Shown piece after piece: positions 1 through 64,000 of a stretch of 64,000 nucleotides of DNA. The notes beneath the pieces were generated by a model. That model was not told the origin of the DNA, made no database searches, and saw only the letters and a program-made list of their open reading frames with translations. Made by a program: the position numbers and the translations under genes. Every line of letters starts with the position of its first letter. Position 1 is the first letter of the stretch. The DNA is taken from positions 43,292 to 107,291 of the IMG/VR virus record IMGVR_UViG_3300032050_015761. One strand, 5' to 3'. The stretch comes from a virus.

Positions 1-402
1 CAACATATTAAAAAGGTTAAAGGTGAACCACAATGGAAAGGTGAAGTAATGGATGTTGAACAAGAAGACGGAACAACAAAAAAGAAAACAGTTTACCAAG
101 AACAAGACAAGAAAGAATTTATGGAACTGGTGTTCGGACAATGGAAATACTTAAACGATTCAAGACCACTAACTAAGGCGACATTCTCAATGGACATTCC
201 AACTAAAGCAATTAAAATATTAAGTTATAAAAATGATATTGTATTAGACCCATTTGCAGGTTCAGCAACAACTTGTGTGGCGGCTGAGATATTAGACCGA
301 AGATGGATAGGTATTGAATTAAGTCCAAACTATGCACAAATTGCGATAGATAGGGTTAGAGCATTTGTTGAAGATAAACGACAATTAAAAATTGAAGTAT
401 AA
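1..402 (+). CDS. DNA methyltransferase (adenine-N6 or cytosine-N4), C-terminal part only
   Basis: The reading frame is open from the first base of the window, so the gene starts upstream; 133 residues are visible. The fragment carries the AdoMet-binding motif DPFAGSATT (about visible residues 83-91) and GIELSPNY (about 104-111). In beta-class amino-methyltransferases the catalytic D/N-PPY motif lies upstream of this AdoMet motif, which fits its absence here. The likely role is modifying phage DNA against host restriction. A hairpin terminator follows the stop. The target sequence cannot be read from this piece. Confidence 0.85.
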   Translation, partial: QHIKKVKGEPQWKGEVMDVEQEDGTTKKKTVYQEQDKKEFMELVFGQWKYLNDSRPLTKATFSMDIPTKAIKILSYKNDIVLDPFAGSATTCVAAEILDRRWIGIELSPNYAQIAIDRVRAFVEDKRQLKIEV

Positions 403-427
403 AAGGAGGTTTAACCTCCTTTTTTTA
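402..427 (+). terminator. Rho-independent terminator after the methyltransferase
   Basis: AAAGGAGG and CCTCCTTT form an 8 bp stem around a short loop and are followed by a T run. It overlaps the stop codon and separates the methyltransferase from the tagged gene at 449. Confidence 0.85.
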
Positions 428-434
428 TTTATAT

Positions 435-444
435 GATATTTATG
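435..444 (+). promoter_or_regulatory. Class 2 A/T box (GATATTTATG)
   Basis: Close match to TATATTTATA, 4 bases before the ATG at 449. The same box stands before most tagged genes in the window. Confidence 0.5.
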
Positions 445-448
445 TTTA

Positions 449-1489
449 ATGAGTGGAAAAATATTAATAACTGAAAATGAGAGAGAAGAAATTCTTAAAT
501 TATATTACAACGCGATTAATAAAGAAATATCTGAACAATTAAAAATTAATACTAATATAACACAACAAAAACCTGACAACGAAAAAATTAAATGTTATTC
601 TGAAATAGAACCTTTATTTAACAAAGCAATCAATTATTGGAAAGAATGGTTAAATCATCCAACAACGATGGAAAAATTCAAAAATAATTTTGGTTATGAC
701 GAATCAAAGGTAAAAACTATATTCGATAGTTATATAGACACTTTAAATAAATTAGAATTAGTTGTATATAATGACAATGATATTAAAAGAAAAATATTGA
801 AGTTCAAAACAAAATCAGGTAGAAATGAGTCTCTTACAATTGATGGGGAAGAAAAAGATGATTACGCATTTGTTATAAATGAAACTAGATACATTTTTTT
901 TGTTTTTGTAAATTGCTCTTCAGGAGACGAGGATGTTTACGGAACATTAATACATGAAATACAACATTCTTTATATAATAGAGTACACCCTCTAAACTCT
1001 GACCAAAAAATAAAAGAATTATTTGTTGGTTCAAATACTAAAAAAGATACTCCGGCAACTTTATTTAAACAAAATAGTAAAGTTAATTCTAAAATTATTA
1101 GTGGTGAGATGAATTTTTCTAAAATTGAGACCGAAAAAATTATGGGAGAATGGACAAGAATCTTAAATAAAACTTTAAGTGCTGGGGTTAGTAGAGAATA
1201 TATTTGTTCTGAAACTGAAAAAATGTCAAACATACAAAGTATTAGAAATATACTTAACCTAAAACCTGGTGAAAATATTACAATTGAAATGTTACGACCT
1301 CATATATTATTTGAGGCCGAACCCAAAGAAGACATCTTTTTCTTTTTTATGTGTTGGGCGGCAAATAATTTCCCTTCATTAAATAATATGATAAACAATT
1401 TGAATCAATTAGCAAATAAAAATATACAAAAAAATAAACAAACACCGACTAATTTTGAATACAATCAAAATCAAATAAAAAACGTTTAA
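449..1489 (+). CDS. Tagged putative zinc metalloprotease (HExxH)
   Basis: 346 residues. The N-terminus MSGKILITE|NE carries the [I/L]-x-E tag shared by about 40 genes here. A HEIQH motif at residues 169-173 (H169, E170, H173) follows a predicted strand and 'GTLI', which is typical of a zincin active-site helix. I recognise no named family and the third zinc ligand is not certain. If the tag is a packaging signal, this would be a protease carried in the virion and delivered to the host. It has a class 2 box, and the next tagged gene follows after 4 bases. Confidence 0.6.
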   Translation: MSGKILITENEREEILKLYYNAINKEISEQLKINTNITQQKPDNEKIKCYSEIEPLFNKAINYWKEWLNHPTTMEKFKNNFGYDESKVKTIFDSYIDTLNKLELVVYNDNDIKRKILKFKTKSGRNESLTIDGEEKDDYAFVINETRYIFFVFVNCSSGDEDVYGTLIHEIQHSLYNRVHPLNSDQKIKELFVGSNTKKDTPATLFKQNSKVNSKIISGEMNFSKIETEKIMGEWTRILNKTLSAGVSREYICSETEKMSNIQSIRNILNLKPGENITIEMLRPHILFEAEPKEDIFFFFMCWAANNFPSLNNMINNLNQLANKNIQKNKQTPTNFEYNQNQIKNV

Positions 1490-1493
1490 AAAT

Positions 1494-2576
1494 ATGAAAA
1501 AAATAACACTTAAAGAATCTGATTTAAAAGAAAAATTTTGTGAGATTTACAAAGAAGAACAAATTAAAATATTAGAAGAAAAATGGAGTAAAACATCTGA
1601 ATCCGATAAATTATTTGTGATAGAATTTATAAAACAATTGTATCCTGAAAAATCTAAAATGATTTCAGAATCAAAATGGTACAATACCGTAGGAGATATC
1701 TTAGGGTTTTTCGACCCAACAGGGGTTGTTGACATATTAAACGGAATTAGTTATTGGAGACAAGGAGATAAGTTATTTGCAATATTATCTTGGATATCGG
1801 CGGTACCTATAATTGGTGATGTAATTGGTAAATCTGTTATGGGTTTATTTAAAATGGGTAGGTCAGGAGCGAAGTTATTTAAAAAAGCCGCTTTAGCGGG
1901 AGACTTTGTAAAAATGGGGGAAATTGCCGCTAAAGGAGGACCACTTAAAGGTTTATTAAGTAAAGTAACACAATGGGCACCTAAAATATTAGAACCGTTA
2001 AAAAAATTAATTGGTAAAGTTCCATTTGTTGGAACAGGATTTGTTAAAATGGTGGATGATTATATTAAATTATTTAAAGACGCTTCAAGGTCTATGGACC
2101 AAGGGGCTCAAGTCGCAACTTATTTAACCAAAAAAATGGCGACTAAAACGTTAACAGATATTGAAAAGAAAACATTAAAAAAGGCTATAGAACAAGCGAC
2201 AACATTTAGAGGTTTTAGAGATTTTACAGGTAAAGGTGGTTTTGCTGCGGGTATGGGTAGATTGTGGGGTAATAGAGGAACAAGAGGTCTTATGAGAAGA
2301 ACTAGATGGTATTTAGGTTTATTAGATTATATTGGTTTAGGTAATTTTGTTGGACCTGAAGAACTTGAACAAAAGGTGCCTGATATAGAATCAAAAATTA
2401 ACGAATATAATAAAACCGCTGAAGCGGAAAATAATATTAAACAAGATTTAGGTTCTGAATATGTAACACAACAAGAACCATCGGTACCACCACCCACAGA
2501 ACCTAGTAAGGGTAAGGAAGTTGCCAAAGATTTATTTTCAATGGTATTCCCAGAATTAGGATTAATAATGAAATAA
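1494..2576 (+). CDS. Tagged hydrophobic protein with pre-toxin-like segment
   Basis: 360 residues. The tag is MKKITLKE|SD. Residues about 66-113 read as a glycine-rich hydrophobic hairpin (DPTGVVD near 74-80, PIIGD near 105-109) that resembles the pre-toxin or translocation segments of polymorphic toxins. More Gly/Ala/Lys-rich amphipathic sequence follows, and the C-terminus is Pro/Glu-rich. Two other tagged proteins (32271 and 60645) have a similar hydrophobic core. An ejected protein that inserts in or crosses the host envelope is possible; this is inference. Confidence 0.5.
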   Translation: MKKITLKESDLKEKFCEIYKEEQIKILEEKWSKTSESDKLFVIEFIKQLYPEKSKMISESKWYNTVGDILGFFDPTGVVDILNGISYWRQGDKLFAILSWISAVPIIGDVIGKSVMGLFKMGRSGAKLFKKAALAGDFVKMGEIAAKGGPLKGLLSKVTQWAPKILEPLKKLIGKVPFVGTGFVKMVDDYIKLFKDASRSMDQGAQVATYLTKKMATKTLTDIEKKTLKKAIEQATTFRGFRDFTGKGGFAAGMGRLWGNRGTRGLMRRTRWYLGLLDYIGLGNFVGPEELEQKVPDIESKINEYNKTAEAENNIKQDLGSEYVTQQEPSVPPPTEPSKGKEVAKDLFSMVFPELGLIMK

Positions 2577-2592
2577 TGATTATGAAAAAAAT

Positions 2593-3348
2593 ATGATTTT
2601 ATCAATTTGGAAACCTAAATATAAAAAAGTTAAAAGATTAAACACTATTGAATATTATGAGATGGTTGGCTTTGATTTTTTAAATGAGAAGAAAAATAAA
2701 GATTTAATCGTTATATATAAATGTGATAGATGTTGTTCCGATGAAACTCATACTACTCGCTCTCACGTTTTTTTTAATGAAAATTATAAACTTAATGACA
2801 TTAAAAATCAAACTTGTAGAAGTTGTAGGTCGTCAATATCTGAATATGAGATTAAAAAAAGTTTTATACCTTTTAGTGTCGTTAGCGATTCAATAAAGAA
2901 TAGTAATTACGAGCTAATCACCACTGAAAAAACATACAATGTTTCTAAAAATAAATCTCAATTAAAACTTAACATTATTTGCACTAATGGACATAACATT
3001 ACGGCGACGTGGAATAACTGGTCTAAAGGTAAAAGATGTCGTATATGTTACGATAAAGACAGACTTGATAATGCTGTTAAAAATAAAAATGGATGGAGAA
3101 GATATAAATTTTTAGTTTGGAATTACACTGAAAAATCCTATAAAGAATATTATAATGAAATAAACCCATTAAAACATAAAAGAGGGAAATTTTTCCATTT
3201 AGACCATATATATTCAATATATGATGGGTTTTTAAATAATATATCACCTAAAATCATAGGAGGGTTTAAAAATCTTAGAATTATATTAAGTGAGGAAAAT
3301 TTAACAAAAGGTAAAAAAAGTCATATAAAATTAAATCAAATTATATAA
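2593..3348 (+). CDS. HNH-type endonuclease with zinc-binding cysteines
   Basis: 251 residues. Cysteine pairs C44/C47, C75/C78 and C149/C152 (with C130 and H134) point to zinc fingers in the N-terminal and central parts. The C-terminal HLDH (202-205), the following 'DGF..NI.P..IGG..NL' and N236-x-x-K form an HNH nuclease core of the kind found in phage free-standing homing endonucleases. It has no tag and sits between two tagged genes, as expected for a mobile intruder. Start chosen at the ATG 16 bases after the previous stop; no strong signal fixes it. Confidence 0.75.
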   Translation: MILSIWKPKYKKVKRLNTIEYYEMVGFDFLNEKKNKDLIVIYKCDRCCSDETHTTRSHVFFNENYKLNDIKNQTCRSCRSSISEYEIKKSFIPFSVVSDSIKNSNYELITTEKTYNVSKNKSQLKLNIICTNGHNITATWNNWSKGKRCRICYDKDRLDNAVKNKNGWRRYKFLVWNYTEKSYKEYYNEINPLKHKRGKFFHLDHIYSIYDGFLNNISPKIIGGFKNLRIILSEENLTKGKKSHIKLNQII

Positions 3349-3349
3349 T

Positions 3350-4759
3350 ATGAAAAAATTAATTAAAGAATCGGGAATAAGAGATATTAATAAATTAAGA
3401 AAAGAATTCAAAGACGTTGTAATTGTGACACATATGGACCTTGACGGTGTCGTCTCGGCCGTAGGAATGAAATATTATTTTGAAAATAACGGATTTAAAG
3501 TTATTGACGTTCAAATAATCCAATATGGTGATAAAGAATGGTCATTGAAAAAATCGAACCCCGACAAAAAAATACTTTATTGCTTATGCGATTTTGCTCA
3601 TGGAAAACCTATGTTTACAATACACTTGGACCATCACGATAGGCAGGCCGGTGCGGGAGAAACAAAATCAACATCATTTAGACAAGCGAGGTCAAATATC
3701 GAAACAATTTCACAAATAGTTTCACCAAAAGATTTATTTCCAAATCAAGATATACTATTAATCTCAACGGTTGACTCGGCAAATTATGCGGTTCAAAACA
3801 TATCTGTTGACCAAGTGATTAATTATCTATTTAGATTAGATAAAGATTCTTCCGCAAGTAGAAATAAAATGATGATGGGTTTAGTTGCGAATAAATTATT
3901 ATTAGCGTTTAAAAATAAACCCGGATTCTTAGAAGAGGTTATTATGACATCAACACCCTCTTTACTTAATATTCTTTTAAATATTAAAAGAATAATGGTA
4001 GAAAAAGGATATGCTAGTACCGAAACATTACAGAAAAACAAAGAATCTTATATCGAACAAATGAAATCACATCCAAATGTTAAAGTTATGGATAATATCA
4101 TTGTTCAGTATGGTGGTGGTAAAATGACATCACCGGGCTCATACGACAGATATACACCATTTAAGAATAATCCTGAAGCTGACTTTTTAGTAATCGCGTG
4201 GCCGTTAGGATTAGTTCAAGCGTCTTGTAATCCATTTAAAAAAGAAAGAGAATTAAAAGGGGTTAATTTAGGTGAGATTGCTCAAGAAGTATTATCTAAA
4301 TGGGAAGGACAGTTAAAACAAAAAGAAGTTCCATTATCAACAATTAAATGGATTTCAGAAAGCTCAAAAGATTTCACAAGCGAATCAGTTGGTTTCACAT
4401 TTAAAGATTTTGTTGCTTTATATGGTAATAAATATAAAACAATGGAAGGTGGAAAACAAACATTAAGAGATATTGGTGAAATTATGGAAACGCCATTTAC
4501 AGAATTATCAGAAGATGAAAAAGAATTTTTAGACGGGATTACAATTAATGCTTGGGATTTAATTCAGGCCGGCAGTGGGGGTCATCGATGTATTACAAAC
4601 GTCTCGAATTTAAATTACTTAGGAAGAAGTAAAAGACCACCTGAAGGTAAATACAAATACGACCCAAACAAAGAGGACGCTCCTTATGTTAAGTTTACAA
4701 AAATGATACAGGCGGAATTCGTAAGAGTATTACAAGAGAAGATTAGTAGTTCAAAATGA
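3350..4759 (+). CDS. Tagged DHH-family phosphoesterase
   Basis: 469 residues. It begins MKKLIKE|SG, the tag pattern. DHH-family motifs are in order: H28-M-D30-L-D32, D81, D94-H95-H96-D97, and a C-terminal GSGGH (408-412) as in DHHA1 domains. Relatives include RecJ and NrnA/oligoribonuclease-type enzymes that cleave phosphodiesters of short RNA, DNA or cyclic nucleotides with Mn2+. Which substrate applies cannot be read. The stop overlaps the next start by 4 bases (ATGA), so the two genes are co-translated. Confidence 0.8.
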   Translation: MKKLIKESGIRDINKLRKEFKDVVIVTHMDLDGVVSAVGMKYYFENNGFKVIDVQIIQYGDKEWSLKKSNPDKKILYCLCDFAHGKPMFTIHLDHHDRQAGAGETKSTSFRQARSNIETISQIVSPKDLFPNQDILLISTVDSANYAVQNISVDQVINYLFRLDKDSSASRNKMMMGLVANKLLLAFKNKPGFLEEVIMTSTPSLLNILLNIKRIMVEKGYASTETLQKNKESYIEQMKSHPNVKVMDNIIVQYGGGKMTSPGSYDRYTPFKNNPEADFLVIAWPLGLVQASCNPFKKERELKGVNLGEIAQEVLSKWEGQLKQKEVPLSTIKWISESSKDFTSESVGFTFKDFVALYGNKYKTMEGGKQTLRDIGEIMETPFTELSEDEKEFLDGITINAWDLIQAGSGGHRCITNVSNLNYLGRSKRPPEGKYKYDPNKEDAPYVKFTKMIQAEFVRVLQEKISSSK

Positions 4760-5103
4760 AATTCATAATAACAGAAAATAAAATACAAAAAGTTGCATTT
4801 AAATTTATGAACTCTTTATTTAGTCCAGACCAGTTGGAAATTGTTACGTCAGAAAAATATCCAGATTCAATTTTCTTTATGAAAAATGGTGTGGTTGTTA
4901 TGGAACAGGATAAAAGAAATCAAGATTTTTATTTTGATTATTATGAAATTTGGTCATTTTTTGAATTGCTTTTCGGTATGGGATTCAAACAAATACAGGA
5001 TGTTATGAGATACTGGTTGGAGGAGACTCTCAAATTAGAGGGTTATACACCATTCCAAACTGTTTCGACTCTCCAAAGTGGTTGGAGGAGACTCTCAAAT
5101 TAA
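4756..5103 (+). CDS. Tagged small protein of the MKFIITE family, 3' end rearranged
   Basis: 115 residues beginning MKFIITE|NK. The body ends in a W-L-E-E-x-L element like that closing other members (WVEN.L.KV). After this element a 24 bp sequence is repeated 65 bp downstream in another frame and supplies the last residues and the stop, so the C-terminus looks like the product of a frameshifting duplication. Function unknown. Its 3' end overlaps the convergent DUF192 gene by 9 bases. Confidence 0.7.
   Translation: MKFIITENKIQKVAFKFMNSLFSPDQLEIVTSEKYPDSIFFMKNGVVVMEQDKRNQDFYFDYYEIWSFFELLFGMGFKQIQDVMRYWLEETLKLEGYTPFQTVSTLQSGWRRLSN
5014..5102 (+). repeat. 24 bp direct repeat, 65 bp apart
   Basis: The 24 bases starting TGGTTGGAGGAG occur at 5014-5037 and again at 5079-5102. 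The offset is one base short of the 66 bp unit that is repeated in frame in the genes at 47785 and 53471. Confidence 0.9.
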
Positions 5104-5436
5104 AACCTCATCACCCTCTCTAATATCTAATTTTCTACAAGTTTTACCCCTTAACTCAAGGATAGTTTCACCTGTGCCGCAATAGTTTTTACATTCTTCA
5201 GAAAGACAAGGTTTGCAATTATGATGTATTTTAGTAATAATATTACCCTCAATAAAAATAATATCCAAAGGTATAATACAATTCTTCATCCAAAAACAAT
5301 GTTGTCCTTCATCCATTAGAAACAACATACCATTAAAGGTCTCATCAAAATCTCTACCCATCATACCCCTTTGAGTTTCTTTTGGGGTCTTCGCTATTTT
5401 TACTTTGAACTTGTTTCCGTTAATACTTAATCTCAT
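5095..5436 (-). CDS. DUF192 (UPF0127) family protein
   Basis: 113 residues. The pattern RGMMGR, then MLFLMD, CFWMKNC..PLDIIFI, and a late PC followed by Gly-rich turns is the DUF192 signature. The family is widespread in bacteria and of unsettled function; members are often exported, but no signal peptide is seen here. Additional cysteines (C94, C98, C102 region) are unusual for the family. It has a class 2 box (AATATTTATT) just upstream on its own strand. It is convergent with the tagged gene at 4756. Confidence 0.8.
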   Translation of the reverse strand: MRLSINGNKFKVKIAKTPKETQRGMMGRDFDETFNGMLFLMDEGQHCFWMKNCIIPLDIIFIEGNIITKIHHNCKPCLSEECKNYCGTGETILELRGKTCRKLDIREGDEVLI

Positions 5437-5543
5437 ACCAATAAATATTAAGAAATTAATAAAAGAATTTTTGACTTTTTTAAATTAACCATATATTTAT
5501 TATTACAAACCAAATAACCCCTTTCTAAATTAATTGGTAGTTT

Positions 5544-5580
5544 AAACCCTGAAATCGTAAAAAAATTTTGGGGTTTTTTA
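5544..5580 (+). terminator. Possible terminator before smpB
   Basis: AAACCC and GGGTTT could pair around a loop of about 21 bases and are followed by TTTA-rich sequence. The long loop lowers confidence. Confidence 0.4.
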
Positions 5581-5589
5581 TTTTTTACC

Positions 5590-5597
5590 TATCTTTG
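5590..5597 (+). promoter_or_regulatory. Class 1 promoter -7 element TATCTTTG
   Basis: Matches the Bacteroidota TAnnTTTG element and ends 7 bases before the smpB start. Confidence 0.8.
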
Positions 5598-5604
5598 TAT
5601 TCTA

Positions 5605-6039
5605 ATGTTAAAAAATACCACAATAGAAAACAGGTCAGCAACCTACAATTTCTTTTTAGAAGAGAAATTTACCGCAGGAATATCTTTATTCGGACCTGAA
5701 GTTAAATCCATTAGAAACGGAGATGTAAGTATCAAGGAATCATTCTGTTACGTTAAAGATGGTGAGATATGGATTAAAAATATGTATATCAAACATTATG
5801 AACATTCAAGGATTGAATTTGATTCTAAAAGAGATAGAAAACTTTTGTTAAAAAAGAAGGAAATTCGTAAAATAGAATCATTCTTAATAGACAAAGGTAA
5901 AACTCTAATACCTGTTAGAATTGAGGTTGGAAAATTAATTAAGGTTGTGATATCGATTGCAAAAGGTAAAAAGAACTATGATAAACGAAACACAATAAGG
6001 GAGAGGGATTTAGACCGTCAAAATAAATTTGGTGAATAG
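5605..6039 (+). CDS. smpB: SsrA-binding protein SmpB
   Basis: 144 residues, near full length for the family (about 150). SmpB landmarks: the N-terminal ATYNFFLEEKF region, 'AGISLFGPEVKSIR' with the conserved G-x-EVKS-R, 'NGDVSIKESF', an R-x-RKLLL-KK-EI-K block, and the basic C-terminus 'AKGKKNYDKR..IRERDL'. SmpB binds tmRNA and takes its tRNA-like domain to stalled ribosomes. No tmRNA gene was recognised in the window, so it may act with host tmRNA or modulate rescue during infection. It has its own class 1 promoter. Confidence 0.92.
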   Translation: MLKNTTIENRSATYNFFLEEKFTAGISLFGPEVKSIRNGDVSIKESFCYVKDGEIWIKNMYIKHYEHSRIEFDSKRDRKLLLKKKEIRKIESFLIDKGKTLIPVRIEVGKLIKVVISIAKGKKNYDKRNTIRERDLDRQNKFGE

Positions 6040-6051
6040 AAAAAAACTTTG

Positions 6052-6059
6052 TATCTTTG
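6052..6059 (+). promoter_or_regulatory. Class 1 promoter TATCTTTG
   Basis: TTTGG stands about 22 bases upstream. The element ends 20 bases before the ATG at 6080, a longer leader than usual here. Confidence 0.75.
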
Positions 6060-6079
6060 TATTAATAAAAATAAGAACT

Positions 6080-6403
6080 ATGAATGAAATTGGAAACTAT
6101 ACGGCAATTTACGGAAATATGATTTACACGGTTAACGATGTTAACTATGTTGCAACTAATGAAAGAAGACTTTTTTACAAAATAGGTACAGACGGGAAAT
6201 ACTCTAAACTTGTGTTATCCATACCTAACAAAGGTAGTATAATCATTAAAAATGGTGAAGGAGTGTCTATGAGTGTAAATAAAGATATTCAAACTCCTGA
6301 TATTGTTGAAACAACTAACGTTAAAAAGGTTGTAAATAACAACGATTCAAATGAAGTGGAAGCCTTTGCAGCAGGGGCTGTTGTGGGAGCAATTTTATTC
6401 TAA
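6080..6403 (+). CDS. Hypothetical small phage protein
   Basis: 107 residues. The start at 6080 lies after the TATCTTTG promoter; upstream in-frame codons would lie inside the promoter. The N-terminal half is beta-rich, a Thr/Asn/Val linker follows, and the C-terminus is Ala/Gly-rich and hydrophobic ('AFAAGAVVGAILF'), possibly membrane-seeking. No family recognised. Confidence 0.7.
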   Translation: MNEIGNYTAIYGNMIYTVNDVNYVATNERRLFYKIGTDGKYSKLVLSIPNKGSIIIKNGEGVSMSVNKDIQTPDIVETTNVKKVVNNNDSNEVEAFAAGAVVGAILF

Positions 6404-6433
6404 AATAAATTTGGTGGATTAAAAAACATTTTG

Positions 6434-6441
6434 TATCTTTG
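6434..6441 (+). promoter_or_regulatory. Class 1 promoter TATCTTTG
   Basis: TTTGGTGGATT lies about 25 bases upstream; the element ends 4 bases before the ATG at 6446, predicting a leaderless mRNA. Confidence 0.85.
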
Positions 6442-6445
6442 TATT

Positions 6446-6964
6446 ATGAAAAACGAACTACCATACTGTAAAAATTCTGACGGAATAATAGGTTACGAGG
6501 AATCGGTAATCGCTAAATCAGAAACCAATGATTGTGTTGTTAGAGCATTTGCTTCGGCTTTCACAATGAATTATGATGATGCTCATTCATACGTTAAAAC
6601 ACATTTTAGAAGAGAGAATAGAAAGGGAGTTCAACGGTATGGTAGTTTAATGAACCGAAACGCTCTTATTAGAGAACTAATAAATAACAAATACCTTAAA
6701 GCAATCGGTAAAGAGACAGGTGTTAACAGTCTAAATGGAGCTCCAATACTTACGTTAAGTTATCCCGTTAAAGTTAAAGGTGTGAAAAAAGAACGTAAAA
6801 TGACCGTTGGTATGTTCACAAAAGTTCATCCTATGGGAACATATATTTTAATGGTTAAAGAACATACATTCACGATTAAAAATGGGGTTGTTTACGGTAA
6901 TGAACGAGACTCAAAGCAACTTAAAAAAGTTGTTATTGCGGCTTGGGAAGTAATTGATTTTTAA
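6446..6964 (+). CDS. Putative papain-like cysteine peptidase of phage type
   Basis: 172 residues. 'TNDCVVRAFASAF' near residue 30 followed by 'DAHSYVKTHF' and, near the C-terminus, 'GTYILMVKEHTFTIKNGVVYGN' gives a Cys...His arrangement seen in phage papain-like proteins (C39-like fold): C at about 31, H at about 136. Catalysis is not proven. The start at 6446 is fixed by the promoter; the apparent upstream extension MYLCI is the translated promoter itself. Confidence 0.6.
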   Translation: MKNELPYCKNSDGIIGYEESVIAKSETNDCVVRAFASAFTMNYDDAHSYVKTHFRRENRKGVQRYGSLMNRNALIRELINNKYLKAIGKETGVNSLNGAPILTLSYPVKVKGVKKERKMTVGMFTKVHPMGTYILMVKEHTFTIKNGVVYGNERDSKQLKKVVIAAWEVIDF

Positions 6965-6969
6965 ATAAT

Positions 6970-7290
6970 ATGGACATAAAAAATAATTTTAACCCTTGGT
7001 ATTATTATCTTAACGAAGAACTGATTAAGAAAAAGAAACCAATTAAACCTGGTGAGTTTGTTCACCTTCATACCTACGATGGTTGTTTTATGGTATATAA
7101 CGTTGGATTAACCCATTTTACCGTGATTAAAAACCGAAGGTATGTAAACATTCCTTGGAGTGATTTTAGATGTAAAAAAGGAGAAGGAAACAGTGATAAA
7201 ACCGTTATTAAACGGTCAATTAAAAATATCGATAACATTAAGTTAGAATTAGATAATTTAAAATTTAATCTTTTAAATTTGGTAAATTAA
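6970..7290 (+). CDS. Hypothetical protein
   Basis: 106 residues, following the putative peptidase after 5 bases and probably on the same mRNA. 'PGEFVHLHTYDGCFMVYNV' suggests a small beta-barrel-like N-terminal part, and the C-terminus is a Lys/Asn/Leu helix. No family recognised. Confidence 0.65.
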   Translation: MDIKNNFNPWYYYLNEELIKKKKPIKPGEFVHLHTYDGCFMVYNVGLTHFTVIKNRRYVNIPWSDFRCKKGEGNSDKTVIKRSIKNIDNIKLELDNLKFNLLNLVN

Positions 7291-7301
7291 AAATTAATTT
7301 G

Positions 7302-7309
7302 TATATTTG
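7302..7309 (+). promoter_or_regulatory. Class 1 promoter variant TATATTTG
   Basis: TTTGGTAAATT lies upstream inside the end of the previous gene; the element is 18 bases before the ATG at 7328. Confidence 0.75.
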
Positions 7310-7327
7310 TATTATAAAATTAAAGTA

Positions 7328-8092
7328 ATGGAAACAACAACATCAACAATAAAACAGAGAACCAAAGAACATATCAAATCTCAATTTCATTTAACCGAAG
7401 TTAAAGCTAAAAAATATAAAGACGATAAAGACAAAGAAGAGAAAATTTGGAGAGATTACTTTGATGACATCAAAAAACATAGTAATAATTTTGAATTAAT
7501 TTCAAAACCAATGAAAGAAGTTTTCAATGTCAATGCTTATAATGTTGATGAAAATGGTGAATTACTTTACTCATTAGGTTCGGTTACTGTTGGAGAAATT
7601 GTTAAGGAATATAACATTATGTCGATTAAATATATCGGTCAGTTACCTCCTAATATTAGCTCGTGGCTTGTTCCAAAAGTGGATATTGAAGAACATATCA
7701 CTTATGGAAGACGTGGATTTGGTAGAACAAATCACGGTTATAAACTAAGAGTTGAAGATAATTTTGGTAAACAAAAATATTATAAAACAGGTAAGAAAAT
7801 TGTTGAGATTGTTGAAGAATATGTTGAATCTAAGTGGGATGACCATAGACGTAATTTAAAATTACAGGATATTAAAACAAGAGCTGCTGAAATTTTAAAA
7901 GAAAGATATAAGTATTCTATTATAAGTTTTAGTGAAGGAGTTTACACTATTAAACATCTTAACGGGATTTCTGTTAGTGTTGGATACCGAGAGGATGAAA
8001 AGGGAGAAGTTGTATTTGACCTTAAAAAAGTTAACCTAATCCCTAAACAACATGATGTTAATAAAATTATTGATGAATTAGGAAAATTATAA
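7328..8092 (+). CDS. Hypothetical protein
   Basis: 254 residues. The ATG at 7328 is chosen because an upstream TTG codon lies within the promoter. The N-terminus is Thr/Lys-rich and helical, the middle contains 'GRRGFGRTNHGYKLRVEDN', and the C-terminal half alternates charged helix and beta strands. No family recognised. Its own class 1 promoter makes it a single-gene unit. Confidence 0.7.
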   Translation: METTTSTIKQRTKEHIKSQFHLTEVKAKKYKDDKDKEEKIWRDYFDDIKKHSNNFELISKPMKEVFNVNAYNVDENGELLYSLGSVTVGEIVKEYNIMSIKYIGQLPPNISSWLVPKVDIEEHITYGRRGFGRTNHGYKLRVEDNFGKQKYYKTGKKIVEIVEEYVESKWDDHRRNLKLQDIKTRAAEILKERYKYSIISFSEGVYTIKHLNGISVSVGYREDEKGEVVFDLKKVNLIPKQHDVNKIIDELGKL

Positions 8093-8101
8093 AATAATTC
8101 T

Positions 8102-8109
8102 TATCTTTG
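8102..8109 (+). promoter_or_regulatory. Class 1 promoter TATCTTTG
   Basis: Ends 4 bases before the ATG at 8114; predicts a leaderless transcript. Confidence 0.8.
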
Positions 8110-8113
8110 TAGT

Positions 8114-8389
8114 ATGAATACGATAAATTATAACATAAAAATTGAGAGTGAAAAGTTTGGTAAACTTATGGATGAGACTTTTGTTGATAGAACACAGTTC
8201 AAACTTTTCCTTAAAATGATACACGGATGTTTAGAACTTAAAAACGACCTTGTGTTTTTCAATGGAGATGACTTTTTGGTGAACATTCCGTACAAGTATC
8301 TATCTCAATCAATAATCTTAACAACATCTAAACCTTATGAGTTCACAGAACACGTTAGAAGTAAAATTGAGGCACTTGTTACAAAGTAA
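8114..8389 (+). CDS. Hypothetical small protein
   Basis: 91 residues, acidic and basic mixed, with a hydrophobic 'LVFFNGDDFLVNIPYKYL' centre. No motif recognised. It is the last gene of the class 1 block that began with smpB; a strong hairpin terminator follows. Confidence 0.65.
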   Translation: MNTINYNIKIESEKFGKLMDETFVDRTQFKLFLKMIHGCLELKNDLVFFNGDDFLVNIPYKYLSQSIILTTSKPYEFTEHVRSKIEALVTK

Positions 8390-8440
8390 CGTTTCCTTGT
8401 TCGTAAATAAGGTGGTGGACAAACCCGTGTGGGTCCTATG

Positions 8441-8464
8441 AAGGAGGCGAATGCCTCCTTTTAT
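8441..8464 (+). terminator. Rho-independent terminator
   Basis: AAGGAGGC and GCCTCCTT form a perfect 8 bp stem with a 4 base loop followed by TTAT; it separates class 1 genes from the tail-fibre block. Confidence 0.85.
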
Positions 8465-8473
8465 ATATTTATA
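8464..8473 (+). promoter_or_regulatory. Class 2 box TATATTTATA
   Basis: Exact match to the box, 4 bases before the ATG at 8478. Confidence 0.55.
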
Positions 8474-8477
8474 CTAT

Positions 8478-8753
8478 ATGAAACACTTTTTAGAACATCA
8501 TAGAGTAAAACCAATAATGGTTGAGTTACCTAATAAACAAGGTGATAATATATTACCTGTTTATCTTTCAGATAAAAATGTTGTTGATGAGTTTAGTAAC
8601 GAATATTATTTGTCCGTTAAAATAAAAGATGCTGAGAAATTCAAAGACTATACCACTAAAATGTTAGAACATTACATTTACGAATACTTTAGATATTATT
8701 TAAAACTATTTTCAGTTGAAGGTGACTTGTATTTAAGATTTGAATATTTATAG
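8478..8753 (+). CDS. Hypothetical protein at head of the tail-fibre block
   Basis: 91 residues. ATG at 8478 chosen because it sits just after the class 2 box; an upstream in-frame ATG lies in the terminator stem. Rich in Tyr/Phe/Lys with a repeated 'YYL' pattern at the C-terminal end. It is followed after 10 bases by the first fibre-like gene, so a structural or assembly role is possible but not shown. Confidence 0.65.
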   Translation: MKHFLEHHRVKPIMVELPNKQGDNILPVYLSDKNVVDEFSNEYYLSVKIKDAEKFKDYTTKMLEHYIYEYFRYYLKLFSVEGDLYLRFEYL

Positions 8754-8763
8754 TTAAAAAACT

Positions 8764-9429
8764 ATGGGTCAGATAAAACATTACAACAACGGTAAATGGA
8801 CAATATATACTTCAGGAGAAGATTTATCAGGTTATACCGGAACAACTAACACATATTATATTGGTGTTAATAATACAGATGGGGATTATAGTAAAGTAAA
8901 TCCTGATGGTGAATTAATTAATTTGGAAAAAGAATTTCAATATGAAATTGGTCAATATGTTGAGGATGAAGGTGGGGTAATATTTCATAGATTTATTGAA
9001 GGAAATGTTCAAAAGTATTTAGTAGTGGATATTCAAGATTTAGGGAATTATATTTGGAGTAATATTGATAGTGACTCTTGTAATGCAATAAGTTTGTGGC
9101 GGGGAGAGTTGAATACTGAATTTATGGTCGAACAATTAGGAGCTAATTCCGGTGCCGCTTTTGAGTGTATCGCATCAACCAATGGCGGAGTTAGTAATTG
9201 GTATTTACCATCAATTCAAGAACTTAATAAATTGTGGAATAATATGTTTGAAGTATCCAAGGGTATTGAAATCGCAGGAGGTAATCAACTTAATCTTATA
9301 TTTTATTGGAGTAGTACTGAAACTAGCTCAACAAACGCAAGAACTTATAATTTTTTTACAGGAATATCAAGCTCCGGTAATAAAAATGAAGATAATAAAG
9401 TAAGAGCAGTAAGAAAATTCTCAATATAA
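8764..9429 (+). CDS. Tail-fibre-like protein with DUF1566-type C-terminal domain
   Basis: 221 residues. The first ~50 residues (MGQIKHYNNGKWTIYTSGE..LSGYTG) are nearly identical to those of the 630-residue protein at 10099, so this is a shared attachment module. The C-terminal part has 'WYLPSIQELNKLW', 'YWSSTE', and the closing 'VRAVRKF', the signature of the DUF1566/Lcl C-type-lectin-like domain common in Bacteroidota surface and phage receptor-binding proteins. Likely a distal fibre or adhesin tip. It has a class 2 box (8743-8752) and overlaps the nuclease gene by 1 base. Confidence 0.8.
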   Translation: MGQIKHYNNGKWTIYTSGEDLSGYTGTTNTYYIGVNNTDGDYSKVNPDGELINLEKEFQYEIGQYVEDEGGVIFHRFIEGNVQKYLVVDIQDLGNYIWSNIDSDSCNAISLWRGELNTEFMVEQLGANSGAAFECIASTNGGVSNWYLPSIQELNKLWNNMFEVSKGIEIAGGNQLNLIFYWSSTETSSTNARTYNFFTGISSSGNKNEDNKVRAVRKFSI

Positions 9430-10073
9430 TGAAACTACTAACAATATTACTACTATCGACCATAACATTATTTGGTCAGGTATCGTTTAACGAACCAAAA
9501 TCAGTTATTAAACATAATGAACTAACATTATATCTTGATTCAGATAACAATAGTTTTATATCAAAACACGAATTAAAATATAATAACTTTCTAAAGTTAG
9601 ACTCTGATAGAGATGATAAATGGCATAGTGAAATAAAAGGCCCTTACTCTAAAGAACCATATCTATATTCAGGATATGATATGGGTCACTTAACGCCATC
9701 ACATATTACTTCTTACAATGATACATTAAATCACCATTCATTTAGTTTTTATAATCAAGCGCCACAACTGGCTGGATTTAATAGAGGTAAGTGGAAAAGA
9801 TTGGAAATGTCCGTTGAAGACTCAATATCAAAATACAAATCGGATGTTATAATTATCACCGGCGTAATATATAATGAAACAAAGAAAGTTTATTTAGGTA
9901 AATCAAAAATTAAAATACCTGAGATGTATTATAAGATTTTATACATTAAAACGAAAAAACCTATAACCTATATTTGGGTTGGCTCAAATAAAAACGGAGA
10001 AGTAATGATTACAAATATAAAAGATTTGAACGGAGTTTTGGAACAAAATAAAAGTTCTATCAAATTTAAATAA
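9429..10073 (+). CDS. Secreted DNA/RNA non-specific endonuclease (NUC1 family)
   Basis: 214 residues with a signal peptide at the N-terminus (hydrophobic residues 2-16). The ββα-metal motif is DMGHLTPSH with catalytic H87; the usual DRGH arginine is methionine here. N109-Q110-A-P-Q and N118-R-G-K-W-K-x-LE supply the metal-binding Asn helix. The family cleaves DNA and RNA without sequence preference. Located between two fibre genes, it could act outside the cell or in the periplasm, for example against extracellular DNA. 1-base overlap with the previous gene. Confidence 0.85.
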   Translation: MKLLTILLLSTITLFGQVSFNEPKSVIKHNELTLYLDSDNNSFISKHELKYNNFLKLDSDRDDKWHSEIKGPYSKEPYLYSGYDMGHLTPSHITSYNDTLNHHSFSFYNQAPQLAGFNRGKWKRLEMSVEDSISKYKSDVIIITGVIYNETKKVYLGKSKIKIPEMYYKILYIKTKKPITYIWVGSNKNGEVMITNIKDLNGVLEQNKSSIKFK

Positions 10074-10078
10074 TATCT

Positions 10079-10088
10079 GATATTTATA
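10079..10088 (+). promoter_or_regulatory. Class 2 box GATATTTATA
   Basis: Lies 10 bases before the ATG of the large fibre gene, in the same context as before 8764 (box, then GTTAAAAAC, then ATGGG). Confidence 0.5.
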
Positions 10089-10098
10089 GTTAAAAACA

Positions 10099-11991
10099 AT
10101 GGGACAAATTAAACATTACAACAACGGAAAATGGACAATATATACTTCAGGAGAAGGATTGTCAGGATATACAGGAGTAACAAATACTTATTATGTTGGT
10201 CCTGATTTAAATAATGATGGAAATTTAACCAAAGCAAATCCAGATGGAAGTTTGGTTAATTTGGAAATTAATTTAACGCTCAAAACTTGGTCAGAAATGT
10301 TGGCATTGTCAAATAATAATTCTTTAATTCAAGGACAACATTATTTGATTACTGATTTTCAGACAAACGCTATAATACTTAACACGGGTGAAGTTGAATA
10401 CGGAAGTCCTTATGGAACTCTTTGGAACATTGACGGTTGGGCAGACCTTTCGGATTATACAACTAGGACTTATGTTGATTGGGCAACCGCAATAGGTTAT
10501 GCACCGCCCGACTATGTGGGAACAGAAGCAATTATGTTTGATTTAATCAACAACAAGTATTACAAAATAATGTTTAGCCAATGGACGGGTGGCGGTGCGG
10601 GTGGCGGATTTGCTTACACTAGAACAGAGATTTTATCACCCACTACTTTTGGCACTCCCGTAAATTTTACGCATACAAACTACGGGACAGAGGTTGATTA
10701 CATTGATGAAGGTTTAGCGATAACAAGGGGTGTTAATAAAGGTATTTTTAATATAGCATACGAAAATTCTTATTCTGTTGGCGGTTACTTTTTGGGTGGA
10801 GAATATACAGTAGGCTCTGTTGAACCATTAATAGTTCAAGCAGTAAGTAATAATTCCATTTCAAACCAAGTCTTATCTACAATATATCCCGAAGATGAAA
10901 TACTTTACGGGTTAAAAGATTTAATTCAAGGTGCTACAAAAGGAAGAATACAGTTTAGAAAAGATACTAAATTAGTTATTTCAACTTATTATGATTGGAG
11001 AGTTGTGAAATTTAGGCGTTGGTTTGATACCGTAGTGAACGGATATATCTCTTTGGTTGATAATGGGCAAGTATTTGAGGATTATCTTACATTTCCAAAT
11101 CAAAATGGATTTACAACAGAAATACCCTTACTAAACAATGAAAACTATCCGCAATTAAACAATACAGTTTTTTTAGATTATTGTGCAAATAATTATATTA
11201 AAGTAGTTGATTTCAGAGATAATACTTTTGATAATTTTTCTAGTAATTATATAATATCAAATTCTTTCTACGATAACTATGGCGGGATATTTATTCAAAA
11301 TAAAATTTATTCAACTTCATTCACGGAAAACAAAACAGTACAATGGGGTGTTGGAGATTTTTCCCTTAATCTAATTGTTGGTAATAGTTTTCAAAATAAT
11401 TCATTTAACCTATTTAGAGGGAATGAAATTAATTCAGAAGTCTTTGCTTTCACAAGTCCCATAGTTGGTGGTTCGGGAAATTTTTTAGAAAATAAATTAA
11501 ATATAAAATCTTGTCAAAACACAACTTACAGTTATTTTTCTAGGAATAATGTTTTTTCAAACGATTTTTCTTCAAATCAATTAAACGGGAGTTTTGTATT
11601 AAATAATATAAATGCCGTTTTGTTTGTTTCTAATGTAATAAACGGGGGTTTTGATTACAATGATATTAGTGGTTCTGTTATTAACTTTAATTCAAATCAA
11701 ATTTCGGGCGGTTTTTCTCAAAATAATATAAGTGCAAGTATATTAAATTGTATAATGATTTCGGGAAACTTTATAAATAATATAATTAATTCAACTATGC
11801 AATCTTGTATTGTTCAAAACGGGTTCAGAGAAAATACAATAAACACTCCATTATTATCTTTGAATTTATCAACTCCCGCAAATTTGTATGAACCGGCTTA
11901 CACTAAAACGATATTTGCTAACAGAGACGGACAAGTATTTTTAACATATTTGAATAATACTAATACACCTGTTTATGTATCAGTACCATAA
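10099..11991 (+). CDS. Large tail-fibre protein with beta-helix-like C-terminal part
   Basis: 630 residues. The N-terminal ~50 residues duplicate the module of the protein at 8764. Residues ~60-300 form a Gly/Thr/Tyr-rich domain ('GGGAGGGF' near 165). The C-terminal ~250 residues are Asn/Ser/Ile-rich with recurring 'N-x-I-x-G-x-F-x-x-N' turns, as in right-handed beta-helix fibres and spikes. Expected to be a receptor-binding fibre. The two fibres share a base but carry different tips, which suggests alternative host receptors. Confidence 0.8.
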   Translation: MGQIKHYNNGKWTIYTSGEGLSGYTGVTNTYYVGPDLNNDGNLTKANPDGSLVNLEINLTLKTWSEMLALSNNNSLIQGQHYLITDFQTNAIILNTGEVEYGSPYGTLWNIDGWADLSDYTTRTYVDWATAIGYAPPDYVGTEAIMFDLINNKYYKIMFSQWTGGGAGGGFAYTRTEILSPTTFGTPVNFTHTNYGTEVDYIDEGLAITRGVNKGIFNIAYENSYSVGGYFLGGEYTVGSVEPLIVQAVSNNSISNQVLSTIYPEDEILYGLKDLIQGATKGRIQFRKDTKLVISTYYDWRVVKFRRWFDTVVNGYISLVDNGQVFEDYLTFPNQNGFTTEIPLLNNENYPQLNNTVFLDYCANNYIKVVDFRDNTFDNFSSNYIISNSFYDNYGGIFIQNKIYSTSFTENKTVQWGVGDFSLNLIVGNSFQNNSFNLFRGNEINSEVFAFTSPIVGGSGNFLENKLNIKSCQNTTYSYFSRNNVFSNDFSSNQLNGSFVLNNINAVLFVSNVINGGFDYNDISGSVINFNSNQISGGFSQNNISASILNCIMISGNFINNIINSTMQSCIVQNGFRENTINTPLLSLNLSTPANLYEPAYTKTIFANRDGQVFLTYLNNTNTPVYVSVP

Positions 11992-12030
11992 TAGTAAGCA
12001 AATAAAAAATTAAACAATTTTAAAAAAAAT

Positions 12031-12471
12031 ATGAACACAAAGCTTAAAAATAAATTATTGGAAGAGGTTAAAAGAAGAGGTTTAGTTGTTGAACAACAAA
12101 CCAAGAATTCTGATTATGTAGAAATGATTTCATTATTGTTACATTCAAGAAATCAGATTCACGTATTACATTTACAAACAAAATCATATGCTGAGCACAA
12201 AGCATTAGATGATTATTATAGTGGAATTGTTGACCTTATTGATGGTTTAGTTGAATCATACCAAGGAAAATACGAAATACTTAAAGGGTATAAATCTTAT
12301 GATATTGAAGAATACAAAGGAACTGACTCAACAATTAAATACTTAAAAGACCTTTGCGATAAAGTTATGAAGTTAAAAAAATGTTGTGAAGATTCTTACA
12401 TCCAAAATCAAATTGATGAGGTCTGTGAATTGATAAATTCTACCTTATACAAACTCAGATTTTTAAACTAA
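12031..12471 (+). CDS. Conserved phage protein resembling DUF5856 (ferritin-like helical fold)
   Basis: 146 residues, mostly helical. 'LLHSRNQIHVLHLQTKSYAEHKALDDYYSGIVDLIDGLVESYQGKY' pattern (about 36-85) resembles the DUF5856 family seen in T4-like marine phages, which I recall as a Dps/ferritin-like helix bundle. The N-terminus 'LLEEVKRRGLVVEQQ' weakly recalls the tags but lacks the exact pattern. Function unknown. A terminator follows. Confidence 0.6.
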   Translation: MNTKLKNKLLEEVKRRGLVVEQQTKNSDYVEMISLLLHSRNQIHVLHLQTKSYAEHKALDDYYSGIVDLIDGLVESYQGKYEILKGYKSYDIEEYKGTDSTIKYLKDLCDKVMKLKKCCEDSYIQNQIDEVCELINSTLYKLRFLN

Positions 12472-12480
12472 AAAAATTTT

Positions 12481-12510
12481 AAATCCCGGTAGAAATGTCG
12501 GGATTTTTTA
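12481..12510 (+). terminator. Rho-independent terminator
   Basis: AAATCCCG pairs perfectly with CGGGATTT and is followed by a T run. Confidence 0.85.
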
Positions 12511-12516
12511 TTTATA
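12509..12516 (+). promoter_or_regulatory. Class 2 box TATTTATA
   Basis: Ten bases before the ATG at 12526; overlaps the tail of the terminator. Confidence 0.4.
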
Positions 12517-12525
12517 CTTTCTCCT

Positions 12526-12873
12526 ATGAACATCAAAGTCCATCCAAAGAAAGTTAAGATACTGATGGACTTATTATATTCTGAATATCCTGTCATAAGA
12601 AATCACCCTGACTACAGAATATATTATATGTTTACTGATTACCCAGAAGTTAGTGAATATGTTTTTGTTGTTACAATACAATACCTAATTCACTCAGAAT
12701 TTTCTGATAAAGTAAATGAAAGTCTTCGGGCATATAAAGATATGTTTTCATTAACAAACTGTTCAATACTAAGTGAATATGATTTTGAAATAATAATAAA
12801 AAATGAGGTGGCTCAATTACAGGACAAGTTAAGAGGTAGTAGTTTTAATATTGTTTTTTACGAAATTTGGTAG
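12526..12873 (+). CDS. Hypothetical protein
   Basis: 115 residues. N-terminal 'MNIKVHPKKVKILMDLLYSEYP' then alternating strands and helices; no motif recognised. Class 2 box upstream. The following class 1 promoter begins inside its last codons. Confidence 0.65.
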   Translation: MNIKVHPKKVKILMDLLYSEYPVIRNHPDYRIYYMFTDYPEVSEYVFVVTIQYLIHSEFSDKVNESLRAYKDMFSLTNCSILSEYDFEIIIKNEVAQLQDKLRGSSFNIVFYEIW

Positions 12874-12889
12874 ATTCAAAATTAAATTG

Positions 12890-12897
12890 TATCTTTG
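12890..12897 (+). promoter_or_regulatory. Class 1 promoter TATCTTTG
   Basis: TTTGGTAGATT lies about 23 bases upstream. The ATG used (12918) is 20 bases downstream. Confidence 0.8.
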
Positions 12898-12917
12898 TGG
12901 TGTTAAATAAGAACACT

Positions 12918-13361
12918 ATGAAGAAGAAAGAATTCCTATCTAAATACAAAAAAGTAATCAAAAAAATTGATAAAAAAATTGATAATGTTAATCGTGGTGG
13001 GTGTGGAATATATGCACTTGAATTAGGTAAACAACTAAAAAGACACGATATTAAATTCGAGTATGTTATGTTATTTACCCATTTAGGTAAAGAAGACAAA
13101 CCTTATGTTAAAGACCTAATGAGAAACAATATGGTTAGAGATTTTAACTTTGACACTAATTGGACTCATATTGTAATTAAGGTGGGTAAAAAGTATATTG
13201 ATGGAGAGGAAATTAGGGAATCTTTAACTGATGTAGGATTACCTATGAATGAGGAATTTTTAAATAATTTGGTTGACCATAAGGGTTACTGGAACGACAC
13301 TTTCGACAGGAAACAAAGAACAAAAATCGAAAAAATATTGGAAAAAAATTTGGCAGATTGA
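12918..13361 (+). CDS. Possible papain-like or transglutaminase-like protein
   Basis: 147 residues. 'RGGCGIYALELGKQL' near 32-45 followed by 'NWTHIVIKVGKKYIDGEEI' near 90 gives a Cys ... His ... Asp order seen in small papain/transglutaminase folds, with the Cys at the start of a helix. The last part is charged and helical. The activity is a guess from motif order. Start placed at 12918, after the promoter; an upstream codon would include the promoter. Confidence 0.5.
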   Translation: MKKKEFLSKYKKVIKKIDKKIDNVNRGGCGIYALELGKQLKRHDIKFEYVMLFTHLGKEDKPYVKDLMRNNMVRDFNFDTNWTHIVIKVGKKYIDGEEIRESLTDVGLPMNEEFLNNLVDHKGYWNDTFDRKQRTKIEKILEKNLAD

Positions 13362-13372
13362 AAATAATTTTG

Positions 13373-13380
13373 TATCTTTG
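13373..13380 (+). promoter_or_regulatory. Class 1 promoter TATCTTTG
   Basis: TTTGGCAGATT is about 22 bases upstream; the element is 10 bases before the ATG at 13391. Confidence 0.8.
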
Positions 13381-13390
13381 TATTATAATA

Positions 13391-14161
13391 ATGATAGATA
13401 TGACAAATACAACAACCACAACCACAACCACAACCAAAGTAATGAATTATCAAGGTAATAACTCTTTCGTGTTAAAAATGAAAGAATCCTTACAAAAATG
13501 GGGTAAATTAACCGAAAAACAATTAGAGGCGGTAGAGAAAGCTTTGGCAAGTAAACCAAAGGTAAATGTAGAAGAGTTACCTGAAAACTTAAAAACAATC
13601 GCACAATACGAAGGAAGTAGTTCATTCGTAAATGATATTAAAAATAAGTTATTAACTTACGGGACTTTAACTGATAAACAGGTTGAAGCCGCAAACAAAC
13701 AGATTCAAAAGGAGAAAGATAAACAAAAAACTGTAACATTCAAAAAACCTATCCCAACTATAGGTGAGACAATTAAAATCGGTCGCTCAATTGGAATTCA
13801 ATTAAAAGAAACTTACGGGTTAAAATTCAACCCAATCCTTATCGACATTACAAAAGTATTGGCAATATCACCAAAGGCGGTTCAATTCTCAGGTAAACTT
13901 ACTATCAAACGTGGAGATGTGTGTACTTGTTGTTTAAGAACTTTAACAGATGAGTTCTCAATGCTAACAGGGATGGGTAAGACTTGTGCTAGCAAAGTAG
14001 GAGTAACCTACATTACTGATAAAAGTCAGGCTGAGAAATTCCGTATGGAATACTTAAAAAGAGTGGAAGAAATTGGTGAAATGACCTTTTGGATTCCTAA
14101 ATCTAAAATAGTAAAGTGGGAAGGAACTATGGAAGTTTTATTAACACCGGGTATAATCTAA
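13391..14161 (+). CDS. Two-repeat protein with zinc-finger-like C-terminal module
   Basis: 256 residues. After a run of nine threonines (ACA/ACC codons) come two related ~45-residue segments ('SFVLKMKESLQKWGKLTEKQLEAV' and 'SFVNDIKNKLLTYGTLTDKQVEAA' type). A later block with C-x-C-C and a Cys after 'MGKT' resembles the DUF6011-type zinc-binding element found beside phage DNA-handling proteins. The paired helices could be nucleic-acid or protein binding modules. Function not established. Confidence 0.6.
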   Translation: MIDMTNTTTTTTTTTKVMNYQGNNSFVLKMKESLQKWGKLTEKQLEAVEKALASKPKVNVEELPENLKTIAQYEGSSSFVNDIKNKLLTYGTLTDKQVEAANKQIQKEKDKQKTVTFKKPIPTIGETIKIGRSIGIQLKETYGLKFNPILIDITKVLAISPKAVQFSGKLTIKRGDVCTCCLRTLTDEFSMLTGMGKTCASKVGVTYITDKSQAEKFRMEYLKRVEEIGEMTFWIPKSKIVKWEGTMEVLLTPGII

Positions 14162-14177
14162 AAAAAAAAACAAATAT

Positions 14178-14384
14178 ATGCAAACATTAAAATTTAACAC
14201 AACAAAAAGAACGGCAACATTATCTAGTATGAATGGTGATTATGTCGTAGCAACTTATGATAACGTACCGACAGTTAAAGTTTTGACCGGATATTACGAG
14301 GTTATGCAAACAGTGGAGGATAATAGAGTAATTCCTATTTTAAGAGTACCAATAAGTAATACAAATATGTTTATTGAAAAGTAA
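14178..14384 (+). CDS. Hypothetical small beta-rich protein
   Basis: 68 residues, 'MNGDYVVATYDNVPTVKVLTGYYEVMQ' type strands; no family recognised. It overlaps the next start by 1 base (TAATG), so it is probably translated together with 14384 and transcribed from the promoter at 13373. Confidence 0.65.
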   Translation: MQTLKFNTTKRTATLSSMNGDYVVATYDNVPTVKVLTGYYEVMQTVEDNRVIPILRVPISNTNMFIEK

Positions 14385-14677
14385 TGGATAGAGAGAAACT
14401 TTTTTTAGAACACATTGAAAAGTACTTAGATTACAAAAGTCAGGTAAATGAGATTTTTGTTGTGAATGATAGGGTCTTCGTGATTAAAAACGAAGACCAC
14501 ATTTACAATTATACCAAATTACATAAAATTATTGATGAAATAAAAACAATAATGTTAATGTTTGGATATAGTGAGATTTATAAATGTGAGTATATTGGTG
14601 AGAATAGAAGTAAACTACCTAGTTGTGTCTTTACTTCAGGCTCAACTTATTCTTATGACATCATTAGATACGTTTAG
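14384..14677 (+). CDS. Hypothetical protein
   Basis: 97 residues, with Lys/Glu-rich helices and a 'SEIYKCEYIGENRSK' segment; no motif recognised. Last gene of this class 1 unit; its end overlaps the convergent gene at 14674 by 4 bases. Confidence 0.65.
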   Translation: MDREKLFLEHIEKYLDYKSQVNEIFVVNDRVFVIKNEDHIYNYTKLHKIIDEIKTIMLMFGYSEIYKCEYIGENRSKLPSCVFTSGSTYSYDIIRYV

Positions 14678-15333
14678 AACTCGCAGTAAAACAATGTTGG
14701 GGTTGGCTCCCATTGAGATAATCTTTCATTAAAATTTAATTCAACTTTCATATCATCAGGAAAAAAAATAAACTCTCCATAAGAACCTTCATTAATTTCC
14801 CAACCACCATAATAATCACCTAACTTTCTATATAAGAAATCTTCAACACCGGCTGGAATATTTTGACCTTCCCCAATGTAACCAGAATCACCAGAACCAT
14901 CAAACCTAACCTCATACGAGGTTTTTCCCCTACTTTTAAGTTCTTCCATAAATGAAATAACATCTTCAGTTAAATTATCTCCTTCAAACGAAGTACCTGA
15001 AGGGTTTTCGGCAAAAGATTCATAAAATCCAACAACTTTAAGTTTTCTTTCTTTACAATCAAAATTGAATTCTAATCGTTGTTGAACATCACAATCCTCA
15101 AACTTATCATAATCAATAAAATTTGATTCTATGTATTCAATAACTTCCATTATTCTATCATACATAGGAATTTGCTGTCTATCATCTCTACCATAAGCCG
15201 ATTTATCCCAATAATCAGGACTACAATTGTATAATTGCAAATCATAATCTACTTCATAAGACCCATATCCCATACAATAGTATACAAATAATTTTAATGT
15301 TTTTAATTGTTCTTGACTTAATTTTTGTTCCAT
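14674..15333 (-). CDS. Hypothetical acidic protein
   Basis: 219 residues, Glu/Asp/Tyr-rich, with 'FDGSGDSGYIGEG' near 155 and 'YGEFIFFPDDMKVELNFNERL' near the end. I recognise no family; the wording resembles conserved acidic phage proteins but no catalytic motif is seen. A TATATTTATT class 2 box is 5 bases upstream of the ATG on the minus strand. Confidence 0.65.
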   Translation of the reverse strand: MEQKLSQEQLKTLKLFVYYCMGYGSYEVDYDLQLYNCSPDYWDKSAYGRDDRQQIPMYDRIMEVIEYIESNFIDYDKFEDCDVQQRLEFNFDCKERKLKVVGFYESFAENPSGTSFEGDNLTEDVISFMEELKSRGKTSYEVRFDGSGDSGYIGEGQNIPAGVEDFLYRKLGDYYGGWEINEGSYGEFIFFPDDMKVELNFNERLSQWEPTPTLFYCEF

Positions 15334-15346
15334 ACAAATAAATATA

Positions 15347-15697
15347 TTAATCTAGATTTAAATCTAATGTTCTTAACATCCAAATTGGTTTTTCTTTTCC
15401 TTCTATTGCTTGAACCCATTCTCTTGCCGTTGGAATATAATTATAACAATCTTCTTTTATATGTTGTTCAGCGACGTAGCGAGTATAAACAACTTTATCA
15501 TCACTGTTTGTAAACATAGGTCCGAATATCTTCTCACATTCAAATATACCTTCACTGTGATGTCTAAACATCCTGTGATTTGAATGACCGTACCACGACT
15601 TTGTAAAATCAAACCAGTTATGAATATGAATGTAATCTTCCCACTTACCACCAAATTTCTTGGCGGATGACTTTGAATGTAAAATTGGGTGTGCCAT
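15347..15697 (-). CDS. DUF6915-like conserved protein
   Basis: 116 residues. 'MAHPILHSKSSAKKFGG', 'HNWFDFTKSWYG', 'HRMFRHHSEGIFECEKIFG', 'NSDDKVVYTRYVAEQHI' and 'YIPTAREWVQAI' match a small His-rich family I recall as DUF6915, found in bacteria and phages. The many conserved His residues suggest metal binding. Function unknown. Divergent from the tagged gene at 15754. Confidence 0.7.
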   Translation of the reverse strand: MAHPILHSKSSAKKFGGKWEDYIHIHNWFDFTKSWYGHSNHRMFRHHSEGIFECEKIFGPMFTNSDDKVVYTRYVAEQHIKEDCYNYIPTAREWVQAIEGKEKPIWMLRTLDLNLD

Positions 15698-15740
15698 AAA
15701 CGAAATATAAAATATTTTTTAGTATGATAAATATTTTTCG

Positions 15741-15750
15741 TATATTTATA
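15741..15750 (+). promoter_or_regulatory. Class 2 box TATATTTATA
   Basis: Exact match, 3 bases before the ATG at 15754. Confidence 0.55.
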
Positions 15751-15753
15751 ATT

Positions 15754-16347
15754 ATGAAATTTATTATAACCGAAGACCAAAATGAAAATTTAAAAAAATA
15801 TGACTTTTATAAGAAAGGTTTTTTTAAGTATTGGGATAAGTTAGGTCCTGATGCAAGTAACAATGTTATGAAGTTTTTTAATACTGGCGATTTTAATTAC
15901 GGTAAAATTAAAGGAGATTGGGGTCAAATAACTATGGGTGATGTCCAAGATTTTTTAAAAGAATGGTTGGGAGGTAAAGATAAAGCAATCTCAATTGCCG
16001 AAGAATTTATATCAAGTAAAACTCATAAAATTGATGAATGTGGGGGATATAATTTTGAATTTGATGTTACCGAAGTTAACGCAGTTGAAGGTTTGAGTGC
16101 TCACGATTTAATTATAGATATTTATGTTCACGACACAAGAGGAACCGTTGCGTTAATTATGACTGACGGTGAAGTTCATAAATTGTCTGACGCAATTAAA
16201 AACGATGAATATGGTTGGGAAATAATAAGTGAAATTCAAGAATGTGTTTGGGATTATTTTTATAGTAAGGTAACTGATAAAACTGGTGTTAGAGTCTATA
16301 TTGGTGATGTTACCTATTATTCTGATGTAAACCCACAAAATAGATAA
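15754..16347 (+). CDS. Tagged protein (MKFIITE family N-terminus)
   Basis: 197 residues. Tag MKFIITE|DQ. The start at 15754 rather than an upstream ATG is chosen because it follows the class 2 box and gives the tag at the exact N-terminus. The N-terminal part resembles a small Gly/Lys helix region ('KGFFKYWDKLGP'); the C-terminal half has beta strands ('LIIDIYVHDTRGTVALIM'). No family recognised. One base separates it from 16349. Confidence 0.65.
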   Translation: MKFIITEDQNENLKKYDFYKKGFFKYWDKLGPDASNNVMKFFNTGDFNYGKIKGDWGQITMGDVQDFLKEWLGGKDKAISIAEEFISSKTHKIDECGGYNFEFDVTEVNAVEGLSAHDLIIDIYVHDTRGTVALIMTDGEVHKLSDAIKNDEYGWEIISEIQECVWDYFYSKVTDKTGVRVYIGDVTYYSDVNPQNR

Positions 16348-16348
16348 A

Positions 16349-16990
16349 ATGGATAAGGAAAGATATTTTAAAGTTTTTAGTAAAAGGTATAGTGAAGGTA
16401 TTGATATATTGGGTATCAAATTAATTCCTCTTGGTATTTCTGAAGAACTCAGGTTAAAGTTTAAATTGGAAAATCCAAACGATTTACCATATACAAAAAG
16501 TTCGCTAATTGGATTTCTTAAACAAGAAATTGGTGAGTTTAATGAATTTTTAAATTTATATGACTACGTACCAACTCCGGTTATAGAATGTTTAGAGATT
16601 TATGTTAGTGATGAATTAAAAAGAAAAACTCAACAGGTTTTAAAAAAGAAAGATGAGATTAAAATTGAAGCTCACTTAGAAAAAGAATACATAGAAGAGA
16701 TAACTCTAAAAGTAGAACACGTTAGTTTTAAATATAAACTTCATGAAACAAGAGACGGTAAAGAAGTTATGTTAATCAATTTTGTTAAACCAAAAAGTGG
16801 ATACTTTACTGAAACAAATGAAAGAGTTGCCTTAGATGACGCTATAGAGTATTACTTATATAATCAAAGACATAGTGGTAGATATCACGACTCAGATAAT
16901 TATCCTGAAATAGATATATTACTTTCAGAATACCCAACAATGGTCGATAGTGACTGGATGGTAAATTTTATGGTTACAGAATTTATTTAA
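16349..16990 (+). CDS. Hypothetical protein, paralogue of 18641
   Basis: 213 residues. 'GIKLIPLG...LENPNDLPYTKSSLIGFLKQE..EFNEFL' parallels 'GIKLIPTL...LENPSDLSYSKPAIKDFVYDS.ELFNKFV' in the minus-strand gene at 18641, so the two are diverged duplicates. No catalytic motif is seen. No tag, but it follows a tagged gene with no gap and probably shares its mRNA. Confidence 0.65.
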   Translation: MDKERYFKVFSKRYSEGIDILGIKLIPLGISEELRLKFKLENPNDLPYTKSSLIGFLKQEIGEFNEFLNLYDYVPTPVIECLEIYVSDELKRKTQQVLKKKDEIKIEAHLEKEYIEEITLKVEHVSFKYKLHETRDGKEVMLINFVKPKSGYFTETNERVALDDAIEYYLYNQRHSGRYHDSDNYPEIDILLSEYPTMVDSDWMVNFMVTEFI

Positions 16991-17579
16991 TATCACTACT
17001 ACCAATTAAAGTATAAGTAAATGAATTACCGTGAATGTCTCTTGATTTTCTACAAATTGACATAAACGATTCAAAATCTGCAGACTTTTTAAATACTTGA
17101 CATCCCTCCGACCAATTCTCAACATAAGTTGAATCAACACCCGCTTTATGAATATTAATTCCATAAATACCTTCAGTTATTTTGGTCTCATCATATTTCA
17201 TATCACGATTAGCATCACGATACACCTTCACATTTTTTGCTTGACCTAAAGCCTCATATTTTCCTTGATGCAATCTTATTGTATGAGAACCTCTATATTG
17301 TCCCTCAACTAAACGAGCAACCCCATCTTTATTATGATATTCCATAACACCTTTTTTACCTGGGTCAGTTGTTGCAGGCCAAATATGAAATTTCCATTGA
17401 CCGTTTTCTTTATACGATATTGTTAGATAATCATCAAAAACATTAGTAACATTATTACCTGTGGAATCGTTCCTAATACCAACGATATTAACATCATAAC
17501 CTTTATTATCTTTATCTTCAAACCAAACATAACCTTTTGATTTTACAGCCTTTTCAATTTGTTCTCTTGTATAGTTCAT
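16983..17579 (-). CDS. Putative L,D-transpeptidase-like (YkuD-type) cell-wall enzyme
   Basis: 198 residues. The order H144 ('YGINIHKAG') then W156-S-E-G-C160-Q-V-F is the H...S-x-G-C pattern of L,D-transpeptidase-like domains, with nucleophile C160. Phage relatives are usually annotated as peptidoglycan-modifying or hypothetical. No signal peptide is seen, so access to the wall would need a holin or virion delivery. It has a class 2 box on the minus strand that overlaps the one serving 17619. Confidence 0.55.
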   Translation of the reverse strand: MNYTREQIEKAVKSKGYVWFEDKDNKGYDVNIVGIRNDSTGNNVTNVFDDYLTISYKENGQWKFHIWPATTDPGKKGVMEYHNKDGVARLVEGQYRGSHTIRLHQGKYEALGQAKNVKVYRDANRDMKYDETKITEGIYGINIHKAGVDSTYVENWSEGCQVFKKSADFESFMSICRKSRDIHGNSFTYTLIGSSDIK

Positions 17580-17590
17580 AGTATATTTTT

Positions 17591-17614
17591 TTTTATAAAT
17601 ATCTTATATTTATG
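17591..17614. promoter_or_regulatory. Shared divergent class 2 boxes
   Basis: TATAAATA (minus strand use) directly abuts TATATTTATG (17605-17614, plus strand use), giving a near-palindrome from which genes 17579(-) and 17619(+) diverge. Confidence 0.5.
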
Positions 17615-17618
17615 ATAA

Positions 17619-18638
17619 ATGAGCGATAAAATATTACAGTACGTTGATATGATTAATAACGGTGAAATGGATGAATTATTACCGTATTTTAATAATGACA
17701 TGGAACCGCTCATTAAACTAATTTCAAAGAAAGGCTTACTACATTTAATTGACCCATTCTCGGCGGATTTAGGTTCGCACCACAATAAATTGGTCTACGC
17801 AATTTTAAATTCTGATAGTGAAGTAAGTGATAAATTATTTAAAAAGTTGGCAAATAGTTTGGGCGATATTGATGAGATAAATGGAGAATATTATCTTAAT
17901 ATACGTGATTTAAAAGATTTGGCAGACCTATTTAGGACTTACAGTAGAGATGTATCACCAAGAGATATTGCGGAAAAAGTATTGAGTGATGATTATTGGG
18001 ATGCGTTTTACGATACAACGGATAATGTATATAGAGATGTTGTAGATGAATTAAACCCAAAAAATTTAGAATATTTAAAAGAATATATTTTAAAACAATT
18101 GGGAACTAAAGAAATAGAACTTGACGGTAGAAGTTCGGATTTGATGGAAGAACTTACTAGTGAACAAGGAAAAGAAACATCCTTTAATCTAACGCCACAA
18201 AACATAGATAGAGTTGTTAAAGATGAATACACTATGGATTGGTTATTTAAAGATGAGTTAGACGACCTTAAATCCAATTTATATAGTATCCATTCAAATG
18301 CTTACAATACCGCATATAACGATGAATATTATAGAAAAGTTTGGAATGAACTTGGGATGTATATAGAAAATAACCCTGATTGGTTTAAGTGGGGTGAAAA
18401 ATATAGAGTTAGATTAAAACTTAAAAAAGGTATTTTATTTAATGTTATAAATAATTTTTTTGGTGAGTATAAAGATTATAATGATAGTTTTGACTATTAC
18501 GGCTCATTTATAAGTTTATTAGAACATCTAATGGATAGTAGTGATGATTACGAATACTTAGATTTTAGAATAATTGATTATCCGGACTATAGAGAGGTAG
18601 ATAAGAATATTAATGAAATTTTCGGAGAGTATATTTAA
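17619..18638 (+). CDS. Hypothetical acidic protein
   Basis: 339 residues, strongly acidic and Tyr/Asp-rich ('NDEYYRKVWNELGMYIENNPDWFKW'). Mostly helical; no motif recognised. Its end is 2 bases from the convergent gene at 18641. Confidence 0.65.
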   Translation: MSDKILQYVDMINNGEMDELLPYFNNDMEPLIKLISKKGLLHLIDPFSADLGSHHNKLVYAILNSDSEVSDKLFKKLANSLGDIDEINGEYYLNIRDLKDLADLFRTYSRDVSPRDIAEKVLSDDYWDAFYDTTDNVYRDVVDELNPKNLEYLKEYILKQLGTKEIELDGRSSDLMEELTSEQGKETSFNLTPQNIDRVVKDEYTMDWLFKDELDDLKSNLYSIHSNAYNTAYNDEYYRKVWNELGMYIENNPDWFKWGEKYRVRLKLKKGILFNVINNFFGEYKDYNDSFDYYGSFISLLEHLMDSSDDYEYLDFRIIDYPDYREVDKNINEIFGEYI

Positions 18639-18640
18639 GT

Positions 18641-19321
18641 TTAAATAGTTTCTCCTTCCATATCAAAATATTCCGAAGATACATTTATATACATACTTCC
18701 TCTATCACATAAAGTAGGTGTATTCCAAATAATATCTGATATTGGATTTAATAACATATCGGTTTTGTCGTACAATAAATCAAACTCATCATTCATTTTA
18801 TATAAAAGTTCTCTTATATCCTCGTTATCTAAAAAAACTTTATTTTGAACATCATAACAACTATCAATTGAAATTTGTGTCGATATTAAGATTTCATCAC
18901 TATGCCTAAAATCAAAATCAAATTCAATAATCTCAACTTCAAAATCATAAAAACCAAGTTCGGTAAATCTTAAAGTAAAATGTCTAATTTGTCTTGACGT
19001 GGAATTTAATCTCTCATTCATTTCATCACTAAAATAAGATACGTCAATAGATGAAAAATCCATTAATGTATTAAATGTGTGCCATAAATCGCTAAACGCG
19101 AACTTTGTTTTAGACGAAACAAATTTATTAAATAACTCAAACGAATCATAAACGAAGTCTTTAATTGCCGGTTTACTATATGATAAATCACTTGGATTTT
19201 CTAATGTCCATAATATTTTATTATCATTTGAGTTTAAAGTTGGTATTAATTTAATACCTTCAAAATCAAGATAACCCGGTAAGTAACTATTAATATATAA
19301 GTTAATTAATTTTGGACTCAT
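18641..19321 (-). CDS. Hypothetical protein, paralogue of 16349
   Basis: 226 residues; shares the 'GIKLIP..LENPSDLSYSKP' region with the protein at 16349. Acidic, beta-rich in the middle. ATGA overlap of 4 bases with the upstream minus-strand gene indicates a cotranscribed chain 20642->18641. Confidence 0.65.
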   Translation of the reverse strand: MSPKLINLYINSYLPGYLDFEGIKLIPTLNSNDNKILWTLENPSDLSYSKPAIKDFVYDSFELFNKFVSSKTKFAFSDLWHTFNTLMDFSSIDVSYFSDEMNERLNSTSRQIRHFTLRFTELGFYDFEVEIIEFDFDFRHSDEILISTQISIDSCYDVQNKVFLDNEDIRELLYKMNDEFDLLYDKTDMLLNPISDIIWNTPTLCDRGSMYINVSSEYFDMEGETI

Positions 19322-19788
19322 TTAATTTTTTTAACACTATTATTATCTACTGTTTCATCATTTGTTTCAGAATCATATACATCATAATCAATTTCATCAC
19401 CGTCATATACGCTAATATCACCTTCATTAAGTATATTTCTAAATAATTCATAAACACTTGATTCATCATAACAACTAATTTCGTGTCTATAAGTTCTTCT
19501 AACGTATTCTGTTGAGTTAACATCAACTTCGATAGAATATAAACCCGCTTTAGGTCTAATTAATGGTATTTGAAAATCATTATCAATATTTTTTTTATAT
19601 AATTCAAATGCGAAATTATAATCGATATATGAATTATTACCGAGACCCATTGTTTTTAAAGCATCAAATGCTGCGGCATCAAAATCCTCAAACTCTGGCT
19701 CAGTTTCACCATCTAATTCTCTCTGAATTTCTTTTAGTAATATAACTAAAATTTTATCATTAACTTTTTCTAAATTTGATTTTTCCAT
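19318..19788 (-). CDS. Hypothetical acidic protein
   Basis: 156 residues. 'DFDAAAFDALKTMGLGNN' near 40 and 'KAGLYSIEVDVNSTEYVRRTYRHEI' near 95; the tail is Asp/Glu-rich. No family recognised. Part of the four-gene minus-strand unit 18641-20642. Confidence 0.65.
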   Translation of the reverse strand: MEKSNLEKVNDKILVILLKEIQRELDGETEPEFEDFDAAAFDALKTMGLGNNSYIDYNFAFELYKKNIDNDFQIPLIRPKAGLYSIEVDVNSTEYVRRTYRHEISCYDESSVYELFRNILNEGDISVYDGDEIDYDVYDSETNDETVDNNSVKKIK

Positions 19789-19789
19789 A

Positions 19790-20176
19790 TTATTGTGAAT
19801 ATACGTTTTTAACTGGTTTACCGATTTTATTACTGAACCACTCAGGTGCTAAAGTATAGAAAATTGTCTCACCAAACATTAAAACTATTTTATTATAAAT
19901 ACTATTATCTAACTCAATTAACGGAAAATCTTTTAATTCATAGGTTTCTTCTTCCCACCCATAATCTTCCCATCTTGGATAATATACAAAAGATTCCATT
20001 ACCGGTTCATAATCAATATCTTCATCATCACCATAACCAAAGTTGGCAATAGGATAATATGCTAATGTATCCCCATCAGAATATCTTGACGCCATCTCAA
20101 CATCTAGCTCTTCCATAGAATCCAAATAACTAAAAAATGCTGATTTTAGTTTATTTTCATTAATCAATAACTTCAT
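19790..20176 (-). CDS. Tagged small acidic protein
   Basis: 128 residues beginning MKLLINE|NKLKSAFFSYLD, the MKFIITE-family leader with I-N-E. The rest is Tyr/Glu/Asp-rich. It starts inside the end of the upstream gene (17 base overlap). Function unknown. Confidence 0.65.
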   Translation of the reverse strand: MKLLINENKLKSAFFSYLDSMEELDVEMASRYSDGDTLAYYPIANFGYGDDEDIDYEPVMESFVYYPRWEDYGWEEETYELKDFPLIELDNSIYNKIVLMFGETIFYTLAPEWFSNKIGKPVKNVYSQ

Positions 20177-20642
20177 CTCTATTATATATATTTAAATTTA
20201 TCGAATCAAAACCGGCATCCGAAATTATACTTCTATCAAATATATAATCATTCTCAATTATAATTCCAAAGTAAGGAGAGTACTGCGTTATATGTGTTGA
20301 AAAATCAAAATCCTGAGTCTTTAAAAAATCTATTAATTGGTCGTAAACATCTAAATTAGTATGTTCATAAAATATTTGAAAATAATTATCAAATACACCA
20401 AAGTATAACGCAGCATCAAAAAGCTCATCATCCGATGAAGACAATTTACCGATTAATTTAGAATATTCTAAATCATAGTTACTTGAATTCCCCCAAAATT
20501 TGGAATGGTCAACATTAACAACTAAAGTTATTGTATTTTCAGATATAAAAGTTTTTCTTATATCAGCAACTTCAACATCGACTAAATCTTTAAATACGAT
20601 TTTAGATATTAATTTAGTTAAACCTTTTTTATTATCGGACAT
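20160..20642 (-). CDS. Hypothetical protein, first gene of the minus-strand unit
   Basis: 160 residues, with 'ITLVVNVDHSKFW' and several Phe/Tyr/Asp-rich strands. No motif recognised. AATATTTATT (class 2 type) lies a few bases upstream on the minus strand. Confidence 0.65.
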   Translation of the reverse strand: MSDNKKGLTKLISKIVFKDLVDVEVADIRKTFISENTITLVVNVDHSKFWGNSSNYDLEYSKLIGKLSSSDDELFDAALYFGVFDNYFQIFYEHTNLDVYDQLIDFLKTQDFDFSTHITQYSPYFGIIIENDYIFDRSIISDAGFDSINLNIYNRDEVID

Positions 20643-20684
20643 AATAATAAATATTAATAATTTTGTAATATAGAAAATGTTTCT

Positions 20685-20692
20685 TATCTTTG
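20685..20692 (+). promoter_or_regulatory. Class 1 promoter TATCTTTG
   Basis: Ends 4 bases before a GTG at 20697, the same spacing at which ATG stands after other copies; this supports GTG as the true start. Confidence 0.8.
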
Positions 20693-20696
20693 TATC

Positions 20697-21197
20697 GTGA
20701 TAGTTATGAATATGACACTAGAACAACATTTTAAAAATTATACCAAAAATAATCCGAATAGTGAAATCACATTATTCGATTGGAAAGATTGGTTTGGAAA
20801 TAGATTGAAAATTAATAAAAAATATATGGAAAACACACAGACAAAAATTGATTTTTTAAAATCAAAGGGATGGAAAAATTTAACAAAACAAGGAAATTGG
20901 GTTGATACAAACAAAGTATATACAATTCCTGACATCAAAGGAATTACATTAGAAGACGCTTACAACCACGTTAAGAACAACGAAGAAAAATATAGATTTG
21001 CAAAACCTGTATTGTCAAAGGTTATCATAAAAGAGAATGGAAAAGAGATAACAGGAGAAGTGGTTCAGAAAGTTATCCAATGCACAATGGACGGAATAAT
21101 GTTTTTACAATATGTAATTAAGTCTGAACAAGGGGTTCATATTAGAAACGAAAACGAATTTGAAGTTATTTTATCCCAAGAGTTAAATTACAATTAA
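20697..21197 (+). CDS. Hypothetical protein (GTG start)
   Basis: 166 residues from GTG 20697; ATG codons 9 and 15 bases later are alternatives. Contains 'ITLFDWKDWFGN' and a Lys-rich helix, then a beta-rich C-terminal part ('CTMDGIMFLQYVIKSEQG'). No family recognised. Confidence 0.65.
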   Translation: MIVMNMTLEQHFKNYTKNNPNSEITLFDWKDWFGNRLKINKKYMENTQTKIDFLKSKGWKNLTKQGNWVDTNKVYTIPDIKGITLEDAYNHVKNNEEKYRFAKPVLSKVIIKENGKEITGEVVQKVIQCTMDGIMFLQYVIKSEQGVHIRNENEFEVILSQELNYN

Positions 21198-21203
21198 TTT
21201 TAT

Positions 21204-21211
21204 TATCTTTG
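21204..21211 (+). promoter_or_regulatory. Class 1 promoter TATCTTTG
   Basis: Ends 4 bases before the GTG start of the UvrC-like gene. Confidence 0.8.
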
Positions 21212-21215
21212 TATT

Positions 21216-22487
21216 GTGATTACAGAGAAACTAAAACAAATACCCAAATTTCCGGGTTGTTATCTATTCAAAGATGACAAAGACCAAATAATATATGTTG
21301 GGATGTCAAAGTTCTTACCAAAGAGGGTGACATCCTATTTCCAAAAAAATCACGATAACGAAAAAACAAAGTATCTTGTTGAACAGATAACTGATGTTGA
21401 CTTTGTTATTACTTCTTCTGAACAAGAGGCAATTCTAATGGAGGAAGAACTTATAAAGATATATAAACCAAAGTTTAATATCAAAGGTAAGGATGATAAA
21501 TCAAGGAAATGGTCGATTTGTTTAACTGATGAAAGATATCCAAGACTTGAGATTGTTAGAAACAAAACTAATGATTCGCCAAGTCTTGACTTCACCAGTG
21601 GTTTTCTATGTAGAGAGGTGTTTAATCTTATTCACGATATTGTTGAACTAAGAACCTGTTCGTATGAATTATCTGAGAAAAACATTGAAGAAAGTAAAAT
21701 CAAACCTTGTCTTGAATTACAAATGAAAAGGTGTTTAGGTCCTTGTAATGGTGATATAACAGAACTATTATACAAATCAAAGATACTAATTGTAAAACAA
21801 ATCTTTGAACTTAATATCGATTCTGTTAAAAAAGGTATGGTAAAAACAATGAAGTATTTTGCCGATACTATGGAATACGAGAAGGCAAATGATATTAAAG
21901 TTAGAATGGAATATCTTAAAACTCTTGAAACAAAGTTAGAAACAATTAGGATAAGAAAATCAAACAAAAAAGCATTTGAACTTAAAAAACTATTGGGGCT
22001 TAACTTTATTCCAAATATCATTGAAGCGTTTGATAACTCACATAATCAGGGCGATTCTAATGTTGCTGCTTCAGTTAGGTTTGTAAACGGAATACCAAAC
22101 AAAAGTGATTATAGAAAATATAATATCAAAAGTTTTACCGGTGTAGATGACTACGCGTCCTTTGATGAGGTATTAACAAGAAGGTTTAAAAGATTAATTG
22201 AAGAGAAAGGACAACTACCAAACCTGGTATTAATTGATGGTGGAAAAGGACAACTAAATGTTGCAAAGAAAGTATTTGATGAACTTGGATTAACTGATAA
22301 GATTGATTTAATATCGGTGTCAAAAGATGACAATCATAAATCATCCATAATACATACAACAAATGGTAAAACTTATAGTATATTGAGTAATACTAATTAT
22401 AGTTTGTTAGGAAAGGTTCAAGAAGAGGTTCACAGGTTTGCGATTAACTTCCACAGAAAAAAAGAAAGTAAAAAGATTTTTTTATGA
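21216..22487 (+). CDS. uvrC: UvrC-like excinuclease, short form
   Basis: 423 residues; bacterial UvrC is about 600. Order: GIY-YIG nuclease at the N-terminus ('PGCYLF' 13-18, 'IIYVGMS' 25-31, E in 'LMEEELIKIYKPKFN'), the Cys-rich 'PCLELQMKRCLGPC' (about 162-175), a UVR motif ('MEYEKANDIKVRMEYL'), and an RNase H-like nuclease ('AFDNSHNQGDSNVAASVRF', 'LVLIDGGKGQLN', 'VHRFAINFHRK'). Catalytic D, D and H are kept. The C-terminal helix-hairpin-helix domain is missing. Likely DNA repair of phage genomes, alone or with host UvrB. GTG start fixed by promoter spacing. Confidence 0.92.
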   Translation: MITEKLKQIPKFPGCYLFKDDKDQIIYVGMSKFLPKRVTSYFQKNHDNEKTKYLVEQITDVDFVITSSEQEAILMEEELIKIYKPKFNIKGKDDKSRKWSICLTDERYPRLEIVRNKTNDSPSLDFTSGFLCREVFNLIHDIVELRTCSYELSEKNIEESKIKPCLELQMKRCLGPCNGDITELLYKSKILIVKQIFELNIDSVKKGMVKTMKYFADTMEYEKANDIKVRMEYLKTLETKLETIRIRKSNKKAFELKKLLGLNFIPNIIEAFDNSHNQGDSNVAASVRFVNGIPNKSDYRKYNIKSFTGVDDYASFDEVLTRRFKRLIEEKGQLPNLVLIDGGKGQLNVAKKVFDELGLTDKIDLISVSKDDNHKSSIIHTTNGKTYSILSNTNYSLLGKVQEEVHRFAINFHRKKESKKIFL

Positions 22488-22500
22488 GAAAATAATTTCG

Positions 22501-22508
22501 TATCTTTG
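22501..22508 (+). promoter_or_regulatory. Class 1 promoter TATCTTTG
   Basis: Ends 4 bases before the ATG at 22513; begins a small operon. Confidence 0.8.
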
Positions 22509-22512
22509 TATT

Positions 22513-22734
22513 ATGAAATCAATATATAAATACTACATATATTCCATAGTGGATATAGTTCAATTAATGGTCTTTTTAAAATTATCATATTTGAAATTTT
22601 TAAATGGAGAAACTGCAATGTTCTCGGTGTGGTTCATATTATTTGTTATGAATCTAAATGAGATGGTTACTAAAGGTAGAAACTTTAGAAAATACTACCC
22701 TTACTTTGAAGACAAATGGTTATACATATTCTAA
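22513..22734 (+). CDS. Small membrane protein
   Basis: 73 residues with two hydrophobic helices (about 8-27 and 37-50) joined by a short loop and ending in a basic tail. Start fixed by the promoter; longer upstream reading runs into uvrC. Possible holin-like size, but nothing proves that role. Confidence 0.65.
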   Translation: MKSIYKYYIYSIVDIVQLMVFLKLSYLKFLNGETAMFSVWFILFVMNLNEMVTKGRNFRKYYPYFEDKWLYIF

Positions 22735-22737
22735 ACA

Positions 22738-22947
22738 ATGGAAAGAGAAATTGAATTTAAAGAAGTCTTTGAACAGATGTGCGAAACATTCAAAGAAATT
22801 GGGTATGTCAACGGAGACATATCTGATGTTGGAAACGAAATTGGTTTTGCCTTAGGAAAAGTATTACCAAACCTGACAGAAGAAGAGATGAAAGTATTCA
22901 TATTTGGAATTAAACACGGAATATCATTAACAAACGGAACACATTAA
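22738..22947 (+). CDS. Hypothetical small protein
   Basis: 69 residues, acidic and helical; no motif recognised. Three bases after the membrane protein and two before the next gene, so cotranscribed. Confidence 0.65.
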   Translation: MEREIEFKEVFEQMCETFKEIGYVNGDISDVGNEIGFALGKVLPNLTEEEMKVFIFGIKHGISLTNGTH

Positions 22948-22949
22948 CT

Positions 22950-23198
22950 ATGGGAAAAATAATTTTAGAATTTGACAGTGTAGAAGAATCTCAAGACGCA
23001 AGGGTTGCGTTAGATGCGATGAAATGGAAAATGGCGATTTGGGATTTAGACCAAGAATTACGAAGTACGGTAAAGTATGAGAAATCTTTATTAAGTCACG
23101 ATGGTAAGGCAACCGATGTTGAAATTGAGATTGCAGATAAACTGAGAGAAAAGATTAGAGAGATATTAGAAGGGTATCAACTCAATATTGAAATGTAA
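22950..23198 (+). CDS. Conserved phage protein
   Basis: 82 residues. 'ILEFDSVEESQDARVALDAMKWKMAIWDLDQELRS..KY' followed by a charged helix is a pattern I recall from many phage hypothetical proteins in which a Trp-rich 'W.LDQ.LR' helix is conserved. Function unknown. Confidence 0.7.
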   Translation: MGKIILEFDSVEESQDARVALDAMKWKMAIWDLDQELRSTVKYEKSLLSHDGKATDVEIEIADKLREKIREILEGYQLNIEM

Positions 23199-23219
23199 AC
23201 ATAAATAAAAAAAAGAAAA

Positions 23220-23669
23220 ATGAAAAAGTTAGTATTATTAGCGGGAGTTGTATCAACATTGTTATTAACAAGTTGTTCAGAGAATTATTCAAACGGTGAA
23301 AGAATTGGTGTTATCACACAATTCTCAGAAACAGGTTTGGTTTGGAAAAGTTGGGAATGTCACTTAAACACAACCCAAAGTGGGATGAATAGTTCAATAC
23401 CTTTTGACGCATCAATTGATAACGATAATCCAAACGAAGAGGTGATTAAAACACTTGACTCGGCGGCTCAATATGGATGGAAGGTTAAACTTGTATACCA
23501 CGAAGTAGCTGGTTTTAATTGGTTCGGTAACAGGGGTGAGACAAATCACTTTATCAATAAGGTTGAGGTATTGGAAAAAAACTTTGCCAACAATTTTACA
23601 AAAAATGAACCAAAAGTTACAGGAAGAGTTATTGATACAATATACGTTGTGATTGATAGAACAAAATAA
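23220..23669 (+). CDS. Lipoprotein of conserved phage type
   Basis: 149 residues. The signal sequence ends in LLTSC|S (Cys19), a lipobox. 'NGERIGVITQFSETGLVWKSWECHLN' is a conserved region of a phage/prophage lipoprotein family in Bacteroidota. The mature protein would sit on the periplasmic face of a host membrane, possibly in superinfection exclusion; the role is inferred from location only. Confidence 0.7.
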   Translation: MKKLVLLAGVVSTLLLTSCSENYSNGERIGVITQFSETGLVWKSWECHLNTTQSGMNSSIPFDASIDNDNPNEEVIKTLDSAAQYGWKVKLVYHEVAGFNWFGNRGETNHFINKVEVLEKNFANNFTKNEPKVTGRVIDTIYVVIDRTK

Positions 23670-23694
23670 TTTTGGTAGATTCAAAATTAAATTG

Positions 23695-23702
23695 TATCTT
23701 TG
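23695..23702 (+). promoter_or_regulatory. Class 1 promoter TATCTTTG
   Basis: TTTGGTAGATT about 22 bases upstream; ends 4 bases before the ATG at 23707. Confidence 0.85.
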
Positions 23703-23706
23703 TATT

Positions 23707-24111
23707 ATGAAAAATGAATTTATAACATATGAACAAGCGGTGGCTCTTAAAGAGTTAGGTTTTGATGAAAGATGTTTTGGACACTATAATCCAAATGGTG
23801 TATTCTTTTGGAAGATTCTATGTTCAGACGAAGACAATGACCATACATTATCAGTTAAAGATATTATGGAACACGTTGCTGACGGTTATGTTGAAGCACC
23901 GCTCTATCAACAAGCATTGAAATTTTTAAGGTATAATAATAAATACAGATTTTATATAATACCTTGTAGTCAAAACAAAAAACATCTATTTGAAATAACA
24001 TTACCTTCAAGTATTGTATATACGACCATAGATGAACATGCTTATGATACTTACGAAGAAGCTGAGAGAGATTTATTGGATAAATTAATTGAAATAATAA
24101 AAAACAAATAA
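23707..24111 (+). CDS. Conserved phage hypothetical protein
   Basis: 134 residues. 'ITYEQAVALKELGFDERCFGHYN', 'VEAPLYQQALKFLR', 'TYEEAERDLLDKLIEIIK' are typical of a family common in Bacteroidota phages and prophages whose function is unknown. Start fixed by promoter spacing. Confidence 0.75.
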   Translation: MKNEFITYEQAVALKELGFDERCFGHYNPNGVFFWKILCSDEDNDHTLSVKDIMEHVADGYVEAPLYQQALKFLRYNNKYRFYIIPCSQNKKHLFEITLPSSIVYTTIDEHAYDTYEEAERDLLDKLIEIIKNK

Positions 24112-24112
24112 T

Positions 24113-24313
24113 ATGAAACCAAAAATAGGTGATAAAATAATGGTTAAAACCAAACTTGATGGAGAAAAACTTTGTGAAATTGATTGGTTTGATGATAAAA
24201 AAATACATTTTAAGAATAAAAGTAATTTTGGCATGACTGTAAATTCTGATAGAGTTATATACACGAATAACTCTTTGAGAGGTGCTAATTTTATTTACAC
24301 AAGTTTCAACTAA
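24113..24313 (+). CDS. Hypothetical small protein
   Basis: 66 residues, beta-rich ('VGDKIMVKTKLDGEK' type), could be a small SH3-like barrel. One base after the previous stop. Confidence 0.6.
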   Translation: MKPKIGDKIMVKTKLDGEKLCEIDWFDDKKIHFKNKSNFGMTVNSDRVIYTNNSLRGANFIYTSFN

Positions 24314-24325
24314 AACAAATAAAAA

Positions 24326-24436
24326 ATGTTTGATATACCAGAGCCACCAAATGGTAAAAATAATGGTCTTATTATGATAATTTGGTTTATTTTTGTGACA
24401 TTGATTATCACTATGTTTATCACATCATTAAATTAA
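24326..24436 (+). CDS. Very small membrane peptide
   Basis: 36 residues: a short Pro/Asn-rich head and one hydrophobic helix of about 20 residues ending in TSLN. It fills the space between two genes in the same direction, 12 bases after the previous stop; coding is likely but not certain. Confidence 0.5.
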   Translation: MFDIPEPPNGKNNGLIMIIWFIFVTLIITMFITSLN

Positions 24437-24461
24437 ATTTGGCAGATTCAAAATAATTTCG

Positions 24462-24469
24462 TATCTTTG
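24462..24469 (+). promoter_or_regulatory. Class 1 promoter TATCTTTG
   Basis: TTTGGCAGATT about 22 bases upstream; ends 4 bases before the ATG at 24474. Confidence 0.85.
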
Positions 24470-24473
24470 TATT

Positions 24474-25151
24474 ATGAAAATTTGGCACATATCCGACACA
24501 CATACATTCCACGGGTTATTAACAATACCTGAAAACATCGATATGGTTATCCATAGTGGTGACGTTAGTAACCCCCAAAATCAGTATCTAAACAAACCTG
24601 AAGTTGAGAACTTCATCTATTGGTTCAGTAAGTTACCTATCAAATATAAAGTGTTTGTTGCGGGTAATCACGATACATCTATTGAAAAGAAACTAATAAA
24701 CAAGATGGATTTCGAGTCCAACGGTATTACCTATTTGGAAAATGATTTTGTTGAGATAGAAGGTCTTAAAATTTGGGGTTCACCAATAACTCCAACATTT
24801 GGAACAGGTTGGGCATTTAACAAAAATCGGGCAAAGACTCACGAAGTTTGGGCAAAGATTCCTGATGGAACTGACATTGTTGTTACTCACGGTCCTCCAA
24901 AAGGTGTGTTGGATTTATCTTATGATAGACTGAATCAATTGGAATTTTGTGGTGATAATTCTTTAAAAAAGAAAATGTTATCTTTAAATCCAAAGTTAGT
25001 TTGTTTCGGACACATCCATAACTGTGAAGATATTATAAACGCTGGAACAATGAAACTATCTGTAAGTGATACCATATATAGTAATGGTAGTGTTGTTACC
25101 GATGGTAAGTTTGGTAAGTTAAGTAGTAATGGTAATGTATTTGAGATATGA
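24474..25151 (+). CDS. Calcineurin-like metallophosphoesterase (MPPED-like)
   Basis: 225 residues. All metal-binding motifs are present: SDTH (7-10), GDVS (29-32), GNHD (64-67), THGPP (about 139-143) and FGHIH (about 182-186). The short form with THGPP matches the MPPED/UshA-like cytosolic phosphoesterases. Substrate unknown; cyclic nucleotides, nucleotides or RNA ends are possible. Start fixed by promoter spacing. Confidence 0.9.
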   Translation: MKIWHISDTHTFHGLLTIPENIDMVIHSGDVSNPQNQYLNKPEVENFIYWFSKLPIKYKVFVAGNHDTSIEKKLINKMDFESNGITYLENDFVEIEGLKIWGSPITPTFGTGWAFNKNRAKTHEVWAKIPDGTDIVVTHGPPKGVLDLSYDRLNQLEFCGDNSLKKKMLSLNPKLVCFGHIHNCEDIINAGTMKLSVSDTIYSNGSVVTDGKFGKLSSNGNVFEI

Positions 25152-25175
25152 AATACAAAGATAAAACAAGAAAAT

Positions 25176-25529
25176 ATGAACTACAATAACATTATTATTG
25201 ATTTCTTTACTGGAATGAGAGGAATTCATGATTTATTTGAATCTATATATGAAGGATTATATGGTGGTGTTCAACGATATAAGGTAGAACCAAATGAAGG
25301 TATCTTTGATAAAGATTTCTTAATAAAATTTATTAAGATAAATCAAGGTAATAATGATTTTGATTATGAACTTGGTAGAATTGGTTATAGATTTCTAACT
25401 TCAAATGAAGGGTTAAAAGAATTATCAAAATTCTACTTGAACGAGTTAAAAACATATAAACATGAATATGTATCAACTGAAGTTATTGAAAATTGTAAGA
25501 AATCGTTAATTAATATAATAAACACATAA
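25176..25529 (+). CDS. Hypothetical protein
   Basis: 117 residues, helical, Asn/Lys/Tyr-rich; no motif recognised. It lies between the metallophosphoesterase and the cassette region with attC-like hairpins. Confidence 0.6.
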   Translation: MNYNNIIIDFFTGMRGIHDLFESIYEGLYGGVQRYKVEPNEGIFDKDFLIKFIKINQGNNDFDYELGRIGYRFLTSNEGLKELSKFYLNELKTYKHEYVSTEVIENCKKSLINIINT

Positions 25530-25568
25530 TTTTAATTTTTTAAGAAGGGTGGTAAATTTTTATTGTAT

Positions 25569-25619
25569 ATAACGTCTGATGATAAACAATCGTTTTAATG
25601 TTGTTTATCATTTGTTATA
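25569..25619 (+). repeat. attC-like hairpin 1
   Basis: Inner stem TGATAAACAA / TTGTTTATCA (10 bp perfect), then an asymmetric internal loop, then outer stem TATAAC / GTTATA. The 48-base core differs by one base from hairpin 3 at 26590, but the outer pair is changed on both sides so that pairing is kept. The fold (outer R-box pair, unpaired spacer, inner stem) is that of a small integron attC site. Confidence 0.65.
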
Positions 25620-25644
25620 TGAATGTAAATTAAAATTTGAAAAT

Positions 25645-25914
25645 ATGAGTAATATAGGTAGAATAATAAAAAATGGCTATTGTAATGGTTTCTTTGGGCG
25701 AGATTATGATTTTCATAATTCTGTAATCATTGCTGAGGGAGATGAATACATTGTTATTAGAAAAGAAAATGGTATTGTTGAATTTGGTAATCTTCAATCT
25801 TGGGACTGGAATAGAAATGATGATGGAACTTTATCATATGGGATTTCTAATTTACAATGTATGAGTAGAGAAAAGAAACAAGAACTAATTGATAGTTGGT
25901 GTGGAGAATTTTAA
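25645..25914 (+). CDS. Cassette-like ORF 1, hypothetical
   Basis: 89 residues from ATG 25645; an in-frame ATG at 25579 lies within the hairpin and is less likely. 'GFFGRDYDFHNSVIIAEGDEYIVIRKENGIV' and a Trp-rich segment; no family recognised. It is a single ORF bounded by two attC-like hairpins, the layout of an integron gene cassette. No phage-type promoter is seen. Confidence 0.55.
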   Translation: MSNIGRIIKNGYCNGFFGRDYDFHNSVIIAEGDEYIVIRKENGIVEFGNLQSWDWNRNDDGTLSYGISNLQCMSREKKQELIDSWCGEF

Positions 25915-25922
25915 TTTATTTC

Positions 25923-26017
25923 ATATAACGTTTTGCGTATATGCGAGGTACGCCAAACAATAAACTTAAATATTTGTAAACCGCTTCGTGGCGTATCTTG
26001 CATATACGCTGTTAGGC
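25923..26017 (+). repeat. attC-like hairpin 2 (long form)
   Basis: Begins ATAAC and ends GTTAGGC (26011-26017, matching GTTRRRY). Between them, GCGTATATGC (25935-25944) pairs perfectly with GCATATACGC (26000-26009), continued by GAG/CTT and GTACGCCA / TGGCGTAT to a stem of about 21 bp around a 33-base loop. This is the architecture of a classical attC site. Confidence 0.75.
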
Positions 26018-26032
26018 ACAGTTGTTTTAATT

Positions 26033-26242
26033 ATGACAAAATTCGATAACGGTTTTATTCTTTCAACCGATGAACTGAAAGAATTGCTTGAAAAAGCGTT
26101 TAGTAATGGTGCTTTATCTCACGCTAAATGGGATGGACAAAGAGATACTTGTTGGTCAAATGTTAATGAAGATATGAAAGAAGAAGTTTCAGTAATTCTT
26201 TCTGACCTTAACAGTAAGGTGGTCACTAACAATTGTGCCTAA
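26033..26242 (+). CDS. Cassette-like ORF 2, hypothetical
   Basis: 69 residues, starting 15 bases after the GTTAGGC end of hairpin 2 and ending within GCCTAAC (26238-26244), the reverse complement of GTTAGGC. 'ILSTDELKELLEKAFSNGALSHAKWDGQRDTCW' is helical with a Trp-rich turn. No family recognised. The position relative to the two 7-base sites is exactly that of an integron cassette gene. Confidence 0.6.
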   Translation: MTKFDNGFILSTDELKELLEKAFSNGALSHAKWDGQRDTCWSNVNEDMKEEVSVILSDLNSKVVTNNCA

Positions 26243-26268
26243 CTATTACAGATATATTTAGGTTTTCT

Positions 26269-26278
26269 GATATTTATA
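26269..26278 (+). promoter_or_regulatory. Class 2 box GATATTTATA
   Basis: 14 bases before the ATG at 26293. Confidence 0.5.
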
Positions 26279-26292
26279 TATAAAATAAAATT

Positions 26293-26580
26293 ATGAGCAA
26301 AGAAATGAGAAAATACATAGACACTTTCAAACAGAGACTAACTGAATCAGAAAACTTGAATATATCTGATGTTAGTGATAGTAATCAATTCAAAGTAGGG
26401 GATAAAGTTATAAAAAACGAAGAAACTTGGGAACCAAATGATTTTGATAGTTGGGGAAGAGGAATTGGTGTGGGAATTATAGTTGAGCCTCCTTTTGAAA
26501 TGGATGAAGGTGAAGTTGATGTAAGATGGCCTAATGGTAGAAGTTTTGAATTCACACACCAATTACGAAAGGTGAATTGA
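26293..26580 (+). CDS. Tagged protein with small SH3-like domain
   Basis: 95 residues. The leader 'MSKEMRKYIDTFKQRLTE|SEN' ends in L-T-E and looks very like the T4 internal-protein leader (MKTYQEFIAE). After it, 'FKVGDKVI', 'GIIVEPP', 'VDVRWPNG' give a small beta barrel of MIB/HERC2-like type. Class 2 box upstream; attC-like hairpin 3 follows the stop. Confidence 0.65.
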   Translation: MSKEMRKYIDTFKQRLTESENLNISDVSDSNQFKVGDKVIKNEETWEPNDFDSWGRGIGVGIIVEPPFEMDEGEVDVRWPNGRSFEFTHQLRKVN

Positions 26581-26589
26581 TTATTATCA

Positions 26590-26641
26590 CTAACGTCCGA
26601 TGATAAACAATCGTTTTAATGTTGTTTATCATTTGTTAGGT
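26590..26641 (+). repeat. attC-like hairpin 3
   Basis: Same 10 bp inner stem as hairpin 1, outer pair CTAAC / GTTAG, ending GTTAGGT (26635-26641), which fits GTTRRRY. Confidence 0.7.
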
Positions 26642-26699
26642 TTAGTTAAATTATTGTTTTACGAATGAAAAAAACAGATTATTACGAAATTTATATTTA

Positions 26700-26728
26700 A
26701 AACCTGAAATAATTTTTCAGGTTTTTTT
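26700..26728 (+). terminator. Rho-independent terminator
   Basis: AAACCTGAAA pairs with TTTCAGGTTT, followed by a T run. Confidence 0.85.
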
Positions 26729-26750
26729 TGTTTAATTCAAATTAATTTTG

Positions 26751-26758
26751 TATCTTTG
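26751..26758 (+). promoter_or_regulatory. Class 1 promoter TATCTTTG
   Basis: Ends 4 bases before the ATG at 26763. Confidence 0.85.
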
Positions 26759-26762
26759 TATT

Positions 26763-27407
26763 ATGGAAACCGATAAAAAGACATATAATAAAGAGATTGA
26801 TGAGGCGGTTGAACGTGTTAACAACGGTCAGTTTGTATCAAATGAAGAAGTTATGAAAGAGATTGATGAATTGTTTGTTAAACCGGTAATCTTCCTCGAC
26901 CACGATGGTGTCATCTGCCTTTCAACGGAATGGGGTTCTCGTTTCAAAAATAAAGAAGGATTGGACTCTGTATTTGACCGATTTAATGATAAAGCGATTA
27001 AGGTATTAAATCAGATTATTGAAGAAACAGATTGTGAAATTGTTATTAGTTCGGATTGGCGTTTTCACGCACCATTAGAACAGATGCAAGAACTTTATCG
27101 TATTCGTGGAGTTAAGAAAGTTCCGATTGATTATACCACAACTGGTTTAGATTGGAAACAATTTATGACTATAACACCAAATAATGAACTTGAAGCAACA
27201 CGTAGTTTTGAGATTTTAAATTGGTTGGAGGCACATCCCGATGTTACAAAGTGGGTTGCGGTTGATGATTTGAATATGAAGGAACAATACGGTGGTATCG
27301 ATGGAAACTATAAATATGGTTTAACAAACTTTGTTCATACTCCCCGTTCAAAAGAAGGTATTAAACAATCAGGAGTCAAAGAAAAGATAATTAAGTTTTT
27401 AAAATAA
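26763..27407 (+). CDS. HAD phosphatase (RNA-repair HAD_SAK-like) with antitoxin-like N-terminus
   Basis: 214 residues. Residues ~8-38 ('YNKEIDEAVERVNNGQFVSNEEVMKEI') resemble the helical dimerisation part of RelB/ParD-like antitoxins. From residue 42 an HAD fold: FLDHDGV (nucleophile D46, acid D48), 'EIVISSDWR' (motif II) and a late 'WVAVDDLNM' (acidic motif IV). The pattern resembles the HAD family described in Swiss-army-knife RNA repair proteins. It lies directly upstream of the tRNA cluster, which makes an RNA-end processing role attractive, but that is inference. Confidence 0.75.
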   Translation: METDKKTYNKEIDEAVERVNNGQFVSNEEVMKEIDELFVKPVIFLDHDGVICLSTEWGSRFKNKEGLDSVFDRFNDKAIKVLNQIIEETDCEIVISSDWRFHAPLEQMQELYRIRGVKKVPIDYTTTGLDWKQFMTITPNNELEATRSFEILNWLEAHPDVTKWVAVDDLNMKEQYGGIDGNYKYGLTNFVHTPRSKEGIKQSGVKEKIIKFLK

Positions 27408-27431
27408 TTTGGTAAATTAAAGAAGATTTTG

Positions 27432-27439
27432 TATCTTTG
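27432..27439 (+). promoter_or_regulatory. Class 1 promoter for the tRNA cluster
   Basis: TTTGGTAAATT followed by TATCTTTG, with no start codon after it; the transcript would run into the tRNA-like genes. Confidence 0.8.
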
Positions 27440-27461
27440 TATTGTTCTTTGAAAGATTTAT

Positions 27462-27528
27462 TGTGTTGTTCCCTTGAGAAAGGAAGTGCATTACCAGTAG
27501 AGGAATCAAGTTGTGCTCTACCAACACA
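27462..27528 (+). ncRNA. Structured leader segment of the tRNA cluster
   Basis: TGTGTTG (27462-27468) pairs with CAACACA (27522-27528); inside are TTCC/GGAA and GTAGAG/CTCTAC hairpins, forming a three-way junction. It has no T-arm consensus, so it is not called a tRNA. Confidence 0.35.
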
Positions 27529-27549
27529 GAGGACTTCTCACCCTCAAAT

Positions 27550-27676
27550 AGTCAGGTGACATTTGGTGTCATTAGTGTGGGAATGAATGTATACGACTGT
27601 CAAGTCAGTGACGTAACTGGCCAAATCCTACTACGGGTAGTATACGGCTAAACAGGTTCGAATCCTGTCCTGACTA
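27550..27676 (+). tRNA. tRNA-like gene A (interrupted, anticodon unresolved)
   Basis: Acceptor AGTCAGG / CCTGACT with discriminator A27676, short D-arm GAC..GTC with GG in the loop, and a canonical T-arm ACAGG-TTCGAAT-CCTGT. Total 127 bases instead of about 75. The middle carries extra hairpins (CAGT/ACTG, TACTA/TAGTA) inside a GTATAC/GTATAC stem. I cannot assign the anticodon. A perfect 9 bp hairpin (CAATGAGTA/TACTCATTG) follows immediately. Confidence 0.55.
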
Positions 27677-27891
27677 CAATGAGTAAGAGATACTCATTGG
27701 TCTTTGGTCAATAGATGGTTAAACAGGACTCGCTAAAATCTGGACAGCGAAAATGCCAGTTCGTAGGGCTCAAGGCGGCAATCACACCCTCTCCTACGTT
27801 GTGTGACTTTTTTAATAGGGGATGCCCTGTAGGTTTCATCAATAGGAAAAAACCGAAATAACTACTCACCGAATCTCAAGTGGGGAAATAT
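27677..27891 (+). other. Structured spacer between tRNA-like genes A and B
   Basis: 215 bases without a gene. It holds hairpins CAATGAGTA/TACTCATTG, CGCT/AGCG, and TCACAC/GTGTGA followed by six T, the last looking like a terminator (27782-27812). No tRNA could be closed here. Confidence 0.4.
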
Positions 27892-28017
27892 AGTCAGGTG
27901 GCGGAATTGGTAGACGCTAGAGCTGGAGTTAGGTCACACGCATTTGGGTTCGAGTCCCGTTAGTTGGGCCAGCTAGGAGAGCCGTAGACCGTGTGGGTTC
28001 AAATCCCACCCTGACTA
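27892..28017 (+). tRNA. tRNA-like gene B, class II (probably Leu, anticodon UAG), interrupted
   Basis: Acceptor AGTCAGG / CCTGACT; D-arm GCG-GAATTGGTAGA-CGC, the form typical of tRNA-Leu; T-arm GTGGG-TTCAAAT-CCCAC. 126 bases. AGCTGG (27921-27926) pairs with CCAGCT (27969-27974) as anticodon stem, but the loop is 42 bases, not 7; GTTAGGT near its 5' side would place anticodon TAG. An 18-base variable region suits class II. The loop holds a T-arm-like GGG-TTCGAGT-CCC. Confidence 0.6.
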
Positions 28018-28124
28018 CTGAATCAGTTTGTCCGTGGGAACGACTTGAAAGAGTCACTGTAATCAAAATCCAATCACTGTCTCACTGGTGTATTGGGCTA
28101 AATGTGAGGAAAAAACGGTCATAT
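28018..28124 (+). other. Spacer between tRNA-like genes B and C
   Basis: 107 bases with a small GACT/AGTC hairpin; no gene seen. Confidence 0.4.
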
Positions 28125-28223
28125 AGTCAGGTGGTGTATATGGTAACACCCTTCATTGTAAGGATAAACAAGGTTGATTGTTTATCTGGAAGGACGAAGT
28201 CGGTTCGAACCCGACCCTGATTA
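28125..28223 (+). tRNA. tRNA-Thr(UGU)-like gene C with a 27-base hairpin insertion
   Basis: Acceptor AGTCAGG / CCTGATT, D-stem GTGT/ACAC, T-arm GTCGG-TTCGAAC-CCGAC, variable loop of 5. The anticodon stem is CCTTC (28150-28154) with GAAGG (28189-28193). Reading 7 loop bases from 28155 gives ATTGTAA, anticodon TGT with U33 and A37, then 27 extra bases (28162-28188) before the 3' strand of the stem. Without them the RNA is 72 bases and well formed. The insertion is a 9 bp hairpin GATAAACAA/TTGTTTATC. Confidence 0.7.
28162..28188 (+). other. Putative mini-intron in tRNA-like gene C
   Basis: 27 bases after anticodon-loop position 38 by the pairing described for gene C; 9 bp stem with a 6-base loop. 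Far too short for a group I intron. The stem sequence equals the inner stem of attC-like hairpins 1 and 3. Confidence 0.55.
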
Positions 28224-28300
28224 CACTTGGTTTCGGTAGAGTTCCAGAAAGCATAGACTGAACAAAAAACAATCTACCTCGTTGACATAGAAGTGTCGTT

Positions 28301-28435
28301 AGTCAGATGGCGGAAACGGAAGACGCAACTGTGATGATTTTGCCGGAAGGTGTAACTCCTTTGTCTTAGGACATAAACAATAGCGGGGTTAATCAGTTCT
28401 CAATCATCGTGTGGGTTAGAATCCCACTCTGATTA
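28301..28435 (+). tRNA. tRNA-like gene D, class II, interrupted and possibly decayed
   Basis: Acceptor AGTCAGA / TCTGATT (base changes on both sides keep pairing), D-arm GCG-GAAACGGAAGA-CGC of Leu type, T-arm GTGGG-TTAGAAT-CCCAC whose loop has A instead of the invariant C56. 135 bases. AACTG (28327-28331) pairs with CAGTT (28394-28398), leaving a 62-base anticodon loop. GATGATT inside this loop is complementary to AATCATC in the variable region. Anticodon uncertain. Confidence 0.5.
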
Positions 28436-28504
28436 CTGAAAATAAAACTCTGGGGTCAGGGTTTTGTTTCGCCGAAAGGTGTTGTTTTCAACGGTTCGAG
28501 TCCG
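28436..28504 (+). other. Spacer with tRNA-like remnant
   Basis: Contains CGCC-GAAA-GGTG and GTTG-TTTT-CAAC hairpins and a T-arm-like CGG-TTCGAGT-CCG just before gene E; probably the 3' half of a broken tRNA. Confidence 0.35.
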
Positions 28505-28617
28505 AGTCAGGTGGCGGAATGTTAGACGCTTAAGGGTTGGATGGATGTTGCAACTGAAAAACAATGAATATAACCTTGAAAAAATCCATCGTGTGAGTTC
28601 AAGTCTCACCCTGACTA
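28505..28617 (+). tRNA. tRNA-like gene E, class II, interrupted
   Basis: Acceptor AGTCAGG / CCTGACT, Leu-type D-arm GCG-GAATGTTAGA-CGC, T-arm GTGAG-TTCAAGT-CTCAC. 113 bases. TAAGG (28531-28535) with CCTTG (28574-28578) closes a 38-base anticodon loop; the 14-base variable region fits class II. As in gene D, a 7-base sequence in the loop (GATGGAT) is complementary to the variable region (ATCCATC). Anticodon uncertain. Confidence 0.55.
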
Positions 28618-28621
28618 CAAT

Positions 28622-28705
28622 ATGATAACAACAATATTAGTATACATTGGGTTTATCCTTTGGTTTTGGGCGGGATATAATGTGGGAAAAAATAACCGAA
28701 GATAA
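28622..28705 (+). CDS. Very small membrane peptide
   Basis: 27 residues: one hydrophobic helix ('TILVYIGFILWFWAGY') followed by a basic tail KNNRR, a positive-inside pattern. It starts 5 bases after tRNA-like gene E; coding is plausible but unproven. Confidence 0.45.
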   Translation: MITTILVYIGFILWFWAGYNVGKNNRR

Positions 28706-28730
28706 ATTTGGTAAATTAAAAATAATTTCG

Positions 28731-28738
28731 TATCTTTG
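28731..28738 (+). promoter_or_regulatory. Class 1 promoter TATCTTTG
   Basis: TTTGGTAAATT about 22 bases upstream; ends 4 bases before the ATG at 28743 and heads the operon to 32199. Confidence 0.85.
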
Positions 28739-28742
28739 TATT

Positions 28743-29024
28743 ATGACAGAAAAGGAATTTGAAGCAATCGGAAATATTATGGATAACTTTGATTTTGACA
28801 AAGTTCACGAAGTTATGAGTTTACTTAAATGGGAATGGGTTGGCACCGAAAATGGTGTTCCAAGTAAGTCCGAGTTAAGAAGTGAAGCGAGAAGATTATT
28901 GAAGATGTCGATTAATGATAAAACAAGAGTTTCAACAGGTGGATTTGAAGTTGATTACATTAATGATGGAGATGGATTTGTTGAGTTAAAATTTGTTGTT
29001 TCACAATGGGATTCAGAAATTTAA
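28743..29024 (+). CDS. Conserved phage hypothetical protein
   Basis: 93 residues. 'LKWEWVGTENGVPSKSELRSEARRLL' followed by a beta-rich 'TGGFEVDYIND..FVELKFVVS' is a combination I recall from many small phage proteins. Function unknown. First gene of a compact operon running to 32199. Confidence 0.7.
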   Translation: MTEKEFEAIGNIMDNFDFDKVHEVMSLLKWEWVGTENGVPSKSELRSEARRLLKMSINDKTRVSTGGFEVDYINDGDGFVELKFVVSQWDSEI

Positions 29025-29036
29025 AAATTTAAAAAT

Positions 29037-29438
29037 ATGGAAGATAGAATACAAATAAACGGAGTTTGGTATGTTAAGGCGGACAGCTATGTTGATAAAC
29101 CAATACCTACTATATCAGTTAGTCTTTTTGATGAGGATGGGATTATATACAACCAAAATTGTATGTTTGAAACTGAGGACTTCATATTTAGAGCGGTTGT
29201 TCTTATTGATGGGGATGGTGAATTAAAATATAAAAATAGTTTATATATTGAATTTATTGATAAGCGACCTGAACCTTGGAAAGAAGAACATTGGGATAAT
29301 CCAACGTGGTTAAATGGTGTTATATTAAACAATACTGACTCAATCAAGGTGTTGGAAGAACTTAAAATGTCACCAAGCGCAATTGCAACTTTCAGAGACT
29401 TTTTGATTTATTTAAGAGATGAAAAGGAATGGCTTTAA
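29037..29438 (+). CDS. Hypothetical protein
   Basis: 133 residues; N-terminal 'INGVWYVKAD' and 'VSLFDEDGIIYNQNCMFETEDF' are beta-rich, then 'WNNPTWLNGVILN' type sequence and a helical C-terminus. No family recognised. Overlaps the next start by 10 bases. Confidence 0.65.
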   Translation: MEDRIQINGVWYVKADSYVDKPIPTISVSLFDEDGIIYNQNCMFETEDFIFRAVVLIDGDGELKYKNSLYIEFIDKRPEPWKEEHWDNPTWLNGVILNNTDSIKVLEELKMSPSAIATFRDFLIYLRDEKEWL

Positions 29439-29641
29439 AAGGAACACTACATAAAGATGATAATGATAAGTGGCATGTAATACATTTTCAAGCTACTTTA
29501 AACGGTCCTTTATTTCAATCACTACCAATAGTGAAAGATACATTCGATATCAACAATCCAAAACCAATAGTTGTATTGAAAGAAGGTAAGGAAGTAGAGT
29601 TTGAAGTTATTGATGGAATGTATGCTAAATTAATAAAATAA
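29429..29641 (+). CDS. Hypothetical small protein
   Basis: 70 residues, beta-rich, starting within the end of 29037. 'KGTLHKDDNDKWHVIHF' and 'GKEVEFEVIDGMYAKLI' suggest a small barrel. No family recognised. Confidence 0.65.
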   Translation: MALKGTLHKDDNDKWHVIHFQATLNGPLFQSLPIVKDTFDINNPKPIVVLKEGKEVEFEVIDGMYAKLIK

Positions 29642-29644
29642 AAT

Positions 29645-29965
29645 ATGAAATTAAAATTAAGTATTATCGCATTGGCGATTGTTGGTCTTACTTCCTGTGC
29701 AGACCCAGGAACAACTCAGTTACGATTAAATGGTAATGAATCAAATTTACCTGATGAATTGAAAGGGTTAAAAATATATTCAGTTGCAACTGATGGAGGT
29801 CACTATGTTAGAGTTGCTATATTAAATAATCAAGTTAATTCAACAACTTACACTGTAGGTAAACATACTCAATCATTAATACTTGTGAATAAACAAGATG
29901 GTAAACTAATTGAGGTTGGTAGTGTTTTGATGGAAAATGATAGTTTAATTATTTGTAGAAAATAA
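29645..29965 (+). CDS. Small lipoprotein
   Basis: 106 residues. A signal sequence ends GLTSC|A (Cys18), a lipobox. The mature part is beta-rich ('GLKIYSVATDGGHYVRVAIL'). Location would be the host inner or outer membrane, periplasmic or surface side. Role unknown; exclusion of other phages is a common job for phage lipoproteins. Confidence 0.65.
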   Translation: MKLKLSIIALAIVGLTSCADPGTTQLRLNGNESNLPDELKGLKIYSVATDGGHYVRVAILNNQVNSTTYTVGKHTQSLILVNKQDGKLIEVGSVLMENDSLIICRK

Positions 29966-29968
29966 ATT

Positions 29969-30217
29969 ATGAAAACACGACAAGAGATAGAGCAGTTAGC
30001 TCAAGAAGAATACAAGGATAATTTACACAATCCATTCTTTACTGCGGCACCAATGGGTTATATCAAGGGCTACATTCAATGCCAAGAAGATATGAAGAAA
30101 GAATTATATGAGTTTGGTAAACTTGTATTAGATACATTTCATTCTGAGGGTAAAACTCATAGTGGTGAGGCAAGATTAGCGAGAATAAAGTATCACGAAT
30201 GGTTTAATGAATTATGA
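29969..30217 (+). CDS. Hypothetical protein
   Basis: 82 residues, helical, with 'HNPFFTAAPMGYIKGYIQCQEDMKK', a pattern I have seen in phage proteins of unknown role. Overlaps the next gene by ATGA. Confidence 0.65.
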   Translation: MKTRQEIEQLAQEEYKDNLHNPFFTAAPMGYIKGYIQCQEDMKKELYEFGKLVLDTFHSEGKTHSGEARLARIKYHEWFNEL

Positions 30218-30390
30218 AACATTATTTAAGATACACTTTAAAAATACTTTTTGGGTTTATGATTATCATATCATTAGATGTTATGTTGAAAAAAGTAGAC
30301 CCATCTGTCGGAGACTCGTGGCTTTTCATAACACTTGTTTTATACACAGGATATTGTTATATTGATTATAGAATAGAAGATAAAGATTAA
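30214..30390 (+). CDS. Small membrane protein
   Basis: 58 residues with two hydrophobic helices (about 7-24 and 36-52) and a charged tail. 4-base overlap (ATGA) with the gene before and 1 base to the gene after support coding. Confidence 0.65.
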   Translation: MKHYLRYTLKILFGFMIIISLDVMLKKVDPSVGDSWLFITLVLYTGYCYIDYRIEDKD

Positions 30391-30391
30391 A

Positions 30392-30760
30392 ATGAAAGCG
30401 CAAGAATTAAGAATAGGGAATTTAGTAGATTTAGGTAATAGAATTGCCAAGGTTATTGATATAGGCCATCTATCTTGCACGGTAGTTGATTTGGAAGAAA
30501 CTCAAGATACCTTAGAGGATTATGAAAGAACCAAAGGTATTCCACTAACAGATGAATGGTTGGAGAAGTTTGGGTTTGATATAAAAGATAAGGACAGATT
30601 GGATTGGGTTAAAGGAGCGTTTAACTTAGAAAGGTCTAATGAAGATAATAATAAATTCTGTTTTGAGGTTTACTCTCATTACATTCCTTTAGATTATGTT
30701 CACCAATTACAAAACTTATACTTTGCCTTAACAAGGGAAGAATTAACAATTAAATTATGA
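30392..30760 (+). CDS. Conserved phage/Bacteroidota hypothetical protein
   Basis: 122 residues. 'MKAQELRIGNLVDLGN', 'GIPLTDEWLEKFGF', 'HQLQNLYFALTREEL' are the marks of a very common family in Bacteroidota phages, prophages and mobile elements. Function unknown. ATGA overlap with the next gene. Confidence 0.8.
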   Translation: MKAQELRIGNLVDLGNRIAKVIDIGHLSCTVVDLEETQDTLEDYERTKGIPLTDEWLEKFGFDIKDKDRLDWVKGAFNLERSNEDNNKFCFEVYSHYIPLDYVHQLQNLYFALTREELTIKL

Positions 30761-30984
30761 ATAAAGAGTATAAAATAACAAGAGAACAATTTGAGGAGAT
30801 TACATACTACAAAACTATGTTTGAGTCTCATGCCGATACAATAAAATGGCTCTGTGAAAAGGAAAAAGATGATGTGGTATATGGATTTCAATTAGGACAA
30901 ACATATTCTCATATGAGACAATGTTTTATTGGCATGTTGGAATTAGAAACAAAGATTAGAGAACAAAACAGAAATGATGAGTAA
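30757..30984 (+). CDS. Hypothetical helical protein
   Basis: 75 residues, mostly helical and charged; no motif recognised. Overlaps both neighbours, so translation is coupled. Confidence 0.65.
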   Translation: MNKEYKITREQFEEITYYKTMFESHADTIKWLCEKEKDDVVYGFQLGQTYSHMRQCFIGMLELETKIREQNRNDE

Positions 30985-31288
30985 ACGAACTAAAATAAAT
31001 TTCAATACTATTAATGGTGATAATTGGAAAAAACTTGATGTTGGTGACTTTGGTGCTCGTATCAAAGAACAAGAAAGATTAGAGTTTGAGAAGAAAAAGA
31101 AAAAAGAGGAAGAAGAAAAAGAACGTATTAATAATATACCTTGTCCTGCTTGCACATCAACAAACAAACATCACCATAAAAAATATGAAAATAATGGTAT
31201 CATTGGGACTGGTTATTCTTCTTGGTTAATTGAAGAATATCTAGTATGTTTGCAGTGTGGAATACATTTTAGTGATATTAAAAAATGA
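30974..31288 (+). CDS. Small protein with zinc-ribbon C-terminal part
   Basis: 104 residues (a second ATG is 3 bases later). A Lys/Glu coiled segment (about 37-55) precedes C-P-A-C and, about 36 residues on, C-L-Q-C, a four-cysteine zinc ribbon with a His-rich stretch (HHHKK). Nucleic-acid binding is likely for such ribbons. Target unknown. Confidence 0.65.
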   Translation: MMSKRTKINFNTINGDNWKKLDVGDFGARIKEQERLEFEKKKKKEEEEKERINNIPCPACTSTNKHHHKKYENNGIIGTGYSSWLIEEYLVCLQCGIHFSDIKK

Positions 31289-31602
31289 AAAACAATATGA
31301 CAATAGAAACATTAAAACAATTAATTGAAATTGAGTTTGAAAGAACTGGAACCATATCTCAATTCAAACACGAAGTATTCAGGTTATTAGACCTATACGA
31401 ATCTGATAAGAAACCTATATCACTTCCAAATGTAAATTATTCACCGACTCTAACTTTAGAGGGTAACGGAATGGTGCCTTATTCTGAACTTTGTGGTTGT
31501 AATCCCAAAAATGGTGGTAGTGGTATTTGTGGATGTGTAATCGGAAACAAGATGGTACCAAATGTAAAAACCAAACAATATAATACACCTGGAACTTGGT
31601 AA
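31285..31602 (+). CDS. Hypothetical protein with Cys-rich C-terminal part
   Basis: 105 residues. The N-terminal helix ('METLKQLIEIEFERTG' type) is followed by 'LCGCNPKNGGSGICGC', a CxC...CxC cluster that may bind metal. ATGA overlap with the previous gene. Confidence 0.6.
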   Translation: MKNNMTIETLKQLIEIEFERTGTISQFKHEVFRLLDLYESDKKPISLPNVNYSPTLTLEGNGMVPYSELCGCNPKNGGSGICGCVIGNKMVPNVKTKQYNTPGTW

Positions 31603-31626
31603 TTAAATTTAAAAAATAAAAATAAT

Positions 31627-32199
31627 ATGGGACTAATAGAACACGCAAAAATGGAATTAGAAATAGCAGGACTTTTTGATGAAGATTCTGACTATGCTGG
31701 AATGGTGGCAAAGGATGTGATGGAATTGGTAGAGGTATTTGCAAAACAAGGTCATTCAGGAATGTCAGCACCTTATGTAGCAAAACTATTTAATAAATTA
31801 GCCAACTATGAACCACTACAACCAATTACCGGTAAAGATGAAGAGTGGGGTGATGTAAGAGATTTGGGAGGTGATAAATCTTGGTATCAAAACAAAAGAT
31901 GTTCAGCTCTCTTTAAAGATGGTAAAGATGGTCAAGCGTATTACATTGATGCGGTTATTAAACGAGACCAAAATGGAACTTGTTGGAGTGGTATGGCTTG
32001 GTTATCTGAAGAAGATTATAAAACAGGTGATAGAAGTAAGATGGTTGGTAAGAAAGGTTATGTAAAATCATTTCCATTCACACCTAAAACATTCTACATT
32101 GATGTTAAGGATGTTGAAGTTGCAAAAGATGATTGGGAATCGTTTGTTGTTGACCCTTCTCAATTGGATGAAGTTAGTGAGTATTATGATTTAAAATAA
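31627..32199 (+). CDS. Conserved phage hypothetical protein
   Basis: 190 residues. 'EHAKMELEIAGLFDEDSDYAGM', 'VMELVEVFAKQGHSGMSA', 'LFNKLANYEPLQPITGKDEEW', 'QNKRCSALFKDGKDGQAYYIDA' are highly conserved in many tailed phages. I recall no function for this family. Last gene of the operon; a terminator follows. Confidence 0.8.
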   Translation: MGLIEHAKMELEIAGLFDEDSDYAGMVAKDVMELVEVFAKQGHSGMSAPYVAKLFNKLANYEPLQPITGKDEEWGDVRDLGGDKSWYQNKRCSALFKDGKDGQAYYIDAVIKRDQNGTCWSGMAWLSEEDYKTGDRSKMVGKKGYVKSFPFTPKTFYIDVKDVEVAKDDWESFVVDPSQLDEVSEYYDLK

Positions 32200-32206
32200 G
32201 AAGAAT

Positions 32207-32237
32207 CCCAATCAGTATAATGATTGGGGTTTTTTTG
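32207..32237 (+). terminator. Rho-independent terminator
   Basis: CCCAATCA pairs with TGATTGGG around a 6-base loop, followed by GTTTTTTT. Confidence 0.9.
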
Positions 32238-32245
32238 TTTATGGT

Positions 32246-32255
32246 GATATTTATA
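32246..32255 (+). promoter_or_regulatory. Class 2 box GATATTTATA
   Basis: 15 bases before the ATG at 32271; marks the switch to tagged genes. Confidence 0.5.
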
Positions 32256-32270
32256 TTAAAAAATATAATA

Positions 32271-33053
32271 ATGAAAAATTTATTATTAATATCAGAAGAA
32301 GAACGAAAAAATATTTTGAATTTTTATTATATAAAAGAACAGAGGTCTGATTTTGCTATGGATAGACAAGGTAACGCATTAGCTAATACAATTGGTGTTA
32401 GAAGTGACTCGGATTACAAAAAAGTTAATAGAATAATAAAAACCGCAGAAGATGAAGCAAAATATGTAGTGAAAGACCCACACACTCTATTGTTAATTAC
32501 TCAAATAGCAACCGCCTTTATCCCTGTTGTGGGAGTTTTTATTAGTGCGGGTATTGGATTTGCAGACGCTGCGTTATATTACAATGAAGGAGACAAAAAA
32601 ACCGCCGGAATGACCGCAATGTTTTCGGTCTTACCTTTATTGGGAACCGTGGTTTCAAAAATACCTGCGATTAATAAATTAGGTCAAAAAGGTATGAAAG
32701 CGTTATCTACAAAATTGGCTAAAAAAGGTTCGAATGCAAAATTAACTGCGAACGAATTAGAAGTTGTTAATGGAATATCAAAAGAAAACTCATTAATAAC
32801 TCAAGAACTAAATCAATATAGTAAAAATATCACAAATAACGCCAGTAATAAAGTCACAAATAATAAAACAAAAAAAGTTTTAAAAAACATCGCTAAAAGT
32901 GGTTTAAAATTTGCGGGGATAACCGGTGCTTATATGGGTGCGGGTTTGACTTATAGTGCGGCGTATGATAAATATAATAATACATCAACAATTGATTTAA
33001 ATACTCCTCCACCTGAAAGTGCTAAAAAGGTTGCCGCAGGAATACAATGGTAA
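32271..33053 (+). CDS. Tagged hydrophobic protein with pre-toxin-like segment
   Basis: 260 residues from ATG 32271 (upstream in-frame codons lie in the terminator and box). Tag MKNLLLISE|EE. Residues ~70-125 contain 'IATAFIPVVGVFISAGIGFADAALYYNEGDKKTAG' and 'SVLPLLGTVVSK', a Gly-rich hydrophobic pair like that in the proteins at 1494 and 60645. The remainder is Lys/Asn-rich with a second hydrophobic stretch near 230. Possibly a membrane-active ejected protein. Confidence 0.5.
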   Translation: MKNLLLISEEERKNILNFYYIKEQRSDFAMDRQGNALANTIGVRSDSDYKKVNRIIKTAEDEAKYVVKDPHTLLLITQIATAFIPVVGVFISAGIGFADAALYYNEGDKKTAGMTAMFSVLPLLGTVVSKIPAINKLGQKGMKALSTKLAKKGSNAKLTANELEVVNGISKENSLITQELNQYSKNITNNASNKVTNNKTKKVLKNIAKSGLKFAGITGAYMGAGLTYSAAYDKYNNTSTIDLNTPPPESAKKVAAGIQW

Positions 33054-33075
33054 ATAAAATAAAATAAAATAAAAA

Positions 33076-33807
33076 ATGAAAAAATTTATAATTACTGAAG
33101 AAGAAAAAAATAACATTCTTAAAATGTATAATGTTAATTTATTAAATGAGGACATATTTAGTTCGTTTATTGGTGCATTGTCTAAATTCGCAAGAAAAGC
33201 CATCACTCAATCTGAAGATGATTTAATAAGAGCGTTTAGAACAAGTGAAGTTGCGTTATCTAAAAATATTGATGATATTGTTAATTTATCAATAAAAAGC
33301 GGTAAAATTGATGATATACAAACTTTAGAAGCAAAATTAATACATGCTTTCGACCCAAGCGGAACCAATCCCCAAATGGCGCAAGAACAAACTAAAAAAT
33401 TTCTTAATAGTTATGCTAAAAGTAAGGGTAATACTGGGTGGAAAGATATTAGGTCTAAGGCACAACCTAGTCAGTCAGGAAGTGCCGCTCAATCAAATAC
33501 GGCCGGAGCTTCAACAAGTGCGGTACGTAATATGTTTTCAGGAAATAGGATTTCAAATCGGTCATTTGGTGCCGATACCGAATGGTCTAAATATATTGAG
33601 TGGGATAAAATTTTAAACGCTAAAAACATGGACGATTATAATAAGTTAATTGCTAAAGCAATTAAAACTGGTGATTATAGTCGTATATCTTCAAAAGGAT
33701 TTGAAAGATTTGGAATTGTTAATTTTAGAGATTTTCTTAAAAACAATATTACTAAAGTAAATGAAGTTATCCCTGAAACTGGAAGATGGAGCGTTGTATT
33801 TAAATAA
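33076..33807 (+). CDS. Tagged protein
   Basis: 243 residues. Leader MKKFIITE|EEKNNILKMYNVNLLNE is nearly identical to that of 56818. The body has helices ('KFARKAITQSEDDLIRAF'), a Ser/Gln/Ala linker (about 130-160) and a C-terminal charged domain. No enzyme motif recognised. Confidence 0.65.
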   Translation: MKKFIITEEEKNNILKMYNVNLLNEDIFSSFIGALSKFARKAITQSEDDLIRAFRTSEVALSKNIDDIVNLSIKSGKIDDIQTLEAKLIHAFDPSGTNPQMAQEQTKKFLNSYAKSKGNTGWKDIRSKAQPSQSGSAAQSNTAGASTSAVRNMFSGNRISNRSFGADTEWSKYIEWDKILNAKNMDDYNKLIAKAIKTGDYSRISSKGFERFGIVNFRDFLKNNITKVNEVIPETGRWSVVFK

Positions 33808-33817
33808 GTTTTAATAT

Positions 33818-34192
33818 ATGAAAATATTAATAACTGAAAATAAACTTGAAAAAGTAGTTCAAAATGAGATTAACTATCAATTGGATTATTTAAAAAAACT
33901 TAAAGAAGAAAATGAAGACAACATTCCTGACAACATTAGTGATGGTACTTGGGAAGATATCCATGTCGTTGAGAAAATTAAAGTCGAAGATAGTAGGGTC
34001 AGTGAGTTTAAAATCACTCCTGAAAAAGTTTACATTTTTACCTTGGGTTTTGTTTATGATAGCGTTACTGGTATTGCGGTTGATGATATTCTCTATGATA
34101 TACAAGGTCTATGTAGAGAATCATTAGGACTAAACATACATTTTAATTTAGGTGAAGTAATAAACAGATATAACGAATATGGTCAGTGGTAA
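33818..34192 (+). CDS. Tagged small protein
   Basis: 124 residues beginning MKILITE|NKLEKVVQNEI. The middle is acidic and beta-rich. No family recognised. Overlaps the next gene by 1 base (TAATG). Confidence 0.65.
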   Translation: MKILITENKLEKVVQNEINYQLDYLKKLKEENEDNIPDNISDGTWEDIHVVEKIKVEDSRVSEFKITPEKVYIFTLGFVYDSVTGIAVDDILYDIQGLCRESLGLNIHFNLGEVINRYNEYGQW

Positions 34193-34641
34193 TGAATATA
34201 TTTAAAAAGTTTTTACTTATATTATTTTTCTTTATCACAACATCTTTCGGTCAAGGAAATGAAACCGAGACTTACGTTAGTTGGAAACAATCAAACTCAG
34301 GATATTGGTCTCCAAACAGAGGATTTAATGTCTACAATGATTTTGATTTTATGATAACAAGAACTGTTTATCCTGATAACTATGGTTACTATACGTTTTA
34401 TTTTTGGTTATATTCGCAAAGTTATTATTGGGATGGTTATAGAGCTTCTTATACATCTACAAATATAAGAAATGTTACGGTTCATATTAGTGAAGGTGGA
34501 GGATTAAAATTAGTTGCTTATGATTATTCACCTTTAGGGATAACTTTCTATGGTCAGTATTGTCCAAGTAATTTAATATTTAGAAGTAAATTAAAATCAC
34601 CACTATATTATATAAGATGGGGTAATATGTCAGCATTATGA
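34192..34641 (+). CDS. Secreted protein, Tyr/Trp-rich
   Basis: 149 residues with a signal peptide (residues ~2-20, ending TSFGQ). The mature part is aromatic and beta-rich ('YYTFYFWLYSQSYYWDGYRASYTSTNIRNVTVHI'). Export to periplasm or surface is likely. No family recognised. Overlaps the next gene by 4 bases. Confidence 0.6.
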   Translation: MNIFKKFLLILFFFITTSFGQGNETETYVSWKQSNSGYWSPNRGFNVYNDFDFMITRTVYPDNYGYYTFYFWLYSQSYYWDGYRASYTSTNIRNVTVHISEGGGLKLVAYDYSPLGITFYGQYCPSNLIFRSKLKSPLYYIRWGNMSAL

Positions 34642-35024
34642 GCGAACTAGAAAACAATATAATGGAAAAAAGATTCTCATTTTCAATCAAAGATATGAAG
34701 TGGGTTATATCTACATTAGTCATCGCAATAGGTTGGGTTATAACAATTGTATTTTGGGTTCAAGATAAGAACAAACAAAAAAATAGAATAGAAACTTTAG
34801 AGACAAAAAATGTTACATTAGAGAGACAAGTTGCAACACTCCAAGGACAGATTGAGGGTGTTAATCAAGCGACAAAAGTATTTATGGAATATCCACCATC
34901 TGAGAGTAGATTTAGAATAGAATTATTGGAAAAAAGAGTGGATAAGATTGAAAATATAAGTGGTGTACAGGTAGATAAAGCTATTGAAAGTACGTCAGCA
35001 CCAATTAAAAGAAATATAAGATGA
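34638..35024 (+). CDS. Membrane-anchored coiled-coil protein
   Basis: 128 residues: a short cytoplasmic head, one transmembrane helix (about 19-42, 'WVISTLVIAIGWVITIVFWV') and a coiled coil (about 50-75, Leu/Glu/Lys heptads). The layout is like phage spanin or holin-accessory proteins, but lysis function is not shown. Confidence 0.6.
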   Translation: MSELENNIMEKRFSFSIKDMKWVISTLVIAIGWVITIVFWVQDKNKQKNRIETLETKNVTLERQVATLQGQIEGVNQATKVFMEYPPSESRFRIELLEKRVDKIENISGVQVDKAIESTSAPIKRNIR

Positions 35025-35422
35025 GCGAATCAATTTACGATAAAAAACAGATATTTCAAAACTTAGTAAAATCAACAGAAAAATTAAAAGACCTTTTTAA
35101 TTTAGTTGATAAATATTACGAAATATATGAAATTGTTATAGACGATAAAGATATTAGCCCCAATTATGGTTTGGATATGGTTCTTTATCGAGTAATTATA
35201 AAAATAGAAATGGATAATCCTAGTATTGAAGAATTATCAGGTGAACTTAAAAAACTTGAAAAAGTATTTGAATCTTCTTTTGGAAAAGTTTCATTTGATA
35301 AATTTGGATTGATAAAAAAACCTACATCAGAAAACGTTACTTACGCCGGTAGTTTAGTTAATAGTCTTATAATGCAAAACGATATTATGACTTTAGATGT
35401 GCATTGCCATTTTATGAGTTAA
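35021..35422 (+). CDS. Hypothetical protein
   Basis: 133 residues, helical and charged; no motif recognised. 4-base overlap with the gene before; end overlaps the convergent gene at 35419. Confidence 0.65.
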   Translation: MSESIYDKKQIFQNLVKSTEKLKDLFNLVDKYYEIYEIVIDDKDISPNYGLDMVLYRVIIKIEMDNPSIEELSGELKKLEKVFESSFGKVSFDKFGLIKKPTSENVTYAGSLVNSLIMQNDIMTLDVHCHFMS

Positions 35423-36495
35423 TACTGAATTCTTTTCATATAAGTTCCATCATCATAACATTCAATAACAAATCCCTTATAATTTTCATCAACTTCTTTA
35501 CCTTCTAAAGAAATTAGTTTTACAATCTTTCTATTAATATCATTTCTAATTCCAATGATATCGGAATATTCAAAGTTACCATCGTAGTCAATTTGTTTTA
35601 ATCTGTAATAATTAATTGAGTTATTTATAAATTCATAATCATTGTACTGATATAATTGTTCTTGTAAAGTCGTACCATTACCAAATACAATACCGATACT
35701 AGACCAATTAATCGCGTCTAAACTCCTTCCAACTTCAAAGTGACTATTGTTTGTTTCACTAAATGTTTTCCAATTTAAATTATTATATTTACCATCATTT
35801 GTTCCATTAAAATTTACAAGTTGAACTGGTAGTGGGGCGCAAGGAGCAATTTCATATAGTTCCATATTATCTAACCACCATTCTTCTCCAGCGGCATTTA
35901 CCCTACAAAGAATATCTATAGCGATTTGAGATATACCTGTTAAAGTTAAAGTAATATCCGAATAACCATCTCCTGTTGTTGTTCTATTTCCTCCACCCGC
36001 AGGAGTATACGTTGTTAAAGCACCATTTGCGGTTTTATTAATAACTCCTAAAGTATTATAATTCCAAGTTGCATTATTATTTCCCGTTATTCTAATTTCC
36101 GATGTATAAGATATTTCACCATTTGTTGATACTTGAACCTCAACTAAATCAGGAGAATCAACCCCTCTTGTTGTTGCGGTTGAATTTGAAAATACATAAG
36201 AACCTAATCTAAATTTAAATTGATATGTATATGAAGGGTTTAATCCTGTTATATTAGGAAGAACATACCAATCTTGTTCTATTGCCGAACTTCCAGCTCC
36301 ATTACCATAAATAACAGCACTTGTTGTAGGTGAGACTGAAGCATCAATAAAGTAAGAACTATTTAAAGTATTACCAAACCAAAGTCCAACCCAATCATAA
36401 GTTTCAATATAATCATACGCAACTAAAGTGGTACAAGTCTGTGACCTAACAAACGAAGATAGTGTAATAAATAGTATGATGATATATTTCCTCAT
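35419..36495 (-). CDS. Secreted protein of Bacteroidota type (host-like)
   Basis: 358 residues from the second ATG, chosen because the first lies within the class 2-like box; both give a signal peptide. The middle is a Ser/Thr/Gly-rich beta-sandwich-like domain. The C-terminal ~130 residues ('LPVQLVNFNG', 'NNLNWKTFSETNNSHFEV', 'NYYRLKQIDYDGNFEYSDII') are the type that in Bacteroidota precede or form type IX secretion sorting domains. Probably captured from a host and exported by the host system. Confidence 0.7.
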   Translation of the reverse strand: MRKYIIILFITLSSFVRSQTCTTLVAYDYIETYDWVGLWFGNTLNSSYFIDASVSPTTSAVIYGNGAGSSAIEQDWYVLPNITGLNPSYTYQFKFRLGSYVFSNSTATTRGVDSPDLVEVQVSTNGEISYTSEIRITGNNNATWNYNTLGVINKTANGALTTYTPAGGGNRTTTGDGYSDITLTLTGISQIAIDILCRVNAAGEEWWLDNMELYEIAPCAPLPVQLVNFNGTNDGKYNNLNWKTFSETNNSHFEVGRSLDAINWSSIGIVFGNGTTLQEQLYQYNDYEFINNSINYYRLKQIDYDGNFEYSDIIGIRNDINRKIVKLISLEGKEVDENYKGFVIECYDDGTYMKRIQY

Positions 36496-36525
36496 ACCCA
36501 TAAATACGATAAAACTAATATATAG

Positions 36526-36684
36526 TTACCACTTTAAGAAAAAAATATCTCTAATGTAATATATTGTTACAACCGCCCAAGCCATAACCTCAGACCAATC
36601 CTGTTCGGCACAGGAAGATAAGATACATAATAAAGAGAATACTAATCCGAAAATATTTAATAATTTAATTGTTAAATTATTCAT
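36526..36684 (-). CDS. Small lipoprotein-like membrane protein
   Basis: 52 residues with a hydrophobic N-terminus ending CILSSC|A, a lipobox, then a second hydrophobic segment. The start overlaps the upstream gene's stop by ATGA, which supports translation. Confidence 0.6.
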   Translation of the reverse strand: MNNLTIKLLNIFGLVFSLLCILSSCAEQDWSEVMAWAVVTIYYIRDIFFLKW

Positions 36685-36989
36685 TGTTTATTTACTTTAA
36701 AGTTATTAATAGGGTAATCCAATTCAATCTCCCAATCCTTATGTTGTTTATGAACAAAATAAAGTAAGTTTTTAACCTTATCTGCATGATTCATATCAAC
36801 GAGTTTAAATGTCATTTCTTTAACATATTTACCGTTATCGATAGAGTATTCAATTGCTGATAACGTGGCAACAGTGTCTTTCTCATACATAATAACATTC
36901 TCAGACGAGTAAAACCCTACGGTGTCAATTTTTTTTAGTCCAGTACAACTTACTATTAACACTGAACCTAAAATTAATAATTTTTTCAT
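36681..36989 (-). CDS. Small lipoprotein
   Basis: 102 residues; signal sequence ends LIVSC|T (Cys15), a lipobox. Mature part is charged with 'YSIDNGKYVKEMTFKLVD'. Between two overlapping genes, forming the operon 37219->36526. Confidence 0.65.
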   Translation of the reverse strand: MKKLLILGSVLIVSCTGLKKIDTVGFYSSENVIMYEKDTVATLSAIEYSIDNGKYVKEMTFKLVDMNHADKVKNLLYFVHKQHKDWEIELDYPINNFKVNKQ

Positions 36990-37219
36990 TTTTTATTAGG
37001 GTTAAATAAATTAATATTATCTTTTAAAACCTCATTCATCTCAACAATTGATTTGTGATAACTAATTGCCGCATTATGAAATTTAATATTATTTTCAATA
37101 ACCTCCAAATATTCTTTACCCAAAGATAAAGATTTTATAGGGTTATTATCATAGATAATGCCAAGAGTTTTTTGTTGCATATCCAAAAAATTTTTAAATA
37201 CCATTTCAAAGTGTTCCAT
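36986..37219 (-). CDS. Hypothetical helical protein
   Basis: 77 residues, helical; no motif recognised. First gene of the minus-strand unit with lipoproteins; a TATATTTG class 1 promoter lies upstream. Confidence 0.65.
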   Translation of the reverse strand: MEHFEMVFKNFLDMQQKTLGIIYDNNPIKSLSLGKEYLEVIENNIKFHNAAISYHKSIVEMNEVLKDNINLFNPNKK

Positions 37220-37240
37220 ATTATTTGTAGTTTAATATTA

Positions 37241-37248
37241 CAAATATA
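37241..37248 (-). promoter_or_regulatory. Class 1 promoter variant TATATTTG (minus strand)
   Basis: CAAATATA on the plus strand, about 21 bases before the ATG of 37219(-). Confidence 0.65.
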
Positions 37249-37275
37249 GTAAATGTTCTAAATAAAATCAAATTA

Positions 37276-37641
37276 TTAATATAACAACTGAATATGAGTT
37301 TTATATATCTTATAACCCATATCAATCTTTGAAGTTATTTGGGGAATTGAGAACTCAACAATATCATTAATCTCCAAAATGGTTTTCTCCTGTAAATCAC
37401 AAACAGACTCATTCTTAAAATACTTATAATTTTTCATCTCAACCTTTTCAAGTAGATATTGATAGTTTTGTTTAAAATTACTGAGTTCCTTATTTAATTT
37501 TTCTAAATGAAGTAAATGAGGAGATAACATTTTTTGTAAAAAAGAATCCTCAACTTTTCTTAAATAAGATAACAAAACATATTGTTTGATTTCATAATCA
37601 AACGGATGTTCATAATACCAAGTTAAGTTTAAAAGTTCCAT
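37276..37641 (-). CDS. Hypothetical helical protein
   Basis: 121 residues, strongly helical with leucine-rich heptads; no family recognised. A class 2 box TATATTTATA (37647-37656 on the minus strand) precedes it and adjoins the box of the divergent gene at 37675. Confidence 0.65.
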   Translation of the reverse strand: MELLNLTWYYEHPFDYEIKQYVLLSYLRKVEDSFLQKMLSPHLLHLEKLNKELSNFKQNYQYLLEKVEMKNYKYFKNESVCDLQEKTILEINDIVEFSIPQITSKIDMGYKIYKTHIQLLY

Positions 37642-37646
37642 ACTAT

Positions 37647-37668
37647 TATAAATATAGTGATATTTATT
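37647..37668. promoter_or_regulatory. Adjacent divergent class 2 boxes
   Basis: TATAAATATA (37647-37656, used by the minus strand) and GATATTTATT (37659-37668, used by the plus strand). Confidence 0.5.
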
Positions 37669-37674
37669 GGATAT

Positions 37675-38100
37675 ATGAAGTTGAACGAAAATATATTAAG
37701 GGTAAAAGAGATAATGGGTATTAATGAATCGGCAGACGCTGGTGAAAATGATATTAGTTTTGCAATTGATGCTGTATTAAACACCACTTTTGTAGAACCT
37801 AACAAAGATATCGTATGTAAAGTTAAAGTTATACACCCCAAAAATATTGAAGTTTTAATGGGTCAACAAAAATATGTTCAGTATAAATTAGTTATTACAT
37901 TTATAGGTGGTTACGGAACAAAATATTGGCCAAGAACAATGGCTGTAAATGATATGTATGAAAAATTAATGGATGAGGCTTGGTTTTTAGTATATAATTT
38001 TGTGGGTAAATCAACCGCAGTATTTTCAGAATACGTTAAAGAGTGTGACTCTACTGAAAAAGAGGTCGAACGCGTCCATCGGGGTATATTAAATATATAG
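37675..38100 (+). CDS. Tagged protein
   Basis: 141 residues from ATG 37675. The leader 'MKLNENILRVKEIMGINE|S' matches the helical tag of 62817 ('RIKNIMGIISE|Q'). The body has beta strands ('VQYKLVITFIGGYGTKYWPRT'). No family recognised. It overlaps the convergent tagged gene at 38051 by 50 bases. Confidence 0.6.
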   Translation: MKLNENILRVKEIMGINESADAGENDISFAIDAVLNTTFVEPNKDIVCKVKVIHPKNIEVLMGQQKYVQYKLVITFIGGYGTKYWPRTMAVNDMYEKLMDEAWFLVYNFVGKSTAVFSEYVKECDSTEKEVERVHRGILNI

Positions 38101-38383
38101 AGTAAAAGGCGGTAGGTCCGTCAATAGTTTTTGGAAATATTAAATTGTGAACATCATCAATTTTTGCCGCTAAATCAGCAATATAAAGAGTAGGAACAAA
38201 ATCCTCATTTGAAGTAACATTATATTTAAAAACAGGATAAGAGTCTTTCCAACCACTTAATTTGGTATCCGAAACTTCAATTTCAATTTCTTTAACCCAA
38301 TCAAATTTATCTTCATTAAAAAACGATTGCAAATAACCTTTAATTACTTTCGATATTTTATGTTCATTAATTTTAAAATTCAT
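38051..38383 (-). CDS. Tagged small protein
   Basis: 110 residues with leader MNFKINE|HKISKVIKGYL. Acidic/beta-rich body ending 'LIYPDGRVRPLFQ'. 4-base overlap with the upstream tagged gene at 38380. Confidence 0.65.
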   Translation of the reverse strand: MNFKINEHKISKVIKGYLQSFFNEDKFDWVKEIEIEVSDTKLSGWKDSYPVFKYNVTSNEDFVPTLYIADLAAKIDDVHNLIFPKTIDGPTAFYSIYLIYPDGRVRPLFQ

Positions 38384-39420
38384 TTTATTTTAATTCTTTT
38401 ATCTTGAGAGTCGGAGTATATTTTTTCATTCAAACAGTAGTAACTACCTTTAATATCACCATTAATTTGATTTAAAATTAAGTCGACAGTTGATTTAAAT
38501 TCAGGTCTACCTTGGCCGTACATTTTATTATCAGAAATTAATATAATATCATCATAATCTTCCTCATTTTCATACGGTTTAATATTTAAAACCGATAAAG
38601 GATTTTGAATATTCTTATCATTATTTTTAATTAGATAAGAGATTAATGAACCTTCTTTAACATCATTTAATAAGTAGTTAACATTCTGACCCTCTTCTTT
38701 TCTATCGTTAATTTCCTTCTCTATTTCAATTATTTTTTTGTAAAGTTGTCTAATTTTTTCTTGTTTTTCGTAAGGAATTACTTCCCTCTCAGGAAAGAAA
38801 AATGCGGATGCAACTTCTTTAGGTCCACTCTCAGCTTCAGCTTTATAAGTCTCGTATTTCATTTTGGCTTCCCTTAATGAATTTTCAAGTTCTTTAATTC
38901 TTAACGAATCAGAGTGACCCATAGTCATACAATTAGTCCAATTTCTATCTGTATCTGAACCGGCAATATCATAAGGATGTCTTGATATTACAACCATTAG
39001 ATTAGATGCGTCAGATGTTAAAGATTTCCTTGATTCATCAGATACAAATTTTTTCATTAAAGCGTCAGATTTAAGTCTTGATAATGCTTTACCAATAGTT
39101 GTTACATTTTTTGAATCACCATACTTAGCGGTTCCTTTAACGTAATCCAATACTTTATATCCATTATCTTCTAAAAACTTTGTAACTTCTTTTTGAGTTT
39201 CTGATACGGGACCTTCTTGTGAAGATGATTGTAATGGAATGTAGATTCTATAATAGTTTCTATCGTGACCATACTTATCGCCAAGTGTTTTAAATATGTC
39301 AGAATACCTTTCTCTATTAAATTCTTTTGCGTATTTTCTAAATTGAGATGGTTTTAAGACCTCATTAACCATTTTAATGATAACTTTTTTTAATTCAGGT
39401 TCAGTTAATCTTAATCTCAT
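38380..39420 (-). CDS. Tagged protein with RHPYDI..NWTNCM motif
   Basis: 346 residues. Two [I/L/V]-x-E sites in the leader: MRLRLTE and 'KMVNE' (18-20). Residues 145-166 'ISRHPYDIAGSD...NWTNCM' form a motif I recall from T4-like marine phage proteins of unknown role; a Cys/Trp/His set suggests an enzyme. A Lys/Glu coiled coil follows (about 172-250). The C-terminal 'YGQGRPEFKSTVD' is also part of that family's pattern. Confidence 0.65.
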   Translation of the reverse strand: MRLRLTEPELKKVIIKMVNEVLKPSQFRKYAKEFNRERYSDIFKTLGDKYGHDRNYYRIYIPLQSSSQEGPVSETQKEVTKFLEDNGYKVLDYVKGTAKYGDSKNVTTIGKALSRLKSDALMKKFVSDESRKSLTSDASNLMVVISRHPYDIAGSDTDRNWTNCMTMGHSDSLRIKELENSLREAKMKYETYKAEAESGPKEVASAFFFPEREVIPYEKQEKIRQLYKKIIEIEKEINDRKEEGQNVNYLLNDVKEGSLISYLIKNNDKNIQNPLSVLNIKPYENEEDYDDIILISDNKMYGQGRPEFKSTVDLILNQINGDIKGSYYCLNEKIYSDSQDKRIKIK

Positions 39421-39468
39421 AAACTATAAATATACAAATAAATTAAAACATAAATATATTTATTTAAT

Positions 39469-40059
39469 ATGCAAAACAAAAAATATATTGAAAAATTAAA
39501 AAAATTAGTTGATGAACACGGACTAAATTATGTGTCAAAATTATTAGGTATTTCCAAACTTAAACTGGCAAGACTTTCTGATATGGTTATTGGTGATGCG
39601 GATATAGCTTATGATATTATTAATTTATTATTTTATGATGGAGAATTAATTAAAGACTTTGAACACGATGGATTTAATGTTGTAATTGGGTATGATGGTT
39701 TGGAAGGCACGGTTACTTGGGTAATAGAAAGTAAAACAACTTATTATTCTGAAGATGATGAAACAGAAATAATAACTTGTTACGCAACTCCATTTTGGGA
39801 GGGAGAATCAAATATACCAATTGATGTTACTTCTTACACAATAGTTGATGATAATCACGATGTTATATTTGAAATAGAGGGAGAAATTCAAGGAGATTAT
39901 TATAAAAACATTACTATAGGTTCGGTATATAAAAATGTTGATACTCTTATAGAATGGTATGAAGAAAAATATATACCAATAGTTTTTAATACAGTAAGAA
40001 ATTTATTTTTACCTAAGCTTAGAGAAAGAGCTAGTAAAGAAAGAGATTGGTTATCCTAA
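39469..40059 (+). CDS. Hypothetical protein with HTH-like N-terminus
   Basis: 196 residues. 'HGLNYVSKLLGISKLKLARL' (about 17-37) reads like a helix-turn-helix; the acidic beta-rich rest is unassigned. No clear tag. Class 2-type box (AATATATTTATTT) before the ATG. Confidence 0.6.
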   Translation: MQNKKYIEKLKKLVDEHGLNYVSKLLGISKLKLARLSDMVIGDADIAYDIINLLFYDGELIKDFEHDGFNVVIGYDGLEGTVTWVIESKTTYYSEDDETEIITCYATPFWEGESNIPIDVTSYTIVDDNHDVIFEIEGEIQGDYYKNITIGSVYKNVDTLIEWYEEKYIPIVFNTVRNLFLPKLRERASKERDWLS

Positions 40060-40613
40060 TCCCTAACTTTAAACATAATCGATAACCTTTTAAAACCTCT
40101 CCAACCACTACATATCTCCCAACGATACTCTAACTCAGAGTGAGGAAGAAAATCATCTTCAAATTGAATTCCAATATTTGTTTTAGTAATCTTATTAATT
40201 ATGTCATTATCAATATTATTGAACATATTACAAACAAAGTCATTATATTTTGTTTTGGCCAAATCCAAAGAACCCTGACCGTACAAATCTACTAATTTAA
40301 TTAAATCCTGTTTAGTAGAAACTTTAAACATAGGTTCAGAATACATTGTCCAATTTTTTACCTTAGATTTTTTGTATTTCTTTATCTCAATCTTATCACC
40401 ATTTTGACTTACGGCATCATATTTCTCGAATGTGGAATCTGACATTGGTTTGAATTTATTAATATCAAAATTTACCGAAAGTATTTTTGAAAAGTTGCAA
40501 GGACCTTGACCAGTCCATTTTATCTTAGGAGATTTAGTTATTTTTTTCCAACCTTTTGATTCACAAATTGTGTTCTCGAATTGAACACCAATTATATTTC
40601 TACTTTGACTCAT
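40056..40613 (-). CDS. Hypothetical protein
   Basis: 185 residues, Lys-rich, with 'YDAVSQNGDKIEIKKYKKSK', a pattern that recalls small nuclease-like (D...E-x-K) cores: a D, then E-I-K. This is weak evidence for a PD-(D/E)XK-type fold. No tag and no clear box. Confidence 0.55.
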   Translation of the reverse strand: MSQSRNIIGVQFENTICESKGWKKITKSPKIKWTGQGPCNFSKILSVNFDINKFKPMSDSTFEKYDAVSQNGDKIEIKKYKKSKVKNWTMYSEPMFKVSTKQDLIKLVDLYGQGSLDLAKTKYNDFVCNMFNNIDNDIINKITKTNIGIQFEDDFLPHSELEYRWEICSGWRGFKRLSIMFKVRD

Positions 40614-40648
40614 ACTTAATATTATTAAAATAATATTAAATGGTCAAA

Positions 40649-41080
40649 TTAATTTTCATCATCTAAATCAAACTCATCCTCATCATCAAATTCCTCATCT
40701 TCATCATTCGGATTAGACTCCCAAGTCTCATATCTATCAGACAAAGAATTAAATGTTATATCGTAGTTATGTTTTACAAATTCTTTAAAAGTGTCAACCC
40801 ATTTATCACTAAATGTTAAATCAAGTTCCTTTTTTATATCATTATCCATATACAATATTGGAGAATTGATATCATTTACCCCTTCATTAACCCACTCAAA
40901 TGCAACATCTTGGTTACCCCAATTACCGAAATAAAAATACATACGGTCACCATCTTCATTACCAAATTCATCTTCAGCATAAGTCCAATTAAGTTCACCT
41001 TTATCATTATGTTCAAATAAATTTAGGATGTATTCAAACATTAATGATTTAAGTTTATTTTCCGTTATTAGATATTTCAT
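40649..41080 (-). CDS. Tagged acidic protein
   Basis: 143 residues with leader MKYLITE|NKLKSLMFEYIL and a very acidic C-terminus (Asp/Glu over the last ~25 residues). No family recognised. One base from the next tagged gene. Confidence 0.65.
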   Translation of the reverse strand: MKYLITENKLKSLMFEYILNLFEHNDKGELNWTYAEDEFGNEDGDRMYFYFGNWGNQDVAFEWVNEGVNDINSPILYMDNDIKKELDLTFSDKWVDTFKEFVKHNYDITFNSLSDRYETWESNPNDEDEEFDDEDEFDLDDEN

Positions 41081-41081
41081 A

Positions 41082-41447
41082 TTACCAAAAAAACCAATTA
41101 AATGTTTTATTTCCTTTAGAGGATAAATCTATTTTATGAAATTCCAAAAAAAACTTTTCAAAAGTTTCATCACCAAAAAGTTCATAAAGGTATTCTAACT
41201 CAGGATTTACACTCCACCTTTCTTGAGCATGATAATAATCATTATCCGAATACTCTTCAATTATTAATTCACCATCTTGAGTATAGTATTCTGTTTTGAA
41301 TATGTCGTATTCTCTACTATAATCATTAGAGCCAAGGCCTATATGTTTTAATTTTGAATCTAATGGTTTTAATAGAATAGGCATTGTTAACTCAATGTGA
41401 CGAATCATGACCGATAACATCCTACTTTCTGTGATTAGATATTTCAT
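41082..41447 (-). CDS. Tagged small protein
   Basis: 121 residues with leader MKYLITE|SRMLSVMIRHI. Tyr/Glu-rich body. TATATTTATA box just upstream on the minus strand. Divergent from the tagged gene at 41488. Confidence 0.65.
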   Translation of the reverse strand: MKYLITESRMLSVMIRHIELTMPILLKPLDSKLKHIGLGSNDYSREYDIFKTEYYTQDGELIIEEYSDNDYYHAQERWSVNPELEYLYELFGDETFEKFFLEFHKIDLSSKGNKTFNWFFW

Positions 41448-41487
41448 ATAAATTATAAATATACGAAAAATTATAATATTTATTTGT

Positions 41488-42447
41488 ATGAACCTAAGAC
41501 AAACAATAAAAAGAATACTAAAAGAAGAATCAGAATCCGTTAATTGTAAATGTGGATGGTCTTGGAAATTATCTGATGGAGGCGATGACCCATACGTTTG
41601 TCATAAATGTGGAAGAGATAATAGTAAATTAAATAAAGTTTATTATGGTTTTGCTAAATTACCCAATTATTGGGTTGACGATAACGATTTCTCATACAAC
41701 GATGAATTTTTCGATGATAAAGACTATGATGACCACTATTTTGATAATTTTAAAGACATGGACAAAATGTTTGGACATAGAAAATCTTTATTCGGAACAA
41801 GAGGTTTAGATGTTGGGGATGAAAAAAGAACTTCACGGTCATTTAATCAATATAACGAACGATATGGTCCTGCAATTGTTAGGGTTATCAAAGATAAAAA
41901 AGAAAAATTAAATGAAGTTAGAGTTCCAAGAAGTGAAAGGGTGGAATTATATAAGGATGATAATATAATTGTTGTTGTTCCATTAACTCATAGAGCATTA
42001 CAAAAATATGCTACAAATTGCCAATGGTGTATTAATGATGATTTAACAGATTGGGAGGAGTATCATAAAGGAAGACACGCAGTCATCATCCAAAGAAAGC
42101 CAAAGAAAAGTAAGAAAGGTATTACAGGGATGGAAACATATGGTGAGATTTTTATTTTATCAAGATTAGATGAAGGAATGTGGGATTGGAAAACTGCCAT
42201 AGATATTTTAGGGTATGATTTTGGTGGTAGTAAAGAAAGGGCTTTAGACTATTATGTTAATATATCAAATGATATAAATAACTTTGCAACAAATATAGTT
42301 TATTATTCACCTGAAAATGGAATATATGATATGGAAGATAACTTCTTATGGAATTTCGATATTGAGATAAACGACATACCAAATGTAACTCCAAAAGTTA
42401 TAGAGATGATGGATGACTATCTAACCAATTCTGAAGAGGATAATTAA
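41488..42447 (+). CDS. Tagged protein with zinc ribbon and QWC domain
   Basis: 319 residues. Leader MNLRQTIKRILKE|ES. A zinc ribbon follows directly: C20-K-C22-G-W-S-W ... C38-H-K-C41-G. Further on, 'VIVVVPLTHRALQKYATNCQWCIND' (W180-C181) resembles the WC-containing domain of T4-like phage proteins and PcfJ-like proteins. 'ITGMETYGEIFIL' follows. An enzyme using the Cys is possible; function unknown. Confidence 0.65.
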   Translation: MNLRQTIKRILKEESESVNCKCGWSWKLSDGGDDPYVCHKCGRDNSKLNKVYYGFAKLPNYWVDDNDFSYNDEFFDDKDYDDHYFDNFKDMDKMFGHRKSLFGTRGLDVGDEKRTSRSFNQYNERYGPAIVRVIKDKKEKLNEVRVPRSERVELYKDDNIIVVVPLTHRALQKYATNCQWCINDDLTDWEEYHKGRHAVIIQRKPKKSKKGITGMETYGEIFILSRLDEGMWDWKTAIDILGYDFGGSKERALDYYVNISNDINNFATNIVYYSPENGIYDMEDNFLWNFDIEINDIPNVTPKVIEMMDDYLTNSEEDN

Positions 42448-42965
42448 TCTCGCCACTTACTTAATACCTCGTTTAACAAATATTGAGAAACGTTATTAGT
42501 CCCAATAATATCATTAACAACCAAATCATCTTTATGTTTTAAAACATTACCAACAAGTATTGGTTCATCATAATACCCCAAATTATTTTCGGTAACCTCG
42601 TCAACAGACCTCTCCATATCAAAAGGAACACCATAAAAACTTCTAACTTTATAATTTAAAGACTCCTCCAAATTTTTAACTCTTTTCATATTCTTACTTA
42701 TTTTAACAACATCTGTATTAATAACTTCTTCAACCCAACTCATCAAGATTGGTTTAAAATCATCTTCAATTAATGAAAACATTTTAAAGAAAAAATGAAA
42801 ATAATCATATCTGTACCACAATGTTCCCCTTACAAACTGAAAATACCAAAATTTTTTCTCCCTATCAATAAACCAAATAGACTTATCGTAACAAATAATT
42901 TCAACCGTACTTAAATTAAAGTATAATTCATCAAAGATAATTTTTTTTAATTTATCAGAAACCAC
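42444..42965 (-). CDS. SDKLK-family protein with degenerate 22-residue repeats (GTG start)
   Basis: 173 residues from GTG. The N-terminal ~80 residues ('SDKLKKIIFDELYFNL..VEII', 'IWFIDREKKFWYFQF', 'LWYRYDYFHFFFKMFSL') are shared with 47785, 53471 and 53944. Beyond 'SWVEEVINTDV' come poorly matching units of about 22 residues. TATCTTTA, a weak class 1 element, is upstream (42970-42977). No tag. Confidence 0.7.
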   Translation of the reverse strand: MVSDKLKKIIFDELYFNLSTVEIICYDKSIWFIDREKKFWYFQFVRGTLWYRYDYFHFFFKMFSLIEDDFKPILMSWVEEVINTDVVKISKNMKRVKNLEESLNYKVRSFYGVPFDMERSVDEVTENNLGYYDEPILVGNVLKHKDDLVVNDIIGTNNVSQYLLNEVLSKWRD

Positions 42966-43006
42966 AAAATAAAGATAATAATTAATTATATTAGAAACAA
43001 TATCAA

Positions 43007-43016
43007 TATATTTATA
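43007..43016 (+). promoter_or_regulatory. Class 2 box TATATTTATA
   Basis: Exact match, 3 bases before the ATG at 43020. Confidence 0.55.
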
Positions 43017-43019
43017 AAT

Positions 43020-43505
43020 ATGAATCTTAAACAGATTATTAGAAAAGTATTAAATGAGGAACACACAATTAAATCAAGACTTGAGCAAGTTGTTCAAAAT
43101 CTTGGAATTATGGAGGCGATTAAGTTAGTTGGAAGTGTTAAAAAACTATTTGAAGTATTAGAATTGGATTATAACGATATTAGAGTCCAAGAGGATATTG
43201 TTAAGAATTATTTGTATCATAATGAATTTGAGAAAGTTCTCTTTTTAAAGGTTAATAGAGTATCACCAAACAGAACAGTTATAGATGTTTATATAGGACC
43301 TGATACTGCGGCAAATCATACAAGTTGGTTTTCCAGTGTGGTAAGTGATGAATTTAAAAAGGTATTTCCATTTAGGTTTGAACCCGTTTGGGAGTTTGAG
43401 TGGGCAAAAAGTAAAAGAACAAAAATATTTTTAGATGTTCATATTTTTGACGAAACCGAAAACATAACAGAATCTAAAGAAATTACAAAGATACAAATAA
43501 AATAA
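43020..43505 (+). CDS. Tagged protein
   Basis: 161 residues with leader MNLKQIIRKVLNE|EH. 'NLGIMEAIKLVGSVKKLFEVLEL' is helical and resembles a region found in several phage proteins; the rest is beta-rich. Downstream, another frame stays open for about 20 more codons ('TTNELVDEIIKKIN'), so the 3' end may have been frameshifted. Confidence 0.65.
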   Translation: MNLKQIIRKVLNEEHTIKSRLEQVVQNLGIMEAIKLVGSVKKLFEVLELDYNDIRVQEDIVKNYLYHNEFEKVLFLKVNRVSPNRTVIDVYIGPDTAANHTSWFSSVVSDEFKKVFPFRFEPVWEFEWAKSKRTKIFLDVHIFDETENITESKEITKIQIK

Positions 43506-43571
43506 CGATTACAAATTCAGATAATACAGAAAAAACAACAAATGAATTGGTAGATGAAATTATTAAAAAGA

Positions 43572-43940
43572 TTAATTAAATTCATTTTTTGGAATAATAA
43601 ACCTATGACCATTAGTCCAATTAGTTCCTTTTAATACTAAATCAAACCCCAACTTATGACCAACCCAAGAAGTGATAAGTTCTACAGAATTATCATAACT
43701 CATTGAAAAAAAACCTGAAATCTCATCAATAAGATTATGATGAACAAACACCCAATCTCTTTCTTCACCAAAAGCGTTTTTTTTATAAACGGAAATAACC
43801 GAGTGGTCATCATTTTCCGAATTTAAAAAGTAAATATAATTATTAAATTGTTTATTATTATCTTTAATAATAAAATCTTGGTTATCCAAATATTTATAAA
43901 CCGCATTTTTAAATTTACTTTCTGTAATAACAAATTTCAT
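43572..43940 (-). CDS. Tagged protein, YLDNQDF family
   Basis: 122 residues. Leader MKFVITE|SK, then 'AVYKYLDNQDFIIK', 'FLNSENDD' and a late 'SWVGHKLGFDL'. Same architecture as 45860, 46226 and 48533: leader, YLDNQDF helix, FxNSE(D)D turn, W-V-x-x-x-L ending. A recent paralogue set of unknown function. Confidence 0.7.
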   Translation of the reverse strand: MKFVITESKFKNAVYKYLDNQDFIIKDNNKQFNNYIYFLNSENDDHSVISVYKKNAFGEERDWVFVHHNLIDEISGFFSMSYDNSVELITSWVGHKLGFDLVLKGTNWTNGHRFIIPKNEFN

Positions 43941-43952
43941 AACAAATATTTT

Positions 43953-44297
43953 TTAAGGGGCGCCATCATACCATTCCCAAATCCTATCAACATCAACGCC
44001 ATATTTAACTTCAAACCATTTCCCAATAATTTTATAATCACCAACATCCTTAACACCTGAAAATAAATTACAAAAATATAATATTGAAGGACTAACTTCT
44101 AAAGTTCCGTCAACATAATAAAATGCCCCAAGTCCAGGTTCAATTTCACTCGTTTTATCAAAATCTACACGAAATTCATCATCATTACTTTCGCTATAGC
44201 CATCTTCTTCAGGACTCAATTTCAAACTATTAAGTTTATCTAAAACATATAATTTGGCTAATCTTTGGGCTTTTGATTCTGATATTATAATTCTCAT
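43953..44297 (-). CDS. Tagged small acidic protein
   Basis: 114 residues from ATG 44297 so that the leader is MRIIISE|SK. Acidic middle, 'WFEVKYGVDVDRIWEWY' at the end, the same helical ending as its paralogues. TATATTTATT box upstream on the minus strand. Confidence 0.65.
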   Translation of the reverse strand: MRIIISESKAQRLAKLYVLDKLNSLKLSPEEDGYSESNDDEFRVDFDKTSEIEPGLGAFYYVDGTLEVSPSILYFCNLFSGVKDVGDYKIIGKWFEVKYGVDVDRIWEWYDGAP

Positions 44298-44343
44298 TAA
44301 CAATAAATATAAAGATATTCATAAAATTAATATATTTATCAGT

Positions 44344-45309
44344 ATGGGAAAAGAAGACATTAATAAAATGTATTTAGGTAAAGATTATTCAAAACTTGTA
44401 AATGCGTTATTCTCAAAGAAGTATAGTTGGTTTAAGAAAATAGATATAGATAATGTTATTTATAATAAATTAAAATATAAACCAAGTTTCTTAAATCTAA
44501 AAGGAACAATATATGTTGATTCAGATTGGGGACACAAACAATTTAGAGAATATTATTACGATTTAGCCTTTCCCGAAGATACCGAGTTAAGTTTCGGTGA
44601 TATTATGGGTGGAGATTTAAGTAAAGAAATACAAGATGATTTTAAAACAATATTCTCTTCTCTATATGGCACACAAATACCCACATATATGTCATTTACT
44701 TGGTTAATGGTAAAATTTGTTGATGAAGACAAAAGATTGGAAGAAACCATAAAAAAAGTATTAAGAAAAGAGAACAAATATAGTAAAAATATGAAATCAG
44801 ATAGACCTGAAACCAATGAATCTGAATTAACCGAAAAATGTTGGCCAGGATATACCCAAAAAGGAATGAAGACAATGTTTGGAAAACGATATCCAAATTG
44901 TGTTAAGAAGAAAAAAACATTAAAAGAATGGTATGTGACAAGGGATAGAGAAAAAGAAATGGGGATGTCATACGTTAAATTTGAGGAAATAATAAATAAT
45001 TTAATGGGTAAAAGATATGATTGGTGGGAAGGTATTAAAATAAAAGATATTTTATATTCTGGTTTTAGTGATGAAGTAGAAATTTATGGTGTTTTAAATG
45101 TTAATAGAAAATGGGCTAAACAACAATTAAAAAAACTTAGACCATTTTTTAAAACTAAAGATGGAGAGGGTTTGGATATAGATGATGTTTTCAACATGGA
45201 ACTGATGAGAGAAATAGAAGAATATTTAACTATGTTGTTTTCAACATTAACTAATTTTAATAAAACTGAGGGAGTAAGATTAAATGCCTTACATATAAAA
45301 TTTGCATGA
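44344..45309 (+). CDS. Internally duplicated protein with CWPGY...PNCV motif
   Basis: 321 residues. Residues ~14-112 and ~212-310 are diverged copies ('KYSWFKKIDIDNVIY' / 'RYDWWEGIKIKDILY'; 'QDDFKTIFSSL' / 'IEEYLTMLFSTL'). Between them lie 'RLEETIKKVLRKE', which resembles a class 3 tag, and 'CWPGYTQKGMKTMFGKRYPNCVKKK' (C166 onward), a motif common in marine T4-like phages. The protein looks like two fused domains with a tag-like linker. Class 2 box upstream. Confidence 0.65.
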   Translation: MGKEDINKMYLGKDYSKLVNALFSKKYSWFKKIDIDNVIYNKLKYKPSFLNLKGTIYVDSDWGHKQFREYYYDLAFPEDTELSFGDIMGGDLSKEIQDDFKTIFSSLYGTQIPTYMSFTWLMVKFVDEDKRLEETIKKVLRKENKYSKNMKSDRPETNESELTEKCWPGYTQKGMKTMFGKRYPNCVKKKKTLKEWYVTRDREKEMGMSYVKFEEIINNLMGKRYDWWEGIKIKDILYSGFSDEVEIYGVLNVNRKWAKQQLKKLRPFFKTKDGEGLDIDDVFNMELMREIEEYLTMLFSTLTNFNKTEGVRLNALHIKFA

Positions 45310-45857
45310 TGAACTTAGAACAAACCATAAGAAGAATATTGATGGAAGAAATTAACAGTTCTTCATTATCTCCTTACATTAAAAGAAGAGTTGATTTATC
45401 CGATGAAAAAATTAAAAAGATTTTAAAAACCGAAATTTTAACAGATAAAGACATTAATGCTGATGATGAATTTAGACTTAATAAGATAATAGATAATACA
45501 ACAGGAGAGTTATTAAAATGGGTTAACCAAGAAGAATATGATGACAACTATGATTCAGTATATGAACATATAAAAAATAATTATTCTGATTTCATATTAC
45601 AATACTTTAGAGAAGTTTTTAAAGATGATGAAGAAGCGAAGTTTTGTTTTATTAAACATAGTGAAAGATATGGAGGAAGAGGATTTACAGAATGTTTCGG
45701 TTCTTGGTTTGGTTTTCTAAATGGTTATGGAAGTTGGTTACCTAATGTTGATTGGAATAAAGTTAAAGAAGAATTAAAAACAAAAGATAGAATATTATTG
45801 GCAAGACCATTAGAAGGTCATATCTATGGATATTATTTTTCGGTATTAAAGAAATGA
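45306..45857 (+). CDS. Tagged protein
   Basis: 183 residues; leader MMNLEQTIRRILME|EI (a second ATG is 3 bases in). Charged helices, then 'ERYGGRGFTECFGSWFGFLNGYGSW', a Gly/Trp-rich segment. No family recognised. ATGA-type overlap with 44344. Confidence 0.65.
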   Translation: MMNLEQTIRRILMEEINSSSLSPYIKRRVDLSDEKIKKILKTEILTDKDINADDEFRLNKIIDNTTGELLKWVNQEEYDDNYDSVYEHIKNNYSDFILQYFREVFKDDEEAKFCFIKHSERYGGRGFTECFGSWFGFLNGYGSWLPNVDWNKVKEELKTKDRILLARPLEGHIYGYYFSVLKK

Positions 45858-45859
45858 TT

Positions 45860-46198
45860 TTAAACCCAATTATCCGGCATTTTTAACAAAGTTGCTTCAA
45901 GACCAATCCAACTATTTGTATCAACGACTTTCACATTTAATTTATTCTCAACCCAACCAGCAATTACGTTTCTGGTAACAATATATTTTGATGAAAAGAA
46001 ACCATCCATCTCAACAATCAAATCAGAATTAATATAACACATTCCCGTACCATAATCATACATTATTTGAGCAATCTCATCATCTTCTGAATTGGCAAAG
46101 TAAGCTCCGTCATAAGTATGAATACGAATAAAATCTTGATTGTCCAAATACTTTTCCATCGCGGAAACTATTTTTGATTCGGTGATAATAAATTTCAT
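45860..46198 (-). CDS. Tagged protein, YLDNQDF family
   Basis: 112 residues: MKFIITE|SK, 'MEKYLDNQDFIRI', 'FANSEDDE', 'GWVENKLNVKVVD'. TATATTTATA box just upstream on the minus strand. Paralogue of 43572, 46226 and 48533. Confidence 0.7.
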   Translation of the reverse strand: MKFIITESKIVSAMEKYLDNQDFIRIHTYDGAYFANSEDDEIAQIMYDYGTGMCYINSDLIVEMDGFFSSKYIVTRNVIAGWVENKLNVKVVDTNSWIGLEATLLKMPDNWV

Positions 46199-46225
46199 AT
46201 AGTATAAATATATAAACTAATCAAA

Positions 46226-46525
46226 TTAGAATGAAAATATGCCGTAACCAACAACAGGAACATTTAACTTATTTGACACCCATTTAGCAATAATATCACC
46301 GGCGGTTACCTTCTCAATAGAGAAAAAATCAATTAATTCATCAACTAAGTCTTTTTTAAAATAACACATTTCACTTACATTTGAATAACCGATGAGTCCA
46401 TCCACATCATCCTCAGAATTTAAAAAACGAACTGTATTTTTATAACCCTTCACAATAAAGTCCTGATTATCCAAATACTTAAAGATAATGTTTTCCAATT
46501 TTGATTCGGTGATAATAAATTTCAT
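46226..46525 (-). CDS. Tagged protein, YLDNQDF family
   Basis: 99 residues from ATG 46525 (an ATG two codons earlier is possible): MKFIITE|SK, 'IIFKYLDNQDFIVK', 'FLNSEDDV', 'KWVSNKLNVPVV'. Shares a divergent class 2 box region with 46553. Confidence 0.7.
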   Translation of the reverse strand: MKFIITESKLENIIFKYLDNQDFIVKGYKNTVRFLNSEDDVDGLIGYSNVSEMCYFKKDLVDELIDFFSIEKVTAGDIIAKWVSNKLNVPVVGYGIFSF

Positions 46526-46552
46526 AATCATAAATATACGATATTTATTAAT

Positions 46553-47398
46553 ATGCGACTTAAAGAAACTATGATAAAAAGATTATTTAATCTTTATGAT
46601 GATATATTTAAGAAATTAAAGTTAGAAATTTATACCGATGAATCGGGAACCATATATGGAAAATGGTTTGATAAAAATGAAAAATTAATTTTCAGTAGAA
46701 ATCATTTTGGAACATTATGGGTCGATGACTGCGACTCATATACCACACTATGGATTTATTCAAAGGCATTATCCCTAAATAAAGAAGAGTTTGAATTATC
46801 TTTAATAGATTATTTGAATCTAAAATATCAAAACCAATCAAAAAATAGACCAATAAAAAGTATTGGTGATGAAAATCATTGTTTGGAGGATATGGAAGAT
46901 GAAACCGAAAATTTGCAAGAATCCATAAGAAGAATATTAAGGGAAGAAACGGATTTTTATTATAATCTAAAGACGGTTGCGTTTGAAGAACTACCATTTG
47001 AATATCAGAGGTCATTAATAATTTATATGTATGAAGGACCCGTTGTTGATTGGTCATTAGACCTGGATAGGGACATTGTTTCAAAGAATGATGAACTTGT
47101 TAAGGTTCTAATAAATGATTATATGTCGGTAGGTAGAAATAAGAACAAATCATTTGCTTATGGTATAGTTCCAATGAAAACTCTAACAAAAGAAATTGCC
47201 GAGAGAATGGGATATGATAACTACAATGATTATCATAAAGATTATGTAGGTTCAAATTATGTTCAAAAACATAAAGAGTCGGTATGGCCAATTATTCTAA
47301 ATCCTGACAATGATGAATTAATAGAAGATGGTTGGCATAGATTCCACGATTATTATAGTAGGGGATTAAAGAAAGTTCCAGTGGTTATGTTTATGTAG
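46553..47398 (+). CDS. Two-domain protein with an internal tag
   Basis: 281 residues. It opens MRLKE|TM, has a first domain of ~115 residues, then 'NLQESIRRILRE|ET' (about 120-132), an exact class 3 leader in the middle of the protein, followed by a second domain ending 'ELIEDGWHRFHDYYSRGLKKVPVVMF'. The DGWHR turn recalls ParB-like/DGQHR nucleases but is not sufficient for a call. It looks like two tagged genes fused. Confidence 0.65.
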   Translation: MRLKETMIKRLFNLYDDIFKKLKLEIYTDESGTIYGKWFDKNEKLIFSRNHFGTLWVDDCDSYTTLWIYSKALSLNKEEFELSLIDYLNLKYQNQSKNRPIKSIGDENHCLEDMEDETENLQESIRRILREETDFYYNLKTVAFEELPFEYQRSLIIYMYEGPVVDWSLDLDRDIVSKNDELVKVLINDYMSVGRNKNKSFAYGIVPMKTLTKEIAERMGYDNYNDYHKDYVGSNYVQKHKESVWPIILNPDNDELIEDGWHRFHDYYSRGLKKVPVVMFM

Positions 47399-47417
47399 AA
47401 ATTACAAACTAATCATA

Positions 47418-47783
47418 TTAGTTTAAGTCCCAACATATTTCTGTAAGGTATTTGTCAGTTCCGTTTACTTTAGAAACTTCTTCTTTGTGTTTAGTTATAA
47501 ATTCTTCATTATAATTTCCCAAAACACCTTGGTCCCAATGATTTAATTTTGCAATACGAATAAACTTTCCATATTCTTTTTCGGTCAATCTACCCTTCAA
47601 AGGTATTACACTTCCAACACAAGTATTCCACTTTGTTTTTCTACCATTATATGTTACATAGTAATAATCTTGCTCATCATCACCAATAGCAATTAACCTT
47701 TCTATATCCCAAGATTCAGTTATTACAAATTGACCTTTAAGTTCTTCAAATTCTGATAATATTTTTTGTAAGTTACTATCCAT
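47418..47783 (-). CDS. Hypothetical protein with internal ITE site
   Basis: 121 residues. 'KILSE' (8-12) and 'FVITE|SW' (20-24) occur near the N-terminus. The middle has 'YYYVTYNGRKTKWNTCVG' and 'PLKGRLTEKEYGKFIRIAKLN', which I associate with small conserved phage proteins. It is one base from 47785 in a minus-strand pair. Confidence 0.6.
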   Translation of the reverse strand: MDSNLQKILSEFEELKGQFVITESWDIERLIAIGDDEQDYYYVTYNGRKTKWNTCVGSVIPLKGRLTEKEYGKFIRIAKLNHWDQGVLGNYNEEFITKHKEEVSKVNGTDKYLTEICWDLN

Positions 47784-47784
47784 A

Positions 47785-48441
47785 TTATTTTATTGTATGA
47801 TTTAATACCTTGTCAACATAACTTTCTTCATCAATCATTTCGCCACCATCCATATTAGTTACCGTATGATTTAATATATCTTCCACCTCAGATTTAAATT
47901 GGTGAAGATGGTCATTAGCAGTACCAGGAGTACATTTCAATATCTCTCCCATCCACTTATCCAAACTTGATGCGGTTTTATCAACCTTACAATTTAATAC
48001 TTCTTCCACCAATTCAGGAGCGTAATAAACACCACCATCTGTTGCATTAACCTTACAATTTAATACCTCTTCCACCTCTTCATTCATAAAAAAGACAACA
48101 CGTACGGTTGTATTAACCTTACAATTTAATACCTCTTCCACCCGGTTATAAATGGTGATGGCACCAACAGCAGTTGTATTAACCTTACAATTTAATACCT
48201 CTTCCACCCAATCTTTTAAAATGGGCTCAAATCGAGCGGAGTCAAGAGAAAATAATAAGAAAAAATCATTAAAGAAACTATATCTCCACCACAATCTACC
48301 ATCTTTTTGTAGTTCAAAATACCAGTACTTCTTTTGTCTGTCAATAAACCATATATTACCATTATAGTTGATAATCTCAGTCTTCCCAAGTTCTCTATAT
48401 AGTTCATCAAAGACAATCTTTTTTAATTTATCTGAAATCAT
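47785..48441 (-). CDS. SDKLK-family protein with conserved/hypervariable 22-residue repeats
   Basis: 218 residues. N-terminal domain (1-78) as in 42444, 53471 and 53944. From V79 the unit VEEVLNCKVNTT is repeated at 79, 101, 123 and 145, exactly 22 residues apart, each followed by 10 residues that are unrelated between units; weaker units follow near 164, 186 and 209. No tag; class 1 promoter upstream. A modular binding protein is plausible; target unknown. Confidence 0.75.
   Translation of the reverse strand: MISDKLKKIVFDELYRELGKTEIINYNGNIWFIDRQKKYWYFELQKDGRLWWRYSFFNDFFLLFSLDSARFEPILKDWVEEVLNCKVNTTAVGAITIYNRVEEVLNCKVNTTVRVVFFMNEEVEEVLNCKVNATDGGVYYAPELVEEVLNCKVDKTASSLDKWMGEILKCTPGTANDHLHQFKSEVEDILNHTVTNMDGGEMIDEESYVDKVLNHTIK
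47990..48207 (-). repeat. 66 bp coding repeats, half conserved and half variable
   Basis: On the minus strand, about 36 bases starting GTGGAAGAGGTATTAAATTG recur every 66 bp (starting 48207, 48141, 48075, 48009), separated by about 30 variable bases. In frame throughout. Confidence 0.9.
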
Positions 48442-48445
48442 AATA

Positions 48446-48453
48446 CAAAGATA
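48446..48453 (-). promoter_or_regulatory. Class 1 promoter TATCTTTG (minus strand)
   Basis: CAAAGATA on the plus strand; 4 bases before the ATG of 48441(-). Confidence 0.8.
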
Positions 48454-48530
48454 ATAATAAAAAATGGATTAGACAAATTTAATTAGGTATTCTCAATTTA
48501 TTAAAAATAAGTGGTCTTCTTACTTGTTGT

Positions 48531-48628
48531 GTCTAACACCTTGATTTGCGAGGTATTCCCGACAAAGGCTTAATCTTACCAAAACAAAATACTGCGTCTA
48601 ACACCTTAATTTGTAAGGTATTCTCAAC
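48531..48628 (-). repeat. Imperfect 33 bp direct repeat, 65 bp apart
   Basis: GTCTAACACCTT-type sequence at 48531-48563 and 48596-48628, differing at a few positions. Confidence 0.85.
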
Positions 48629-48874
48629 CCACTTACCGATAAGGTTTTTAGAATCAAGATACTCTAAAGAAAAAAAAGAAGAAATTTCGTCCACCAAATC
48701 AACATTAAAATAACACTTACCAACATTTTTATCGTATTTAATTTGAAAAAACTCATCTTCTATCGAATTAAAAAAATAAATATAAACCCCCTTTTCAACC
48801 TTAACAAAGTCCTGATTATCCAAGTACTTAAAGATTACTTGTTCCATTTTAGATTCGGTGATAATGAATTTCAT
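48533..48874 (-). CDS. Tagged protein, YLDNQDF family, 3' end rearranged
   Basis: 113 residues: MKFIITE|SK, 'FKYLDNQDFVKV', 'FFNSIEDE', 'KWVENTLQIKVLD'. After this a second copy of the last ~33 bases (48531-48563 versus 48596-48628) lies 65 bp downstream in a different frame and gives the odd ending 'GIPRKSRC'. The same 65 bp accident is seen in 4756. Confidence 0.7.
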   Translation of the reverse strand: MKFIITESKMEQVIFKYLDNQDFVKVEKGVYIYFFNSIEDEFFQIKYDKNVGKCYFNVDLVDEISSFFSLEYLDSKNLIGKWVENTLQIKVLDAVFCFGKIKPLSGIPRKSRC

Positions 48875-48886
48875 ATAAGATAAATA

Positions 48887-49264
48887 TTAGTAGATGTGTT
48901 CATTATCATAAAATGTCATTATTTCGTTAGTTTTAATATTCATATGTTTTTCAAACCATTTTAATAAATGACTTTGTATTTCTTCCCAAGTTTTCATGCT
49001 AAACAAATTAAATATATAACCGTAAAAATCATCGGCCAAATAAACTTCTGAATTGCCAAAAGCAATACGTGATTTAGAGCCCTTATATTCTTTATTTAAA
49101 GTTAATATAATAATAACTTCATTATCGTTATCATCATACCAAACATCTCTATGATACAACCCATTAGGATTAGGAACTCTTTTATGTTTTAATCCCAAAA
49201 ATAGTTCGCCAATAAAAGAATCAATTATATTATCTAATTTAGATTCGGTGATAATGAATTTCAT
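48887..49264 (-). CDS. Tagged protein
   Basis: 125 residues: MKFIITE|SKLDNIIDSFIGEL, then 'VWYDDNDNEVIIILTLN' and an ending 'HLLKWFEKHMNIKTNEI' like that of the other MKFIITE proteins. CATATTTATT box upstream on the minus strand. Confidence 0.65.
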   Translation of the reverse strand: MKFIITESKLDNIIDSFIGELFLGLKHKRVPNPNGLYHRDVWYDDNDNEVIIILTLNKEYKGSKSRIAFGNSEVYLADDFYGYIFNLFSMKTWEEIQSHLLKWFEKHMNIKTNEIMTFYDNEHIY

Positions 49265-49300
49265 ATAGTAATAAATATGAAGATAATAAGAAATTATGAA

Positions 49301-49474
49301 CTACTTCTTAATCACCTTAATATCAGAGACATTTCTTGTTTCTTTAAGATACTTTTTGGCGTCTTTAATGGAGTTATGTAACTTATAGGGGAGTCTAGGT
49401 ATTAAACCTGATTTTTCTGTATATACGTGTATGTAGTTATTACAAGGAAAAGTTATAACGGTTGTTTTTTTCAT
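49301..49474 (-). CDS. Small basic protein
   Basis: 57 residues, Lys/Thr-rich ('KDAKKYLKETRNVSDIKVIKK' type ending). TATATTTG ends 4 bases before its ATG, the class 1 spacing, which supports expression. Confidence 0.6.
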   Translation of the reverse strand: MKKTTVITFPCNNYIHVYTEKSGLIPRLPYKLHNSIKDAKKYLKETRNVSDIKVIKK

Positions 49475-49478
49475 AATA

Positions 49479-49486
49479 CAAATATA
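49479..49486 (-). promoter_or_regulatory. Class 1 promoter variant TATATTTG (minus strand)
   Basis: CAAATATA on the plus strand, 4 bases before the ATG at 49474(-). Confidence 0.7.
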
Positions 49487-49494
49487 AGAATAAA

Positions 49495-49686
49495 TTAATC
49501 AAAAATGTAATCCCCATCAATTAGTCTTTTAATCTTTTCCAACCATTGTGATGAGTGGGAAATATAACTATTAAATTTCTCTATCTCATCAAAAGAATAT
49601 AATGATTTGTCTCTATTCTGATTATACTCAATATAACTTTCGAGTTTGGTTTTCTCCTGTTCGTAAAACTTTTCTAAATTATCCAT
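49495..49686 (-). CDS. Small helical protein
   Basis: 63 residues, charged coiled-coil-like helix; no family recognised. TATCTTTG promoter 4 bases before the ATG. Confidence 0.6.
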   Translation of the reverse strand: MDNLEKFYEQEKTKLESYIEYNQNRDKSLYSFDEIEKFNSYISHSSQWLEKIKRLIDGDYIFD

Positions 49687-49690
49687 AATA

Positions 49691-49698
49691 CAAAGATA
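49691..49698 (-). promoter_or_regulatory. Class 1 promoter TATCTTTG (minus strand)
   Basis: CAAAGATA on the plus strand, 4 bases before the ATG at 49686(-). Confidence 0.8.
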
Positions 49699-49723
49699 AT
49701 AATAAATTATGAACTAAACAAAC

Positions 49724-50038
49724 TTAGTGATTATAACCTGGCTCACTATGAAATTCATAACCTTCCCCACAATCAAAGTAACAAGATACATTAGGGACTC
49801 TACCGTATTTTTTAAGGGGAGATAACATTTCAAAAAGGAGTTTTACTTCGGTATCAATTTCCATTTGTTTTTTAGCGGGTAAACACTCCTCAGATTTTAA
49901 ATAACAAGCATATTCTGACCCAACCATAAACTTTAAATTAGGGATATCATTAAACCTATCCTCAACTTTAACATCATAAAGATAAGGGTATTTTTTAAAG
50001 ATTAATTTTCTTACTACATTTTCTAATAGTTCTTCCAT
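49724..50038 (-). CDS. Hypothetical protein
   Basis: 104 residues. 'LLENVVRKLIFKKYPYLYDVKVED' opens it; 'YFDCGEGYEFHSEPGYNH' closes it. The opening faintly resembles the helical tags but lacks the usual [I/L/V]-x-E at the end. Upstream, TATCTTTATATTTATA combines both promoter boxes. Confidence 0.6.
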   Translation of the reverse strand: MEELLENVVRKLIFKKYPYLYDVKVEDRFNDIPNLKFMVGSEYACYLKSEECLPAKKQMEIDTEVKLLFEMLSPLKKYGRVPNVSCYFDCGEGYEFHSEPGYNH

Positions 50039-50755
50039 AATAGTATAAATATAAAGATAATAAGAAATTATGAACTAAACAAACTCACTCCCATACATTC
50101 CCCACCTTCAGTGGGTCGTTCCACTACACTTCGTTTCGTTTCACTAATGTATTTCGTTCCTTTGTTCATTTCATAATTTCCCCCACTTTATTACAGGAAC
50201 GTATTATAATTCTATTTTGGTGTTGTGGTAAAATTCTATTTTGATGTAAAAACCTATATGGTGAATTATATGGTGGGAATTTGTGGTAAGTTATTATGGT
50301 AAGGTTTCACCTTTAAAGAATAACTTTATTTTATCCCATATATAGTGTTCCTAACTATGAGGGGGAAGTCTGAGATGGTCATATGAATGGTCACTAAATG
50401 GGGACTAATGTCCTTACGTTGAAGGTTAATAATGTAAAACTCTAACACACTAAAGTGTTTCCCGCGTTTAGGGACACTAACTAATATTTTTAGCTGGGAA
50501 ATACATATACTAAAAAAAATGGAGCCCACGATAGCGTCAGAGGGGTTTTTTTGTGTTTCTGATACTAATAACGAAGAAAGGTGGTGGGAGAAAGTGTAAA
50601 TAAGTGGTAAGAGGTGGTAATAAAAGGTGGGAAAGGGATTATCCCCTATCTGACACGTAACTGACATTATGACAAATCCAAATAATTTAACATTTATTTT
50701 TATTAACAATCCCCTATATTACTACCAATAAACCAAATTTTTTTATATAAGGGAT
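50039..50755. other. 717 bp region without a recognisable gene
   Basis: Composition is less A-biased than around it, with many G/T-rich runs (GGTGG, GTGGTAA) and short repeats of TGACA (CTGACACGTAACTGACATTATGACA near 50650-50675). A possible terminator (AGCCCACGATAGCG..GAGGGG plus seven T) is weak. A 30-base segment at the start (AAGATAATAAGAAATTATGAACTA) recurs near 49280 and 49696. It may be a regulatory or replication region, or a remnant of foreign DNA. Confidence 0.4.
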
Positions 50756-51061
50756 ATGTACCAAACAGGTGTTTTAGAGGACTTTATTACAGAGGTCTCC
50801 AAGGAAGGAGAAGAATATATTATAAAATACTCAAGTGGTGAGTATAAGGGAGAGTGTAGATATAAGATGATGGAACTTACAGGTAAGAACAAACCCATAA
50901 GGCAAACCCCCATGATACTGACTCATTCTAACATGGGGGATATTATAGAGAAGATACATAAGGACAATACCTTAAGCTCTGAAGATTTTAATTCTCTATC
51001 TATGGATATAAGGGAGCACTCACTTAAAAGATTAAATGAGTTTCTTTCTATACTCCCTTAG
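50756..51061 (+). CDS. Hypothetical protein
   Basis: 101 residues. 'EGEEYIIKYSSGEYKGECRYKMMEL' and 'IREHSLKRLNEFLSIL'. No class 1 or class 2 box is clear before it; GGGAT precedes the ATG. Codon use (AGG, CTC, CCC) is a little richer in G/C than in neighbours. Overlaps the convergent gene at 51032 by 30 bases. Confidence 0.55.
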   Translation: MYQTGVLEDFITEVSKEGEEYIIKYSSGEYKGECRYKMMELTGKNKPIRQTPMILTHSNMGDIIEKIHKDNTLSSEDFNSLSMDIREHSLKRLNEFLSILP

Positions 51062-51442
51062 AATTTCTTTAAAGATATATTCATTACTTATAGCTTCCCT
51101 TTCAAAGGGATGGTCATCATAACCATACTTGTTTAGTAATTTCATATACTTACTAATGCAAGGTTGTAAAGAGTGGGTGTACTCATGACAGATAAGACTT
51201 ACAACATCCTTGATAGTTTTATTCTGTTTAAGCATTATAGTTATCTCATGCTCATAAGGGTCATAAAAACCATAACACTCATTACTAATGTCACCATTAT
51301 AAATTCCATAAGTTAATTCCTTTTTCTTTCTCTTATTAATACCAAGTTTATTCTTACAATACTCAAGGGAAAACATAACGAGCTCATTTATTTCAATGAG
51401 TGAATAATTCTTTAACCTATCTCTACTTAGATATTTTTTCAT
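51032..51442 (-). CDS. Putative zinc metallopeptidase (HEYTH), untagged
   Basis: 136 residues. 'VVSLICHEYTHSLQP' gives HExxH at residues 86-90, in a small domain ('YDPYEHEITIML' before, 'HPFEREA' after, whose E may be the third ligand). The layout fits phage-encoded minimal zincins such as SprT-like or M78-like proteins. Unlike 449 and 59482 it has no tag. 1-base overlap with the small membrane gene upstream. Confidence 0.65.
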   Translation of the reverse strand: MKKYLSRDRLKNYSLIEINELVMFSLEYCKNKLGINKRKKKELTYGIYNGDISNECYGFYDPYEHEITIMLKQNKTIKDVVSLICHEYTHSLQPCISKYMKLLNKYGYDDHPFEREAISNEYIFKEILREYRKKLI

Positions 51443-51603
51443 TACCTATAAAATTTGTTATTTAATATTGCCACGGTAATACCAAATACCGTAACCGCGA
51501 ATGCTGTAATAGATAGACCATACTCTTTAATTAATAGTCCATAGATTGCCATCATAAAAACCCCAAGCGTTGGGATTAATAAAATTATACTTGTCGTTTT
51601 CAT
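51442..51603 (-). CDS. Small membrane protein
   Basis: 53 residues with two hydrophobic helices (about 5-23 and 29-47) and a basic end. TAATG overlap with 51032 supports coding. Could be a holin-size protein, unproven. Confidence 0.6.
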   Translation of the reverse strand: MKTTSIILLIPTLGVFMMAIYGLLIKEYGLSITAFAVTVFGITVAILNNKFYR

Positions 51604-51606
51604 ATT

Positions 51607-51810
51607 TTATTTTTTAATTCTTTTCATCACCTTCATGGCTTTCTTATATGACTTATAGAACTTAGGGGCTCTAAATACAAGTAACCATGTATTAACCAAT
51701 TCATCATCAAGATAAGTCCAATTACCAAATATGTTTTTCTCTTGGATTCCCCAAGCTATCTCACCCGTAACAAATTTGTGTTCAACTATTCTAACGTCTC
51801 TCATTGTCAT
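51607..51810 (-). CDS. Hypothetical basic protein
   Basis: 67 residues from ATG 51810; the longer reading MYLCKIK is the translated promoter. Ends in a Lys-rich helix ('YKKAMKVMKRIKK'). No family recognised. Head of a three-gene minus-strand unit. Confidence 0.6.
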   Translation of the reverse strand: MTMRDVRIVEHKFVTGEIAWGIQEKNIFGNWTYLDDELVNTWLLVFRAPKFYKSYKKAMKVMKRIKK

Positions 51811-51823
51811 TAATTTTATCTTA

Positions 51824-51831
51824 CAAAGATA
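51824..51831 (-). promoter_or_regulatory. Class 1 promoter TATCTTTG (minus strand)
   Basis: CAAAGATA on the plus strand, 13 bases before the ATG at 51810(-). Confidence 0.75.
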
Positions 51832-51889
51832 CAAACTTTATTTCACCTGGCCAAATAAAAATAAATTTTTTTATATCAATTATTTTTCT

Positions 51890-51897
51890 TATCTTTG
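51890..51897 (+). promoter_or_regulatory. Class 1 promoter TATCTTTG
   Basis: Ends 4 bases before the ATG at 51902; divergent from the minus-strand promoter 60 bases away. Confidence 0.75.
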
Positions 51898-51901
51898 TAG
51901 T

Positions 51902-51976
51902 ATGATAAATGAAACACTAATAGCAAGAGTATTCGGGGGACTAATGTTAATCATATTATTATCCACTCTAATGTAG
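51902..51976 (+). CDS. 24-residue membrane peptide
   Basis: MINETLIARV then a hydrophobic stretch to the end. It is very short, but the promoter stands at the standard leaderless distance. Could be a single-helix membrane peptide; unproven. Confidence 0.45.
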   Translation: MINETLIARVFGGLMLIILLSTLM

Positions 51977-52201
51977 ACACATTCTAAATAACAGGTGGGA
52001 ACACCAATACGTTGTAACCTAATTAGGAGACCGAGTGTACTCCCACGTGCTTTACATTCTACAATCCCCCACACTTATGAGCATACTGGAGTATACCCTC
52101 TTAGATACATATGACTTATCTGACCCGTCTCGGTTATTAACCACTGACAATACAAAGGTACGAAATCCCCCCGACATATACAAATTTATTATTGTTAAAA
52201 G

Positions 52202-52231
52202 TTATTAACATGACACAGTGTCTGTTAATAA
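52202..52231. repeat. Inverted repeat TTATTAACA...TGTTAATAA
   Basis: 9 bp perfect arms enclose GACAC-A-GTGTC, so the whole 30 bases can fold into one hairpin or bind a dimeric protein. Candidate operator or replication element. Confidence 0.6.
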
Positions 52232-52501
52232 ATTTATTTGGTTATGTCCCCCATTTGACATGACACTCAGAGATTACTTATAGAAGAGGTGGGAGGGGTA
52301 TTATGTTTTTGGGGTAAAGGATATGACATACCTCCCCCCTGATTCCCTTATAGGTGGGGTATACCCCTCCCCTCCCCGTATCCCCCCTCCATATATGACA
52401 TATTGACGGGGTAAAAAGGGGGGATAATCCTCTTTGCAATGTATTCATAAAAAATTTCCAGAAAAAATTTTTGGAAAATTTCCCCATTATAGTCAGGTAG
52501 T

Positions 52502-52511
52502 ATATTTATAT
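52502..52511 (+). promoter_or_regulatory. Class 2 box TATATTTATA
   Basis: 14 bases before the ATG of the tagged gene at 52526. Confidence 0.5.
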
Positions 52512-52525
52512 ATAAAAATATTATT

Positions 52526-52768
52526 ATGAAAAAAGTTATAAGATTAACGGAAAGGGATTTAATGAAGCTTGTAAAAAAGGTTATTAAAGAATCAGAAAAA
52601 GAAACTGAATTAGATTCAGATTTCTATGATAATGAATTAAATGATGAAAAGGTTATTAATAGTGTTAAATGGTATTTGAAGGACGTTGAAGGTGTTAATC
52701 TTCGAGGAGATGAAACTGATGATGAACTTATTAATATGTATACTAATTTGAGATATAATAGAAAATAA
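52526..52768 (+). CDS. Tagged small acidic protein (RLTE type)
   Basis: 80 residues. Leader MKKVIRLTE|RDLMKLVKKVIKE|SE has two [I/L/V]-x-E sites, after 9 and 22 residues. The rest is acidic. It is nearly all leader plus a small body, a form expected of an internal virion peptide. Confidence 0.7.
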   Translation: MKKVIRLTERDLMKLVKKVIKESEKETELDSDFYDNELNDEKVINSVKWYLKDVEGVNLRGDETDDELINMYTNLRYNRK

Positions 52769-52870
52769 TAATACTTTAAACAACCATTATATTAGAAGGG
52801 TCTAAAACTGAAAAAAAAATCTGGAAAAAATTTTATAAAATTCAATATATTTATATATAAAAAATACATT

Positions 52871-53371
52871 ATGAAAAAAACTATACGATTAACAGAATCA
52901 GATTTGATTCGACTCGTTAAACGAGTTGTTAATGAACGAGAAGAAGGTGAGAATATGATTCGTATCCCAAAAGAATATGGTGGAGTTGTAATGGAACTTG
53001 GGAAATCCTCAACACCTGAAGAAATTATGGACAGTTATAATACAATGGTTGAGGAAGGAACCCCACTTGTAAGTTATTCTGATGGTGTATTCTATAATCA
53101 GAATGATGAAGAGATTTCTGTGGATGTGGTACTTGATGAATTGAATTATTCAATTACAGGTGGTGAGGAAGATGATGATACGATAGGACCCTCACCTAAA
53201 AGAAAAAGATTTGGTGATGGAGGTGAATCCGAGTTTTTCTTAACGGATAATATTATATTTAAACGTTTTAACGGTAGATTGGGTTTCTTCTACCAACCAT
53301 CAAAAAATGGTGGAGGTATTAGTTTATCAGACGAACAAAAGGAAATGTTAATTAATTTTTTATCTAAATAA
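52871..53371 (+). CDS. Tagged protein (RLTE type)
   Basis: 166 residues; leader MKKTIRLTE|SDLIRLVKRVVNE|RE. The body has an acidic linker (EEDDD, about 97-101) and a C-terminal 'FFYQPSKNGGG' region. Class 2 box TATATTTATA about 15 bases upstream; a terminator follows. Confidence 0.7.
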   Translation: MKKTIRLTESDLIRLVKRVVNEREEGENMIRIPKEYGGVVMELGKSSTPEEIMDSYNTMVEEGTPLVSYSDGVFYNQNDEEISVDVVLDELNYSITGGEEDDDTIGPSPKRKRFGDGGESEFFLTDNIIFKRFNGRLGFFYQPSKNGGGISLSDEQKEMLINFLSK

Positions 53372-53411
53372 AAAATATTGAGCCCCTCTCAATAAAAGAA
53401 TTGTTAAAACG

Positions 53412-53442
53412 ACCCCATCTTATTTTAGGTGGGGTTTTTTAT
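53412..53442 (+). terminator. Rho-independent terminator
   Basis: ACCCCATC / GGTGGGGT around an 8-base loop, followed by TTTTTT. Confidence 0.85.
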
Positions 53443-53458
53443 TTTAAAAAAAAATTAT

Positions 53459-53466
53459 TATCTTTG
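53459..53466 (+). promoter_or_regulatory. Class 1 promoter TATCTTTG
   Basis: Ends 4 bases before the ATG at 53471. Confidence 0.8.
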
Positions 53467-53470
53467 TGGT

Positions 53471-53935
53471 ATGATTTCGGATAAATTAAAACAGGTTATC
53501 TTTAAGGAGTTATATTATCAACTTGGTAAGGTTGAGATTATTCCTTATCAAGATAGTATATTTTTTATCCATAGGGAAAATAAGTATTGGTATTTTGAAT
53601 TTGAAAAGTGTGGAAGGTTATGGTGGAGATACGATTTCTTTAATGATTTTTTTAAGATATTTTCTTTAAGTATTGAGGACTATACAAAGATTATTTCTGA
53701 ATGGGTGGAAGAGGTATTAAATCATAAGGTATCTACAACGCAGGTTGCGACTTCAATTGGAATCGAAGAGGCGGAAGAGGTATTAAATTGTAAGGTATCT
53801 ACAACTAATTCATACTTCACTCACTCTATTGAAAAGGTGGAAGAAGTATTAAATCATAAGGTATCTACAACTTCAATGTTTGAAATTGATGATGATAATA
53901 GTGTGGAAGAGATATTATCACATACTAATAAATAA
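53471..53935 (+). CDS. SDKLK-family protein with conserved/hypervariable 22-residue repeats
   Basis: 154 residues. The N-terminal domain (1-78) matches 47785. VEEVLN(H/C)KVSTT recurs at residues 79, 101 and 123, with a short last unit at 145, all exactly 22 apart; the 10 residues after each are unrelated (QVATSIGIEE, NSYFTHSIEK, SMFEIDDDNS). Class 1 promoter and no tag, like the other family members. Function unknown. Confidence 0.75.
   Translation: MISDKLKQVIFKELYYQLGKVEIIPYQDSIFFIHRENKYWYFEFEKCGRLWWRYDFFNDFFKIFSLSIEDYTKIISEWVEEVLNHKVSTTQVATSIGIEEAEEVLNCKVSTTNSYFTHSIEKVEEVLNHKVSTTSMFEIDDDNSVEEILSHTNK
53705..53925 (+). repeat. 66 bp coding repeats, half conserved and half variable
   Basis: About 35 bases starting GTGGAAGAGGTATTAAATCA recur at 53705, 53771 and 53837 (shorter at 53903), with about 31 variable bases between. 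Confidence 0.9.
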
Positions 53936-53943
53936 ATTTAAAG

Positions 53944-54465
53944 ATGGTATCGGATAAGTTAAAACAAATTATCTTTAATGAGTTATATACACAACTAAAG
54001 GATGTTGAGATTATTCCTTATAATGGGAGCGTATGGTTTATTAATAGAGATGAGAAGTATTGGTATCTTGAATTAAATCCTAATAATCATTTATGGTGGA
54101 GGTATTCTTTCTTTGTGGATTTTTTTCATTTGTTTTCCCTTGAGATTAAAGAATATGAACCCCTTATTAGAGAATGGACCGAAAATATATTAAATCATAA
54201 GATATCTAAAATCACAATAGGTCATTATGGGTGCAGACAATTGCTCGAACAGATGTTAGATTGTAATATTGAAAGCTCCAATCATTCTGAATATAATATT
54301 GAGTTTGTTTCTAATTATAATATCCTAACAACTGGTGGAAATGGTTTTCACTATGATAAACTATTTGATAATGTTTTGGAAACCACTAAGATTGAAAGTT
54401 CTTCTTTCGCTAAGGTTACCCTTACCAAAAATATCGATATTATCTTAAATCAACCGGATGTATAG
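53944..54465 (+). CDS. SDKLK-family protein with degenerate repeats
   Basis: 173 residues; N-terminal domain as in 53471 and only 8 bases downstream, so a tandem duplicate. 'TENILNHKISKITIGHYGCRQL' and 'LEQMLDCNIESSNHSEYNIEFV' are two 22-residue units, but sequence similarity between units is largely lost. Confidence 0.7.
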   Translation: MVSDKLKQIIFNELYTQLKDVEIIPYNGSVWFINRDEKYWYLELNPNNHLWWRYSFFVDFFHLFSLEIKEYEPLIREWTENILNHKISKITIGHYGCRQLLEQMLDCNIESSNHSEYNIEFVSNYNILTTGGNGFHYDKLFDNVLETTKIESSSFAKVTLTKNIDIILNQPDV

Positions 54466-54530
54466 ACCGACCCGTCCGAACTCACTTCGTTCGTGGTTCA
54501 ATCCCCCCGCCCCCTTTTTTTGCTTAATGA

Positions 54531-54540
54531 TATATTTATT
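54531..54540 (+). promoter_or_regulatory. Class 2 box TATATTTATT
   Basis: 3 bases before the ATG at 54544. Confidence 0.5.
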
Positions 54541-54543
54541 GTT

Positions 54544-54927
54544 ATGAAATTTATAATAACGGAATCACAAGATGAAATGCTTAAGTTGGAAAGACAGTCC
54601 GATATTTTGTATAAATTATTTGAAATGATGTATCCTGACAATTATGATGTGGTGAGAGAATCATCTCGTTATGGTGATGAAACTGAAGTATATTCTAATG
54701 AAGAACGTGACCAATTATTATTTTATTATAAATGGAGAAATAAAGAGTTTTATATTGGGACTACTTTTATTCAAGAGTTGTATGATATAACCCATCTTGA
54801 TTTTTTAAATCCTGGGTTATTAGAAACAGGGTCACCTGAAAGAGAAGAGTTTGATAATATGATTAAGGTTTTTGCCAAAATACATTATGGGTGGACCGTA
54901 AATAAAGTTTGGCTTCATTGGTATTAA
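54544..54927 (+). CDS. Tagged protein
   Basis: 127 residues from ATG 54544; leader MKFIITE|SQDEMLKLERQ. The body ends 'AKIHYGWTVNKVWLHWY', the usual Trp-containing helix. No family recognised. Confidence 0.65.
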   Translation: MKFIITESQDEMLKLERQSDILYKLFEMMYPDNYDVVRESSRYGDETEVYSNEERDQLLFYYKWRNKEFYIGTTFIQELYDITHLDFLNPGLLETGSPEREEFDNMIKVFAKIHYGWTVNKVWLHWY

Positions 54928-54943
54928 AATATATTTATATTAT

Positions 54944-55279
54944 ATGAATCTTGGTGAATTATCAAACGCTCTTGAAAAATTATATAACTCAGTTGGTAAC
55001 AAATATCTAACGAGTAACTTTATTACCGAACCTTTTGAGTTCAAGGTTAATGTTATATATGATAGGGATAATGATATGTATGATTATATTATTAAAGTTT
55101 ATAGCAATCCCGATATCCCCGAAGAATTTTTTTATAAACCCGAAGTCAAAGAAGAAAAGAACACAGATGGAATTCATATTTCAGTTTTGAAAAGTAAATT
55201 CAAAGAGTTAATACAATATGTTGAACCGAATTCCAAAAGATACTATGGGATTGAATTTATGAATAAGAAAAAGAAATGA
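54944..55279 (+). CDS. Hypothetical protein in tagged block
   Basis: 111 residues; N-terminus 'MNLGELSNALEKLYNSVGN' is not a clear tag although an F-I-T-E occurs at 26-29. Beta-rich middle. TATATTTATA just before the ATG; overlaps the next tagged gene by 4 bases. Confidence 0.65.
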   Translation: MNLGELSNALEKLYNSVGNKYLTSNFITEPFEFKVNVIYDRDNDMYDYIIKVYSNPDIPEEFFYKPEVKEEKNTDGIHISVLKSKFKELIQYVEPNSKRYYGIEFMNKKKK

Positions 55280-55623
55280 AATTTATAATATCCGAACATA
55301 GACTAGACAAATTAATATATTCATTTATTGATGAACATGTTAAAGATATGTTTAATAGAACACTTCCAGATAGTTTTATTGTATATAGTAAAAATACCGA
55401 AAATGAGTTTGATGATGATTTCGTTAAATTGGAATATGATAACTTTGACGGTAGATTATATATTGAAGACGGTTTTATAGGATTAATTTCTGATATGTTT
55501 GGTCTTCATCCTACTGAAGCAATGGTTAAAATTCACGATTGGTTTGAGGACTATGAAGGAATTAGAGCTAAGTATTTAGAAGGTTGGTATAACGGTAAAA
55601 AGCACAAAATTGATATGGAATAA
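55276..55623 (+). CDS. Tagged protein
   Basis: 115 residues; leader MKFIISE|HRLDKLIYSFIDEH. Acidic body; 'AMVKIHDWFEDYEGI' is the late Trp helix found in this group. ATGA overlap with 54944. Confidence 0.65.
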   Translation: MKFIISEHRLDKLIYSFIDEHVKDMFNRTLPDSFIVYSKNTENEFDDDFVKLEYDNFDGRLYIEDGFIGLISDMFGLHPTEAMVKIHDWFEDYEGIRAKYLEGWYNGKKHKIDME

Positions 55624-55669
55624 CTTACCATACTTTACACATTCCTTTTTTTATCCTATAATTCTTCTT

Positions 55670-56026
55670 ATGAAAAAATATCTTACACTTAAAAACTTGG
55701 GATGGTTATTGACCATACTTGTTTCCGTTATGTTGGGAAGTTCTGCCCTGTCCAAATTACTTGGTACAAAAGAAATGATTGACAATTTTACATTTATGAA
55801 TCTTCTACCCTATCTTGATTTATTAGGTATGGTTGAACTTGCTGGTGTAATTATGTTTATCGTTCCAAAAACATCTAAGTACGGTACGGTTCTATTATCT
55901 TCTTATTTATCAGGAGCGGTTGCAATTCATCTTGCTATGATGGGAGGACAAGGAATTTTTATTCCGTTCTTATTGGGAGTTGTTGTATGGACGGGACATT
56001 GTCTTAGAACTTATACTAAAGACTAA
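55670..56026 (+). CDS. DoxX-like membrane protein
   Basis: 118 residues with four hydrophobic helices. 'LGSSALSKLLGTKEMIDNFTFMNLLPYLDLLGMVELAGVIMFIVPKTSKYGTVLLSSYLSGAVAIHL' is the DoxX-family pattern (conserved K, E and H in helices). Host relatives are small inner-membrane proteins of poorly known function. ATG 55670 chosen because upstream codons would overlap the previous gene. No phage box is seen, which suggests acquisition from a host. Terminator follows. Confidence 0.75.
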   Translation: MKKYLTLKNLGWLLTILVSVMLGSSALSKLLGTKEMIDNFTFMNLLPYLDLLGMVELAGVIMFIVPKTSKYGTVLLSSYLSGAVAIHLAMMGGQGIFIPFLLGVVVWTGHCLRTYTKD

Positions 56027-56047
56027 CGATTAAACCAGTTAATTTTA

Positions 56048-56078
56048 AAACCCATATATTTTTTATGGGTTTTTTTAT
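56048..56078 (+). terminator. Rho-independent terminator
   Basis: AAACCCAT / ATGGGTTT stem followed by a T run. Confidence 0.85.
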
Positions 56079-56107
56079 TTTACAATATATTTATATAAAA
56101 AAAAATT

Positions 56108-56815
56108 GTGAAACACTTATTAAATAATTTATCCGAAGAGGAAAAAAATAGAATTAGAGAACAACACGAAGGTGGAATGAAAGTTAATACCGAAAAGTTT
56201 AAATCTTTATTAGAGTCAAAACTTGGAAATGCAAAACCATTGTTATCTGAGGCGGCCATCGAGTCTGAAATGGGTTCACTCCTCAATCAAGTAAAATCGA
56301 TGGAAAAAAGTACACCTATTGGAGGATTATTATCAGTTCAAGCTTCAGGTGATAAAATTACCGCAAAACCTAAAAACAGTACAAATCCACCTTTAAGTAT
56401 CGCATTATCTAGTCCTGAATTACCATCTTTAAGAATGGCGGGAGTTAAACAATATGGTGATACTATTTTCATAAATGCTAAAATTAAATTAAGAGATATT
56501 GGAAATATGGGATTAGTTGCTATTACTAAATTAGGTAGTATTACTATTGATATTTATGACGCAACAGGAAAAGTTAGATATACTGGTGAACAGTCTGAAG
56601 ACGAAATAGGGTGGACAGGTTTAAGTGATAGTCAAGCAAAAAAGTTAGGATATAAAGACAGCGATGATATTATTTTAGGATTATATCTTGGTTTAGGCGC
56701 TGGAGGGGTTACTAGAATTTTAGATGCGTTACAAAAAGTACAATACAAACCGGGCGTTGTAAGTTCAATTAAAATACCTGTGGTTGGAAAAACAATTAAT
56801 ATTTCAAGAGTTTAA
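56108..56815 (+). CDS. Tagged protein of LSEEEKNRIREQH type (GTG start)
   Basis: 235 residues from GTG. The leader 'MKHLLNNLSE|EEKNRIREQHEGGMKVN', then 'FKSLLESKLGNAKPLLSE' is a conserved opening that I associate with large Bacteroidota phages. The body is beta-rich (strands 'TIFINAKIKL', 'GLVAITKLGSITIDIYD'). It may be a structural internal protein. Class 2 box TATATTTATA 14 bases upstream. Confidence 0.65.
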   Translation: MKHLLNNLSEEEKNRIREQHEGGMKVNTEKFKSLLESKLGNAKPLLSEAAIESEMGSLLNQVKSMEKSTPIGGLLSVQASGDKITAKPKNSTNPPLSIALSSPELPSLRMAGVKQYGDTIFINAKIKLRDIGNMGLVAITKLGSITIDIYDATGKVRYTGEQSEDEIGWTGLSDSQAKKLGYKDSDDIILGLYLGLGAGGVTRILDALQKVQYKPGVVSSIKIPVVGKTINISRV

Positions 56816-56817
56816 TT

Positions 56818-57108
56818 ATGAAAAAATTTATTATAACTGAAGAAGAAAAAAATAACATTTTAAAAATGCACAAAAAACATATCTTAAAAGAACAAGGAGA
56901 TATGTTTGACAAATATTTGGATATTGTATCTGATAAATTTGGAGGAGAAATATGTGACCCATCAAATAAAAATAATAAATATAAATTTGATGAAGACGTT
57001 AAGAATTTTCAAAAAGCGATTAACATAAAATATCCGGATACCAAAATGAAAGAAGATGGTATTTTAAATGCCGATGTTATAGAATATCTTTGTTATAGTG
57101 CAAATTAG
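56818..57108 (+). CDS. Tagged protein with peptidoglycan-binding-like fold
   Basis: 96 residues; leader MKKFIITE|EEKNNILKMHKKHILKE|Q. 'DEDVKNFQKAINIKYPDTKMKEDGILNADVIEYL' has the FQ...DG...T/A-x-x-L order of PG_binding_1 repeats. It might bind cell wall after ejection. Two bases after 56108. Confidence 0.55.
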   Translation: MKKFIITEEEKNNILKMHKKHILKEQGDMFDKYLDIVSDKFGGEICDPSNKNNKYKFDEDVKNFQKAINIKYPDTKMKEDGILNADVIEYLCYSAN

Positions 57109-57136
57109 CCCCACCAATGATAGTATCGTTGGTCCG

Positions 57137-57165
57137 ACCTCATCTTAATTGATGAGGTTTTTTAT
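57137..57165 (+). terminator. Rho-independent terminator
   Basis: ACCTCATC / GATGAGGT around a 6-base loop, followed by TTTTTA. Confidence 0.85.
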
Positions 57166-57171
57166 TTTTAT

Positions 57172-57181
57172 TATATTTATA
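57172..57181 (+). promoter_or_regulatory. Class 2 box TATATTTATA
   Basis: Exact match, 3 bases before the ATG at 57185. Confidence 0.55.
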
Positions 57182-57184
57182 ACT

Positions 57185-57550
57185 ATGAAAGTAATCATAA
57201 AAGAATCTCGATTAAAAACTTATTTAGATAAGGTACATAATTTTGATTTAACAGGTAAAGTTAAATTGATTACGTCTTATGACGATATGCCGGATGTGTT
57301 TAAAGGATATATAACCGAAAAAATGTATAATCACGTTACGGAAAGAATTAAAGAACCTTTTTTTGCACTTAAACTTAAAGATAAAATATTGGATGGTGTG
57401 TATTTATACCGACACGGTAAGAAAACAAACACAACTTTAGTTATGGACGCTTATGGTTTTTTAGGAGATGAAGAAACTATTATGGATAAAATCAATTACC
57501 CGATAGGTCTTGGAATTGAACTTGATGAATTATTTATGTTGTATGTATAA
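57185..57550 (+). CDS. Tagged protein
   Basis: 121 residues from ATG 57185; leader MKVIIKE|SRLKTYLDKVHNF. 'RIKEPFFALKLKDKILDGVYLYR' is central. No family recognised. Confidence 0.65.
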   Translation: MKVIIKESRLKTYLDKVHNFDLTGKVKLITSYDDMPDVFKGYITEKMYNHVTERIKEPFFALKLKDKILDGVYLYRHGKKTNTTLVMDAYGFLGDEETIMDKINYPIGLGIELDELFMLYV

Positions 57551-57603
57551 TTTTTTAAATTCTAAATATATTTATATATAAATAAAATTAATAAAAAAAA
57601 ATA

Positions 57604-57894
57604 ATGGCAAAAAGAGTAATAAAATTAACTGAGTCGGATTTAATGAGACTTGTTAAGAAAGTAGTTAGTGAACAATCAACGTATACAAATCAAAGTGACC
57701 CAACTTTAGATAAAGTATTAATGAGACTTAAAAATATGGGGTATGCGGTTAATACAAATACAAAAAATTTTCCTAAAGACGGTGAAACTTTAGACACCTA
57801 CGTAATTTTTGAAAAAGAAGGTGAAGATGGTAAGTTTCATAGAGTTACTTATGAAGTTTATCCGGCTGGTGATTCAGGTGTTACATCTAAATAA
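57604..57894 (+). CDS. Tagged small protein (KLTE type)
   Basis: 96 residues; leader MAKRVIKLTE|SDLMRLVKKVVSE|QS. The body is a small alpha/beta unit ('LDKVLMRLKNMGYAV', 'DTYVIFEKEGEDGKFHRVTYEVYP'). Class 2 box followed by a long A-rich leader; a terminator follows. Confidence 0.7.
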   Translation: MAKRVIKLTESDLMRLVKKVVSEQSTYTNQSDPTLDKVLMRLKNMGYAVNTNTKNFPKDGETLDTYVIFEKEGEDGKFHRVTYEVYPAGDSGVTSK

Positions 57895-57928
57895 AATTAA
57901 ACCTATCATTCATAATATTTTCTGAAAA

Positions 57929-57955
57929 ACCCCTCCAAATGAGGGGTTTTTTATT
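57929..57955 (+). terminator. Rho-independent terminator
   Basis: ACCCCTC / GAGGGGT around CAAAT, followed by TTTTTA. Confidence 0.9.
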
Positions 57956-57991
57956 TTCTAAAATATTTTTGGCAGATTCACAAAAAGTCCT

Positions 57992-57999
57992 TATCTTTG
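57992..57999 (+). promoter_or_regulatory. Class 1 promoter TATCTTTG
   Basis: TTTGGCAGATT about 22 bases upstream; ends 4 bases before the ATG at 58004. Confidence 0.85.
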
Positions 58000-58003
58000 T
58001 ATT

Positions 58004-58138
58004 ATGAAAATGAATGATATATTTGATGAAGGATTTGATTCCTTCTTTGATGGTGAAAGTGAGAACCCATACTCTATTGGTGATATTAGATATAAGGTTT
58101 GGGAATTAGGATATAATAACGCAAAATCAGGAAACTGA
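58004..58138 (+). CDS. Small acidic protein
   Basis: 44 residues ('DIFDEGFDSFFDGESENPYSIG...WELGYNNAKSGN'), below the length usually listed. The exact promoter spacing supports it. 'GDIRYKVWELGYNNA' recalls the end of small phage proteins of unknown role. The sixth tRNA-like gene begins 2 bases after its stop. Confidence 0.6.
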   Translation: MKMNDIFDEGFDSFFDGESENPYSIGDIRYKVWELGYNNAKSGN

Positions 58139-58140
58139 GA

Positions 58141-58241
58141 GAATTAAGTAGTGAATAGTCGGACTTTCTAGAGGTCAAAGCCGAAATGGATATGGTGCCC
58201 GAGACGGGTTCACGTTGTGGGTTCGAATCCCACCTTAATTC
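58141..58241 (+). tRNA. tRNA-like gene F with extra hairpin, anticodon unresolved
   Basis: Acceptor AATTAAG / CTTAATT extended by G58141-C58241, T-arm GTGGG-TTCGAAT-CCCAC. 101 bases. The middle holds a strong hairpin (TCGG-A-CTTT ... AAAG-CCGA, 58159-58184) and CCCG-AGA-CGGG, which may be a class II variable arm. No normal D-arm plus 7-base anticodon loop can be drawn without removing sequence, as in the cluster at 27.5-28.6 kb. Confidence 0.5.
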
Positions 58242-58258
58242 CAACAAATTTAAAACAA

Positions 58259-58483
58259 ATGAAAACATACACAGAAACAACATTAAGTGACTTCCAAGCG
58301 TGGAGTGGAGGTAAAGACACACAAGAAATTATTTTAGAACACGGTAAAGAAAAAGATTTTGACTATCTTATGGAAGAACTATATCCTGATGGTCTTAGTG
58401 AAACTCAACTTAACGATATCCTTTGGTTTGAATCGGATTGGTTATTTGAAAATTTAGGGATTAATTTAGACGAAGAAGAATAA
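58259..58483 (+). CDS. Conserved phage hypothetical protein
   Basis: 74 residues. 'TLSDFQAWSGGKDTQEIILEHGK', 'LMEELYPDGLSETQLNDILWFESDWLFENLG' is a very widespread phage/prophage family of unknown function. ATG 58259 chosen; the longer reading frame would translate the tRNA T-arm. Confidence 0.8.
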   Translation: MKTYTETTLSDFQAWSGGKDTQEIILEHGKEKDFDYLMEELYPDGLSETQLNDILWFESDWLFENLGINLDEEE

Positions 58484-58502
58484 TAATTTAAAAACAAAAA
58501 CT

Positions 58503-58856
58503 ATGACAATTGAACAAATTAAAACAGAAATGAACTCATTAATGGAAAAAGTATCACAGTTAGAAAAAAATAATGCAAATGTTGCATTAACGCAAGAACA
58601 ATTAACTAAGATAGTTAAAACAGTGGTTGAGGACACGACAAGGGAAATTAGAGATAATATTAGAGGAAACATTGATTTCATTGATGATTACGTTGAGTTA
58701 AGTATGGATAACAGAGAAGTGTATGTTGATGTTAATCAACGTTCAATTGAAGATGAGATTGTGTCTATGGTTGACGCTAATGGTCTTACTCACGCTATGG
58801 ATGATGAACTATTAGAAGACTATGTTGCCAATTTAATCTTGAGAGTTACTCTATGA
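58503..58856 (+). CDS. Hypothetical protein
   Basis: 117 residues. N-terminal coiled-coil ('EMNSLMEKVSQLEKN'), acidic remainder. No family recognised. ATGA overlap with the next gene; probably part of the class 1 unit starting at 58004. Confidence 0.65.
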   Translation: MTIEQIKTEMNSLMEKVSQLEKNNANVALTQEQLTKIVKTVVEDTTREIRDNIRGNIDFIDDYVELSMDNREVYVDVNQRSIEDEIVSMVDANGLTHAMDDELLEDYVANLILRVTL

Positions 58857-59041
58857 CAAATAAGGAAGTTGAAAAAATAAGATTGGAGGCTTTACTCGGT
58901 AGTGTTGAAAAATACCTCAACTTTATGGTTGAGTTCAGTAAGAAACCTGATTACCGAGGAGATTTAAGTGAAGAGATTAAAAGACTTAAAGATGAATCCG
59001 ACTCAATTAAAGATAGGTTAATGGAATTAACCCCACTGTAA
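58853..59041 (+). CDS. Small helical protein
   Basis: 62 residues, charged helices. Its stop lies inside the terminator stem, closing the unit. Confidence 0.65.
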   Translation: MTNKEVEKIRLEALLGSVEKYLNFMVEFSKKPDYRGDLSEEIKRLKDESDSIKDRLMELTPL

Positions 59042-59056
59042 AAAAGTGGGGTTTTG
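59031..59056 (+). terminator. Rho-independent terminator overlapping the stop of 58853
   Basis: CCCCACT / AGTGGGG around GTAAAAA, followed by TTTT. Confidence 0.8.
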
Positions 59057-59070
59057 ATGTATTTATATGT

Positions 59071-59463
59071 ATGAAAAAACTATCAGATAACGAAAAGATA
59101 GAGAGAATGGTTAAAATAATGACCGATTACTTTAATGTTAATAATAAGGTAAAAGGTGATTATGCCGATTGGGATGATAATGGGATAATTTATACATTCA
59201 AATTTGTTCCTGTAGAAATGGTAGTTAATAAAAACTTAGGAGAGTTTTATACAACAGAAAACTGCGAGTTTGAGGGACATATAAAATTAAGAGTTACTGA
59301 TATACAAGTTAGTGATTATGATGAATCAGATTGGGAACAAATGAATTATGAGGATGATTTACCTGAATTTGTTTGGGAAGGTGAACTTGAAAACATTGAG
59401 GATGAATTGTATCAATATTTACCTCAAATATGTTTAAGAGCAAAATTTGTCTTTAACGATTAA
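59071..59463 (+). CDS. Hypothetical protein
   Basis: 130 residues, acidic, with 'IERMVKIMTDYFNVNNKVKG' helix and beta strands. TGTATTTATA-type box just before the ATG, but no tag ending in [I/L/V]-x-E close to the start. Confidence 0.65.
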   Translation: MKKLSDNEKIERMVKIMTDYFNVNNKVKGDYADWDDNGIIYTFKFVPVEMVVNKNLGEFYTTENCEFEGHIKLRVTDIQVSDYDESDWEQMNYEDDLPEFVWEGELENIEDELYQYLPQICLRAKFVFND

Positions 59464-59467
59464 ATAC

Positions 59468-59477
59468 TATATTTATA
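59468..59477 (+). promoter_or_regulatory. Class 2 box TATATTTATA
   Basis: Exact match, 4 bases before the ATG at 59482. Confidence 0.55.
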
Positions 59478-59481
59478 CTAG

Positions 59482-60648
59482 ATGAGAGAATTAATAAGAC
59501 AAGTATTAAGAGAGGCTTTAGGTGTACCATCAGGTTCTATTGAATCTGGTGAAATATTATATGACTTAATATTAAAAAAATTAAAAGTCCTTCCAATAGA
59601 TTTGGATGAGGATTCCACTTTTAATATGAGAACAAATTTTAGTATATCAGATTATAAAATTAAAAAAGTTATATTAAATATTACTTTTCATAAAGACAAT
59701 GCAATTCCTGATGTTCATTACTATTCTATGGGTTTTAAATCTGTATCAAGATATGACCCAACAAGAAGACCAAGATTAATTAATATTATCCAACCAAATA
59801 CAATTGACGTAATGATTAATTTTGCCGGACCTGAAGATACTCAAAGAAAAGATTTAATAAACTATTTTAAAAGTGATAAGACAGATATTGTAAGTTCTTT
59901 AAGTCACGAACTTGGACACGCATATAATATCTATAAGAAAAAATTTACAGGTATTGGCTCACAAGCAGAATATAATGCTTATCAAAAAATTTCATTTCCT
60001 TTTTATGAAATTAGACAATTTATGTTTAATCTTTATTACATTCATTCTGTTGAAAATATTGTAAGACCTATTGAAGTTGCATCACTTATGAGAAGTAGTA
60101 ATGTGAATAGAGAAAATTTTTACGATTTTATTACCAATAATAAAACATATGCCAAACTAAAAGAGATTGGTAATTTTTCGGTGGATAAAATGATTGAGAG
60201 TCTTAAATTAGAATCCGATAAGATTAGAGAGTTTTTAGACCATATTGGAGTTGATACTGATAATTTAGAAACTGATGATGAATTAGTTAATGAGCTATTA
60301 AGAATTGTCTATGTTAATATTGCCAACAATAAGGTTGAGATTGCAAAACAAATGATGACGACAAATGCTTTTGAAGATTTAATGGGATTTATGGGAAGTA
60401 AGGAAGAATTTTTTCATAAGTTAGCATCTGGATTTGTTAAATATCAAGAAAGGCCAATCGATTTCTTTAGAAGAGAAGAAAGAAACTTTAAAACAATTTC
60501 AGAAAAAATGATAAAGAAAATTTCCAAATTATATGATATGGCAAAAGTAGACAGCTCCTCAATTAAAGATTGGGATTTACATCATAAAATAAATAAAACC
60601 GGGGAACAGTTTGAAACCGAGATTAAGTTTAAAAGAAAATTAAGATGA
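59482..60648 (+). CDS. Tagged putative zinc metalloprotease (HExxH)
   Basis: 388 residues; leader MRELIRQVLRE|AL. 'DIVSSLSHELGHAYN' gives HELGH at residues 142-146 (H142, E143, H146), a standard zincin helix including the Gly. 'ERPIDFFRREE' further on could supply the third ligand. With 449 it makes two tagged HExxH proteins. The substrate is unknown; an ejected protease acting on host proteins or cell envelope is possible. 4-base overlap with the next gene. Confidence 0.65.
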   Translation: MRELIRQVLREALGVPSGSIESGEILYDLILKKLKVLPIDLDEDSTFNMRTNFSISDYKIKKVILNITFHKDNAIPDVHYYSMGFKSVSRYDPTRRPRLINIIQPNTIDVMINFAGPEDTQRKDLINYFKSDKTDIVSSLSHELGHAYNIYKKKFTGIGSQAEYNAYQKISFPFYEIRQFMFNLYYIHSVENIVRPIEVASLMRSSNVNRENFYDFITNNKTYAKLKEIGNFSVDKMIESLKLESDKIREFLDHIGVDTDNLETDDELVNELLRIVYVNIANNKVEIAKQMMTTNAFEDLMGFMGSKEEFFHKLASGFVKYQERPIDFFRREERNFKTISEKMIKKISKLYDMAKVDSSSIKDWDLHHKINKTGEQFETEIKFKRKLR

Positions 60649-61196
60649 AAATAATAATATCCGAAGACCAAAGAATTAGATTATTATATGAACAAGGTTC
60701 ATTTGACAAATTTGATAAAATATTTTCAAGCTCAGACTCCGCGGAAACGTTTAATCAAAGTCAAAAAGAAATGTGGACTAAACTTAGAAATTTAAATCCT
60801 TCGGCATTCGATTTCGCGGTTCAAATTGGTCTATGGTTTGTTCCTTTTGTTGGACCATACCTATCAGCGACTTATGGCACGGTACAAGGTGTTAATACTT
60901 TACAAGATGGTTATAAAAATAAAGACAATAACAAAATAACTGCAGGAATTATTGAGATTATAACAGGTCCTTTATTTTTGGCTAGAGCAGTTAAAGCACT
61001 TAAAGCGCTTGGAGCAACTGACGAAATTTTATCAGTTTTAACAAAAATAAATAAATTAGGTATTCCTATTTTAATAAGTAAAGGTAAAGAAACTTTTTTA
61101 AAATGGGTTGCCACTAATTTTCCTAAAGAACAAAAATTTATTTCTGATTTAATTAATAATAAAAAAACTCTAAATCAAATAATATTTTCAAAATAA
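60645..61196 (+). CDS. Tagged hydrophobic protein with pre-toxin-like segment
   Basis: 183 residues; leader MKIIISE|DQRIRLLYEQ. 'FAVQIGLWFVPFVGPYLSATYGTVQGVNTLQDGYKNKDNNKITAGIIEIITG' (about 56-107) repeats the theme of 1494 and 32271: Gly/Pro-rich hydrophobic hairpin, a polar turn with 'DG/EGDK', and a second hydrophobic helix. Candidate membrane-active or channel protein of the ejected set. Confidence 0.55.
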   Translation: MKIIISEDQRIRLLYEQGSFDKFDKIFSSSDSAETFNQSQKEMWTKLRNLNPSAFDFAVQIGLWFVPFVGPYLSATYGTVQGVNTLQDGYKNKDNNKITAGIIEIITGPLFLARAVKALKALGATDEILSVLTKINKLGIPILISKGKETFLKWVATNFPKEQKFISDLINNKKTLNQIIFSK

Positions 61197-61198
61197 TT

Positions 61199-61447
61199 AT
61201 GAAAAAAATAAGATTAACGGAAGAAGAACTAACAAGAATTGTTAAAAGAACTCTAATTGAAATGGAGGACGGTTCACAAGATTTTAATGAAGTTATTAAA
61301 TGTATTAATGATTATTTTAAATTTAAAGCAAGAGACCTTTCTAAAGAAAAAATACTTGAGAGAATTAATAGTTTAAAGTTTGAACTTAGATTATTAGAAA
61401 ATGAATATGGGATTAAAAAATCCACATCAAGAAGACCATTCAAATAA
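61199..61447 (+). CDS. Tagged small protein (RLTE type)
   Basis: 82 residues; leader MKKIRLTE|EELTRIVKRTLIE|ME. The rest is a charged helical unit ending in 'TSRRPFK'. Two bases after 60645; terminator follows. Confidence 0.7.
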   Translation: MKKIRLTEEELTRIVKRTLIEMEDGSQDFNEVIKCINDYFKFKARDLSKEKILERINSLKFELRLLENEYGIKKSTSRRPFK

Positions 61448-61451
61448 TTAT

Positions 61452-61478
61452 ACCCCCAACTATACAGGGGGTTTTTTA
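61452..61478 (+). terminator. Rho-independent terminator
   Basis: CCCCC / GGGGG around AACTATACA, followed by TTTTTT. Confidence 0.85.
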
Positions 61479-61494
61479 TTTAAAATAAATTTAT

Positions 61495-61502
61495 TAATTT
61501 TG
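61495..61502 (+). promoter_or_regulatory. Class 1 promoter variant TAATTTTG
   Basis: Fits TAnnTTTG; 6 bases before an ATG at 61509. Confidence 0.5.
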
Positions 61503-61508
61503 TAATGT

Positions 61509-61655
61509 ATGATAAAAAAGGAAACTATGAATCAAACAACAGAAAACAATAAAACAAAAGAAGAAAAAATTGAAATAACAAATACTGAAGATAAGACTTT
61601 ATTAGAGAAACTTCAGTTACGACTTGAGAAAATTAAAAAAATTATAAAACCATAG
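61509..61655 (+). CDS. Small Lys/Glu-rich protein
   Basis: 48 residues, highly charged and helical ('EEKIEITNTEDKTLLEKLQLRLEKI' type). An internal ATG at 61527 is an alternative start. Supported by the promoter-like element and the absence of another gene here. Confidence 0.45.
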   Translation: MIKKETMNQTTENNKTKEEKIEITNTEDKTLLEKLQLRLEKIKKIIKP

Positions 61656-61683
61656 GTTTCATAATTGAAGATATTTATATTTA

Positions 61684-62022
61684 ATGAAATTTATTATTAA
61701 AGAATCTCAGCAAAATTTTATCTGGTTATTAAGAAGACTTAATGAGGAAGATATTAAAGAACACTTACGAGAAATTATTGTTGAGGGGTTTGATTATGAC
61801 AAACCTTGTGATTATACTTACGATAACGGATTTAATGATTGGGTCACCTCAATTATCGAAGGTTCGGTAGATACTTTCATATATTCTTATGATGATAAAT
61901 TTAAATCTAACGAAGGGGTGGAAGAACTTAGAAAGTTTTTAATAGACTACGTTAGAAGGGGATATGGTAGAAGTTTAAAAAAATACTACACAGAAGAAAT
62001 TGAGGATAATGAATGTGGTTAA
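61684..62022 (+). CDS. Tagged protein
   Basis: 112 residues; leader MKFIIKE|SQQNFIWLLRRLNE. 'FIDYVRRGYGRSLKKYY' near the end is basic; the body is acidic. GATATTTATA box a few bases upstream. Confidence 0.65.
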   Translation: MKFIIKESQQNFIWLLRRLNEEDIKEHLREIIVEGFDYDKPCDYTYDNGFNDWVTSIIEGSVDTFIYSYDDKFKSNEGVEELRKFLIDYVRRGYGRSLKKYYTEEIEDNECG

Positions 62023-62040
62023 CCTAATATTTATATTGAT

Positions 62041-62802
62041 ATGAAAAAAGTTTTAAAATTAAGTGAGAATGAACTTATTAACGTATTGAAGAATATAGTT
62101 ACTGAGGCAAGATATTCTCCAACCGCAAATATATTAAGAGGTAACATTAGAAAATCAATTAAAACAATTGCTATTCTAACGGCAGAAAATCCAAAAGGTG
62201 TTGAGGCTAGTAAGGAATATAATGAAGTAGCAAATGAAAAATTAAAAGATGTTTTAAGAGCAGGTAGATTTGGTTATAGACCTGTTGACGGTTCTTACGG
62301 TACTAAAGAAAATTCTTTTATCATTAATAACATATCTTTGGATGATGCTATTAATATTGGCAAGAAATTCAAACAGGACACAATTGTATTTGGTGAGGTT
62401 GTTGGTGGTGATGACGAAAAATCATTTATGACTTTTAAGATGGTTGGTACCGACCCCGATAAACCAAAAGAATATCGTAAAATAGTTGCGGTAAGTGATG
62501 TGTTTATTAATAGAAAAGATGCCGAAGATTTCTATTCTGAAATTGGTGGAAGAAAATTTGTATTACCTTTCTATGGAACAATAGATAAATTTGTTGGAGA
62601 AGATGACAAAGTTTATAAAATAGAAAAAGATTATTCAAGAACAAAGTGGGAAGGTGGTAAAGCCGAACCTACGGATATTAAAATAAGTCCTGATGAAGAC
62701 GAATTAAATGAACTACAGGAAAGGGCAATTCGTACTTGTTGTTCTACCTCATACAATTTAAGAGGAAGAATTGATAAGATAATTAAAGAATCTTATAAAT
62801 AA
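62041..62802 (+). CDS. Tagged protein with DUF3293-like domain
   Basis: 253 residues; leader MKKVLKLSE|NELINVLKNIVTE|AR. 'KTIAILTAENPKGVEASKEYNEVANEKLKDVLRAGRFGYRPVDGSYGTKENSFIIN' and 'ALGKKFKQDTIVFGE'-type sequence match the fold of a small family (DUF3293-like) that I recall from phages and bacteria; function unknown. Two trimming sites in the leader, as in other RLTE-type proteins. Confidence 0.65.
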   Translation: MKKVLKLSENELINVLKNIVTEARYSPTANILRGNIRKSIKTIAILTAENPKGVEASKEYNEVANEKLKDVLRAGRFGYRPVDGSYGTKENSFIINNISLDDAINIGKKFKQDTIVFGEVVGGDDEKSFMTFKMVGTDPDKPKEYRKIVAVSDVFINRKDAEDFYSEIGGRKFVLPFYGTIDKFVGEDDKVYKIEKDYSRTKWEGGKAEPTDIKISPDEDELNELQERAIRTCCSTSYNLRGRIDKIIKESYK

Positions 62803-62816
62803 CAGTATTTATTTAA

Positions 62817-63560
62817 ATGAGGTTATTAAATGAAATAGAAAGGATTAAAAATATCATGGGGATTATCTCCGAGCAAGAAATCCGGTCACAAACAAATACA
62901 GAATTAAATAATCCTAAAAATGAAGAAGAGTTTATCAATTTAGTAAAATCTAAAGGGTTTCAGAAAATAGATAGTTCAAATTTTGAAAGTTCAGAAGCTA
63001 ATAAATTTTGGACATCAAGCACTAAGGTAAATGTGAATGATTTTCAATGGTTATATATAAATTTTGATACAAAAGTTTACGTTTATAAATTTAAAAAATC
63101 ACCTTCAATTAAGTTTGGACAAAGAGCTTATTTTTCACCAAAAGAAAATAAAGATTATCCTGCTATAGGATATTTAATAGAATCATTCCCTATTCAAGAT
63201 TGGCAAAAACAAAAAATATCTGAATTAATAATTGATAAGGAAAAGTTGGACTTAGGATATGATTTGGATTCTGTTGTTAGAAGAATTGATAGTTCTAGAC
63301 AAATTTGGGGACCTGGAGATATTACAAATGAAAACGGTCAATATTTTTATAAGGGAAAACCTCTTAATCAAGATTATGTTAAATCTTATATAACCGGCAC
63401 TAAATTTAATGTTAATGAAATACCTAATTTAATTAATAGTTTATCACCTGAAGATTTGAATAAACCGATAACGAGCCAAAATGGTGAAAAATTTGACACT
63501 ATAAATGATTATTTTAATCAGTTTAAAAAAGAAGCTCAGGATTTAAAATTTATTGCTTAA
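62817..63560 (+). CDS. Tagged protein
   Basis: 247 residues; leader 'MRLLNEIERIKNIMGIISE|QE', the helical tag type also in 37675. Aromatic/charged body ('FQWLYINFDTKVYVYKFKKSPSIKFGQRAYF'). No family recognised. 1-base overlap with the next gene. Confidence 0.65.
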   Translation: MRLLNEIERIKNIMGIISEQEIRSQTNTELNNPKNEEEFINLVKSKGFQKIDSSNFESSEANKFWTSSTKVNVNDFQWLYINFDTKVYVYKFKKSPSIKFGQRAYFSPKENKDYPAIGYLIESFPIQDWQKQKISELIIDKEKLDLGYDLDSVVRRIDSSRQIWGPGDITNENGQYFYKGKPLNQDYVKSYITGTKFNVNEIPNLINSLSPEDLNKPITSQNGEKFDTINDYFNQFKKEAQDLKFIA

Positions 63561-64000
63561 TGACCAAAGAACAGAGATTAGAAAATGTTATTAAAAAAAC
63601 CGCATTAAGTATTCTAAAAGAAAAAGAAGGTTTACCTGAAAATTTTAGTGATGTTGCGGTTAATGTTTATCCATCAAAATATGGTCTTGGGGCTAAGATA
63701 TCGATTCTAATGAAAGAACCTTTTACTGAAGAAGAATCTGATTTTTTTGATGTAGTAGTATATGAAATAAAACAAGTCATTAGTAAAGTTTTTAAAGATA
63801 CCCTAACTTATGGAGTCTCCTCCTCAATTTCAACTATGGATAACTACGAAAAAGTAGATAAACCATATTATGAAAAATTATGGGTCAGGTTCAAAAGTTC
63901 TAATTTATCTGAAAATAAAAAACCTAAAAATGTTTTAATTACAGAAAATCAATTAAAAACATTGATTAGACATTCCAAAAATGAAAACAGAAATAACTAA
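63560..64000 (+). CDS. Protein with tag-like sequences at both ends
   Basis: 146 residues, ending exactly at the window edge with TAA. The N-terminus 'RLENVIKKTALSILKE|KE' is a class 3-like leader; the C-terminus holds 'NVLITE|NQLKTLIRHS' (about 124-138), a copy of the MKFIITE-type leader placed at the end. Central beta-rich domain. No family recognised. Confidence 0.6.
   Translation: MTKEQRLENVIKKTALSILKEKEGLPENFSDVAVNVYPSKYGLGAKISILMKEPFTEEESDFFDVVVYEIKQVISKVFKDTLTYGVSSSISTMDNYEKVDKPYYEKLWVRFKSSNLSENKKPKNVLITENQLKTLIRHSKNENRNN

What the first reader, a model, noticed from the sequence alone, without database searches (positions are those of the whole stretch)
27550..28617. Five tRNA-like genes with enlarged, interrupted anticodon regions
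Acceptor stems, D-arms and T-arms are well formed, but lengths are 99-135 bases. In B, C, D and E a complementary pair in the anticodon-stem position encloses 34-62 bases instead of 7. Insertions of roughly 27-55 bases are far below the size of self-splicing group I introns, the only tRNA introns usually seen in bacteria and phages. They might be removed by an unknown splicing route, or these RNAs may be decoys rather than decoding tRNAs.
Basis: partly seen in the sequence, partly recalled or inferred. Interest (0 to 1): 0.82.

Follow-up and report, generated by a model that had tools for sequence, protein, structure and literature searches.

The report
Phage tRNA-shaped RNAs with swapped cores
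These are not interrupted tRNA genes: they belong to an apparently undescribed, widespread class of phage RNAs that keep the two ends and elbow of a tRNA but carry, where the anticodon should be, a folded insert that differs from one gene to the next.

Summary
Five tRNA-like genes (27550-27676, 27892-28017, 28125-28223, 28301-28435, 28505-28617) share the acceptor AGTCAGG/CCTGACT, a T-arm and, in most, a Leu-type D-arm, with 49-84 nt where an anticodon arm belongs. A sixth, with another acceptor, lies at 58142-58241. The intron reading fails. The same shell occurs in at least 178 fetched contigs (277 elements, 213 core clusters). Cores run from shorter than an anticodon arm to about 140 nt; only 5 of 122 hold an ordinary anticodon arm, against 92 of 135 other tRNAs in the same contigs. 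Cores are conserved, covarying RNA structures. Four recurring core types show compensatory changes in acceptor and T-stem, three of them in core helices too; several cores are H-type pseudoknots. Core-only searches find them almost always inside a tRNA-like shell, while the acceptor can be rewritten with compensation. The window's phage and a complete 60,850-bp phage show no ordinary tRNA in these searches. Best reading: tRNA-shelled structured non-coding RNAs, matured by host tRNA enzymes, whose interchangeable core is the working part, perhaps against a fast-evolving host target. Anatomy is well supported; function is inferred. Rfam has only generic tRNA for them; no description found in the open literature.

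The parts
27432..27439 (+). Bacteroidota-type -7 promoter element TATCTTTG (with TTG at about 27408) upstream of the array
   Evidence: sequence; TAnnTTTG lies within 300 nt upstream of the first element in 50 of 144 arrays versus 20 in shuffles
27550..27676 (+). Element A, 127 nt: acceptor AGTCAGG/CCTGACT, A73, T-arm ACAGGTTCGAATCCTGT; core with S1 TGTATAC 27588-27594 / GTATACG 27640-27646 and possible pseudoknot strand pair GTGGGA 27577-27582 / TCCTAC 27626-27631
   Evidence: the pseudoknot pair was picked by eye
27677..27699 (+). Spacer hairpin CAATGAGTAAGAGATACTCATTG, a motif recurring after tRNAs or elements in other phages
   Evidence: GAGTAAGAGATACTC in 12 loci
27892..28017 (+). Element C, 126 nt: Leu-type D-arm, T-arm GTGGGTTCAAATCCCAC; core pseudoknot S2 AGCTGG 27921-27926 / CCAGCT 27969-27974 and S1 GGTC 27932-27935 / GACC 27987-27990
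   Evidence: Rfam tRNA 36.2 bits
28125..28223 (+). Element D, 99 nt: D-arm GTGT..ACAC; nested helices CCTTC 28150-28154 / GAAGG 28189-28193 and GATAAACAA 28163-28171 / TTGTTTATC 28178-28186
   Evidence: Rfam tRNA 33.5 bits; fold z -2.35 (its minimum-energy fold supports the inner helix)
28270..28300 (+). Spacer motif CAATCTACCTCgTTGAcATAGAAGTgTC, shared with L294 upstream of a related element
28301..28435 (+). Element B, 135 nt: core pseudoknot S2 AACTG 28327-28331 / CAGTT 28394-28398 and S1 GATGATT 28333-28339 / AATCATC 28402-28408; same core type in seven other contigs
   Evidence: Rfam tRNA 29.7 bits; (100% of cells paired in 6 sequences)
28448..28461 (+). Spacer motif CTCTGGGGTCAGGG (hairpin AAAACTCTG/CAGGGTTTT), conserved in L074, L100, L314, L385
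28505..28617 (+). Element E, 113 nt: core pseudoknot S2 AGGGTTG 28533-28539 / TAACCTT 28571-28577 and S1 GATGGAT 28540-28546 / ATCCATC 28584-28590
   Evidence: Rfam tRNA 36.0 bits
58142..58241 (+). Sixth, divergent element: acceptor AATTAAG/CTTAATT, T-arm GTGGGTTCGAATCCCAC, variable-arm-like hairpin GTGCCCG..CGGGTTCAC 3 nt before the T-stem, no ordinary anticodon arm
   Evidence: 25.1 bits, below the gathering score

Best explanation
The genes encode tRNA-shelled structured RNAs. Shown from sequence: each has an acceptor stem, D-arm, T-arm, (mostly) A73 and an encoded C74, and between D-arm and T-arm a core with its own conserved secondary structure (hairpin, nested or H-type pseudoknot) in place of the anticodon and variable arms. 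The cores are diverse and interchangeable; the shell is constant in fold and usually, but not necessarily, in sequence. Inferred mechanism: the array is transcribed as one non-coding RNA from a Bacteroidota-type promoter; host RNase P, 3' processing and CCA addition recognise the acceptor/T-arm shell, release each RNA and protect its ends; the folded core is displayed as on a scaffold and acts in trans. Its hypervariability, with conserved subtypes shared by different phages, fits a fast-evolving partner, most likely a host RNA-binding or defence factor that the core inhibits or titrates. The anatomy and the non-decoding nature are well supported; processing is likely; the molecular target is a guess.
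For: Family breadth: 277 elements in 178 contigs, 213 core clusters. Not decoding: ordinary anticodon arm in 5/122 versus 92/135 controls; no ordinary tRNA reported in the window's 107-kb contig; a complete 60,850-bp phage has only two RF00005 hits, taken to be the 107-nt element and a very short one. Core structure: helix ending 2-4 nt before the T-stem in 42, 40 and 31 of 122 cores versus 17+/-4; pseudoknot topology with summed score >=28 in 31 of 193 versus 8.6; linker-loop pairing mean 11.54 versus 10.62+/-0.22. Covariation: L047-type 10 pairs changed on both sides, L168-type 8, L009-type pseudoknot 7 including one in each pseudoknot helix; 0/500 shuffles reach these; window-B type 100% paired (its double changes lie in acceptor and T-stem). 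Core and shell travel together: core-only scans land almost always in a tRNA-like shell, with the acceptor rewritten by compensation in L161, L219, L298, L338, L387, L394 and a different shell in L386. No common partner gene: the commonest neighbouring protein family is in 16 of 178 loci, which argues for host machinery.
Against: No expression or processing data are available. No match of a window core to the rest of its own phage exceeds chance, and host targets could not be tested. Pseudoknot enrichment is moderate and the cores are architecturally mixed. The strong preference for AGTCAGG is not explained by a pure scaffold role.
Confidence: 0.62

Rival explanations
1. Decoys whose active part is the shell: anticodon-less tRNA mimics that titrate a tRNA-acting host enzyme (synthetase, modification enzyme, EF-Tu, or a tRNA-targeting defence nuclease), the core serving mainly to block decoding or to fit the enzyme.
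For: Shell features used by such enzymes are kept (A73, T-loop, D-loop GG); AGTCAGG is far commoner than scaffold use requires (71 of 132 D-arm matches).
Against: Cores are specifically conserved and covarying and persist while the acceptor sequence changes.
Confidence: 0.2
2. Intron-containing tRNAs: 27-55 nt inserts removed by an unknown or archaeal-like splicing route.
For: Anticodon stem plus U33/R37 slightly above shuffles (13 versus 5.9); element D has CCTTC..GAAGG at the right place.
Against: Members shorter than a tRNA; the supposed introns are conserved structures; no splicing endonuclease or RtcB in the contig; no group I hit in the window or 20 loci; elements with different would-be anticodons share one acceptor.
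Confidence: 0.05
3. Type III antitoxin-like RNAs: the folded cores neutralise ToxN-like RNases and the tRNA shell is a processing device.
For: Pseudoknotted, array-borne, fast-evolving small RNAs; phage ToxI mimics are known (own knowledge).
Against: No repeat-unit structure of ToxI type; toxin families were not searched; many cores are not simple pseudoknots.
Confidence: 0.06
4. Ordinary decoding tRNAs with odd anticodon arms, or decaying tRNA pseudogenes from tRNA-rich phages.
For: Many arrays also hold ordinary tRNAs; a few family members look like real tRNAs (L039 tRNA-Lys UUU, 66.3 bits).
Against: Decay would hit acceptor and T-arm too, yet these covary; cores recur in tens of contigs; phages without detected ordinary tRNAs carry them.
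Confidence: 0.05

Closest known systems
Class II tRNA-Leu (RF00005)
   Same: Acceptor, T8-G9, D-arm GGCGGAANNGGNAGACGC, variable-arm position with 2-nt linker to the T-stem, T-loop, A73
   Different: No ordinary anticodon arm in about 96%; core 16-140 nt with own structures, often pseudoknotted; one acceptor shared by unrelated cores
GOLLD and ROOL RNAs of phages (PMC12286853)
   Same: Structured phage ncRNAs of unknown function near tRNA islands; GOLLD sometimes embeds a tRNA in its linker
   Different: Hundreds of nucleotides, single architecture each; here about 100-nt RNAs inside a tRNA shell, with no Rfam match to them
Stable RNAs C and D of T-even phages (own knowledge, not tested)
   Same: Non-tRNA stable RNAs encoded and processed with a phage tRNA cluster
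   Different: Not compared here
Bacterial Y RNA YrlA, tmRNA and viral tRNA-like structures (own knowledge)
   Same: Non-decoding RNAs that mimic tRNA to use tRNA enzymes
   Different: Families with fixed architecture and partners; none has a constant tRNA shell with many interchangeable cores in arrays
Engineered tRNA scaffold for RNA expression (own knowledge)
   Same: Foreign RNA placed in the anticodon position is stabilised by the tRNA fold
   Different: Artificial; this would be a natural version
B. cereus tRNA-Other pseudo-tRNA (PMC3399842)
   Same: tRNA-like RNA not used in translation
   Different: Single gene, no hypervariable core family

Membership tests
tRNA (decoding) | 7-bp acceptor, T-arm and D-arm | tested here: met
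   covariation
tRNA (decoding) | 5-bp anticodon stem with 7-nt loop | tested here: not met
   5 of 122 cores versus 92 of 135 control tRNAs; ARAGORN 0 in window
Intron-containing tRNA | anticodon arm restored by removing one segment | tested here: not met
   13/122 versus 5.9+/-2.2 in shuffles; family members shorter than a tRNA
Intron-containing tRNA | splicing machinery (EndA, RtcB or group I ribozyme) | tested here: not met
   no PF01974 or PF01139 in the contig; no group I match; host not tested
tmRNA | tmRNA covariance match with tag reading frame | tested here: not met
   no Rfam or ARAGORN tmRNA in the window
GOLLD / ROOL | Rfam covariance match | tested here: not met
   none in the window or 20 related loci
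Type III antitoxin RNA | tandem short repeats upstream of a ToxN-like toxin | tested here: inconclusive
   No common protein family beside the arrays, but toxin families were not searched directly; cores of one array are unrelated, not tandem repeats
RNase P / CCA-enzyme substrate | 5' cleavage and CCA addition in vivo | not testable with these tools
   needs RNA ends from infected cells

The most novel reading that the evidence does not exclude
A natural, modular 'tRNA chassis' system: phages display an evolving repertoire of folded RNA inhibitors or ligands on a constant tRNA-like shell that the host's own tRNA-processing enzymes mature and protect, used as RNA counter-defence.
Probability: 0.3. 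Interest if true: 0.95.

Novelty: categorically new. Interest (0 to 1): 0.85.

Why it matters
It turns a batch of 'undetermined' or missed phage tRNAs into a large, apparently undescribed RNA class, with hundreds of distinct folded cores to test. If the cores are RNA inhibitors of host factors, phages already use the tRNA-scaffold trick that biotechnologists invented, and each conserved core points to a host target. It also shows that tRNA finders (ARAGORN, the generic Rfam tRNA model) miss or mislabel such genes.

Tried and rejected
Antisense or sense matches of the window cores to the rest of the same phage: not above shuffles. Universal sequence motif in cores: none convincing. Conserved partner protein: none, best family in 16 of 178 loci. 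Annotated phage records with the AGTCAGG shell or with 14 recurrent cores: only MW202828.1. Orthologous array in the closest relative found (L134, 71% identity in the flanking protein): absent at that site; that contig has tRNA matches and no AGTCAGG match. Other Rfam families in 20 loci: none but tRNA. Literature searches gave no description; subscription journals and most preprints are not covered. A single universal pseudoknot fold was considered and dropped: sequential and nested cores are also enriched and the L168 type is a long anticodon-position stem.

Full report
Observation. The window is 43,292-107,291 of a 107,291-b IMG/VR virus record. Five tRNA-like genes lie between protein genes at 27550-28617. 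The generic tRNA covariance model finds four (29.7-36.2 bits), always with the anticodon region as a long insertion; the fifth shares the 7-bp acceptor and T-arm. A sixth with a different acceptor lies at 58142-58241 (25.1 bits). ARAGORN reports none.

A family, not five oddities. Nearly all have the matching 3' half GTTCRANTC....CCTGACT, although the query did not ask for it, at total lengths of 66-180 nt. With later scans I collected 277 elements in 178 contigs, falling into 213 core clusters of which 172 are singletons (the finder is rule-based and a few entries span two adjacent elements). Several elements per contig are common, interleaved with ordinary tRNAs in some phages. In an acceptor-neutral scan for the D-arm alone, 71 of 132 matches carry AGTCAGG; the other 61 are mainly ordinary tRNA-Leu of 72-84 nt with varied acceptors and about 20 enlarged elements. 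Bacteroidota-type promoter elements are enriched in these contigs (448 versus 253) and upstream of the arrays (50/144 versus 20), and BLAST of the window's neighbourhood hits mainly Flavobacterium phages, so the hosts are probably Bacteroidota, at least for a large part.

Not interrupted tRNAs. Among 122 non-redundant cores an ordinary 5+7+5 arm occurs in 5, against 92 of 135 non-family tRNAs from the same contigs by the same test. A stem at the anticodon position with U33 and R37, allowing any intron, occurs in 13 against 5.9+/-2.2 in shuffles. Elements of 66-69 nt are shorter than a tRNA. No tRNA endonuclease (PF01974) or RtcB (PF01139) is in the contig, and no group I intron in the window or 20 related loci. 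A few members do look like real tRNAs, notably L039 tRNA-Lys(UUU) with the same acceptor, 66.3 bits; the shell may descend from such a tRNA (inference).

What the core is. A helix whose 3' strand ends 2-4 nt before the T-stem is strongly enriched (42, 40, 31 versus 17+/-4): the position of the class II variable arm. The segment after the D-arm tends to pair with the loop of that helix (mean 11.54 versus 10.62+/-0.22, 0 of 100 shuffles), giving H-type pseudoknots. Of three two-helix topologies the pseudoknot shows the largest excess (score >=28: 31 versus 8.6; sequential 20 versus 7.0; nested 24 versus 7.3). Architecture is therefore mixed. In the window, C and E form such pseudoknots by the scan, B by its conserved relatives, A by inspection; D is nested.

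Covariation. Core-only patterns gave relatives irrespective of the shell. L047-type (23 distinct): 99.2% of cells paired, 10 pairs changed on both sides, 0/500 shuffles. L168-type (11): 8 such pairs, three of them in the 8-bp core stem. L009-type pseudoknot (13): 100% paired, 7 such pairs, one in each pseudoknot helix. Window-B type (6): 100% paired with both pseudoknot helices kept; its double changes lie in acceptor and T-stem, the core helices varying on one side only. The shuffle control does not remove relatedness, but sliding the partners by 1-3 columns drops paired cells to 23-54% in all four. Acceptor stems are rewritten with compensation around unchanged cores: GTCAAGG/CCTTGAC (L161), AGTCTTG/CAGGACT (L219), AGTGGTA/TGCCGCT (L298), AGTGCAG/CTGCACT in the complete circular phage MW202828.1 (L338), AGTGAGG (L387, L388), AGTAGAG (L394), and a different shell in L386. 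Extra hairpins sit in the D-loop of L294, L297, L190 and L393. So selection keeps a tRNA-like shell and a specific core together, not one acceptor sequence.

Mechanism. Shown: conserved tRNA shell, conserved structured core, no ordinary anticodon arm in nearly all, presence in phages without detected ordinary tRNAs, no common neighbouring protein. Likely: one non-coding transcript, RNase P and 3' processing plus CCA addition by the host (C74 is encoded in 139 of 146). Guess: the core is the effector, probably a ligand or inhibitor of a fast-evolving host factor. The main rival is that the shell itself is the decoy; the persistent AGTCAGG preference is its best argument and is unexplained under the scaffold model.

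Novelty. Rfam 15 has no family for these beyond generic tRNA; the open literature searched gives none. GOLLD and ROOL (PMC12286853) are phage ncRNAs near tRNAs but of another size and build. Subscription papers were not searchable, so priority is not certain.

Noticed in passing
window 27677-27699; L012, L015, L021, L052, L098, L231, L244, L286: A second recurrent RNA motif, CAATGAGTAAGAGATACTCA followed by a second stem (AGTCTTTGGTCCAAGACT type), directly after tRNAs or elements in 12 fetched loci; probably a separate structured spacer RNA.
   Followed up: partly
window 28448-28461; L074, L100, L314, L385: Spacer hairpin AACTCTGGGGTCAGGGTTTTGTT conserved in phages with unrelated elements.
   Followed up: partly
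L004, L020, L056, L092, L115, L125, L312 and others: Recurrent hairpin GTTGACAGCTYGGAAAGACRRGCAAAT just upstream of elements; possible processing or expression signal.
   Followed up: partly
L132 (crAss-like phage cr4_1) 2625-3070: Unannotated region with an odd tRNA-like element (AGTAAG..CTTACT, apparent 9-nt anticodon-position loop) and a stretch resembling a tmRNA 5' end.
   Followed up: no
L133 (Tenacibaculum phage pT24) 2278-3236: Isolate phage with tRNAs annotated 'Undet' and 'Sup'; spacers between them look like degenerate tRNA-like RNAs.
   Followed up: no
L131 (Flavobacterium phage FL-1) about 2993-3172: Unannotated ~180-nt element with Leu-type D-arm and GGAGTG/CACTCC acceptor: a possible laboratory model.
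   Followed up: partly
L338 about 632-700: Second tRNA-like element with only about 11 nt between D-arm and T-arm in the complete phage genome MW202828.1, followed by a terminator-like hairpin.
   Followed up: no
L081/L203, L047/L190, L119/L259: Cores sharing their 3' half but not their 5' half, suggesting recombination of core modules.
   Followed up: no
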